IMG/VR virus record: IMGVR_UViG_3300030116_000146
Span: 1 to 37,064 of that record
DNA from: a virus
DNA length: 37,064 nucleotides
Strand: one strand, 5' to 3'
Within the stretch, counting starts at the first letter, position 1; each line of letters begins with the position of its first letter. The notes under the pieces were generated by a model. The model did not search any database. It had not been told where the DNA came from and was given only the letters and a program-made list of their open reading frames with translations. The translations under genes and the position numbers were made by a program. Shown piece by piece: positions 1 to 37,064 of the stretch.

Positions 1-121
1 CCTGAAACTGCTGGGTCTGTCATAAGGCTATAAGGGTAGTTTTTACTTAGTGTTTTTTTTACACTAACCTTATTGTATTTTTTACACTAACTATTTTTAT
101 AGTGTATTTTGTACACTAAGT
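1..121. repeat. Left copy of terminal direct repeat
   Basis: This stretch matches 36944-37064 in the same orientation over about 121 bases, with roughly seven substitutions and one single-base deletion by my alignment. A repeat at both contig ends normally means a circularly permuted or terminally redundant genome. The mismatches mean it is not a clean assembly overlap. It may be two diverged copies of a repeat array or an error-containing overlap. It starts with a comparatively GC-rich 35-base segment and continues into T-rich hairpins. Confidence 0.75.
47..119. repeat. ACACTAA iterons forming hairpins
   Basis: ACACTAA occurs at 61-67, 84-90 and 113-119. Inverted partners give two perfect 7-bp hairpins: TTAGTGT (47-53) with ACACTAA (61-67), and TAGTGTA (100-106) with TACACTA (112-118). 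The same pattern continues in the right terminal copy. Short AT-rich iterons with dyad symmetry next to a non-coding block are typical of replication origins or binding sites for a phage protein. Tandem terminators are an alternative because of the T runs. The function is inferred. Confidence 0.5.
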
Positions 122-297
122 TACAATTCAACATAATATTAAAAAAACTTATTTTAAGGCGTTTTAAGGCGTTGCAAGTCCTTTGTAAAGTGGTAACATT
201 TAAAAAAAAAGTTATTGCAATAGAACAAAATTACTAGATTAGAGTTTGTAATTTATTTGCATACTAACTACAAATTGTTAATAACTTTTATAAATAA

Positions 298-329
298 TTT
301 GTTTGTTTTATTAAATTTTATTATCTTTG
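298..329 (+). promoter_or_regulatory. Bacteroidota-type promoter for the left early genes
   Basis: A TTTG -33 element (298-301), a 20-bp spacer and a perfect TAnnTTTG -7 box (TATCTTTG, 322-329) match the known Bacteroidota sigma-factor consensus. The start codon at 358 lies 28 bases further on. It would transcribe the genes at 358, 564 and 713, up to the terminator near 2000. Confidence 0.7.
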
Positions 330-357
330 ACCTTTAATAATCAATAAATATAAAAAC

Positions 358-561
358 ATGAGTAAACCATTAAAAATGACCCCAAAGATGAGACAAGAAC
401 TAATGACTGATAAAGTAAATAACGATGTCAAGTTGTTTGTTTCAAAAGATACAGAATTAAAAATTGTTAATTTAAAAGTTCAGGCATTAGAAGCAGAAGT
501 AAAAGTTTTAAAGCATATAATTAACATGTATGCAAATCACGAAATTTACACAAATATATAA
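358..561 (+). CDS. Small hypothetical early protein, 67 aa
   Basis: I do not recognise this protein. It is 67 residues, rich in Lys and Glu, and its second half (residues about 30-58) has a heptad-like pattern of Leu/Val/Ile that could form a short coiled coil. There is no signal peptide, membrane segment or metal site. It starts at an ATG with an A-rich leader, 28 bases after a good early-type promoter. It is followed two bases later by a small membrane protein gene. Its place as first gene of an early transcript suggests a regulatory or host-takeover role, but nothing in the sequence shows it. Confidence 0.6.
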   Translation: MSKPLKMTPKMRQELMTDKVNNDVKLFVSKDTELKIVNLKVQALEAEVKVLKHIINMYANHEIYTNI

Positions 562-563
562 CT

Positions 564-710
564 ATGAAAAAAAAAGAAACCATATTTCACGACAACAAGA
601 CGTTTTCAGAGGTAATATCAGAAGCGTTTAAAAGTGCTATTTGCATAACTTTCTATCTATGCTTTTTTAGTGCTGTTTTAATAATACTAACTAACATTTT
701 AAATTTTTAA
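564..710 (+). CDS. Small single-pass membrane protein, 48 aa
   Basis: This ORF fits exactly between its neighbours: ATG at 564, two bases after the previous stop, and TAA at 708-710, two bases before the next ATG. The 48-residue product begins with charged MKKKETIF and has one hydrophobic segment at about residues 24-46, consistent with a single transmembrane helix and a positively charged cytoplasmic N-terminus. No family is recognised. Small early membrane proteins in phages often affect the host envelope or superinfection, but that is inference. Its 3' end contains the CTAAC leader motif of the next gene. Confidence 0.6.
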   Translation: MKKKETIFHDNKTFSEVISEAFKSAICITFYLCFFSAVLIILTNILNF

Positions 711-712
711 TT

Positions 713-1846
713 ATGAAAAATAAAAACATAATAACAACCGCAATAAATTACACAGCTTTAACACTTGAAAAGTCTAAAGACTTTGACCAGTTCAAACACT
801 TAGAAATAAGCGATAGTAACCCCTTAATGATAAAGTACATTAAACAAGATAAAATTCAAAGTTTGAAAGACTTTCAAAATATTGACTTTGTAAATAGTAA
901 AAAGCAAAAGAATTATTTAGATGAAACTTCAATCATTAAACTATTAAATAAAATGTTTAAGGCCAGTACTACAGAAGAAGTAAAAACGATAAATGAAGTT
1001 GGCGAAAAGATAAACAAACTCTTAAAAACTGATAGCGTTAAGGATTTACAACTTTTCTTTTATGATGATTTGCCAACCTTTTACAATCAAGAAAATTGTA
1101 AATTAAAAACTTTGTCAAATGGTTCATGTATGGAAGGAAAACCAAAAGAATTTTTTGAGATATACAACAAGTTTATAAATACAAAGACGCAAATTGTCGG
1201 ACTCAGGAAGGGTCAAAGCGTTATTGCTCGAGCTATACTTTGGACAAAAAAACAGGATAATAAAACGCTTTATTTTTTAGATAGAATTTACATTGCTTCA
1301 CAATATGATAACGATTTGAAAGAACATCTACAAGCTAAATTATGGGCAAAAGTTAAGAGGGCCTTAAGATTAAAAAAACTGGATTGTTTTAATTGCCATT
1401 ATATTAAAAAGCATTATGAACGAAAAGGAGTTTTAAAATTGGATAAGCAACTTAAAGAATTTATTAATTTTAAAAACTATGCACCATTTGAAATTCAAAT
1501 CACCCAATACAATTTTGATAGCTTGGAATGTTACCCTTATATAGATTATTTCAGACATTTTAAAGAAACGGCAAACAATTATAAAAGTTGCCCAGAGGAC
1601 GAAAGTTCCATTCAACTTGACCAGACTGACGGAGAATATACAAGTTCAGAGAATAAGGAGTATTGCGAATATGATGGAGAATACTACGACGTAGACCAGT
1701 GTTGTTGGAGTGATATGGACAATTGTTACTACTACGAGGAAAACTGCAGATATATAGATGAACGTGGCGACTATGTCTCTATAGATGACGCAATATACAA
1801 TGATTATTCCGGTGAGTACCATTATAGAGAAGATTTAAATATTTAA
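713..1846 (+). CDS. Early protein of unknown function with Tyr/Asp-rich C-terminal repeats, 377 aa
   Basis: No family can be named. The N-terminal 110 residues are Lys-rich and probably helical. A central region, about residues 135-235, contains GSCMEGKP, then ARAILW and LDRIY; I recall a similar arrangement (SCM, RAxLW, DRIY) in uncharacterised phage and plasmid proteins. The last 70 residues have a periodic pattern of aromatic, Asp/Glu and Cys residues (CEYDGEYYDVD, CCWSDMDNCYYYEENC, RYIDERGDYV) at about 15-20 residue spacing, suggesting short repeats, perhaps metal-binding through Cys and Asp. It is the last gene of the left early transcript and is followed by a terminator. Its leader (690-704) is perfectly complementary to part of the intergenic transcript at 29767-29781. 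Confidence 0.75.
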   Translation: MKNKNIITTAINYTALTLEKSKDFDQFKHLEISDSNPLMIKYIKQDKIQSLKDFQNIDFVNSKKQKNYLDETSIIKLLNKMFKASTTEEVKTINEVGEKINKLLKTDSVKDLQLFFYDDLPTFYNQENCKLKTLSNGSCMEGKPKEFFEIYNKFINTKTQIVGLRKGQSVIARAILWTKKQDNKTLYFLDRIYIASQYDNDLKEHLQAKLWAKVKRALRLKKLDCFNCHYIKKHYERKGVLKLDKQLKEFINFKNYAPFEIQITQYNFDSLECYPYIDYFRHFKETANNYKSCPEDESSIQLDQTDGEYTSSENKEYCEYDGEYYDVDQCCWSDMDNCYYYEENCRYIDERGDYVSIDDAIYNDYSGEYHYREDLNI

Positions 1847-1986
1847 CCTAATTACTAACTAAAAATAACGCTTATGCACATATACTTTTAACAATTTTAA
1901 CAATATACCATTAAGTAACGAAACATTAACTATTTTGTTTTTTATTATAATACTTTTTGGGTGCTAGTTAAAGTTGCAAATAAATT

Positions 1987-2038
1987 GCAGGGCATGAAAA
2001 TAATTTTTATAAAATGCTTTTTTTGTCCTGCTTTTTTT
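1987..2038 (+). terminator. Intrinsic terminator after the left early genes
   Basis: GCAGGGCA (1987-1994) pairs with TGTCCTGC (2024-2031), an 8-bp stem with one G-U pair, followed directly by seven T residues. An inner GCAT/ATGC pairing is an alternative fold. It lies 140 bases after the stop at 1846 and would end the transcript begun at the 298-329 promoter. Confidence 0.65.
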
Positions 2039-2093
2039 CTTCATTTACGCAAATTTTTAGAAAAAAACTTTTCAACAAAATGAATTTTCTTTA

Positions 2094-2172
2094 ATTTTTT
2101 GCAAATTCCCAGCGAAAAAGCTAAATTTTTGCAAAATCCGTAATTTTTGCGCGTTATCTATTTTGTGCAAAT
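2094..2172. repeat. TTTTTGCAAA-type short repeats
   Basis: Four related sites occur in a row: ATTTTTTGCAAAT (2094-2106), AAATTTTTGCAAAA (2123-2136), TAATTTTTGCGCG (2141-2153) and TATTTTGTGCAAAT (2159-2172). Spacing is about 29, 18 and 18 bases. They could be iterons, operator sites or overlapping weak -7 boxes. The sequence does not decide between these. Confidence 0.4.
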
Positions 2173-2372
2173 ACACACCCACGCACCAAATCATAATTCA
2201 ATTTCATAATTACAACTTGTAAGTTATTTTAGGGGGAAATAATTGTATAGTAAGTTTACCTATTTTCAATTTCAACATTGTTTCTTTTGGTATTAGATAT
2301 ACTAATTGCGATATGAGCAATAGTGTATCCTATAAGATTTACGAAGGTATAAGAAAATAAATTAAATATTAA

Positions 2373-2439
2373 GAAGTTTTTGGCAATATAGAAATTTCCA
2401 AAAATTTCTTGTCCTATAAATTTTATTGTATTTTATTTG
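2373..2439 (+). promoter_or_regulatory. Late promoter element 1 (block A)
   Basis: CCAAAAATTTC (2398-2408) is followed by exactly 23 bases and a -7-like box TTTATTTG (2432-2439, one mismatch to TAnnTTTG). A perfect inverted copy of the consensus, GAAGTTTTTGG, lies at 2373-2383. The same element with the same 23-base spacing stands before the other two late blocks, at 9709 and 22761. It precedes the gene at 2469. Confidence 0.65.
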
Positions 2440-2468
2440 TGCCTTAGTATAAACAAAAAATATAAAAA

Positions 2469-2771
2469 ATGGCAGAACCATATATTAGTAACGCAAACGC
2501 ACCTTCATTAGAAGCTATAGCTGGAATTGAAGCACTTGGTCAAGCTGATGGTGTAGAAGTATTCACTACTGCAGCACAGACTGGTAAAGACTTTTATGCA
2601 ATACATTTCATACAAGAAAGTGTTATAAGTTCAATTTCATCTTCTCAAGCAACTGGGGAGAGTGCATTACAGACAACTATACCTGCAGGTACTACTCTTT
2701 TCCTAAGAGTTCAGAGTATTACATTAAGTAGTGGGTTAGCAATAGGATACAACAAGTACACATTAGGATAA
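2469..2771 (+). CDS. Small virion-type protein, 100 aa
   Basis: This 100-residue protein is Ser/Thr/Ala-rich, without Cys, and ends with the pattern IPAGTTLFLRVQSITLSSG followed by a short tail. I know this IPAGTT...LTSG ending from small uncharacterised proteins of marine tailed phages, usually encoded among structural genes. It probably folds as a compact beta domain and is a decoration or fibre-associated protein, which is inference. It is the first gene of late block A, 30 bases after the -7-like box, with an A-rich leader. The next gene, a large fibre, starts four bases after its stop. Confidence 0.65.
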   Translation: MAEPYISNANAPSLEAIAGIEALGQADGVEVFTTAAQTGKDFYAIHFIQESVISSISSSQATGESALQTTIPAGTTLFLRVQSITLSSGLAIGYNKYTLG

Positions 2772-2774
2772 CAT

Positions 2775-5700
2775 ATGCTTAAGTTAGCACAAAATACTAG
2801 CATATCTACAGAGCCTATCTACAAGTTCCAAAACGAGCATAGCGTAGACTTTGATGGTGTAGATGACTTTATACAGTTAGGGCATGGATTTACATACACA
2901 CAACACACTGTAAGCGCTTGGATAAAATTAGGTGAAATAAGTAGGACACATACAATATTATCAGGTAGAGATAGCAGCACAGATTTAATTAGATTTTGGG
3001 TTGCTAGTTCAGACAACAAAGTTAGATTTAGATTAGGAGATGGAAGTAACACAACAGTCACTAACCCAACAGCATTAGAAGCCGACAGGTGGTATCACGT
3101 TGTTGGAACATATGACGGTAAGGATTTAAAAATATATGTTGATTCTGTTTTAGGGCATAGTTTAGCAGCATCAAAAAATGTGAATGTTACTGATAATCTA
3201 AAAATTGGAGAAGATGATAGTAGTAATAGATTTATGGGTAATATAGATGAACTGGCAATATGGGACAGGGCATTAACACAAGCAGAGATTACAGAGATAT
3301 ACAGAATAAAGTATGGTGCTAACTTAATACAGAACGGTAGATTTGATGAGTTAGGTAGTGAGTTGGTATCTAATACTAACTTCACAATGGGTGCAGACCT
3401 CATACAGAATGGTAGTTTAGATGAGTTAGGCAGTGAATTAATTCCTGATGGTAATTTTACAAGTCAGTCAGCAGTTGATTTTTGGAGTATAGCTACAACA
3501 GATAGTGAACCAAGAGCAACAAAATCATTACAAGATGGTTTTATGAGATTGACTTTTGTAAATGTTGGAACGCCACCTGCAGCTAATGGTTCAGCTTTAT
3601 TTAAGTCAGGTATAGTAACATCAGGAAAATCTTATAGAGTAACATTTAGAGCAAAAGGAACGGCTAGTGTTAATTTTGGTTCTATTGGAGATAATAATAG
3701 TATTAGTTCAAATCCACAATATGTTATTTCTAACCCAAATTTAACAACATCTTTTCAAGACTATGAATTTTATGTACCAGTTACTAGCACTACATTTAGA
3801 TTATATTTAACTGGTAGTATTGAAGCTGGTCAAACCTTAGATATAACTAATATATCAGTAAAACAAGTAGACCCAAATGACAGATGGAGTTTAGATACAG
3901 GTTGGGCATATAGCAATAATGGTGTAACTTGCTCATCAGGTAATGGTACTTTTCAAACAAATGGTCTTACCTTAACAGACGCTACATTTCACAAACTTAC
4001 ATTTGATATAGTAAATTATGAAAGTGGCAATTTAAAAGTTGATTTAGGTAATAGTGCAACTGATGCTACCTTTACCTCTGCAGGTAGTAAAACAATCTTT
4101 ATGAACTCAGGGGGTTTTCGCAGACCTAGATTTTATGGTGGTGCATTTAGAGGTACAATAAGTAACATCACAGTACAAGAAATATCAGGCTGGAATGTCT
4201 CTCAGTATAGAGGTTTTGCAATAAATACAGATGGTCATTTAGAAATAAATAGTAGTTTAGTAGAAGATACAGGCAGTATTACATATGCTAGTTTGTCTTT
4301 ACCAAGTTCACCTTTTGTTGTTGGTAAAACTTATAAAGTAGTTATTACAGACCTAAATGTCACAAGTGGTGCTTTTGAATTGAAATATGGAAGGGTTCAT
4401 AACTCAACACCTGCAAGACCTGTAATAACATCTGCTGATAATGGAACTTATGTAGAGTATTTTGAAGCTGTAAATACTGCAGATGACATAACTATAAATA
4501 ATTTAGGTGGTACTCTTGCTACTTTAAGTAGTATATCTATAAAACAAGTAGACCCTAACAATAGGTGGAATGACATAGATGGTAAATTTACTTTTGTTAA
4601 TAACGGTGGTAAATTATCAGGTAACAGTTCAGGATTAGCTAGATTATATGCTCAAAACCCAAGTTCTTTAACAAGTGCAGGTAAAACATACAAAGTTAGT
4701 TATACTGTCGTAGAAAATAACGGTACGTCTTTACAACACTATGACGGAGATAGTTACGAAACAATTACAAGTACAGTAGGCGACCACTCATTTACATATA
4801 CAAGACAGGGTTCTAACAATAATTTTATTTTAAGAAATGCAAGTGGTGATAGTGCTTTTATAGTTTTAACTAACATAATGTTACAAGAACAAAAATATGT
4901 AGCTACTAACCTTAAATTAAACAAAGGTAATTACAAGTCAGCAGACCCTGTCATAGTATCTACAAAGAGTGTTGATTTTGACGGTAGTGACGCATATTTA
5001 GATGCAGGTAATGTAGGTGCTGTAAAGACTTTGTCTTTTTGGTTTAATCCTGATAGTGATATTACTGAAGATTCACCTTCAACAAGATTATTTGGTTTTA
5101 GTGGAACAAGTTATATCGGAATATCTATTGGAAATTCTACTAGTATGTTGGTAGGCGAAGTACTTACTGTTTTGCCTACTGGTAATAGCAGAACAGGAAC
5201 TACACATACATTTGATGCAGGTAGGTGGTATCATGTTGCAGTAGTATGGAATGAAACTCAAGAATACTATGATATATTTATTAACGGTGTAGCAAGAACA
5301 GATTTAAATACAGGTACAGGCGTAAACAGTAATTTTGATAGTTTTCTTATTGGTACAGCTAACGACACAGCAAATTACTTTAATGGTCAAATAGACGAAG
5401 TAGCAATATTTAACACATCACTTACATCTAGCCAAATTGTAGAAATATACAATCAAGGAGTACCTGCACGTCTAGAGGGTGATGTAACAGGACATTGGAA
5501 GATGGGTGACGGCACACTAGATGAAGCACCACTAATAGCAGACCAAACAAATGCTACTTTATCAAGTCAACTATTAGATTTAACAACTGGTTCTGCGTCA
5601 AGTCCTACTTTTTGGAATGTAGCGTCTAGTACTGTTCTTAATTATCTAGGTGGTAGTTTTAGTTTGAATTACTATGAAACAGGATTTACAGTAACAGAAG

Positions 5701-6569
5701 GTTTAATTTACAAAATAACACTTACAATAAGTAATTATACAGGTACTTTAGATTTAGGTTGGAGCAGTACAGGTGGTATTCCTTCTATAATGCGTCTTTC
5801 AGGCAATGGTACTGTTTCTACTTTTTTTGTTGCAACTGGCAATAATGGACTTAGAATATTTGGCAGAAACACAAATACTGCTACGTTGACTGTTTCTTTA
5901 AATCAAGTAAACGGCAACCCTGCACTAATGATAAACACACCTACAATAGTAACAGACGCACCACTTACTAAGATTAGAAACTATTACAGAATGGGTGATG
6001 GTATATTAGATTTTTTCATGAGCCAAACAGGAAGTAGCTCTACTACACTAACAGACGGTGTTATATGTGATATGATAGAACCAAGCTTAGGTAGTGAGTT
6101 AGTGATTAATGGTGATTTTAGTATAGCTGTTGGAGAGCCAAATGCAGGTTGGGGTACAGGTAGTGGTTGGACAATAGATACATCTAATAATAGAGCAGTA
6201 AGAGATGCAGAACAAACAGGTAACTCTCAGATATATCAAACTATTGCAGTTGAACAAGATAAGGTTTATAGAATTGAATATACTAGAGAATATTTAAGTG
6301 GTGGTGGTCAGACTAACTTGTTTAGTGATTTTATAGAAGATGATACCAACACAACTAGAGGTAGATTTGTAAACACAGAAACTAACAAACTATTTACTGT
6401 TGTTACATATTTTCAACCACAATATACAGGAAACTTTATTTTACAAGTATATGGTATAAGTACTTTTTCAGGTATAATAACAAATGTAAGTATGAAAGAA
6501 GTAAATGGTGTTGCAGGATTAATGCAAAACATGACAGAATCAAGTATAACAAATGACGTACCAAGTTAA
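2775..6569 (+). CDS. Giant modular lectin-like tail fibre / adhesin, 1264 aa
   Basis: Two LamG/ConA-like lectin modules are visible: one at about residues 20-180 (VDFDGVDDFIQLG, then WYHVVGTYDG, then GNIDELAIWDRALTQAEI) and a second at about 730-900 (VDFDGSDAYLDAG, WYHVAVVWNE, GQIDEVAIFNTSL). Between and after them are about six CBM-like jelly-roll repeats, recognisable by LxNGxF starts, a TSGKSYRVTF-type strand and endings such as ISVKQVDPNDRW and ISIKQVDPNNRW. The C-terminus (GLMQNMTESSITNDVP) resembles that of the 396-aa fibre at 17369. LamG and CBM folds bind carbohydrate, so a role in recognising capsule or exopolysaccharide is likely. There is no chaperone domain or visible enzyme motif. 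It is in late block A, directly after a small virion-type protein. Confidence 0.8.
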   Translation: MLKLAQNTSISTEPIYKFQNEHSVDFDGVDDFIQLGHGFTYTQHTVSAWIKLGEISRTHTILSGRDSSTDLIRFWVASSDNKVRFRLGDGSNTTVTNPTALEADRWYHVVGTYDGKDLKIYVDSVLGHSLAASKNVNVTDNLKIGEDDSSNRFMGNIDELAIWDRALTQAEITEIYRIKYGANLIQNGRFDELGSELVSNTNFTMGADLIQNGSLDELGSELIPDGNFTSQSAVDFWSIATTDSEPRATKSLQDGFMRLTFVNVGTPPAANGSALFKSGIVTSGKSYRVTFRAKGTASVNFGSIGDNNSISSNPQYVISNPNLTTSFQDYEFYVPVTSTTFRLYLTGSIEAGQTLDITNISVKQVDPNDRWSLDTGWAYSNNGVTCSSGNGTFQTNGLTLTDATFHKLTFDIVNYESGNLKVDLGNSATDATFTSAGSKTIFMNSGGFRRPRFYGGAFRGTISNITVQEISGWNVSQYRGFAINTDGHLEINSSLVEDTGSITYASLSLPSSPFVVGKTYKVVITDLNVTSGAFELKYGRVHNSTPARPVITSADNGTYVEYFEAVNTADDITINNLGGTLATLSSISIKQVDPNNRWNDIDGKFTFVNNGGKLSGNSSGLARLYAQNPSSLTSAGKTYKVSYTVVENNGTSLQHYDGDSYETITSTVGDHSFTYTRQGSNNNFILRNASGDSAFIVLTNIMLQEQKYVATNLKLNKGNYKSADPVIVSTKSVDFDGSDAYLDAGNVGAVKTLSFWFNPDSDITEDSPSTRLFGFSGTSYIGISIGNSTSMLVGEVLTVLPTGNSRTGTTHTFDAGRWYHVAVVWNETQEYYDIFINGVARTDLNTGTGVNSNFDSFLIGTANDTANYFNGQIDEVAIFNTSLTSSQIVEIYNQGVPARLEGDVTGHWKMGDGTLDEAPLIADQTNATLSSQLLDLTTGSASSPTFWNVASSTVLNYLGGSFSLNYYETGFTVTEGLIYKITLTISNYTGTLDLGWSSTGGIPSIMRLSGNGTVSTFFVATGNNGLRIFGRNTNTATLTVSLNQVNGNPALMINTPTIVTDAPLTKIRNYYRMGDGILDFFMSQTGSSSTTLTDGVICDMIEPSLGSELVINGDFSIAVGEPNAGWGTGSGWTIDTSNNRAVRDAEQTGNSQIYQTIAVEQDKVYRIEYTREYLSGGGQTNLFSDFIEDDTNTTRGRFVNTETNKLFTVVTYFQPQYTGNFILQVYGISTFSGIITNVSMKEVNGVAGLMQNMTESSITNDVPS

Positions 6570-6580
6570 AAATTAAAATT

Positions 6581-6829
6581 ATGAGAAAATACGCAATATG
6601 TGACATAGAATTATTAGACGAAGTAGATGCTGAGGGTAACCCAGTATTTAAGTTTAGTGAGGTCTTAGAGTCTAGTAGGCAAACAATAAGAATATCTAAT
6701 GATGGTTTATTATTTATAGCTAAGTGGGACGGTGATACTCCTATTTTTTTAAATGATGTAGACACTTACACACACGCAGAAATATTAGAAGAACTAAAAA
6801 GTTCTAATTGGACAAGTAACGAAGAATAA
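6581..6829 (+). CDS. Small hypothetical protein, 82 aa
   Basis: This is an acidic 82-residue protein starting MRKYAICDIELLD and ending in Glu residues. It alternates short hydrophobic strands with acidic loops and has a C-terminal helix-like segment (HAEILEELKSS). No motif, membrane segment or signal peptide is visible. It lies 11 bases after the large fibre gene and one base before the next gene, so it is co-translated with late block A. It could be a small fibre-associated or assembly protein; nothing proves this. Confidence 0.6.
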   Translation: MRKYAICDIELLDEVDAEGNPVFKFSEVLESSRQTIRISNDGLLFIAKWDGDTPIFLNDVDTYTHAEILEELKSSNWTSNEE

Positions 6830-6830
6830 T

Positions 6831-7874
6831 ATGCCTTGCTACGAATGTGATAACGGTAAATGGAGATTTGGAGAAAGTGGTAGATGCCAATACGACTCCA
6901 AAATGGTATGCGAAGATGCAAATAAAGATTATTATGCAGAAGAAACATACAGTGATTACCCACAATCAGCAACAAATAATGCCAAAAGAGCTATAAAATA
7001 TAAAGAAGAAAATGGTAGTTCTTGTGGAACTCAGGTTGGCTGGACAAGAGCTAGACAGTTAGCAAACAGAGAAGCACTAACAAGAAGCACTATTGCCAGA
7101 ATGGCAAGTTTTAAAAGACACCAACAACACAAAGACGTGCCTTATGATGAAGGGTGTGGAGGCCTAATGTGGGACTGTTGGGGAGGTAGCAGTGGAATTG
7201 AGTGGGCAATAAGAAAATTAGAACAAATAGACAGAAAAAAATCTATGAACAATCAAGAAGAAGAAAAAAAGAGAAAGATAGAAATATCTGAAAGAATGGA
7301 AAAGGCTCTAAAAAATAAAATGGAAGAGCATAACGAAGATGTAAAAGACTTAGATGTAGCATGGAATCCAAAAGTAACTATGGCAAAACTTAGAAAATGT
7401 TTTATCAGAGGGGTTGGAGCTTACTACACTAATCCTGAAAGCGTAAGAGAGAATGTAACAGGGCCTGACCAGTGGGCTTTGGCTCGTTGTAATTCTTTCC
7501 TTTATGCTTTGAGAAATGGTAGATATAGAAGTGGCAAACACGACACAGACTTACTACCTGAAAAACACCCAATGAGAAATACTAAAAAAGAGAAAAACAT
7601 GGCTGATAAGAAAAAATATTATAGTGATGATTCTCATGATTATCATTTTCACTTTACGCATGATATGATGGAAGAACTACATACAAGAGGTGAGTTAGAA
7701 GTTTTAGTTGAAGAAGGAGACAAAGAAATGAGTATTATGTTTACTTTTGACAATGCAGATAACAGACACAAAGACGACGAAAAGTATGGAGAGCTTACAC
7801 AAGCAATGCTTGATAAAGAGTTAGATGAATACATTGAGAAGTTAAAAAACACTATAATTGAGAATATAAAATAA
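6831..7874 (+). CDS. Cys-rich late protein with two phage-associated domains, 347 aa
   Basis: Residues 1-35 form a Cys-containing head (CYECDNGKWRFG, then C19 and C27). Residues about 45-135 (NAKRAIKYKEENGSSCGTQ through WDCWGGSSGIEWAIRKLEQ) resemble a small helical domain I recall from phage head proteins and proteases. Residues about 175-250 (WNPKVTMAKLRKCFIRGVGA, then GPDQWALARCNSFLYALRNG and DLLPEKHP) resemble another uncharacterised domain found in marine phage proteins, possibly DUF5872-like; that assignment is from memory. The C-terminal 90 residues are Lys/Glu/Asp-rich with a His/Asp patch. Its place between fibre and terminase genes points to a head or packaging role. No catalytic residues could be identified. 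Confidence 0.65.
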   Translation: MPCYECDNGKWRFGESGRCQYDSKMVCEDANKDYYAEETYSDYPQSATNNAKRAIKYKEENGSSCGTQVGWTRARQLANREALTRSTIARMASFKRHQQHKDVPYDEGCGGLMWDCWGGSSGIEWAIRKLEQIDRKKSMNNQEEEKKRKIEISERMEKALKNKMEEHNEDVKDLDVAWNPKVTMAKLRKCFIRGVGAYYTNPESVRENVTGPDQWALARCNSFLYALRNGRYRSGKHDTDLLPEKHPMRNTKKEKNMADKKKYYSDDSHDYHFHFTHDMMEELHTRGELEVLVEEGDKEMSIMFTFDNADNRHKDDEKYGELTQAMLDKELDEYIEKLKNTIIENIK

Positions 7875-7875
7875 T

Positions 7876-8262
7876 ATGTCAAAAGATAAATTAGATGAGC
7901 TAAACCCTTATAAGGACGCAGCTAAGAAATATTTTCCAAATGGGGGCGAAATAAACACTTCAGGGCGTAGAAAAGGTGATAAGACCAAGAACACTGTGAA
8001 AGTGACTAAGATTAGCCGAAATGCCCTTACATGGGCTTTAGAAGGTCATTCTACTAAGATTAGAATGGCTCTTGATGCTTTATTTGAAGAAAATCCTGAA
8101 GCGTACATAAATGCAGTATCTAAACTGTTAAATTATACAGTACCTAAACTTTCTTCTGCAGAAATAAACGACAATACGACTAAAAAGGTCAAGATAGAAC
8201 TTAATGATGACGTGAGTATAGATGATTTAAGAGCAAAACTTGACGAAATTGACAACAACTGA
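7876..8262 (+). CDS. terS: Probable small terminase subunit, 128 aa
   Basis: The 128-residue protein starts with NPYKDAAKKYFPNGG, then a basic stretch GRRKGDKTKNTVKVTKISRNALTWALEGHSTK, and ends in an acidic tail. A Lys/Arg-rich N-terminal half with a helical segment at about residues 50-90, encoded just upstream of and overlapping the large terminase gene, is the standard place for the DNA-recognition subunit of the packaging motor. The identification rests mostly on this position and size. A canonical HTH is not obvious. It starts at ATG 7876, two bases after the previous stop. Confidence 0.6.
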   Translation: MSKDKLDELNPYKDAAKKYFPNGGEINTSGRRKGDKTKNTVKVTKISRNALTWALEGHSTKIRMALDALFEENPEAYINAVSKLLNYTVPKLSSAEINDNTTKKVKIELNDDVSIDDLRAKLDEIDNN

Positions 8263-9694
8263 TAAGCAATTACGTTACGCAATAGAGAAAAAACTCTGTG
8301 AATTATCATTTTATGAGTTTTTTAAACAAGCATGGCATATTGTAGAGCCATCAGTTCCTTTGTCTACAAACTGGCATCACAAGTATTTATGTGATATTTT
8401 ACAAGAAGAATGTGAAAGAATCATAGATAACAAGCCAAAAACAAAGGATATAATCATAAATATACCTTTTCGTAGTACAAAATCACTTCTTGTAACAGTT
8501 ATGTTTCCTGTATGGGCTTGGATAAAGAATTCAAAGCTAAGATTTATAACAGCTTCATATTCTGCAGATTTATCTATAGAACACGCAACAAGAAGCAGAG
8601 ATATAATTAACAGTGACTGGTTTAAAGATAGATGGGGTGAGGTTTTTCATATAAAGAAAGACCAAAACTTAAAAGCAAGATACGAGAATAATTTTTTAGG
8701 TGTTCGGAGAGCAACATCTGTTGGGGGTACTGTAACAGGGCAAGGTGGGGATTTTTTGATAGTAGATGACCCTGTTTCACCTCAACACGCAGCATCAGAA
8801 GTAGAAAGAGAAAAAGCAAACGAATGGTACAGAACTACGTTCTATTCAAGACTTAACAATCCTTTGACTGGTGTTCGTATAGTTATTATGCAGAGAATAC
8901 ATGATAACGACTTAAGTGGCTTTTTGCTTTCAGATTCTGACAGCAGATTAAGACATAAACATATTTGCATACCTGCAGAATTATCTGATGATTTAAAACC
9001 TAAGAAACTTAAAGAACATTATGACACAAATGGTTTGTTTTGGACAGACAGATTTAGTAGAGAGATACTTGATGATTACAAGGAAGCTCTTGGTAGTTAT
9101 GGATATGCAGGGCAACTAATGCAAACACCTACACCTCTTAATAGTGGTATGATAAAAACAGAATGGTTTAAGATTGATAAGTTTAAGATAGGAGATGATA
9201 GAGCTGTAGTAAACTTTGTTATTGACCCTGCATATACTGCAAACGAAAAGAACGACCCCTCAGCTTTACTAGCGTACACTTACTTTGAAAACAAATGGCA
9301 GATTATTGATTGTGTCAATGTACATAAAGAGTTTCCTGACTTAGTTAGATTTATACCACAGTGGGTACAAAAGAATGGCTACACTAATAGAAGCAGAATC
9401 TATGTAGAGCCAAAGGCATCAGGTAAATCCATAGTACAAACATTACAAAAAGAAACAGGATTAAACATAAGAGAGGACAAGCCACCATCAAAAGATAAGG
9501 TTGCAAGAGTGCAAGATATATCTGCAAGTCTAGAATCAGGAAGGGTTAGCTTATTACATGGCAAATGGAATGAAGAGTTTTTGCAACAGCTTGTAAAGTT
9601 TCCCTCAGCAAAGCATGACGATATGGTAGATTGTTTAGTTATGTCTATAAACAAACATATGTGGAATAACGCTAAGATTGTTTATTTTTCGTAA
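8240..9694 (+). CDS. terL: Large terminase subunit (ATPase/nuclease), 484 aa
   Basis: This is the ATP-driven DNA-packaging motor and headful or cos nuclease. The ATPase domain shows a Walker A variant at residues 76-83 (PFRSTKSL), Walker B at 173-177 (LIVDD) and a following GVRIVIMQRIHDNDLSG segment near 211-227 typical of the family. The RNase H-like nuclease domain has candidate acidic residues D329 (VIDPA), E390 (VEP) and D460/D461 (KHDDMVD). The length is normal. Translation probably starts at a TTG at 8240, inside the last 23 bases of the previous gene, because no ATG fits and the reading frame is well conserved from there. It is the last gene of late block A; late promoter element 2 begins at its stop codon. 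Confidence 0.93.
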   Translation: MTKLTTTDKQLRYAIEKKLCELSFYEFFKQAWHIVEPSVPLSTNWHHKYLCDILQEECERIIDNKPKTKDIIINIPFRSTKSLLVTVMFPVWAWIKNSKLRFITASYSADLSIEHATRSRDIINSDWFKDRWGEVFHIKKDQNLKARYENNFLGVRRATSVGGTVTGQGGDFLIVDDPVSPQHAASEVEREKANEWYRTTFYSRLNNPLTGVRIVIMQRIHDNDLSGFLLSDSDSRLRHKHICIPAELSDDLKPKKLKEHYDTNGLFWTDRFSREILDDYKEALGSYGYAGQLMQTPTPLNSGMIKTEWFKIDKFKIGDDRAVVNFVIDPAYTANEKNDPSALLAYTYFENKWQIIDCVNVHKEFPDLVRFIPQWVQKNGYTNRSRIYVEPKASGKSIVQTLQKETGLNIREDKPPSKDKVARVQDISASLESGRVSLLHGKWNEEFLQQLVKFPSAKHDDMVDCLVMSINKHMWNNAKIVYFS

Positions 9695-9750
9695 AAACTT
9701 TGCGATTACCAAAAACTTCTAGCGTGTTATAAAAAAAAACTATATTATTG
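9693..9750 (+). promoter_or_regulatory. Late promoter element 2 (block B)
   Basis: CCAAAAACTTC (9709-9719), exactly 23 bases, then the -7-like box TATTATTG (9743-9750, one mismatch to TAnnTTTG). A second half-site AAAAACTT (9693-9700) lies 18 bases upstream in the same direction. There is no TTTG at the -33 position. It starts in the stop codon of the terminase gene and stands 21 bases before the start at 9772. Confidence 0.65.
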
Positions 9751-9771
9751 CGAAATTATAAGTAAATTTTT

Positions 9772-10200
9772 ATGGAAAGAGTTTCTGCAATAAATAAAAA
9801 ACATCAAAAACTCATAGACGGTTATATAAAATACGTTCAGGGTATAGTGTATGTAGCAACAGAAGATTTTTCCTATAATAAATTTGTAGAATTTAATGAT
9901 ATTATAGATAATGTTACTAAATACACAAATTCTTTTAAAGAGATAGTGTCAGGCAAATCTAAGACAAGAGAATGGGCATATATGATACCTAATCTTATGT
10001 TATACTCTTGTATGGGTTTTTTAACAGGTATTAGTAACAAAAATAATTATGAAGTCATTGAAAAGTTAAGTAGTAAGTTGTTTGATAAAACTTTAGATGT
10101 AGTAGGAGAAACTACAGACATTTTGCATGACATTGAAGCAGAAGATAAAAAAAGAAAAATTATAGCAAAAATTCATAACAACAATGAGCATTACAGTTAA
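9772..10200 (+). CDS. Hypothetical late protein, 142 aa
   Basis: This 142-residue, mainly helical protein has a charged N-terminus, a central stretch YMIPNLMLYSCMGFLTGI (about residues 69-86) that is hydrophobic but probably part of a helix bundle, and a basic C-terminal tail KKRKIIAKIHNNN. No family is recognised. It is the first gene of late block B and overlaps the next gene by 17 bases, so they are translationally coupled. Its place before the probable tail-assembly chaperone suggests a tail morphogenesis role, which is inference. Confidence 0.6.
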   Translation: MERVSAINKKHQKLIDGYIKYVQGIVYVATEDFSYNKFVEFNDIIDNVTKYTNSFKEIVSGKSKTREWAYMIPNLMLYSCMGFLTGISNKNNYEVIEKLSSKLFDKTLDVVGETTDILHDIEAEDKKRKIIAKIHNNNEHYS

Positions 10201-10885
10201 TTTAAAACAAGGTGACAAAAACAGAGATGTAGTAATACCAACAGAATGGTCTGATATGACTGTTGAATACTGGGGTGGTATGGCTAATATCATAAAACAA
10301 CATTACGATAAAGCACAATTAAGAAAAGCTGCTTTAGATGAAGATTATAAAAAAGAAGATAATGATGCGTCTGCATTTACAAATATGGGTGAGTATGATT
10401 TTAACGAGTATCAGCTACTAAAACTAAATAGTGATTTGTTTGCATATGTTACACAATTAGACAAAAAAGCTATGCAAAATGTAGATGTAGAAAGTGTAAG
10501 TGAGGTTATAGGAACGATACATGCATTGATGAAAGAATACGAGCCTAAAGGTATAAGGTCTTTTGAGTTTGAAGATGAGACATATTACTTTCCTTCTGAG
10601 ATGTTACAAAAAAATACTTATGGTGATTTTATTGAATCTACACAACTAGAAATGTATATAGAGAACATGAAAAACGGTAGGTTTGATATTTTACCTGAAC
10701 AAATGGCTATACTTTGTAGAAAGATAGATGAGGAGTATGATGATGATGTTATACCAAAAAAAGCTGAAAAGTTTAAGAAACTTACAATGGACATCATTTG
10801 GGAGTTCAGTTTTTTTTTGACCATGCAAAACAACATATTGCTAAAACTTTCCCAATCATATTCTCAAATGAAAATACAAGCCTGA
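10184..10885 (+). CDS. Probable tail assembly chaperone (G-type product), 233 aa
   Basis: The protein is acidic and helical, beginning with a short beta N-terminus followed by VVIPTEWSDMTVEYWGG; a PTxWxDxT pattern is common in tail-assembly chaperone-like proteins of Bacteroidota phages. Near the 3' end the frame runs AGT TTT TTT TTG (10808-10819), giving a T-TTT-TTT slippery heptamer at 10810-10816. A -1 shift there enters an open frame that continues to 11127, so the gene could produce this 233-aa form and a longer fusion of about 315 aa. That is the G/GT arrangement of tailed phages. Unusually, the tape-measure gene is 8 kb downstream rather than adjacent. Confidence 0.55.
   Translation: MSITVNLKQGDKNRDVVIPTEWSDMTVEYWGGMANIIKQHYDKAQLRKAALDEDYKKEDNDASAFTNMGEYDFNEYQLLKLNSDLFAYVTQLDKKAMQNVDVESVSEVIGTIHALMKEYEPKGIRSFEFEDETYYFPSEMLQKNTYGDFIESTQLEMYIENMKNGRFDILPEQMAILCRKIDEEYDDDVIPKKAEKFKKLTMDIIWEFSFFLTMQNNILLKLSQSYSQMKIQA
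10810..10816 (+). promoter_or_regulatory. Candidate -1 ribosomal frameshift site
   Basis: The heptamer T TTT TTT lies in the 0 frame as AGT TTT TTT TTG. Slipping back one base continues as TTT GAC CAT and reads through to the stop at 11127. The run has nine T residues (10810-10818). No strong downstream hairpin is obvious by eye. A sequencing indel in the homopolymer cannot be excluded. Confidence 0.5.
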
Positions 10886-11127
10886 CTATGGTAAAAACTA
10901 AAGGATTATATAATAAATACATAAAACCTTTTGGTTGGCTAAACAGCTTATATCTCTTAGCAGAAAGAGGAGTATTTAAATTAGAAAACATGAATAACAT
11001 AGATAGTGTAAAAAGTACAGACCTTTATAAGGTTTTGACGTATCTAAGCTGGATAAATGCAAAGAATGAGTACGAGTCAAAGGTGCATGAAAAAATAAAT
11101 AATCCAAACAAAATAGAAACAAGATGA
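10819..11127 (+). CDS. -1 frame extension of the tail chaperone (T-type domain)
   Basis: After the shift, the -1 frame encodes about 103 residues starting DHAKQHIAKTFPI and ending NNPNKIETR, a basic, helical domain with a central YIKPFGWLNSLYLLAERGVF segment. Independent translation is possible from ATG 10888, three bases after the 0-frame stop at 10885, giving 79 aa. A TTG at 10798 is a weaker alternative. The frame stays open and protein-like between the slippery site and that ATG, which favours a fusion. The end overlaps the next gene by four bases. In known phages the GT form links tape measure and tail tube subunits. Confidence 0.5.
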   Translation, partial: DHAKQHIAKTFPIIFSNENTSLTMVKTKGLYNKYIKPFGWLNSLYLLAERGVFKLENMNNIDSVKSTDLYKVLTYLSWINAKNEYESKVHEKINNPNKIETR

Positions 11128-12293
11128 GATTAAGATTAACAGATATAGTTAGTGTGATGAAGTCTAAGTGGACTTATGGTGATAGTTTCTTTGGGTATAC
11201 AGAAGAATTAAATGACAATCATAACACAAGATACCCTTCAATGCTTGTCACACCACCTGACTCAGTATTTCCTGAATTTAGAAGTAACAATGGCTGGGAA
11301 GAGTTTAGTTTTACTATTTTCTTTTCTGACCTTTATCAAAGAACACAACAGGCAAATGAAACAATAGAACAAAGGTGGGACAACCTACAAGACTTAGCTA
11401 ATGAATGGTTAGATATGTTTTTAAAAAACTATCAAGATTCAACAGTACAAGCATGGCTTGATGACGAGAGTCTATCTATAGAAAGAAGGAAAGAGGTTGC
11501 TAACGACCAATTATTACAAATCAGAATGAGTTTTACTTGGAAAGCAAACACAAGATGTTTTATGCCTTTCACAGAATATCCTTCGGACGTATCTAACTTA
11601 GTAATATGGCTAAAAGCAGATAGTGGTTTGACTTATAGTACACCTACAAAAAGAGTGTCTTTATGGTTAGACCAATCAGGAGCAAACAATCATGTAAGAC
11701 AAGCGACAACAGAGAGCCAACCTCTAAGGTTTACTTATGATGGTGCATTAGATAAAACAAGATTGTCTTTTGATGGTGTTAACGACTTTTTAGAAACTAG
11801 CAATAACGCACCAATAACAGGCAATGACATGACAATATTTTATGTAGCAAAAGCAAACTCTGCAAGTACATTGACACAAAGAGTTATTGGTTACAGAGAA
11901 TCAACAGCTACTGCAGATAGATTAAATTTAGGTGTGGATACAAATGGCAGAATTTTATTTAAAGCTGTTGATGATAACGGAGAAGTAGGTAGCATAACCT
12001 CAGCACCTTTAGATTTAGGAACTACACATCATATTGTTTCAGCTAGAATACATAATCATACTTTTAGATTACAATACAATAACAACACAGAGGTTCATCA
12101 AACCTTTGCTCAGTTTAACAATGATGATGGTTTTACTGATGATAAATTAAGAATTGGTAACATACAATTAGGTGGTGCAGACACTCATTTTAAAGGAGAT
12201 ATACAAGAAATAATAATTTATAACAAATACTTAAGTAATACTGAAAGAGATTTAGTTAGAAATTATCTAAACAGAAAATTTAAAATATATTAG
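11124..12293 (+). CDS. Tail terminator-like protein fused to a LamG-type lectin domain, 389 aa
   Basis: Residues 1-148 look like a complete small tail protein: RLRLTDIVSVMKSKW, then YPSMLVTPPDS, then FSFTIFFSDLYQR and a helix with WDNLQDLANEWLDMFL. I recognise this layout from tail terminator/completion proteins of flavobacterial phages. Residues about 155-389 are a LamG/ConA-like lectin module with a clear start (LVIWLKADSGLTYS, WLDQSGANNHV, LSFDGVNDFLET) and end (GDIQEIIIYNKYLSNTERD). The fusion would place a sugar-binding domain on a ring protein at the end of the tail tube. It starts at ATG 11124, overlapping the previous frame by four bases; the next ATG follows one base after its stop. 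Confidence 0.65.
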   Translation: MRLRLTDIVSVMKSKWTYGDSFFGYTEELNDNHNTRYPSMLVTPPDSVFPEFRSNNGWEEFSFTIFFSDLYQRTQQANETIEQRWDNLQDLANEWLDMFLKNYQDSTVQAWLDDESLSIERRKEVANDQLLQIRMSFTWKANTRCFMPFTEYPSDVSNLVIWLKADSGLTYSTPTKRVSLWLDQSGANNHVRQATTESQPLRFTYDGALDKTRLSFDGVNDFLETSNNAPITGNDMTIFYVAKANSASTLTQRVIGYRESTATADRLNLGVDTNGRILFKAVDDNGEVGSITSAPLDLGTTHHIVSARIHNHTFRLQYNNNTEVHQTFAQFNNDDGFTDDKLRIGNIQLGGADTHFKGDIQEIIIYNKYLSNTERDLVRNYLNRKFKIY

Positions 12294-12294
12294 A

Positions 12295-14208
12295 ATGGCA
12301 GGAATAAATGGTACGTTAGCAAAAAGTTTTGGTGTAAATGAAGATGGGCAATCTAATTTAAATAGAACCAATCAGTTTGAATATAGTTTTTCTAGACTTA
12401 TGTCTGTAAACAGTCCTCTTGTTTTTCAAGTGGTTTGGTCAGACTCAGGGGTTAATGAATTGACAGAGCCTTCTTCTGCAAACTACTCTGCACCTAATGG
12501 TGATGTAATTAATATATTATTTGACATATATCAAAACGTAGGTAGTTCACAACCAGCTTCTACAGCAGACTGGGACTTAGTAGCTACAGTTAGAAAAAGC
12601 AGAGATGTTCCAAATAACTTAAAAAGAAATTTTAAAGTAAATGGTGTCTCAGGATTAACAACACCCGTAAGTCATAGATTTACAGTAGATGTAAGCGAAA
12701 TATGTAAAGACTTATTAAGTTACAGTTTAGTGCCAATAGGTAAGGGAACTTGGACATCTAACAAGTTTGGTGGTTTAAATGGTGGTGAAATAGTACAAGA
12801 TAATGTAGCACTACACGCATCAATAAATCCTTACATACAAAGAGAGAATGGAGCATGGAGGAATATAAAAATAGCTACAAGGGCTGAGATAGTAAAGGGT
12901 GATGGTACAATAGTAGAGGCTACATCTTCTGCTAGTCAATTAGAATTTAATGATTTTTATATCATAAATAGTGTTACAGAATATGATAAAAACAGAGTAG
13001 ACCACGCTGAGTTTACAGAAGCGTTTATGCTTTCTAATTTTACACCTACAAGAAGAAACCCAAAAAGTTTTCAAACAAACTGCCCTAATAAAATTACAGA
13101 AAGTAGTCAACTTTCTATTGGCTTGAAAATTGTTGATTTTAAAGAAATAAGACTTACTGACAACGCAGAATATTTACAATGGTTTCAAGGTGATTTAGGT
13201 AATGGCACTACTCTATTTGACAAAGACAAGGTTAGAATAGAAGTAGAAGGTATTAATGCAGCAGGTTCTATAACACAAAGATATTATTTATTTGATTTTG
13301 TAGAGTTCTTAAAAACAGATGCTACAAACTCAAATAAATTTGCCTTAACACAAAATCAATGCCTTGTGCAAAATGTCAGCCCTGCCTTTATTAATCGTAA
13401 CGGTATTTCGCAAACATCACCAACTCAAAACACATGGCAAAATGGTGGTACTGTAGCAGGAGCTTCACTAACTTCTGCAACACCTTTTTATAGAGTTAGC
13501 TTAGAAGGTTCTGATGGGGTTACAGTAACTAGGCTTTCTGAGTACAGATACTTTAAGTTAGACTTTGAAAAGCAGTTGTCAAACATGGCAACAAGCTCAG
13601 GAACAAACCCTAACATCAGTTATAACACTGGTAAGAAAAACTTTGTTAAGTTCTTTTGGTTAAACACTGCAGGTGGTATAGATAGCTATACAGCTAAAGG
13701 TTTTTACACAGAAAGTTATAATGTACAAAGAGAAATAATAAAAAGAAACGAAGGTAATAGATTTAATTATGGTATTGGTTTTACTGCAAACTCTAATCCT
13801 TTGACAACTGCTTTTCATAGTGATACTCTAAGAGGTGCAGATAATCATAAAGGGGGTAGAGAGGTTTTAAGTGTCAATGCAGATAGAGTTGCTACAGTAC
13901 AAACAAGACCTATGACTCCTCGTAAGGCTGAATGGGTAAGAGAAATAGCTACATCACCTAATGTTTGGATTGAAACAGATTCTGTAGACCATACAGTTGA
14001 AGGTGATATTTTTGCAAAAGTTAATCAAAAAAATTATTCTAATAATACAAGTGGTTTAGCACAAGACGGTAGGTATCCTACAAATCTTAAATACACGCCT
14101 GTTATCATAACTAATAGTAGTGTAGATGTAGAAAGTGACGAACAAAAACAGGTAGTTATGACTTTTGAATATACATATGCACACGAAGTAAAAACGCAAA
14201 GAAATTAA
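12295..14208 (+). CDS. Tail-tip structural protein, 637 aa
   Basis: A 637-residue beta-rich protein without signal or membrane segments. Features include YSFSRLMSVNSPLVFQVVWSD near residues 30-50, and near residues 450-480 a segment VKFFWLNTAGGIDSYTAKGF followed by a basic YNVQREIIKRN. An FWLNxxGGxDSYTF-type segment is typical of uncharacterised tail proteins in flavobacterial siphophages. The C-terminus is a beta strand (KQVVMTFEYTYAHEV). It lies between the tail-terminator-like gene and a 1054-aa tail protein and shares its last base with the next start codon. A distal tail or baseplate component is the best guess. Confidence 0.65.
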   Translation: MAGINGTLAKSFGVNEDGQSNLNRTNQFEYSFSRLMSVNSPLVFQVVWSDSGVNELTEPSSANYSAPNGDVINILFDIYQNVGSSQPASTADWDLVATVRKSRDVPNNLKRNFKVNGVSGLTTPVSHRFTVDVSEICKDLLSYSLVPIGKGTWTSNKFGGLNGGEIVQDNVALHASINPYIQRENGAWRNIKIATRAEIVKGDGTIVEATSSASQLEFNDFYIINSVTEYDKNRVDHAEFTEAFMLSNFTPTRRNPKSFQTNCPNKITESSQLSIGLKIVDFKEIRLTDNAEYLQWFQGDLGNGTTLFDKDKVRIEVEGINAAGSITQRYYLFDFVEFLKTDATNSNKFALTQNQCLVQNVSPAFINRNGISQTSPTQNTWQNGGTVAGASLTSATPFYRVSLEGSDGVTVTRLSEYRYFKLDFEKQLSNMATSSGTNPNISYNTGKKNFVKFFWLNTAGGIDSYTAKGFYTESYNVQREIIKRNEGNRFNYGIGFTANSNPLTTAFHSDTLRGADNHKGGREVLSVNADRVATVQTRPMTPRKAEWVREIATSPNVWIETDSVDHTVEGDIFAKVNQKNYSNNTSGLAQDGRYPTNLKYTPVIITNSSVDVESDEQKQVVMTFEYTYAHEVKTQRN

Positions 14209-17200
14209 TGTCAGGTAATAAAAACATAAGATTACAATTATTTGACGTTACAGAACTACAAACACAGAGTTCTAATTTTGTAACAGACGGTCAATTTAAT
14301 TCAAGTTCTAACTGGACACTTAATCCTTTAGGAACTACAGCGTGGTCAATCTCAGGTGGGTTGCTTCATAAGGTGGCAGCACAACAAGATAGAGCAGAAC
14401 AAACCTTAGCTATACCTTTAGTAGAAAACCAACAATACAGAATTATTTTTAAGGTTATGAATTATAACGGTTCAGGTAATCTTAGGTTGTTTAATCATGG
14501 TGTAAATAATACAAATATAGACCTACACACTTCTTTTACTTCTGCTGCACAAACTGCATCAGGAGAAATAGTGCAAGTAGACTGGATACAAGGTAGTAGC
14601 AACACAACTACTTTGAGTTTATTTAGTGGCACTAACGCAGCCTTAGAGCTTGATAATTTACAAGTTTTTGAATTAGGTAATTCAGATAAAAACTTTGTAG
14701 GAGAGTTAGATGTTACTACAGACGCAGACTTTCCTTTATCTCTTAATTTTCAAATAGCTGATTCAAAAGAAATATCAGCTAACAAAGGAGCATATAGCAA
14801 AACATTTAAGATACCTGCTACTGCAAACAATAATAAAATATTAAAAAATCTAAACATAATAAATTCTACAAATAAAAATGCAGATATAAACACAAAGAAA
14901 AGATGTAGGATTTTAGTAGGAGATTTATATAGTCTTGATGGTTTGCTTAAGATTACAGGCATGTCAGGTAAGGGTAAAATAAATTCTTATAGTTGTGTTT
15001 TTTATGGTGATAATTTATCATGGGCTACTGATTTAGATAATAAATATATGTCTGATTTAGTTCTTGATAACTCAACAAATCTAGAATTAAAACCTTCTGC
15101 AATAGTACAGACATGGCAATCTGACAATGCTTTACAAACAACAGATGCCTCTGGCACTACAACAACAAACACATCACCAATCGTATATCCTATAGCAGCA
15201 TATGGTAAGATAAACGAAACAGGGCTGACAGACAGCATACAACTTCTACAGTCTAGAGCTGATTATTTATTTACTGCTTTTGGGAGCAATGTACCTCAAA
15301 GAACTGGTTACTATGGCGCACATGACAACGCTAATAATTATGGTAATCCTGAGCCTGTAGTTGATTGGAGACCAATGATATGGGTATACCACATATTTAA
15401 AAAAATATTTTTACAAGCAGGGTATACTATCAGTAGTAATTTTATTGAAGGTAGTTTGTTTAAGAAGCTACTATACGCTACTCCTAATTTTAAATATAAC
15501 AATAGTGATGACAGGTATCAGTTATATTCTTTTGAATCTAGATTTAACGATAATTCAACAACACCTTTTTCACAAACCTCTGCAAGGTTTCATAATGGTA
15601 TTATGGCTCATACATATCAAACAACTGATAACTATAATGATTTAAAATCGTTTACTGTAGGTATCAGTCCTAGTTCTTCAGGTAATTTTATAGCAACAGT
15701 AGATAATATTCCTAAGTCACAAGGCTTTTCAACAGGGACTGACCACTTTAACATAAGAGAAAATGGTTATTATGTTTGCAGAATAAATAATTTCTTTGCT
15801 AACCTAAGTGAAAATCATTATATATCTAGCTCTACTCAAAGCAACTTAACTATAAGAATAGTAAACATAGAGTTGGTCTTGATGGTAAGAACTGTAGGTG
15901 AGCCTAACTATCATGATGTTGCAATATCAGAGATAGGCACATTAAATGGTGATATGCCAATGTCAGGACATAAAGGTATAGCAAATGCAGGAACATATAA
16001 TTTTGGTATAAACTTTCCAAACCTTGAGGAAAGAAGATATTTTAACGAAGGTGATAGAATTAAATTAGCAGTAAGAACAACTGTACAACACGCTACAAGT
16101 AGTAGTAACCCACCTGCTCAAACAAGTTTTCGTTTTAGATTAGAGTTGTTTGGTCAAAGCTATAGTAACTTTTTAGGTGGTGCTACAAATAGAAAGAACG
16201 GTATATTTAACCTAGAGTTTGAATCAGATAAACCAGCTTACGGTCAAACATATGACTTGCAAGATGTTTTAAGCAAAGACCAAAAGCAAATGGATTTTGT
16301 AAAAGGCATAGCTCATGCTTTTAACCTACAGTTTGAAACAGACGAAATTAGAAAGATAGTTACAATAGAACCTTACAATGATTTTTACAAAGGTATACCT
16401 GACGCAATAGATTGGACAGGTAAAGTAGACAGAAGTAAAGACATGAGTGATACTTGGCTTCAAACAAATTTAAAGAGAAGATTGGTTTTTAAATATTTAA
16501 CTGACAGTAAAGATGAAGAGGTTAAATCAAGAGGTGATATATTTTTTGATGGGGTTCATGATGAATACCCTTACATAGAAAACTTATCTACTAATTATGA
16601 AAAGGGAGATATGGTTTTTGAGAATCCTTTTTTTGCTGGTACATTTTCTATAAAAGACAGGCAGGTTGGCAATAACAGTTCAGATACTTTTTATCTAGCA
16701 GGAATGTACGAAATGGACATAGGTAACAGTACGCAAAACCCTACTAGGCCTGACAAAGGTTTTGAGTTTGTACCAAGACTTTTGTATTACAATAGATTAG
16801 CAAATAGCAACAGAGATGTAAAGAGATTTGATGTGCAAACACAAGGCAGACAACCTTTTTATACAAATTATGTACAATGCCCTACATCTCCTTATACTTG
16901 TGGCTTTGACCAAAACACACATAATATACCACAGTGTTTGATGTACGATAGAGAAGATTATACAAATGGTTATAATTTAGCTTATGGTAATATTTGGTCT
17001 AGAGATTATGACCCTGCTGCAGACTCTTACAATACACCACAAATAAAAAAAGGATTGTATGAAACTTACTATAGAGAACAAGTAGAGAACCTAAAGGCCA
17101 GTCCTAGAAAAAGAACATTGTATGTTGATTTAAAAATTAAAGATATTATAGAGTTAAGTTTTCGTAAGCTAATATATATTGATGGAGTATATTACACACT

Positions 17201-17372
17201 AGAAAAAGTGTGTGATTACAAACCACATAAAAACGCTTCAACAAAAATAGAACTTATAGAAAATAAATTTGTTGGTTCTGTTCCTGTAGCTGACGCTGTA
17301 TTTATTAGTCCTACAGGTGGTGTAAATACACAAGCAGGAAAAGAGCCTGATAACCCTTTAGGAAGCTCATGA
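14208..17372 (+). CDS. Large tail-tip / hub-like protein with CBM-like insertion, 1054 aa
   Basis: The N-terminus IRLQLFDVTEL is interrupted at about residues 18-157 by a jelly-roll, CBM-like module (NFVTDGQFNSSSNWTL, LVENQQYRIIFKVMNY, LELDNLQVFEL). The expected continuation of the host domain follows: FPLSLNFQIADSKEIS and GAYSKTFKIPATANN, a signature I know from flavophage tail proteins that normally lack such an insert. The middle and C-terminal parts are beta-rich with a segment KQMDFVKGIAHAFNLQFETDE near residue 700 resembling hub/baseplate proteins. It overlaps the preceding gene by one base and the next by four. It is probably a tail-tip hub with added glycan binding. Confidence 0.65.
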   Translation: MSGNKNIRLQLFDVTELQTQSSNFVTDGQFNSSSNWTLNPLGTTAWSISGGLLHKVAAQQDRAEQTLAIPLVENQQYRIIFKVMNYNGSGNLRLFNHGVNNTNIDLHTSFTSAAQTASGEIVQVDWIQGSSNTTTLSLFSGTNAALELDNLQVFELGNSDKNFVGELDVTTDADFPLSLNFQIADSKEISANKGAYSKTFKIPATANNNKILKNLNIINSTNKNADINTKKRCRILVGDLYSLDGLLKITGMSGKGKINSYSCVFYGDNLSWATDLDNKYMSDLVLDNSTNLELKPSAIVQTWQSDNALQTTDASGTTTTNTSPIVYPIAAYGKINETGLTDSIQLLQSRADYLFTAFGSNVPQRTGYYGAHDNANNYGNPEPVVDWRPMIWVYHIFKKIFLQAGYTISSNFIEGSLFKKLLYATPNFKYNNSDDRYQLYSFESRFNDNSTTPFSQTSARFHNGIMAHTYQTTDNYNDLKSFTVGISPSSSGNFIATVDNIPKSQGFSTGTDHFNIRENGYYVCRINNFFANLSENHYISSSTQSNLTIRIVNIELVLMVRTVGEPNYHDVAISEIGTLNGDMPMSGHKGIANAGTYNFGINFPNLEERRYFNEGDRIKLAVRTTVQHATSSSNPPAQTSFRFRLELFGQSYSNFLGGATNRKNGIFNLEFESDKPAYGQTYDLQDVLSKDQKQMDFVKGIAHAFNLQFETDEIRKIVTIEPYNDFYKGIPDAIDWTGKVDRSKDMSDTWLQTNLKRRLVFKYLTDSKDEEVKSRGDIFFDGVHDEYPYIENLSTNYEKGDMVFENPFFAGTFSIKDRQVGNNSSDTFYLAGMYEMDIGNSTQNPTRPDKGFEFVPRLLYYNRLANSNRDVKRFDVQTQGRQPFYTNYVQCPTSPYTCGFDQNTHNIPQCLMYDREDYTNGYNLAYGNIWSRDYDPAADSYNTPQIKKGLYETYYREQVENLKASPRKRTLYVDLKIKDIIELSFRKLIYIDGVYYTLEKVCDYKPHKNASTKIELIENKFVGSVPVADAVFISPTGGVNTQAGKEPDNPLGSS

Positions 17373-18559
17373 CAAAACAATTAAAACAACAAATAACAAA
17401 TCAAGGTGTAGCACAGTTTGCAGGGCTAGAGACTTACAGCACATTTGCTTTACCTCAAATACAAACAATAGCAGCAGGTCGTTTTGAAGGTAACGGCTCT
17501 ACAGTTAAGGCTTTAGGTTTGTCTGTAAATAGAGCAAGTCTTGGTGTTTATGACGTAACATTTACTACTGCAAGAGCTAACGCTAATTATATAATAACAG
17601 CACAAATAATTGAACCTGACGCTAACAGAGATGACACTAAGATACATGTAAAAGATGAATCGCAAACCACTACTGGTTTTACCTTACATGTTTACGAAGG
17701 AGATAACGGTGGTAATCCTGACACATCTAGAGATAGAGACTTTTATGTCACAGTGCAAGAGATTGCTGACGAGATAGAAGAATATTATTTACCAATAGTC
17801 ATGACAGATAAGTTTGGTAGAATAAAAAAAGTTTTAAATAAAGTTAGCAACGAACAACCTCAGACAATAGATAGTGGCTTTACTAATCTTTTTAGTATAG
17901 ATTTTGACGGTGTAGATGATAGACTTATTACAAATACTGATAGCACAGCAACAAAAAGGTCTTATTCTTTTTGGGCTAAATCATCTGCAACAGGAGATAA
18001 CAGAGGTGTTTTTGGGCATGGTGCAACAGATATAGGTGCTTTTCATTTTAACTATGGCTCAACCAATAGAAATTTATTATATCTTAACGCAGAGTATTAT
18101 GTATATTGGGTTGAGAGTTCTAAAGTAGATGATGGGGCATGGCATCACTGGGTAATTTATATTGACCCTACAGATATATTTAAATGTCAAGCATATTGTG
18201 ATGGCGTGTTGCAAGAAAAATATTTAACCTCTTCTTCTAGTGGTAGTGCTAATGCTTATACTGAAACTTTAACTATAGGCTCTACTAGACAATCAAGTGG
18301 GTTATCTTACGAGGGCAAGTTAGATGAGTTTGCAATTTTTGACGAAGAGTTATCATTAAGCACAGTTAAGGCTATATACAACTCAGGCACACCGACTGAC
18401 CTTACACAAAATTCAGGTGATTATCAATCAGCAGATAATTTAGCAGTTTATTACAGATTTGAAAATGTTGACTTTCCAAATGCTGATAGTATTATAGGAA
18501 CTGCAACAGGAGTCATGACAAACATGGCAGAAGATGATATAACAACAGATACACCATAG
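17369..18559 (+). CDS. Tail fibre with LamG lectin domain, 396 aa
   Basis: Residues 1-165 include YDVTFTTARANANYIITAQ and a strand-rich region of the kind found in fibre head domains of marine phages, probably anchoring the protein to the tail tip. Residues about 172-345 form a LamG/ConA-like lectin module (FSIDFDGVDDRLIT, WHHWVIYIDP, GKLDEFAIFDEELS). The C-terminus has YYRFENVDFPNADSII and ends GVMTNMAEDDITTDTP, similar to the end of the 1264-aa fibre (GLMQNMTESSITNDVP). The two probably share an ancestor or exchange modules. It overlaps the 1054-aa tail gene by four bases and abuts the next gene. Confidence 0.75.
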   Translation: MTKQLKQQITNQGVAQFAGLETYSTFALPQIQTIAAGRFEGNGSTVKALGLSVNRASLGVYDVTFTTARANANYIITAQIIEPDANRDDTKIHVKDESQTTTGFTLHVYEGDNGGNPDTSRDRDFYVTVQEIADEIEEYYLPIVMTDKFGRIKKVLNKVSNEQPQTIDSGFTNLFSIDFDGVDDRLITNTDSTATKRSYSFWAKSSATGDNRGVFGHGATDIGAFHFNYGSTNRNLLYLNAEYYVYWVESSKVDDGAWHHWVIYIDPTDIFKCQAYCDGVLQEKYLTSSSSGSANAYTETLTIGSTRQSSGLSYEGKLDEFAIFDEELSLSTVKAIYNSGTPTDLTQNSGDYQSADNLAVYYRFENVDFPNADSIIGTATGVMTNMAEDDITTDTP

Positions 18560-19084
18560 ATGGCAGATACTTTAAAAATATTAGAAGAAGCACTTGAGAC
18601 AGTAGGAGAAAGATACATTTTTGAACTACAGAGTGAGTTAGAAGCACAAGACCACGTTGCTTTTGGTAAGCTGTTAAATAGTTTTCGTGTAGAAATAAAA
18701 AAGTTTTTTGACACTTACAGTATGCAAATTACATCTAACTCAGATTACATGACATTAGTCAATGAAGGTAGGGGGAGTGTTAATACTAACGAAGATGAAA
18801 TAAGAGCATGGGTAGATGTTAAGGGTATAAGTTTTAGTTCAGAAGAAGAAAAAGATTTGTTTATAAGAAGAACAGTAGCAGGGTTAAATGCAAGTTATCC
18901 ATCAAACCCTGATTCTTTTAAAACTAATTTTATAGAGAATGCATTTGAAAGAGTAAATCCTAATGCAATATTAAACAGAATAATAGACGGAATAGATAAC
19001 AACATAGAGGCATCTGCTGAACTTGGCTTTTCAGGAAATCAAATAATCAGTGTAGATGTAGATGCTTCTGACACACCTTTTTAA
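18560..19084 (+). CDS. Probable tail completion protein (HK97 gp10-like), 174 aa
   Basis: The pattern fits the gp10-like neck/tail completion family: an N-terminal helix with LESELEAQDHVAFGKLLNSF, a strand MQITSNSDYMTLVNEGRG, then IRAWVDVKGISF and a helical C-terminal part. In relatives the order is a helix, a short strand ending YxxYVExGR, then WVKxKGI. It ends in the acidic tail DVDASDTPF. It starts at the base after the fibre stop and precedes the tape measure by nine bases. In virions the family forms a ring at the head-tail or tail-end joint. Confidence 0.6.
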   Translation: MADTLKILEEALETVGERYIFELQSELEAQDHVAFGKLLNSFRVEIKKFFDTYSMQITSNSDYMTLVNEGRGSVNTNEDEIRAWVDVKGISFSSEEEKDLFIRRTVAGLNASYPSNPDSFKTNFIENAFERVNPNAILNRIIDGIDNNIEASAELGFSGNQIISVDVDASDTPF

Positions 19085-19093
19085 ATTTAGATT

Positions 19094-21985
19094 ATGGCAA
19101 GAAGAGAATTAGCAATAGAAGTAAAAGTATCAAAGGTACAAGAGATAGCAAAGTTAACTGCTAGTCTTAAAGAACTTAGAAAAGAACAAAGAGAGCTTAC
19201 TGCACAACTAGCAAAAAAAGAAAAGGTTAGTAAGGCAGAAGCAGCAAGTTTTGACACTAGATTCAGACAAATAAAAAAGGAGTCTGACGCCTTAAGACAA
19301 AGAAAAAAAGAATTACAAGATAATATAGCTGCTACTACAAAAGCTACAAAAAGCTCTAACGGTATGGCAAAGCAGTTTATTAAAGGAGCTGCTGCAATAG
19401 GTATAGTAGTAACTGCCTTTAGAAGATTAAATAATCTTGTAAGTGGTATGGTTACAACCTTTACTCAATTTGAGTTTACAATGGCTAAAGTAAACGCTGT
19501 TTCAGGTGCAACAGAGCAAGAGTTTCAAGCCTTAACAAAGAGTGCAGAAGATTTGGGTAGAAGTACATTTTTTACTGCAGAGCAAGTCGCACAGCTACAA
19601 TTAAATTTTTCTAAACTTGGGTTTACTTCAGGAGAAATACTTGCAGCACAAGAAGCAACTCTTAACTTAGCCACAGCAACTGGTAGTGACCTAGCAAGAG
19701 CAGCAACAGTAGCAGGAGCTTCTGTAAGAGGTTTTGGTTTAAGTGCAAATGAAACAAGTAGAGTTGTAGATGTTATGGCTGTGTCATTTAGTAGTTCAGC
19801 TTTAGATATAGAAAAGTGGTCAACAGGTATGACAAAGGTTGCACCTATTGCAAAATCGGCAGGTTTTTCTATAGAAGATACAGCAGCAATATTTGCACAA
19901 TTATCAAACGCAGGTATAGAAGCGTCAATAGCAGGTACATCTTTAAGGAATATTTTTCTTGCAATGCAAGACCCAAATTCAGATTTAGTAAAATCTTTTG
20001 GCAGAACTATACACAGTTTAGATGAGTTAGTACCAGCCTTAAATAAATTTTCTGAAGAGGGTGGAGACCTTGCTGCTATTATGCAGGTTGTAGAAAAACG
20101 TCAGGCAGCAGCTTTTGAGCAAATGATTACAAGTAGAGAAAGAACCTTAGAGTTGCGAGATGCTCTTAATTTAGCAAATGGTGAGGCACAAAGAATGGCT
20201 GATATAATTGGTGATACATTACAAGGAAGATTCTTAAGGTTTAAGTCTGCAACAGAAGGTCTTTCAATATCTTTACTTAGAAACTTTACTGAATCCTTAC
20301 AATCTGCTTTAGAAAAAGCTACTGATTTTGTAGGTGTATTAACAGAAAACACTAAAACAATAGTTAACCTAATTAAACTTTTAGGAACAGCAATTAAAAC
20401 CTTTGCAGCTTATAGGATAGGAATGGTTGCAATAACTGCTGTTACTAGACGCTTTACAAAAGCAACATTAACTACTACTGCAGCAGTTCAGGGTTTTGCT
20501 AGAGCATTAGCAACTACTGGAGTTGGTCTAGCTGTAATAGCTCTTGGACAACTAGCAGCAAAGTATTTACTTGTTGCTGATGCTGCAGATAAAGCTGCAG
20601 ACGCAGAAAGAAAAAGGCAAGAAAACATAGCAAGTGATATTGAATTTATAGACAATCTTTTAAATGTGGCTCTAGCTAATACAGCTTCTCAATCAGAAGA
20701 AAACATAAAGGTTTTTGGTGGTTTTTTAGATGCTTTGAAAAATCAGAAAGAACAATACTTAAATCAACTTGACAGATTAAAAAATGCAGAAGGTGAATAT
20801 TATAGCAATTTGAGTTATGAAGAAACAAAAAAGAAAGTACAAGCAGAAGAACAATTAAAAGTATTAAATAAACAAATACCTCTTTTAGAAGAAAAAATAG
20901 AATTAGAAGTAAATAACTTAAAAGAATTAAATAAAAGCAGTGGTCTACAAACAAAAGAGTCTAAAGATTTGATTGCTCTTAAAGAAGAAGAAATTAGAGT
21001 AGAAAAAGAAAAACAAGCAACTGACTTAGCTAGTTTAGCAATTAAAAATCAAAATCTAGCACGACTACAAGAAGAGCTGAAAGAATTGCGAGAGTATGGA
21101 CTACTGAAAAAAGAAGAAAGAGATGTAGAAAGAGAAATATTTGAGTTTAAAGTACAAAGAATGAATCTTGGTTTGACAACAGAAATAGAGAACGCCGAGA
21201 TAAGAAAACAATTAGTGCAACAAGAGATAGACATGATAAAAATGTTGCTTACACAACAATTAGCTTATGGTGTAAGCAGAGAATCTTTAATAGAAAGATT
21301 AATACAGTTAGAAAAAGAATTAACAGATGCAAAAACAACTGAAAATAAAACAAGGCTAGAAGATGATATTGTGACAGCATCTCTATCAGGACAAAATGCT
21401 TTACAAGCAGTCAAGTCGGTTATAAGGGCGCATGTAATGAAAGCTGTTGCTGGACATATAGAAAAGATAATTACTAACCCCCTTATACCTTTTCCATTAA
21501 ATTTAGCACTAGCAGCAGGTGCAGGTATAGCTGTTTCTACTCTAGTAGACAATGCTTTAGCTAAGATAGCACCAGCAGAAAGTGCAGGAATATTAGGTGG
21601 TGGTGGTTCTAGCGCTGCTAATGTATCTGCAGGTACAAGAACTACATACGCTAGAGGTGGTATGGTGCATGGTAGGTCACATGCAGAAGGTGGTGAAAAG
21701 TTTGCAGTAGGTGGTAGAGTAGTTGAGTTAGAAGGTGGTGAAGCTGTAATAAACAAAAGAAGTACAGCTATGTTTAGAAATCAACTGTCTGCTATGAACT
21801 CTGCAGGAGGTGGTGTAAAGTTTGCAGATGGTGGTTTATTAAATATGCCATCATTTACTACTGCACAGTTTGATGCACTCAATAGTCAAACAAATATAGG
21901 TCAACAAAAAGTGGTTGTAGTAGAGGCAGACATCACAGACGCACAAAATACAGTAAGTACAATTCAATCAGAAGCAACAATATAA
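19094..21985 (+). CDS. Tail tape measure protein, 963 aa
   Basis: This protein sets tail length and is ejected with the DNA. It has an N-terminal coiled coil (about residues 15-80, Lys/Glu/Arg-rich), then the conserved tape-measure core at about 115-380 (FEFTMAKVNAVSGATEQEF, SAEDLGRSTFFTAEQVAQL, ISIEDTAA-type repeats), a hydrophobic stretch at 410-500, a second long coiled coil at about 540-760, and a Gly-rich C-terminus with ARGGMVHGRSHAEGG and VVELEGGEAVINKRST, an ending common in phage tape measures. By the usual 0.15 nm per residue, the tail would be about 140 nm. It is the largest protein of late block B. Confidence 0.92.
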   Translation: MARRELAIEVKVSKVQEIAKLTASLKELRKEQRELTAQLAKKEKVSKAEAASFDTRFRQIKKESDALRQRKKELQDNIAATTKATKSSNGMAKQFIKGAAAIGIVVTAFRRLNNLVSGMVTTFTQFEFTMAKVNAVSGATEQEFQALTKSAEDLGRSTFFTAEQVAQLQLNFSKLGFTSGEILAAQEATLNLATATGSDLARAATVAGASVRGFGLSANETSRVVDVMAVSFSSSALDIEKWSTGMTKVAPIAKSAGFSIEDTAAIFAQLSNAGIEASIAGTSLRNIFLAMQDPNSDLVKSFGRTIHSLDELVPALNKFSEEGGDLAAIMQVVEKRQAAAFEQMITSRERTLELRDALNLANGEAQRMADIIGDTLQGRFLRFKSATEGLSISLLRNFTESLQSALEKATDFVGVLTENTKTIVNLIKLLGTAIKTFAAYRIGMVAITAVTRRFTKATLTTTAAVQGFARALATTGVGLAVIALGQLAAKYLLVADAADKAADAERKRQENIASDIEFIDNLLNVALANTASQSEENIKVFGGFLDALKNQKEQYLNQLDRLKNAEGEYYSNLSYEETKKKVQAEEQLKVLNKQIPLLEEKIELEVNNLKELNKSSGLQTKESKDLIALKEEEIRVEKEKQATDLASLAIKNQNLARLQEELKELREYGLLKKEERDVEREIFEFKVQRMNLGLTTEIENAEIRKQLVQQEIDMIKMLLTQQLAYGVSRESLIERLIQLEKELTDAKTTENKTRLEDDIVTASLSGQNALQAVKSVIRAHVMKAVAGHIEKIITNPLIPFPLNLALAAGAGIAVSTLVDNALAKIAPAESAGILGGGGSSAANVSAGTRTTYARGGMVHGRSHAEGGEKFAVGGRVVELEGGEAVINKRSTAMFRNQLSAMNSAGGGVKFADGGLLNMPSFTTAQFDALNSQTNIGQQKVVVVEADITDAQNTVSTIQSEATI

Positions 21986-21989
21986 ACAA

Positions 21990-22184
21990 ATGTTTGTTAG
22001 TAAAAAAGTAAAAAAGGAACGACTAAGTATATGTAAAAATTGCGAGTTTTATAGAAACTTCTTAATGTTAAGAAAACCAGTAATAATGACAGGAGCAAGA
22101 TGTGGCAAGTGTTCTTGTTTCTTAGATGCTAAAACTTCTTTAACAAAAGAATACTTAGGTGAATGTCCTATAAAAAAATGGTAA
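21990..22184 (+). CDS. Small zinc-ribbon-like protein, 64 aa
   Basis: A basic 64-residue protein with two Cys pairs, ICKNCEFYR and CGKCSCF, plus a last Cys in GECPIKKW, likely coordinating one zinc ion. Similar small proteins with CxxC...CGxC...CPxxKW follow tape-measure genes in other marine phages, where their role is unknown. It starts five bases after the tape measure stop and abuts the next gene. It could be a small tail-tip assembly factor; that is inference from position. Confidence 0.65.
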   Translation: MFVSKKVKKERLSICKNCEFYRNFLMLRKPVIMTGARCGKCSCFLDAKTSLTKEYLGECPIKKW

Positions 22185-22436
22185 ATGAATAGTGTAATAA
22201 AAAAAGCTGCTAATAATATTCCAAAAGATATTAAAGAAAAGCTGATACATTACATTAACAAAAACAATAATAAGATAGATAGTGTTAATGAATATGACAT
22301 GGACTCTATATATTATTTATTTAACGCTTGGCATAAAATATTTCCTAATATAAGACAAGATGTAGGTTGCACAAGCTGTAGAAAAGCAGTGGTTAAATTT
22401 TTTAATCAGGTATATCAAGAATGGCAAGATGTCTAA
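22185..22436 (+). CDS. Small hypothetical protein with CxxC, 83 aa
   Basis: This 83-residue helical protein has an N-terminal Lys/Asn-rich part, a YYLFNAWHKIFPN segment and a CTSCRKAVVKFFNQVYQEW C-terminus. The single CxxC followed by an amphipathic helix could be half of a metal site or a redox pair. It follows the zinc-ribbon gene without spacing and overlaps the next gene by eight bases. Function is unknown; similar small proteins occur beside tail genes in flavobacterial phages. Confidence 0.6.
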   Translation: MNSVIKKAANNIPKDIKEKLIHYINKNNNKIDSVNEYDMDSIYYLFNAWHKIFPNIRQDVGCTSCRKAVVKFFNQVYQEWQDV

Positions 22437-22749
22437 AAGAAAAAATAAAGGCTTGGTAGTTATAGAATATTTAGATGTTCTTGAAAAAGAACTAAAAAAA
22501 AGATTTGGTGACGACCCAACTACTAAAGACATTGTAAGGCATTTAGTTGAAAAAGGTATGATTGAACCTAAAAGATTACGCAACTATATGATTATATATG
22601 ACTTTGATAAATTACTTGTAGGTAATGAAGGTAGTAGGACGCATACATTTATGGATTTATCCATAAAATATGACATAACAGAACGTCAAGCACAAACAAT
22701 AGTTTACAAAGACAGAAAGAAGTCTATGTGGACATATAATATAGCATAG
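22429..22749 (+). CDS. HTH-type DNA-binding protein, 106 aa
   Basis: The 106-residue basic protein has a helical N-terminal half and, at about residues 70-98, a segment HTFMDLSIKYDITERQAQTIVYKD that reads as a helix-turn-helix: a first helix ending in KYDIT and a recognition helix ERQAQTIVYK. It is the last gene of late block B, directly upstream of late promoter element 3 (which starts two bases after its stop). It could be a late regulator or a DNA-packaging or maturation protein. It is one of three HTH candidates for the factor that binds the late promoter motif. Confidence 0.6.
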   Translation: MSKRKNKGLVVIEYLDVLEKELKKRFGDDPTTKDIVRHLVEKGMIEPKRLRNYMIIYDFDKLLVGNEGSRTHTFMDLSIKYDITERQAQTIVYKDRKKSMWTYNIA

Positions 22750-22751
22750 TA

Positions 22752-22802
22752 AAGTTTTTTCCAAAAACTTCGCAAGATTCTCGTTTCTTGCAAATATTTT
22801 TG
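22752..22802 (+). promoter_or_regulatory. Late promoter element 3 (block C)
   Basis: CCAAAAACTTC (22761-22771), exactly 23 bases, then a perfect -7 box TATTTTTG (22795-22802). An inverted half-site AAGTTTTT (22752-22759) abuts it, so AAGTTTTT-TCC-AAAAACTT is a near-continuous palindrome. There is no TTTG at the -33 position. The protease start codon at 22808 is only five bases after the -7 box, so the mRNA would be leaderless or nearly so unless a later start is used. Confidence 0.65.
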
Positions 22803-22807
22803 CATTT

Positions 22808-23812
22808 ATGAATAGATGGTATGATTTCAAAAATGAAGCGTCTCGTGGTATTGTAGATGTTTATATTTTTGACGAGATTGGTAACTTTGGCGTTTCAGCT
22901 CAAAGTTTTATAGAAGAAATTAAATCACATAAAGGTAGCCCTATGAACATACACGTCAACTGCGTTGGTGGTGATGTGTTTGAGGGTATGGCTATTTATA
23001 ACGTGATAAAGAAAAGGTCTGCAAAGACTACTGTTTATATAGAAGGTATAGCAGCAAGTATGGGTAGTGTTATTGCTTTAGCAGCAGATAGAGTTATTAT
23101 GGCAGAAAACAGTTTGTTTATGATTCATAATGCTTGGGGTGGAGCAACTGGCGAAGCTCGTGATATGATGAAAACAGCAAAACTACTAGAAAAGATAAGT
23201 GGAGAAATAGCTGATATATATACTAAAAAAACAGGTATGCCTTATGACAAGGTTAAAGATATGATGGACGAAGAGACTTGGTTAAGTGCTGAAGAAGCTT
23301 ACGACTTAGGTTTTGTTGACTCTATCTCAGATGCTATTAAAGTAGCAGCTAAATATGATGTTTCTAAATTTAAAAATATAACAAGTGAGGAAATATCTAG
23401 TAAATTAAGTATTAATCAAAATAGCAAGAAGATGACTGATGAATTAAAAAATTGGTTTAATGCTAAAGTTGAGGACATTATTAAAAGTGTAAAAGCTGAA
23501 AAGTCTGAGGCAGAGGCAGAAGAAGTTGTGGTAAATGTTGCTGATAATGATGAGATAGTTGCAAAACTTACAGATTTTGAAGTAAAGGTTACTGAACTTA
23601 ATGGTCTTATTGCAGACTTAGAAGGAGAAAAATTAACTCTAACTGAGGAAGTAGAAAGACTAAATGCTTTAGCTAATAAAGCTGAGGCAAAGGGAACTGA
23701 AGTAAAAACTGAGGGAGACCCTAATGTAAGAGAGGATAAGGTTGTAGATGCAAACGCGCATAGTTTTGCTACGTTAGCAGATAGAATTAAATCTAAGTAT
23801 AATAGTAATTAA
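22808..23812 (+). CDS. Head maturation protease (ClpP-type) fused to a scaffold-like domain, 334 aa
   Basis: Residues 1-180 are a ClpP/S14-type prohead protease: GGDVFEGMAIYN, then GIAASMGS with nucleophile Ser84, MIHNAW with His107, and the acidic segment DEETWLSAEEA (154-164) that supplies the third residue in relatives. Residues about 200-334 are highly charged, with a coiled coil near 250-290 (heptads in VTELNGLIADLEGEKLTLT) typical of a scaffolding domain. A protease-scaffold fusion directs capsid assembly and then digests itself. The major capsid gene follows 17 bases later. It heads late block C. The ATG at 22808 is preferred because the protein matches from its first residues. Confidence 0.9.
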   Translation: MNRWYDFKNEASRGIVDVYIFDEIGNFGVSAQSFIEEIKSHKGSPMNIHVNCVGGDVFEGMAIYNVIKKRSAKTTVYIEGIAASMGSVIALAADRVIMAENSLFMIHNAWGGATGEARDMMKTAKLLEKISGEIADIYTKKTGMPYDKVKDMMDEETWLSAEEAYDLGFVDSISDAIKVAAKYDVSKFKNITSEEISSKLSINQNSKKMTDELKNWFNAKVEDIIKSVKAEKSEAEAEEVVVNVADNDEIVAKLTDFEVKVTELNGLIADLEGEKLTLTEEVERLNALANKAEAKGTEVKTEGDPNVREDKVVDANAHSFATLADRIKSKYNSN

Positions 23813-23829
23813 TTAAATATATAATAAAA

Positions 23830-24891
23830 ATGGCAGCAGCAGCAAGTAATATAAGCGTAACGTATAACGGTACTTACGCAGCATCAATGTTATTAGAGCC
23901 TATATTTCGTTCTGATGAGGTGATGCAAAATTATACTGTTTTCCCAAATGTTAAGTACAAGCAAAATGTATTATTAGCAAATGGGCTAAGTAAAATCGTT
24001 AGGTCAAATGCAGGTTGTACATCAGGGACTGATAACTCAGGAACAGGATTGGAAACTTCGTTTAACATTGACGATAAAGTATTAGAAGTAGCAAATTGTT
24101 CAGTAAAAATGTCACAATGTTTTGACACTTTTACTCAGCAAGTAATAGTAGAGTCTTATAAAGCAGGTATCAATATGCCTGATTTATCAGGAACAGAATT
24201 AGCAAGAGTAATAGCTGATAGAGTACAGAAAGGTTTAGCACAAGACATTGTAAGAGTAATGTGGGGCGGTGACACATCTTTATCAGATGTAACTTATGCA
24301 TGGGCAGATGGTTTATTTGAGTTATTCAATGACGCATCTATAGCTCCTATAACTTTATCAGTAACATCAGGAACTGGTCATAAATCAGTTGGTGGTACTC
24401 TTTTAGGTGGTGATGTAATTTCATTACTTACAAAGGTATTTGATGAAGCACCAGCTAATTTACAACAAACACCTGCAAGTGAGAAAAAAATGTTTGTAAC
24501 GCCAAACATCTACAACGCTTACTATGGACAGTTAACTTTAGTAGGTTCAACAGGTGCAGTAGAAGCAGGTAGAGCAGAAGCTCAGAGTGGTGCAGGTTAC
24601 AATAGATTGTTTTTCAGAGGCGTAGAAATTGTACCAATGTATGAGTGGGACACTATCTTTACTGATTTAACTCCAGCTCTTTGGAATATTAGTTCAGTAG
24701 ACTATAAGCAGGGCGTTGTATACGCAGCAAAGTCTAACTTAATGATAGGTTCAGATGTTACATCACAAGAGACACAATTTAAAATGTTCTATGATGAAGT
24801 ATCTGACAACATGTACATCAGAAGTTTATTTAAAATGGGTTACCAATTTGGTTACAACTCATTAATAGCTTGTGGAGCATTAGTTGACTAA
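23830..24891 (+). CDS. Major capsid protein (HK97-like), 353 aa
   Basis: Length, position directly after the protease-scaffold gene, and composition fit a major capsid protein. It has an N-terminal arm (MAAAASNISVTYNG), a long helix-like part (GTELARVIADRVQKGLAQDIVR, about 130-152), a central KKMFVTPNIYNAYYGQL segment and a C-terminal part with VEIVPMYEWDT and YAAKSNLMIGSDV, as in capsid proteins of Bacteroidota phages. No cleavage site for removal of a long delta domain is visible, consistent with a separate scaffold. A strong hairpin follows its stop. Confidence 0.85.
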   Translation: MAAAASNISVTYNGTYAASMLLEPIFRSDEVMQNYTVFPNVKYKQNVLLANGLSKIVRSNAGCTSGTDNSGTGLETSFNIDDKVLEVANCSVKMSQCFDTFTQQVIVESYKAGINMPDLSGTELARVIADRVQKGLAQDIVRVMWGGDTSLSDVTYAWADGLFELFNDASIAPITLSVTSGTGHKSVGGTLLGGDVISLLTKVFDEAPANLQQTPASEKKMFVTPNIYNAYYGQLTLVGSTGAVEAGRAEAQSGAGYNRLFFRGVEIVPMYEWDTIFTDLTPALWNISSVDYKQGVVYAAKSNLMIGSDVTSQETQFKMFYDEVSDNMYIRSLFKMGYQFGYNSLIACGALVD

Positions 24892-24902
24892 TAATAATTA
24901 AC

Positions 24903-24924
24903 GAGGAGGTGTAAAAACCTCCTC
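24903..24924 (+). terminator. Hairpin after the capsid gene
   Basis: GAGGAGGT (24903-24910) and ACCTCCTC (24917-24924) form a perfect 8-bp stem with a 6-base loop, 11 bases after the capsid stop. No T run follows directly (ATAATTTTAATTT), so it may be a partial terminator or a 3' mRNA stabiliser that raises capsid output over downstream genes. Confidence 0.6.
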
Positions 24925-24954
24925 ATAATTTTAATTTAAAAAAAAAGAAGTAAA

Positions 24955-25530
24955 ATGGCAATAGATAGAGGTAACGCAATAAACTGTGCTGGATTAGTAG
25001 AAGTTGGTGGTTTGAGAAACATCTATGTAACTGAGTTAGAGTCTTTAACAGCAGTTACTACAGATTCTGCATCAGACACACATGCATATACTAATTTGAC
25101 AGTTTCAGGCTGTGCTATGTTTCAATTGAAACCAAATACTGCTTCTTGGAACTCAACATCTACAAAAGAAAACGGTATTACTGTTTTTGAAACGACTTTA
25201 AGCTGGTACATACCAAACATAAATTCTTCTAGGTTAGAAGTCTTACAATCAATGACAGACAAGTGTATTGTCGCTGTAGCAGAAATGTACAGTGGTACTC
25301 AAATGACTGTAGGTATTAGTGAGGAATATGGTGGTACAGGTAACGGAAATACTGATTACATTTACAATAAAACGTATGGTGTAATGACTGTAGAGTCTAC
25401 AAGTGGTACAGATTTTGGAGATGGTAATGGAGCTACGGTAACTATTACTGCTAGGTCTTTTGAACAGCCAAGAGCATATACAGGTCAAATTACGCAAAAT
25501 GCTGGTAACGCAACAGCAGATTTAGCATAA
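24955..25530 (+). CDS. Probable major tail tube protein, 191 aa
   Basis: This 191-residue beta-rich protein begins MAIDRGNAINCAGLVEVGGLRNIYV, followed by LTVSGCAMFQLKPNTASWNSTSTKENGI and a VFETTLSWYIPN strand. That layout (N-terminal C.G.....GGL..., then an ENG... strand pair) matches tail tube proteins of flavobacterial siphophages. The C-terminal half (VAEMYSGTQMTVGISEEYGG, then GVMTVESTSGTDFGDGNG and VTITARSFEQPR) continues the beta-sandwich. It is flanked by hairpins on both sides, as expected for a highly expressed virion gene. It lies in the head block, not next to the tape measure. Confidence 0.65.
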   Translation: MAIDRGNAINCAGLVEVGGLRNIYVTELESLTAVTTDSASDTHAYTNLTVSGCAMFQLKPNTASWNSTSTKENGITVFETTLSWYIPNINSSRLEVLQSMTDKCIVAVAEMYSGTQMTVGISEEYGGTGNGNTDYIYNKTYGVMTVESTSGTDFGDGNGATVTITARSFEQPRAYTGQITQNAGNATADLA

Positions 25531-25541
25531 TTTAAAAAATA

Positions 25542-25561
25542 GCAGGGGGTAAAACCCCTGC
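25542..25561 (+). terminator. Hairpin after the tail tube gene
   Basis: GCAGGGG (25542-25548) pairs with CCCCTGC (25555-25561) around a 6-base loop, 11 bases after the stop at 25530, the same distance as for the capsid-gene hairpin. The following ATATTTTATG is only weakly T-rich, so termination is probably incomplete. Confidence 0.6.
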
Positions 25562-25631
25562 ATATTTTATGTGTGATTGTGACAATAGTAAAAATGTTGT
25601 AGATTTACAACACGTTAAAATATATATAATA

Positions 25632-25856
25632 ATGGCAGATTATAAAGTAAACGAAAAACACGCAGGTAAAAGCGTAATTTTTTCTAGTAATGACGGCAAG
25701 TCATTAAAACTATATCTTGACACAGCAAGTGCTGAAGAACTAGCATATGCATATGAAGATTTTAATAGTGGTGATTTTATAATAAAAACTGAAAAGTCAA
25801 GTGAAAAAAAGAGCAGTAAAAAAAGCATCTCAGATAAAAAAGGCAGTAAAGAATAA
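25632..25856 (+). CDS. Small hypothetical protein, 74 aa
   Basis: The best start is ATG 25632 (MADYKVNEKHAGKSV); an in-frame ATG at 25569 would add 21 residues just after the hairpin and looks less protein-like. The 74-residue product has a small beta-type core (VIFSSNDGKSLKLYLDTAS) with a helix SAEELAYAYED, and a very Lys/Ser-rich tail. It overlaps the portal gene by 56 bases in another frame. I suspect a head-associated or connector accessory protein from position only. Confidence 0.6.
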   Translation: MADYKVNEKHAGKSVIFSSNDGKSLKLYLDTASAEELAYAYEDFNSGDFIIKTEKSSEKKSSKKSISDKKGSKE

Positions 25857-27114
25857 TACCTTTGAATTTGGTGTATTTAACTTAACTGTACCTAACACTA
25901 TAAGAGAGCCGAAAAATTTAGATACGGTAAACACAAAATGGATACCGTTTGGTGAGGACAATTTATTTCCTCAGTATTTAGCAGAGCTAAAAAGAAAATC
26001 ATCAACACACAGAAGCGTACTAGCACAAAAAACTGTATTTACAAGTGGTGCTAAGTTTGTTTGTAGTGAAGAGAACGTAAGAGAATACATAGAAGATGTA
26101 AACGCAGATGGCGAGTCTTTAAGAGATGTATTTAAAAAATTAGCAGATGATTACTACACTTTTGGAAATGCATTTTTAGAATGTGTTATTTATGATGGTG
26201 GTGTAAACATGTATCATCTAGACGCTACAACAGTAAGAGTAGCAAAAAACAAGAAAGAAGTTTATGTAAATCCTAACTGGAGAAAGTATTTTGATGACGA
26301 ATCAAAGATGCATAAACTACCAATACACCCTAACATCAGAGGCAATAAGTTTGTAATACATTACAAAGATTACGAACCTACATTTAATTTTTATGGATTA
26401 CCTGATTATGTTGCAGCACTAGAACATATAGCTGTAGATTTTGAGATAGGTAAATGGAATCACACAAAGTTTTTAAATGGTTTCCAACCATCAGCTATTG
26501 TAGAGATTAGTGGTGATATGGGTGAGGAAGAAGCACAAAAAATGGTTACTGAGGCGCAAAAGAAATTTGTAGGTGAAGGTAATAATGGTAAGATATTATT
26601 TATTGTAAAAAATGGTGACACATCACCTGCAAACGTACAGATAATAAAAGATGACCAAGAAGGTAGCTGGATAGACTTACAAAAGATAACTGACCAAAAC
26701 ATAATAACTGCTCATAGATGGCAACCGTCTTTATCAGGTATAGTAAGTTCAGGTAAGATGAATAACACTGGTAGTGAGATTAGAATAGCTTATGACTTAG
26801 CTATGACTACAGTAATAAAAGATACGTCAGAAATGTTACTAAATGGCATAAGAACAGTTATGTTAAAGTATTTAAGTTTTGACCCTAAGAGTATTCTTAT
26901 ACATTACGAGCCACCAGTATCTTTTGTAAATGACATTGACATAAAATTAGTTCTTACTATAAACGAGCAAAGAGCTATGTTAGATGAAGATTTACCTATG
27001 CTAGAAGATGGAGATATGTTTATAGCAGACAGGCAATACATTGTTACATCTACTGATATTAACAGTGATGGTGAAATGGAAGAAGAAGAAGAAATAACAG
27101 TAACACAGGAGTAA
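25801..27114 (+). CDS. Portal protein, 437 aa
   Basis: The portal is the dodecameric ring through which DNA enters and leaves. The sequence shows the typical Bacteroidota-phage portal pattern: WIPFGEDNLFPQYLAEL near residues 47-63, SSTHRSVLAQKTVFTSGAKF, the helical LRDVFKKLADDYYTFGNAFLE near 107-127, NGFQPSAIVEIS, and QNIITAHRWQPSLSGI followed by GSEIRIAYDLAM. It begins with a basic GTG-initiated N-terminus (25801) inside the end of the previous gene and ends in a Glu-rich tail. The connector gene starts one base after its stop. Confidence 0.8.
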   Translation: MKKRAVKKASQIKKAVKNNTFEFGVFNLTVPNTIREPKNLDTVNTKWIPFGEDNLFPQYLAELKRKSSTHRSVLAQKTVFTSGAKFVCSEENVREYIEDVNADGESLRDVFKKLADDYYTFGNAFLECVIYDGGVNMYHLDATTVRVAKNKKEVYVNPNWRKYFDDESKMHKLPIHPNIRGNKFVIHYKDYEPTFNFYGLPDYVAALEHIAVDFEIGKWNHTKFLNGFQPSAIVEISGDMGEEEAQKMVTEAQKKFVGEGNNGKILFIVKNGDTSPANVQIIKDDQEGSWIDLQKITDQNIITAHRWQPSLSGIVSSGKMNNTGSEIRIAYDLAMTTVIKDTSEMLLNGIRTVMLKYLSFDPKSILIHYEPPVSFVNDIDIKLVLTINEQRAMLDEDLPMLEDGDMFIADRQYIVTSTDINSDGEMEEEEEITVTQE

Positions 27115-27115
27115 G

Positions 27116-27721
27116 ATGGCAAACTACAGACAATATACAACTTTAGTATCAGCAGGAGAGGTAATAGAAAAAACATTTACAAATAAAAATACAGACCCAA
27201 CTTTAATATCAGAAAACACAATAGTACTTGCAGAACTTGCACATATAAGACCTTTGTTAGGAGATAAGTTTTATGGCGAGTTAAAGTTACAACATAATGG
27301 GGGTACTCTGTCTACAAACAATGCAACTTTAATGCAATATTTCTTAGAAGATACTTTGTGTTGGTATGTAAGATTTGAAGTGGCTAATGATATAATGAAC
27401 AACACTACATCAAGTGGTATTGTCAATAATATAGATGAGTTTTCTAGACTGATTACACCTAAAGACTTTAACACGTTCAAACAAGACACATACAGGAAGG
27501 CAGAGATTTTTGCAAAAGACATGATGGATTATATTGAAGATGAAGACCAAGATGGTTTCTTTCCTACTTACGAAAACAACAAACCAAAGAGCATGATAGA
27601 CACTTACAAAAATCATGGCATGATATTTTACGATAGTATATACACATACAGAAAACAAAGATGTGGTTATAATTGTACAAGCTATGATGAGGCTAATTGT
27701 TACTGCGTAAATAATTGTTAA
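27116..27721 (+). CDS. Probable head-tail connector, 201 aa
   Basis: The 201-residue protein is helical with LAELAHIRPLLGDKFYGELKLQ near residues 39-60, LEDTLCWYVRFEVANDIMNN, and a Cys-rich tail (CGYNC, CYCVNNC). The AHIRPLLGDKFY pattern occurs in uncharacterised connector-like proteins (DUF6712-type, from memory) encoded just after the portal in Bacteroidota phages. The Cys cluster at the C-terminus is unusual and may bind metal. It lies one base after the portal stop and two bases before the next gene. Confidence 0.65.
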   Translation: MANYRQYTTLVSAGEVIEKTFTNKNTDPTLISENTIVLAELAHIRPLLGDKFYGELKLQHNGGTLSTNNATLMQYFLEDTLCWYVRFEVANDIMNNTTSSGIVNNIDEFSRLITPKDFNTFKQDTYRKAEIFAKDMMDYIEDEDQDGFFPTYENNKPKSMIDTYKNHGMIFYDSIYTYRKQRCGYNCTSYDEANCYCVNNC

Positions 27722-27722
27722 T

Positions 27723-28361
27723 ATGGCAGCAAACGAACATAAAAATTTAACAGACGTAAACAGACACAACCCTAAAGGTTTTGAAAACGCACTAAACAGT
27801 ACGGTATTATGTAAGACTGCAGGTACAGGAGAGGCACAACAAGATGGCACGTTAAACTGGCAGTCTAAAAATTCTATGGGTACAACCATATATCGGTTTA
27901 ATTTATTTTCTAGTGGTAATGGTAATTATAAAAGGTGTCAACCAATGTCTGATGGTCAAGCGCCAAATGACTACAGTGCTGACACAGGTCAAACAGTAGC
28001 CACAAATATTTCATTAACACCCACTCAAGTAATTAAAACAAACGCAAATCAGTTAATGTCAGAGAATACTACAATATACAAAATTAAAGGTTGGTGTGCG
28101 ACTTCAGGTTCAGGAACTGTTACTTTTGCTTTGTGCAAGGTAACTCCTGTTGCTAACAATACTGGCAGTTATACCCCTGTAGTTTTAAAAGAATTTAGCA
28201 TAACTGGTTTAGGAAGTAATAATAGTCTTGTAGCTATAGAAGAAACCTCTATGACGGTTTCTACACTATCAGCTTCTGACTTTATGTGTTTATTTGTAAA
28301 AGACACAGGTGAATCTGTAAACATAAATGCACAAATAAATGTAAGTACAACAACATATTAA
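27723..28361 (+). CDS. Virion structural protein, 212 aa
   Basis: The N-terminus MAANEHKNLTDVNRHNPKGFENA followed by a CK...W segment is a pattern I recognise in fibre or appendage proteins of flavobacterial phages, where it probably anchors the protein to the particle. The rest is beta-rich and Ser/Thr/Asn-rich (TIYKIKGWCATSGSGTVTFA, LSASDFMCLFVKDTG), consistent with a beta-sandwich exposed on the particle. It follows the connector gene directly and precedes a small membrane protein gene. Head fibre or decoration is plausible. Confidence 0.65.
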   Translation: MAANEHKNLTDVNRHNPKGFENALNSTVLCKTAGTGEAQQDGTLNWQSKNSMGTTIYRFNLFSSGNGNYKRCQPMSDGQAPNDYSADTGQTVATNISLTPTQVIKTNANQLMSENTTIYKIKGWCATSGSGTVTFALCKVTPVANNTGSYTPVVLKEFSITGLGSNNSLVAIEETSMTVSTLSASDFMCLFVKDTGESVNINAQINVSTTTY

Positions 28362-28362
28362 A

Positions 28363-28518
28363 ATGACAAAAGAAATGAAAGATACAATGGAGATAGGGCT
28401 AATTAATGGGGGTGCGATAGGTATTTCATTAGGTCAAGTAAACGAAATTTTAACACTAATATCACTTTTAGTTGCTATTAGTTACACAATATATAAATTT
28501 ATAAAATTAAAAGGATAG
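28363..28518 (+). CDS. Small membrane protein, possible holin, 51 aa
   Basis: This ORF (ATG 28363, TAG 28516-28518) sits exactly between its neighbours. The 51 residues begin with a charged MTKEMKDTME, then a Gly-rich stretch GLINGGAIGIS, then one transmembrane helix at about 28-46 (EILTLISLLVAISYTIYKF) and a basic end KLKG. Size and layout fit small single-helix holins or spanin-like proteins, and a lysis-type gene is 0.6 kb downstream. It could equally be a small virion membrane-interacting protein. Confidence 0.55.
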   Translation: MTKEMKDTMEIGLINGGAIGISLGQVNEILTLISLLVAISYTIYKFIKLKG

Positions 28519-28521
28519 AAC

Positions 28522-28998
28522 ATGGCAACAACAGTTACAGCAGCAGATTTAAATATAACAATAACAGAAAGTATAAACCTAAATGGCGTTACATATGGTA
28601 ACAATAAAACAACTGTAGTTTCTACTAACACAAAAGCAGAGCAAAGAATCATGTCTATTGCTGCAAAAGGTGAGGCTGGTACTACTTATACTACTATTAT
28701 AGGTTTAGGTAGTGTTGATAGTGCTAGTGATGTAAGAAGTGCAGACTTTAAATACTTTAGAATATCTAATTTAGATAATGCAAATAATCTAAACTTAAGA
28801 TTAAGTAATGGTACGGATTATGTCTACATGAAAGTAGAGGCTAATGACTCTATGGTTTTAATGGCTAGTGGTATAGACCACACTGCTGTATCAGGTGGTA
28901 ACGTAGCTAATGAGATTGTAGCTTTTACAGAGATAGCAGCTCAAAGTGATAGTGCAGAATCATCTATTGATATAGAATTTTTAATAGTAACAGCATAG
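28522..28998 (+). CDS. Probable decoration / virion protein, 158 aa
   Basis: This 158-residue, Ala/Thr/Ser-rich protein lacks Cys and has regular beta-strand patterns (LNITITESINLNGVTYG, FKYFRISNLDNANNLNLRL, YVYMKVEANDSMVLMAS). Soluble all-beta proteins of this size among late genes are usually capsid decoration or fibre-associated subunits; I have seen similar segments in marine phage structural proteins. Its stop codon TAG overlaps the GTG start of the next small gene. Confidence 0.65.
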   Translation: MATTVTAADLNITITESINLNGVTYGNNKTTVVSTNTKAEQRIMSIAAKGEAGTTYTTIIGLGSVDSASDVRSADFKYFRISNLDNANNLNLRLSNGTDYVYMKVEANDSMVLMASGIDHTAVSGGNVANEIVAFTEIAAQSDSAESSIDIEFLIVTA

Positions 28999-29123
28999 TG
29001 CCTAGAAAAGTAGCATTTAGTTATAGAGAAACAAAAGTCAAGAAGCGTAGGGGAGTGCATAGTAAAAATGCTTCAAAAGGTCAAAATGGCTATAAGAAAA
29101 AATATAGAGGTCAGGGAAGATAA
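28998..29123 (+). CDS. Very small basic protein ending GQGR, 41 aa
   Basis: GTG at 28998 overlaps the previous stop (TAGTG), and the frame ends at TAA 29121-29123. The 41-residue product is very basic (VPRKVAFSYRETKVKKRRG, then HSKNASKGQNGYKK and YRGQGR). Short proteins with KRRGVHSK and a YxGQGR end recur in marine Bacteroidota phages near late genes, which argues that this one is real in spite of its size and non-ATG start. It may bind nucleic acid or be a small particle component. It overlaps the following gene by dozens of bases. Confidence 0.6.
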   Translation: MPRKVAFSYRETKVKKRRGVHSKNASKGQNGYKKKYRGQGR

Positions 29124-29520
29124 AGCCAACCTGTTAATTATAAGAGACCAGTTTACTGACAAAAGCACACTAGGTAAGCTGTATTTAAACGGTGAATTTT
29201 ATGGACACACACTAGAACTAGCGTGGCAGGATAATAAAAAAAATGTATCTTGCATACCCAAAGGTGTTTATGACGTAAGTAAAAGACACCCTGAAGAAAG
29301 TGCATCTTATAAATATCAACATTTGTTAGTAGAGAATGTACCTAATAGAAATTATATATTGTTTCATATAGGTAACTACCCTAAAGATACAAACGGTTGC
29401 ATATTGTTAGGAAACACAAGAGCTTTAAATTTTGTAGGTGATAGTAGAAATGCTTTCTATAATCTCATGTATGATTTACAGCCATATAATAAACTAGAAT
29501 TAATAATAAAAAATAGATAA
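29086..29520 (+). CDS. DUF5675-type lysis-associated protein, 144 aa
   Basis: The core LLIIRDQFTDKSTLGKLYLNG, TLELAWQDN, SCIPKGVYDVSKR and FHIGNYPKDTNGCILLG matches the DUF5675 family. In Bacteroidota phages this gene usually neighbours a holin and is thought to act on the cell wall; the catalytic role is not settled. The conserved Cys in SCIP and NGCILLG and the His in FHIG are visible. Start is uncertain: ATG 29086 (MAIRKN) or ATG 29068, both inside the preceding small gene. No other lysozyme-, amidase- or peptidase-like endolysin was found, so this is the best lysin candidate. Confidence 0.7.
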   Translation: MAIRKNIEVREDKANLLIIRDQFTDKSTLGKLYLNGEFYGHTLELAWQDNKKNVSCIPKGVYDVSKRHPEESASYKYQHLLVENVPNRNYILFHIGNYPKDTNGCILLGNTRALNFVGDSRNAFYNLMYDLQPYNKLELIIKNR

Positions 29521-29521
29521 A

Positions 29522-29719
29522 ATGAAAAACTTATTAGAAAAATATCTACTTGGTCAAATGTTAAAATCAAAAAAGTTTTGGTATGCTATTGTTGCTGTAC
29601 TTGTACAACTACTTAGTGAGAACTTTGGATTAGACCCAGTACAAACAGAATCAATACTATACTCAATTATTGCTTTAATACTTGGTCAAGGTATTGCAGA
29701 TGTCGCAAAAAAACAATAA
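29522..29719 (+). CDS. Probable holin, 65 aa
   Basis: The 65-residue protein has a basic N-terminus ending KSKKFWYA, a first hydrophobic segment at about 20-33 (WYAIVAVLVQLLSE), a short polar turn with FGLDPVQTES, and a second hydrophobic segment at about 45-58 (ILYSIIALILGQGI) before a Lys-rich end. KSKKFWYAxxAVxxQ and IALxLGQGIADV are patterns I know from flavobacterial phage holins. It starts one base after the DUF5675 gene and is the last gene of late block C. It would release the lytic protein by opening the inner membrane. Confidence 0.7.
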   Translation: MKNLLEKYLLGQMLKSKKFWYAIVAVLVQLLSENFGLDPVQTESILYSIIALILGQGIADVAKKQ

Positions 29720-29747
29720 ATTTATCGCGTTTTCATAATAATATGTA

Positions 29748-29755
29748 TATCTTTG
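29748..29755 (+). promoter_or_regulatory. Possible promoter -7 box
   Basis: TATCTTTG is a perfect TAnnTTTG match, but no good TTTG stands 18-21 bases upstream. Transcription would start near 29760 and meet the terminator at 29797-29833, or read through into the metallophosphoesterase gene. Confidence 0.35.
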
Positions 29756-29759
29756 TATA

Positions 29760-29833
29760 ACTAGGCATTTAAAATGTTAGTTTTAGTTAGGTATTAAGAG
29801 TGGGTAGTTAATAACTTCTCACTCTTTTTTTTT
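29760..29833 (+). ncRNA. Candidate small terminated RNA complementary to early leaders
   Basis: A transcript from the -7 box at 29748 to the terminator would be about 74 nt. Positions 29767-29781 are the exact reverse complement of the leader of the 377-aa gene (690-704, 15 nt). Positions 29778-29790 are the exact reverse complement of the M20 peptidase leader (33405-33417, 13 nt). The reverse strand alternatively reads as a leader plus ATG (29768-29766) with only 11 codons, so this could be a relic leader in inverted orientation instead of an RNA gene. Confidence 0.35.
29797..29833 (+). terminator. Strong intrinsic terminator of the late region
   Basis: AGAGTGGG (29797-29804) pairs with CTCACTCT (29818-29825) with one G-U pair, and the inner AGTTA/TAACT extends the stem. 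A run of nine T residues (29825-29833) follows. It separates the lysis genes from the early block. Confidence 0.85.
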
Positions 29834-29863
29834 ATAGCTTCTTTTTTTACTTAAATTTAGCAT

Positions 29864-30952
29864 ATGAAAATTTACGGTAAAAGACTAAGGCTTACCCCTC
29901 AAGAAGAGGACATGGTAAGGCAGTTTCGTGCAAAGACCTTAGATAATATAAACGATAACACAGCATTAGATTTACATTTACAAGAAAGAGGCATTGACAA
30001 AAAAGATGTAGTTTCTGTAAAACACTGGCAATCAGCAAAAGGCGATTACAGATTTAGTGTTGTTACTAAAGAAAACTTAGGCGTTAATGAGTCTACACTT
30101 ATTAAAAATGTATCTAAATTTATAGAACAATATTCTCCTGACTATCCTAAAATAAAAAGAAAAAAAACAGGTAGTCATTTGCTTGTTGTTAATCCTGCAG
30201 ACATACACATTGGTAAGTATGCAAACTCAGATGAGACAGGTGAAGAGTATAATGTAAACATAGCTTTTGTAAGAGTCATTGAAGGTATAGAAGGCCTTAT
30301 AGAAAAATCAAAAGGTTTTGATATAGGTAAGGTTTTGTTCTGTATTGGTAATGATGTTTTACATATTGACAATGTATACAATACAACCACTAAAGGAACT
30401 AGACAAGATGTAGATGGCAAGTGGTGGGAGCATTTAGATATTGCTCTCAACTTATACGTTAGATGCATAGAAAGGTTACGAGAGATAGCACCTGTTGATG
30501 TAGTTCATTGTATGTCAAATCATGACTATCAAAGTGGCTATCATTTAGCAAAAAATTTAGAAAGCTGGTTTAGAAAAGCAGATGATGTATCTTTTGATGT
30601 TGGTGTTTCACACAGAAAATATTACAAGTATGGTAAGAGTCTAATAGGATTTGAGCATGGTGACGCAGCAAAAATGGATAAGTTGCCTTTGCTTATGGCT
30701 CAAGAAAAATCGCAAGACTGGGCTGATACAAAATTTAGGTATTGGTATTTACATCATTTACACCACAAAATAAAATACAAATGGCAAGATGCGAAAGATT
30801 ATATCGGTGTTACTGTTGAGTATCTGCGTAGCCCTAGTGGTTCTGATAGTTGGCATCACAGAAAAGGTTATTGTGGAGTGCATAAGGCTGTGGAAGGCTT
30901 TATCCACGAAAAAGAAAATGGACAGGTAGCAAGAATCACTCATTATTTTTAA
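29864..30952 (+). CDS. Metallophosphoesterase-like protein, 362 aa
   Basis: Residues about 105-362 show the calcineurin-like metallophosphoesterase motifs in order: DIHIGK (D113, H115), GNDVLHID (162-169), SNHD (218-221) and later GFEHGD and HHLHHK. These bind two metal ions and cleave phosphoesters; in phages such proteins often act as nucleases or DNA-repair phosphatases of the SbcD type. The N-terminal 95 residues (LRLTPQEEDMVRQFRAKT and following) look like a separate, possibly DNA-binding helical domain. It is the first gene after the late terminator, with an ATG at 29864 and an AT-rich leader. The substrate cannot be read from the sequence. Confidence 0.75.
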   Translation: MKIYGKRLRLTPQEEDMVRQFRAKTLDNINDNTALDLHLQERGIDKKDVVSVKHWQSAKGDYRFSVVTKENLGVNESTLIKNVSKFIEQYSPDYPKIKRKKTGSHLLVVNPADIHIGKYANSDETGEEYNVNIAFVRVIEGIEGLIEKSKGFDIGKVLFCIGNDVLHIDNVYNTTTKGTRQDVDGKWWEHLDIALNLYVRCIERLREIAPVDVVHCMSNHDYQSGYHLAKNLESWFRKADDVSFDVGVSHRKYYKYGKSLIGFEHGDAAKMDKLPLLMAQEKSQDWADTKFRYWYLHHLHHKIKYKWQDAKDYIGVTVEYLRSPSGSDSWHHRKGYCGVHKAVEGFIHEKENGQVARITHYF

Positions 30953-30992
30953 CCCTTAAGTAACCTTTAGGTAAGGGTAATAAGTACCCTTA
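30952..30992. promoter_or_regulatory. Alternating ACCCTTA / TAAGGGT elements
   Basis: ACCCTTA (30952-30958), TAAGGGT (30972-30978) and ACCCTTA (30986-30992) can form either of two exclusive hairpins, or serve as three half-sites for a dimeric regulator. There is no T run, so an operator is more likely than a terminator. It lies 46 bases upstream of the promoter at 31038-31067. Confidence 0.5.
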
Positions 30993-31037
30993 AATATAAA
31001 GATAAAGAAAAAGATAAAGAAAAAGTATATAAATAAT

Positions 31038-31067
31038 TTTGTAGTTAAAAAAATATTTGTATATTTG
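31038..31067 (+). promoter_or_regulatory. Strong Bacteroidota-type early promoter
   Basis: TTTG (31038-31041), an 18-bp spacer and a perfect -7 box TATATTTG (31060-31067). The gene at 31109 starts 41 bases downstream. Two exact copies of a 12-base unit (GATAAAGAAAAA, 31001-31024) lie just upstream and could act as an AT-rich UP-like element. Confidence 0.75.
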
Positions 31068-31108
31068 CATAAAATTATTTTACTAACTTAAAACTAATTA
31101 CGTCTATT

Positions 31109-31321
31109 ATGGATATAGCAGGATACGATAACTGGAAACTAGCAACACCTGACGATTATTACGAGATGGTCAGCAACTGTTGTGGTGCAAACCTTGACGA
31201 GTCAGAAGAAAGATGTCTGTCTTGTGGAGAAGGCTGTGTACCTATAGAAGATTACGAATACAACGAATTAAAGAAAGAAGAGTGGGCAGAGTTTCTGTCT
31301 GACGAAAGCAGAGGAAGATAA
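31109..31321 (+). CDS. Small zinc-ribbon early protein, 70 aa
   Basis: An acidic 70-residue protein with a probable zinc site formed by NCCGANLD (Cys24, Cys25) and CLSCGEGC (Cys36, Cys39, Cys43). Small phage proteins with CCGA...CxxC are common in early regions and lack an assigned role. It is the first gene after a strong early promoter, with the leader ACTAACTTAAAACTAA about 13-28 bases upstream. An early regulatory role is plausible. Confidence 0.65.
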   Translation: MDIAGYDNWKLATPDDYYEMVSNCCGANLDESEERCLSCGEGCVPIEDYEYNELKKEEWAEFLSDESRGR

Positions 31322-31348
31322 CAATAATAACTAACTAAATTTTTTAAT

Positions 31349-31519
31349 ATGGCAAATAAAAAAGAATTACAAACTAAACTAAAAGAATTAGAAATTAAAT
31401 TATCAAATTATAAAGAAGCGTTATCTCATGTCAAAGTGCTAATGCCTGAAACATATAACGATTTAAAGAATAGTTCTTTTTTTTTAATAGTAAACAATTT
31501 TGGCAGACCATTAACCTAA
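31349..31519 (+). CDS. Small coiled-coil early protein, 56 aa
   Basis: This ORF (ATG 31349, TAA 31517-31519) is preceded by the early leader motif AACTAACTAAATT. The 56 residues start MANKKELQTKLKELEIKLSN, a clear short coiled coil, followed by a less ordered SSFFLIVNNFGRPLT tail. No family is recognised. The leader and the protein-like composition support a real gene. Confidence 0.55.
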   Translation: MANKKELQTKLKELEIKLSNYKEALSHVKVLMPETYNDLKNSSFFLIVNNFGRPLT

Positions 31520-31540
31520 AAATTAACTAAACAAAAACAA

Positions 31541-31966
31541 ATGAAAATAAATAATAACCAAGAACAACCAAAAGAAACTCGTAAAGATGTTTTGCGTAGG
31601 TTGTTTTCAGAGAACAACCTAGTAGAAGAAGATGTGTACAAAGACAAGAGAGGATTTGTAATCATCACAAGAACTGGTATTGACAAGATAGTATCTAAGA
31701 ACAATATCACAGTTGCTTATGAACCAGTAGTTATGCAAAAGGACTGGGTAGTTATGAGAGCAACAGCTAGTATGACTACAGGTAACAAAGGCAAAACTGT
31801 TAGGAATATGCAAAGTTTTGGAGAAGCTAGTGACGACAACCTTATGGGTGGTGGTAAAAAGTTTCCTGTAGCTATGGCAGAAAAGAGAGCAATGTCTAGA
31901 GTTGTTTTAAAAGTTGCTGGTTTTTACGAGCAAGGTGTATTTGGTCAAGACGAGATAGTTGATTAA
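31541..31966 (+). CDS. Possible single-strand annealing / recombination protein, 141 aa
   Basis: The central region RGFVIITRTGIDKIVSKNNITVAYE, a strand WVVMRATASM and the segment KKFPVAMAEKRAMSRVVLKVAGFYE are visible. An AMAEKRAxxRVVLKL pattern after a beta region occurs in phage ssDNA-annealing proteins and in uncharacterised phage proteins of the same genomic setting. The neighbouring mini-SSB fits a replication/recombination role. At 141 residues it is shorter than classical RecT, Erf or Rad52-like proteins, so the assignment is tentative. It has an A-rich leader with TTAACTAAAC and overlaps the next gene by eight bases. Confidence 0.55.
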   Translation: MKINNNQEQPKETRKDVLRRLFSENNLVEEDVYKDKRGFVIITRTGIDKIVSKNNITVAYEPVVMQKDWVVMRATASMTTGNKGKTVRNMQSFGEASDDNLMGGGKKFPVAMAEKRAMSRVVLKVAGFYEQGVFGQDEIVD

Positions 31967-32216
31967 CGAGTCTTGGTTTGATGAGGTTGTCAATGGTGAA
32001 CCTGCCAAAGCAGAGTTATGGCAAGTGTCATACATTGATAGCCTCTTACCATACACATCAATTAGTATCTCAGAACAAACTCAAATACAAAAAAGTTTAC
32101 CTGAGATGACAGAGATAGAAGCAGAGGAGATAATACAATTTATTAACGATAACAGAATATACGTAGACCCACAAGAGCAATACAAACAAATGCGAAAAGC
32201 AGGAGTCTTTAAATAA
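31959..32216 (+). CDS. Hypothetical early protein, 85 aa
   Basis: This acidic, helical 85-residue protein probably starts at TTG 31959, inside the end of the previous gene, since no suitable ATG follows. It has the segment AELWQVSYIDSLLPYTSIS and an EMTEIEAEEIIQFINDN helix, then a basic KQMRKAGVFK end. I recognise no family, but translational coupling suggests that it works with the upstream annealing-like protein. Confidence 0.55.
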   Translation: MINESWFDEVVNGEPAKAELWQVSYIDSLLPYTSISISEQTQIQKSLPEMTEIEAEEIIQFINDNRIYVDPQEQYKQMRKAGVFK

Positions 32217-32237
32217 AGTTATCTAAAGATTATTACA

Positions 32238-32525
32238 ATGAGAAATGATTATGAAAAAGTAAGAAGCTCTAGGAACGAACTAGAAGCTATACTAAGAATT
32301 AGAGGAGTATCTAAACAAAAGTTTGGTAGAATTATAAATGTAAAGGGCAGTACAATAGAAAAATATTTAGACCACCCTTACTACTTAAGATACTATCAGA
32401 TGGAAAGACTAGCAAGGTTTTTTAACATTACCGTTAAAGACATTGTAGATATTATTGAGGTAGACATTGAAGCAGATATAGTAGTTGAGGGAGAAGAAAA
32501 TTATGTCAGTATACCAAAAATTTAA
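32238..32525 (+). CDS. Xre/Cro-like HTH regulator, 95 aa
   Basis: Residues about 12-65 have the five-helix layout of a Cro/C1-type HTH: RNELEAILRIRGVSKQKFGRI (helices 1-2), NVKGSTIEKYL (recognition helix), and QMERLARFFNITVKDIVD (helices 4-5). The acidic C-terminal 30 residues could mediate dimerisation. A repressor or early-late switch factor is likely, but no integrase is present, so it need not be a lysogeny repressor. Candidate targets are the ACCCTTA elements at 30952-30992 or the late promoter motif; this link is inference. Confidence 0.65.
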   Translation: MRNDYEKVRSSRNELEAILRIRGVSKQKFGRIINVKGSTIEKYLDHPYYLRYYQMERLARFFNITVKDIVDIIEVDIEADIVVEGEENYVSIPKI

Positions 32526-32733
32526 AGCATATATGTTCATTCAAGACTATAAGCAAAGAAAACATTTAGAAGAGTTACATAAGAGTAGCTTAATAGAAAT
32601 GAATGATTACTTTAAATATAGTGGTAAGACAGAAAAAACAAGTAAGATTGTAAGTGACTTTGTATATTTTCATAACAATCTTGCAGACAAATTAGCAGAA
32701 GTTAAATTAAAAAATAAAAAAAATGGCAGATAA
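32503..32733 (+). CDS. Hypothetical basic early protein, 76 aa
   Basis: The start is taken at ATG 32503 (MSVYQKFKAYMF); a TTG at 32485 would add six residues. The product is a basic, helical 76-residue protein with a Lys-rich end. It overlaps the HTH gene by 23 bases and the next gene by 11, so the three are coupled. No family is recognised. Confidence 0.55.
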   Translation: MSVYQKFKAYMFIQDYKQRKHLEELHKSSLIEMNDYFKYSGKTEKTSKIVSDFVYFHNNLADKLAEVKLKNKKNGR

Positions 32734-32977
32734 AAATTACATAGCAAGTAGTATTAAAAGAGTTACTACACAATATGGTGAACTTTTTAATGTGAATATA
32801 AAACTAGACGACCTTAAAAAAATAGAGAAGAGAGGTTGGGTAAACATAGTCATTGCAGAAAGAAGAGAGCCATCTGAAAAAGGTGCTACTCATTATGCAT
32901 ATGAGAATACATATGAGCCACCAGCAGAACCAAATGTAGAAAGCTTATTAGAAAAAAAAGATGACGTACCGTTTTAA
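32723..32977 (+). CDS. Mini single-stranded DNA-binding protein candidate, 84 aa
   Basis: This 84-residue protein has a small beta-barrel pattern (SIKRVTTQYGELFNVNIKLDDL, then KRGWVNIVIAERREPSEKG and ATHYAYENTYEPP) like the very small SSB-like proteins seen in marine phages. It ends in KDDVPF, a match to the acidic tip (DDxPF) by which bacterial SSB recruits replication and repair enzymes. The 84-aa length is about half that of a normal SSB, but the tip argues for ssDNA binding. It belongs to the early block. Confidence 0.6.
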   Translation: MADKNYIASSIKRVTTQYGELFNVNIKLDDLKKIEKRGWVNIVIAERREPSEKGATHYAYENTYEPPAEPNVESLLEKKDDVPF

Positions 32978-32994
32978 ATAGTATAGGTTGGGGG

Positions 32995-33055
32995 GTTGTA
33001 ATTATTGATAAACAACAACTAATTAATTTATAAACAAAAAAAAATTAATTACAAC
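32995..33055. other. Long-range hairpin in the 128-base gap
   Basis: GTTGTAATTA (32995-33004) and TAATTACAAC (33046-33055) are perfect 10-bp complements around a 41-base loop. A G6 run (32990-32995) and a pyrimidine stretch CTTCCCTTCC followed by T6 (33071-33086) flank it. It could be a weak terminator, an mRNA structure, or an operator; no promoter box was seen for the gene at 33106. Confidence 0.4.
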
Positions 33056-33105
33056 ATACAAGGTTTATAACTTCCCTTCCTTTTTTATTAACTTAAATTA
33101 TTTAT

Positions 33106-33285
33106 ATGAAAACTTATATACCCTTAAATACAATCAACTCAGACTTTGACAAGGCAACTCTAAGAGATAAACTTGACAAGGCTACTGAGGACAAAAAAAG
33201 ATTGCAAAAATATAATTTGAATTTAAAATTAGATATTATAAAATTACGAGAAACAATAAATAATATTAAAAAAACTAACAAATAA
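33106..33285 (+). CDS. Small coiled-coil protein, 59 aa
   Basis: ATG 33106 to TAA 33283-33285 encodes 59 residues starting MKTYIPLNTINSDFDKATL and continuing as a Lys/Leu/Asp/Glu coiled coil (KLDKATEDKKRLQKYNLNLK). The leader TTAACTTAAATTATTTAT resembles other early leaders. No family is recognised. It ends immediately before a promoter (33286), so it stands alone between two regulatory regions. Confidence 0.5.
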   Translation: MKTYIPLNTINSDFDKATLRDKLDKATEDKKRLQKYNLNLKLDIIKLRETINNIKKTNK

Positions 33286-33317
33286 TTTGGTATATTCAAA
33301 TATTATTCGTATCTTTA
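33286..33317 (+). promoter_or_regulatory. Promoter upstream of the attenuator-like hairpin
   Basis: TTTG (33286-33289), exactly 20 bases, then TATCTTTA (33310-33317, last base differs from TAnnTTTG). The expected start near 33323 is only 12 bases before the hairpin at 33335 and 100 bases before the M20 peptidase start codon. Confidence 0.6.
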
Positions 33318-33334
33318 CAGTGATTATTATGTTT

Positions 33335-33398
33335 GACAAGGGGGTGACTTTCCTTCCATACTTCATGTTGATTATTATACACCCTCTTGTCTTTTTTT
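33335..33398 (+). ncRNA. Attenuator-like terminator hairpin in the peptidase leader
   Basis: GACAAGGGGGTG (33335-33346) pairs with CACCCTCTTGTC (33380-33391) over 12 bp with one G-U pair, followed by seven T residues (33392-33398). The 33-base loop is pyrimidine-rich, and TGATTATTAT occurs both before the stem (33321-33330) and in the loop (33369-33378). Since it lies after a promoter and before the gene's start codon, it would either attenuate the peptidase mRNA or end a short RNA of about 75 nt. Confidence 0.6.
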
Positions 33399-33422
33399 AC
33401 CTAACTAACTAAAACTATTTAT

Positions 33423-34463
33423 ATGACTAGAAAACAACACCTTATTGACATTTTATCAATCCAAACCACAAGTGGTAACGAGTTTGACATGATTGCTTAC
33501 ATACACGACTTTTGCAGTGCCTTACCCAACGTCAAGTCACGCATCAAAGACAACAATGTTTATGTAACCAAAGGCAAGTCAACCTCTTATCCATGCATGG
33601 TATCTCACACAGATACTGTACATTCAATACACAAACACTTTTCAGTACACGAAGTCAACGACCAAATCTTTGCATACAGTACAGACGATATGCAACAGGT
33701 AGGCGTAGGTGGTGACGACAAGGTAGGTATATGGCTTTGCTTACAAATGCTTATGTCTGTTGACGTTATCAAGTGTGCTTTCTTTCACTCAGAAGAGATA
33801 GGCTGTGTAGGCAGCAGGGCTGCTGACATGTCTTTCTTCAATGATGTTTCGTATTGCTTACAGGGCGACAGAAGAGGCAACAAAGACTTTGTACACTCAA
33901 TCAGTGGTCAGCTATACTCAGATGACTTTGCCAAAGCTGTTGCACCTATCATCAAGCAGTATGGCTATCAAGAAGCTACAGGTGCAATCACAGATGTCGG
34001 ACAACTTGCAGAGAATGGTATCGGTGTATCAGTTGCCAACATGTCTTGTGGCTACTACAACCCACACTCTGACTCAGAGGTTGTTGTGTATCCTGACGCA
34101 GACAACTGCCTTGACATGTGCATACACATCTTTACAGCACTAGGTAACAAAAAGTTTCCACACGAGTACGCTACACAGAGATATGATTTCAGCAACTATG
34201 ATTTTGACTGGGACTATGAAGATGACATCAACTATACATCAGAGATAGTTGTAGATGAAGACAACCAACTTATGTGTTACTATTGTAACAACAAGCAGTT
34301 ACAAGACAGTGAGTTCGGTCAAGAGTTTATGTATTGTGACAAGTGTGACAGCGACCTGCATTTTTACGAAGAAGAGGTTGGAGAGATGTTAGAATATAAC
34401 GACTCTTTTCGTAACTTTGAAGTGGTAAATAAATTTTTAACTAAAGAAAACGAAGATGCCTAA
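33423..34463 (+). CDS. M20-type metallopeptidase with C-terminal zinc ribbon, 346 aa
   Basis: The metal-binding set of M20 peptidases is visible in order: SHTDTVH (His62, Asp64), GVGGDDKVG (Asp98/Asp99), SEEIG (Glu124 general base, Glu125 ligand), the GDRRG Asp149 and NPHSDSE (His215). These enzymes remove amino acids or cleave small peptides or amides, using one or two zinc ions. The dimerisation domain of longer members appears absent, which shortens it. Residues about 285-308 add a zinc ribbon (CYYC, then CDKC). Base composition seems less AT-rich than its neighbours, suggesting separate acquisition. Its leader carries CTAACTAAAACTA six bases before the ATG, and it has its own promoter plus attenuator-like hairpin. 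Phage role unknown. Confidence 0.75.
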   Translation: MTRKQHLIDILSIQTTSGNEFDMIAYIHDFCSALPNVKSRIKDNNVYVTKGKSTSYPCMVSHTDTVHSIHKHFSVHEVNDQIFAYSTDDMQQVGVGGDDKVGIWLCLQMLMSVDVIKCAFFHSEEIGCVGSRAADMSFFNDVSYCLQGDRRGNKDFVHSISGQLYSDDFAKAVAPIIKQYGYQEATGAITDVGQLAENGIGVSVANMSCGYYNPHSDSEVVVYPDADNCLDMCIHIFTALGNKKFPHEYATQRYDFSNYDFDWDYEDDINYTSEIVVDEDNQLMCYYCNNKQLQDSEFGQEFMYCDKCDSDLHFYEEEVGEMLEYNDSFRNFEVVNKFLTKENEDA

Positions 34464-35106
34464 AAGATATACAGACACAGATAAATGGAAGAAAAGTTTT
34501 ATAAAAGGATTACCAGCTAAGTATAAACTATTGTGGTTATATATACTTGATGATTGTTGTCATGCAGGTATATGGGAGACTGATTTTGAGGTAGCGTCTA
34601 TTAGAATTGGTAGCAAGGTGACTGAGAAAGAAGCCATAAAATACTATCAAAAACAAATTAAAATATTTGATGATGGTAACAAATGGTTTATACCAAAGTT
34701 TATTGACTTTCAATATGGTCAGCTAAATGCCAATTCTAAACCTCATCAATCAGTTATAAAAAGAATAGACAAGTATGACGTGTACAATATAGAAGGCATA
34801 AGCCCTATAGATGTTGCAGGTTTTGAAGGAGAGATTGCTAAACCAATCATAAATAAATTTAAAAAACCAACAGTAGAACAAATAGAGGATTATTGTAATG
34901 AAAGAAGTAATACTGTCAATGCGAATAAGTTTTATGACTTTTACGAAAGTAAGGGCTGGGTAGTAGGCAAGTCTAAGATGAAAGACTGGAAAGCAGCAGT
35001 AAGAAACTGGGAAGGTAGTTCTTTTAAATCTAATAATACAACGAGCAAAGTAGAATCACAATTAACATCTTGGAAGAAAGCAAGAGATATAATACAAAAC
35101 CAGTAA
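34456..35106 (+). CDS. Replisome organiser-like replication protein, 216 aa
   Basis: The N-terminal half has winged-helix-like features (WKKSFIKGLPAKYKLLWLYILDDC, RIGSKVTEKEAIKYY). The C-terminal part contains EQIEDYCNERSNTVNANKFYDFYESKGW and KMKDWKAAVRNWEG, a segment common in DnaD/DnaT-like and O-like phage replication initiators. These proteins bind the phage origin and recruit the host helicase, which is consistent with the lack of a phage polymerase. It overlaps the peptidase gene by eight bases and shares one base with the next start (TAATG). Confidence 0.65.
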   Translation: MPKRYTDTDKWKKSFIKGLPAKYKLLWLYILDDCCHAGIWETDFEVASIRIGSKVTEKEAIKYYQKQIKIFDDGNKWFIPKFIDFQYGQLNANSKPHQSVIKRIDKYDVYNIEGISPIDVAGFEGEIAKPIINKFKKPTVEQIEDYCNERSNTVNANKFYDFYESKGWVVGKSKMKDWKAAVRNWEGSSFKSNNTTSKVESQLTSWKKARDIIQNQ

Positions 35107-35471
35107 TGAAAGTAATTAAAGAACAAGACAAAAAAGATTTGACCTTACAATGTGTAGACTTAGTAAGTAAGACTTTTGTAGAGTTAGGTCAGAGCAAAAC
35201 AGAGCAAGACATTGTAATACTTGCACAGTCGCTTTCTGACGACTTAAAAAGAGACTTCTATAAGTTTACCTTAGATGATGTAAGAAATGCCTTTAGGCAT
35301 GGCGTAAGACACACTGAGCTGTTTGTTTTAAATGTTAAGACATATTACAACTGGTTAAAAGCTTGGAAGAGAATATTAAATGAAGCACACTATGAGGTGC
35401 ATACTATGGGCAGAGACCCCAAAGAAGTCAAGCACTACAGAGAACCACCAAAATTATTACAATGTTCTTAA
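35106..35471 (+). CDS. Hypothetical protein following the replication initiator, 121 aa
   Basis: ATG 35106 overlaps the previous stop (TAATG) and is preferred over an upstream TTG-type start at 35070. The helical 121-residue product has SLSDDLKRDFYKFTLDDVRNA, FRHGVRHTELFVLNVKTYYNW and LKAWKRILNEAH, a pattern I recall from uncharacterised Bacteroidota phage proteins next to replication genes. It may assist helicase loading, by position only. Its stop overlaps the next start codon, again as TAATG. Confidence 0.6.
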   Translation: MKVIKEQDKKDLTLQCVDLVSKTFVELGQSKTEQDIVILAQSLSDDLKRDFYKFTLDDVRNAFRHGVRHTELFVLNVKTYYNWLKAWKRILNEAHYEVHTMGRDPKEVKHYREPPKLLQCS

Positions 35472-35593
35472 TGTTTGTTTTTTTATTAGGTGTAGGGTTT
35501 TTATGTATCATAGGATTGTGTTTCTTAGAGGCTATAATTAAAGAAACAACTAAAGAATTAACTAAAAAAAATAAAGATGACAAATCACAATAA
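35471..35593 (+). CDS. Tiny membrane protein, 40 aa
   Basis: ATG 35471 overlaps the preceding TAA, and the frame ends at TAA 35591-35593 inside the next gene. The 40 residues begin directly with a hydrophobic helix (MFVFLLGVGFLCIIGLCFLE) and end in a Lys/Thr-rich cytoplasmic tail. No family is recognised. The tight coupling on both sides supports expression. Confidence 0.5.
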   Translation: MFVFLLGVGFLCIIGLCFLEAIIKETTKELTKKNKDDKSQ

Positions 35594-35846
35594 ATATTAC
35601 TACCAGTTTGACAGAAATATGCCAGTAGATACAGAGAATGATATACCTAATTATTACAAGGGTAAGTATCATGGGTACGAAGCTAGAAAGGTTATAGAGG
35701 ACTTTGAGCTAACTTATAATTTAGGCACTGCTGTCACATATTTATTACGTTGTCAGCGTAAACATGACACTGCTGAAGAGTGTATAACAAAGGCTATAGC
35801 ACATCTGAAGTTTGAACTTGAAAGACTTAAGCTAGATGAATCCTAA
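35577..35846 (+). CDS. DUF3310-like protein, 89 aa
   Basis: The sequence YYKGKYHGYEARKVIEDFEL, then YNLGTAVTYLLRCQRKH and CITKAIAHLKFELERL, matches the DUF3310 (SaV-like) pattern of a Y-x-G start, a V-I-E-D-F helix, L-G-x-A-V-x-Y-x-x-R and K-A-I-x-x-L. Members are small helical phage proteins, sometimes annotated as nucleotide kinase-like, and usually belong to early operons. It overlaps the tiny membrane gene at its start and the next gene by 11 bases. Confidence 0.7.
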   Translation: MTNHNKYYYQFDRNMPVDTENDIPNYYKGKYHGYEARKVIEDFELTYNLGTAVTYLLRCQRKHDTAEECITKAIAHLKFELERLKLDES

Positions 35847-36078
35847 ACCTATCTATAGGGTTATGATAGCCTTTAGATATAAAAAGAAAGGCTCTGTTAG
35901 TTATTATCGTAATGGTAATATAGATACATTTTGCACAACAAATGTATTAGAACAGATAAAGAATGATGAAGTGATTAGAAGTAAGATTATTAGAAAAGTA
36001 AAAACCAAACATAAAGACCTTGATATTGTTTTTGATGAGATAAAAATAGAAGGTCAATATGGTAATACAATTTATTAA
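35836..36078 (+). CDS. Hypothetical basic early protein, 80 aa
   Basis: An 80-residue basic protein with a beta-type start IYRVMIAFRYKKKGSVSYY, a central TFCTTNVLEQIKNDEVIRSKI helix and a strand HKDLDIVFDEIKIEG. The first strand pattern is reminiscent of small ferredoxin-like folds. No family is recognised. Coupled by overlap to the DUF3310-like gene. Confidence 0.55.
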   Translation: MNPKPIYRVMIAFRYKKKGSVSYYRNGNIDTFCTTNVLEQIKNDEVIRSKIIRKVKTKHKDLDIVFDEIKIEGQYGNTIY

Positions 36079-36082
36079 CATT

Positions 36083-36331
36083 ATGATTATAGAAACTTTT
36101 GTAGCAATAGTTCTTGTTTTATACTCTGTTTATTTAAATTTGAGAATAAAAGATTTAGAAGATGATTGTGACTCTACTCATGATATTTTGTTTCATGAAA
36201 TAAATGAATTTATGGATTTTAACAGAGATGTCACGAAGAGGTTAGAAGCATTAGAAAAAAAGAAAGTTGCGAAACCAAGAAGAAGAAGTACAAAAACTCG
36301 TAGTAAAGTATCTACAGATAAAGTATCCTAA
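36083..36331 (+). CDS. Membrane-anchored coiled-coil protein, 82 aa
   Basis: The preferred start is ATG 36083, four bases after the previous stop; ATG 36059 would overlap that gene and add eight residues. The product has an N-terminal hydrophobic helix (residues 2-20, IIETFVAIVLVLYSVYLNL), a coiled coil, and a basic tail (KKKVAKPRRRSTKTRSK). It overlaps the nuclease gene by 65 bases. Topology suggests an inner-membrane anchor with a DNA- or RNA-binding tail, which is inference. Confidence 0.55.
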   Translation: MIIETFVAIVLVLYSVYLNLRIKDLEDDCDSTHDILFHEINEFMDFNRDVTKRLEALEKKKVAKPRRRSTKTRSKVSTDKVS

Positions 36332-36641
36332 AGCACGTTACTGTGCTAGTTTAGGTGGCATTAGAACGTCTTACAAACAAGCAGTGAAGGCTAAGGCTAC
36401 TGGCTATGTAAAAGGCTTTCCTGACCTACAGATTTGTATGCCTGTTGATAGGGGGGGGGTGGATAACAAGGGTTATCATGGCCTGTTCCTTGAGATAAAA
36501 AAAGATAAGAGGTCATATGCAACAAAAGAACAAAAAGGTTGGATAGAGTATTTGAATAGTGTAGGTTACTACGCTGCAGTTACTAAGGGTTTTGATGAAA
36601 CAGTACAAGTAATAAAAGATTATTTTAACGGTAAACTATGA
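36267..36641 (+). CDS. VRR-NUC domain nuclease, 124 aa
   Basis: This is a stand-alone VRR-NUC protein of normal phage length. The active-site pattern is GFPDL (Asp53) and FLEIKKD (Glu76, Lys78), with the conserved Gln89 and a typical N-terminal EEEVQKLVVKYLQIKYP helix. Such enzymes cut branched DNA and may serve in recombination or packaging. It probably begins at TTG 36267, as the conserved helix starts there. A run of nine G (36451-36459) lies between Asp53 and Glu76. It overlaps the next gene by four bases (ATGA). Confidence 0.8.
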   Translation: MRNQEEEVQKLVVKYLQIKYPKARYCASLGGIRTSYKQAVKAKATGYVKGFPDLQICMPVDRGGVDNKGYHGLFLEIKKDKRSYATKEQKGWIEYLNSVGYYAAVTKGFDETVQVIKDYFNGKL

Positions 36642-36838
36642 GTGTAAATGTTTATGAAAGAAAGGATAGACGAGGTGGTGGCTATTCTAAAAGAAAATTT
36701 ACTTTTGAGGAAGCTCAGAAGATAAGGATAGAATATGAGCAAGGCTTGTATACACAAGAGCAAATTGCAAAACGATATGGTGTTGACCAAACTATCATCA
36801 ACAAAATTATCAAATACAAAACTTATATTAAAGACTAA
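36638..36838 (+). CDS. Small HTH DNA-binding protein, 66 aa
   Basis: Residues about 20-62 form a helix-turn-helix of the resolvase/transposase type: FTFEEAQKIRIEYEQGLYTQ, then EQIAKRYGVDQTIINKIIKYKTY, where GVDQTIINKIIK is the recognition helix. The N-terminus is basic (RKDRRGGGYSKRK). It may be a regulator and is a candidate binder of the late promoter motif or the adjacent terminal repeats. It is the last gene before the repeat region; its ATG overlaps the nuclease stop. Confidence 0.65.
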   Translation: MSVNVYERKDRRGGGYSKRKFTFEEAQKIRIEYEQGLYTQEQIAKRYGVDQTIINKIIKYKTYIKD

Positions 36839-36978
36839 CTGAGTCTGCTGAGTCTGCTATAAGGGCTATAAGGCCTGTTGAAACTGCTAGGGTCGTTATA
36901 AGAAATTTTTTTAAAAAACAATTTTTATATTTTGCGAAATCTCCCTGAAACTGCTGGGCCTGTCATAAGGCTATAAGG
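36839..36978. repeat. GC-rich degenerate repeats at the right end
   Basis: Directly after the last stop, CTGAGTCTG and CTGCTATAAGG-type units recur. CTATAAGG occurs twice near 36857-36873. CTGTTGAAACTGCTAGGG (36875-36892) and CTGAAACTGCTGGG (36945 onward, also at position 2 onward) are variants of one motif. It is comparatively GC-rich in an AT-rich genome. It could be a packaging or replication site, or a past att-like site. Confidence 0.5.
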
Positions 36979-37064
36979 TAGTTTTTACTTAGTGTTTTTT
37001 TTACACTAACCTTATCGTATTTTTTACACTAAGTGTTTTTATAGTGTATTTTTTACACTAACCT
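36944..37064. repeat. Right copy of terminal direct repeat
   Basis: Matches positions 1-121 with about seven substitutions and a one-base deletion. It contains the same TTAGTGT-T8-ACACTAA hairpin and ACACTAA iterons, with more AGTGT units than the left copy. The window ends inside this array, so the true genome end or circular joint is not resolved. Confidence 0.75.

Follow-up and report, generated by a model that had tools for sequence, protein, structure and literature searches.

Four putative late promoters with a shared upstream element point to a probable phage-specific activator in a virus with Bacteroidota-type core promoters

Temporal control of gene expression is almost undescribed in Bacteroidota phages, and no description of late promoters of such phages was found among open-licence papers. 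A motif that recurs at the starts of gene blocks in one virus record from IMG/VR raises the question of how its late genes are switched on. By the window we mean the whole stretch of DNA analysed, a virus record of 37,064 bases (67% A+T) whose plus strand carries the phage genes. Matches to PHROGs placed the terminase at 8240-9694, the tape-measure protein at 19094-21985, the prohead protease at 22808-23812 and the portal at 25801-27114, and the gene blocks are called late here from their gene content. IMG/VR held 126 relatives of the window terminase (TerL). No cultured phage was close by TerL, the best being Croceibacter phage P2559Y at 44%, and a search of cellular genomes for relatives as a host clue found none. 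A Bacteroidota host is suggested solely by the type of promoter and by which cultured phages are nearest. For comparison, 30 related contigs were collected and oriented, every relative being a metagenomic contig; 17 genomes, window included, with terminases at least 83% identical make up clade A of what is a family of uncultured marine phages.

A preliminary description of this DNA had proposed that a composite late promoter, consisting of CCAAAAAYTTC and, exactly 23 nt further on, a TAnnTTTG-like box, stands at 2398, 9709 and 22761 and defines three late transcripts. We confirmed all three sites, each in the gap immediately 5' of a gene block. Their boxes are of the -7 type, but only the one at 22795-22802 (TATTTTTG) is a perfect TAnnTTTG. 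The number of promoters had to be revised. The exact motif occurs four times in the window, at 2373-2383 on the minus strand and at 2398-2408, 9709-9719 and 22761-22771 on the plus strand; Markov shuffles of order 1-3 gave an expectation of ~0.1 copies, and none of 600 shuffles reached four. The minus-strand copy, seen earlier as an inverted copy attached to the first site, is real and does lie 14 bases upstream, but it does not belong to that site: a separate box (TACCTTCG, 2349-2342) follows it at exactly 23 nt, and the window therefore holds four putative promoters, with the same 23-nt gap at all four:

2398..2408, plus strand: upstream element of late promoter 1, CCAAAAATTTC; 32.0 bits, motif exact and box 23 nt further on
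2432..2439, plus strand: -7 box of late promoter 1, TTTATTTG; box kept in relatives
From 2469, plus strand: block 1, putatively driven by promoter 1; virion proteins to terminase
2373..2383, minus strand: upstream element of divergent late promoter 4, CCAAAAACTTC; 23 nt to the minus-strand box
2342..2349, minus strand: -7 box of the divergent promoter, TACCTTCG; TACCTTTG in most relatives
9709..9719, plus strand: upstream element of late promoter 2, CCAAAAACTTC; 34.4 bits, just past the terminase stop
9743..9750, plus strand: -7 box of late promoter 2, TATTATTG; putatively drives block 2 (tail genes) from 9772
22761..22771, plus strand: upstream element of late promoter 3, CCAAAAACTTC; 33.5 bits
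22795..22802, plus strand: -7 box of late promoter 3, TATTTTTG; 5 nt 5' of the prohead protease ATG

The divergent arrangement is the same in 14 genomes of the clade. The promoter 2 element is conserved 3' of TerL in relatives, and the promoter 3 element is conserved both in relatives and in the distant clade C. A palindromic operator at the first site was ruled out, as the two copies are 14 to ~140 nt apart, depending on the relative, and each keeps a box to itself.

Across the 17 genomes of clade A we collected 58 syntenic sites, complete genomes having four each, by a procedure that required the 23-nt spacing, so that this count is no free measure of the spacing. The sites fall into four types: past the terminase, 5' of the protease, 5' of block 1 and divergent. 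The syntenic places without a 23-nt site are a few degenerate or deleted post-terminase copies (in G003, G012 and G014) and cuts at contig ends. With close relatives left out of its training, a matrix gave the four window sites 34.4, 33.5, 32.0 and 27.1 bits, while the next best place in the window scored 6.6 bits and 30 shuffles scored at most 8.6; the same gap between the sites and the remainder was observed in the other genomes. When the matrix was built from three site types, the held-out site of the remaining type ranked first genome-wide in 54 of the 58 cases, including all four in the window, which argues that the element is common to the sites and not merely inherited at each. As the preliminary description had expected of a genuine promoter, no additional copies lie inside genes and the sites stand at block starts in relatives. 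Its proposal of a shared composite late promoter with a sequence-specific upstream element finds strong support in the conservation, the fixed spacing and the way in which the clades diverge in concert; it counted one promoter too few and took the inverted copy for part of the first site.

What could the upstream element be doing? The positions in it that vary least spell out a direct repeat, RYTTC-N5-RYTTC, whose halves are separated by A's, and autocorrelation is highest at 10 bp; information reaches 2.5 bits at the C's, and the TTC positions are also conserved. Flavobacterium -7 boxes extend from T-12 to G-5, and transcription starts 4-5 nt further on (PMC6847099). Because of this span of the box, from -12 to -5, the repeat is predicted to lie at -46 to -36, centred near -41, which by this numbering is the place of class II activators. 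The 58 sites, all at 23 nt, share what defines a class II site, namely a sequence-specific element at a fixed distance, near -41 and abutting the core promoter. The core agrees with the sigma-ABfr -7 element TAHHTTTG, exactly at the protease site (TATTTTTG) and, in most relatives, at the divergent site (TACCTTTG), and the other two site types are near matches. The other half of a housekeeping sigma-ABfr promoter, a TTTG ~19-20 nt upstream of the -7 box, is not seen at the late sites: none of the 58, window's included, has a TTTG 17-22 nt 5' of the box. The earlier statement that two of the three plus-strand sites lack the -33 TTTG was correct as to the absence, but the TTTG is absent from all three. 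Canonical promoters, TTTG-N18-21-TAHHTTTG, lie between genes and before early genes such as 358, 31109, 33423 and 29864, and the early promoters reported at 298, 31038 and 33286 are indeed canonical in appearance. The missing TTTG proves little taken alone, since Flavobacterium johnsoniae itself has only a faint -33 element (PMC6847099).

As the best reading of these observations, we infer that a phage-specific activator acts behind the late promoters, and we give a probability of roughly 70% to their being class II-type, phage-activated promoters read by the host RNA polymerase. An alternative, named in the preliminary description as an appropriated polymerase, is that the element serves as the -35-like half of a promoter for an alternative sigma factor, of phage or host, or for an altered holoenzyme. 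One element at a fixed distance from the -7 box is what this would produce, and sigma region 4 is matched by the HTH of the protein encoded at 22429 (described below) about as closely as other HTHs are, which is background level. We consider it unlikely, as the -7 box retains the housekeeping TAnnTTTG form, the 23-nt gap exceeds the 18-21 nt of the canonical promoters in this genome, neither a sigma nor an RNA polymerase gene was seen among the proteins scanned, and the element changes from one phage clade to another, in step with a phage protein. That the element is instead a repressor operator, by which the late genes would be held off early, seems quite improbable. A Cro/C1-type protein is encoded early and the direct-repeat site adjoins the core promoter, but the site lies upstream of the core and not over it, and the fixed 23-nt spacing everywhere, together with the missing -33 element, fits recruitment better. 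An UP-like A-tract, or a chance likeness involving no specific factor, is very hard to reconcile with the conservation of the C's (2.5 bits) and of TTC, the occurrence of exactly four sites and their concerted divergence, even though an A4-5 tract is present and the genome is 67% A+T; we regard it as highly improbable.

Comparison between clades bears further on the phage-activated reading. In clade B (terminase at ~75%) all sites have changed, for example to TTGTA-N5-ATTAGG, at the same distance to the box, and a subclade (G019, G020 and G022) has intermediate element sequences. In clade C (protease 36-39% identical), CCAAAAATTTC-N23-box precedes the protease or the p6831 gene, and CACGAAAACTGC-N23-TACTTTTG lies before the 9772 homologue. 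That the sites have all changed in concert suggests a single trans-acting factor, which would serve every late site. In clade C2 a late promoter was found back to back with a canonical early promoter in one gap (L100:4880-5080, L118:7670-7860), the early promoter being TTTG-N20-TATGTTTG before the 31541 homologue.

Which protein might be this factor? Three HTH proteins of the window are candidates:

22429..22749, plus strand: best activator candidate, all-helical HTH protein of 106 aa; in all clades having the element
32238..32525, plus strand: rival candidate, Cro/C1-type HTH protein of 95 aa; HTH_26 E 5e-4, just below the cut-off
36638..36838, plus strand: less likely candidate, HTH protein of 66 aa; weak HTH_3/ParB matches

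Searches with tblastn of the 22429 and 32238 proteins against phage records gave no match, and searches of the sequences of solved structures with the three HTH families gave weak, mixed matches only. Of the three, only the 22429 type is present in every clade, and its family counts at least 293 IMG/VR loci. No 36638 homologue was found in clades C and C2, in which some contigs are incomplete. An AF2 model of the 22429 protein is all-helical with a C-terminal HTH (pLDDT 86). Over 67 loci, some of them from the same contigs, the 51 in which its recognition helix reads ERQ(A/V)Q all have YT(T/G)C as the proximal half-site, and the 16 with helix ESQAQN all have TTAGG-like proximal halves; in a tree test the motif classes follow the clades, and the helix-motif association amounts to one or few events. 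The 22429 recognition helix shows no such agreement with the distal half-site (TTCC or TGTA). We rank this protein first, with about an even chance of being the activator.

With the same promoters, the activator could be the early Cro/C1-type protein at 32238-32525, which is HTH_26-like and belongs to the operon that follows the canonical early promoter at 31038, where late activators are usually encoded. Clades A, B and B' differ in the class of its recognition helix, and these classes agree with those of the motif, distal half-site included. No homologue was, however, found by HMM in the incomplete contigs of clade C2, a clade that has the element, and the single-sequence AF2 model is poor (pLDDT 46, unusable). 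We place the 32238 protein behind the 22429 protein, as a possible but rather unlikely activator. At the place of the clade A 32238 HTH gene, clade C2 encodes what looks like a DnaA C-terminal domain-like protein (L100:6066-6515, L118:8902-9309).

The 22429 model matched the folds of Mu C (Z 5.8 over 49 residues) and Mor (Z 5.2 over 70), at a background level that many HTHs equal. Among 12 members of its family, 10 matched phrog_836, annotated 'late transcriptional activator', weakly (best E 0.015), and one matched Pfam Mor (E 0.034), with no match above the curated cut-off. Homology of the 22429 protein to Mor/C was rejected: hhalign against Mu C gave a probability of 4%, and the GG..YIP beta-strand motif and the FNGRN before the HTH, present in the aligned Mor/C proteins, are absent from the 22429-family alignment. 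The 36638 HTH aligned with Mu Mor/C better than the 22429 protein did (hhalign 92% over 21 columns), probably as a generic HTH.

Under the phage-activated reading, a DNA-binding protein made by the phage would occupy both half-sites, on one helix face and next to sigma, and would recruit the polymerase once early expression has happened. The 22429-22749 HTH protein would most likely be that activator and would also reinforce its own late block. As its gene sits in a late block, this best explanation would need earlier basal expression of the protein. Simultaneously with the late blocks, the fourth promoter would yield a small RNA, which bears a hairpin at its 5' end, together with a 22-aa peptide.

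The closest working analogue is phage Mu, whose C protein acts at four late promoters (lys, I, P and mom) from sites that lie immediately before the -35 region (PMC4461284). The two systems are alike in having four late promoters and a small phage HTH protein, here a candidate only. They differ in that the Mu C sites belong to enterobacterial sigma-70 promoters, whereas here a direct-repeat site is joined to a core with a Bacteroidota -7 box, and in the FNGRN and YIP motifs that the 22429 protein is without. The promoters of lambda CII contain a direct repeat with a 10-bp period, TTGC-N6-TTGC, around the -35 region. The 10-bp direct repeat is shared, but here it spans -46 to -36 and includes an A-tract, and no CII homologue was identified in this virus. 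In the middle promoters of T4 (MotA/AsiA), an activator box takes the place of an absent -35 element, and the -10 downstream of it is normal. The MotA box is centred near -30, unlike the element here near -41, and no AsiA-like protein was seen. With the Bacteroidota housekeeping promoter, TTTG/TANNTTTG, the late sites share a TAHHTTTG-type -7 box (PMC6847099); the -33 TTTG of that promoter is found at 0 of the 58 late sites, where an element further upstream replaces it.

The position of promoter 3 has a consequence for the protease transcript. The gap between the box and the protease ATG is 5 nt in 28 of 30 genomes and 4 nt in the other two. With a box 4-5 nt 5' of the ATG, transcription should start on or beside it, and the late protease mRNA is predicted to be leaderless.

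The divergent promoter is predicted to start a minus-strand transcript at ~2337, in which two features were found:

2291..2334, minus strand: RNA hairpin with apex TTGCTCATATCGCAA, showing covariation; 5' end of the divergent transcript
2210..2278, minus strand: 22-codon ORF, MLKLKIGKLTIQLFPPKITYKL, 3' of the hairpin

Both main clades keep the apex TTGCTCATATCGCAA almost unchanged, and the window hairpin has a fold z of -3.55. In an alignment of 14 sequences, 91.9% of cells are paired and 7 of the 16 pairs show compensatory changes on both sides; slid controls were much worse. No Rfam model scored above its gathering score in 1800-2480. An exact 15-mer hairpin scan of IMG/VR returned, among the matches listed, many family members together with chance matches, and its count was not used. 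A short ORF is present in all 15 hairpin-bearing clade A genomes, with 22 codons in 14 of them and 29 in one. Over 14 genomes, pN/pS is 0.24 in the 22-codon ORF vs 0.99 just downstream, and its variable columns number 7, 5 and 20 at the first, second and third codon positions; by these substitution patterns the ORF is under purifying selection.

Considered as a whole, these parts might constitute a new late system of Bacteroidota phages, with a new family of small HTH activators of the 22429 type, four class II-type promoters, a structured RNA carrying a 22-aa peptide and a leaderless protease mRNA, a tentative picture to which we give somewhat short of even odds. A complete and compact regulon, with four sites, a fixed grammar and two or three candidate proteins, could here be read from sequence alone. 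The concerted site divergence beside a changed recognition helix would, if true, be a natural case of regulator-site coevolution. The analysis also points to a phage RNA and a micropeptide missing from the ORF list, which omits the 22-codon ORF because of its small size.

Several minor observations concern the surroundings of the hairpin RNA. Clades A, B, B' and D all have the hairpin, close to either the terminase operon or block 1. On the minus strand, at ~1990-2210 and 3' of the micropeptide, there are more conserved stretches (TATGAAATTGAAT, GTGTGTGT and TTACGGAATTT), and a GCAGG...CCTGC hairpin near 1987-2031 looks like a terminator common to convergent transcripts. In clade B (L154-L161, L164-L165), TATAAAATTGAAC is repeated on both sides of the hairpin RNA, and several clade A genomes have TATGAAATTGAA as the hairpin-flank counterpart of this repeat.
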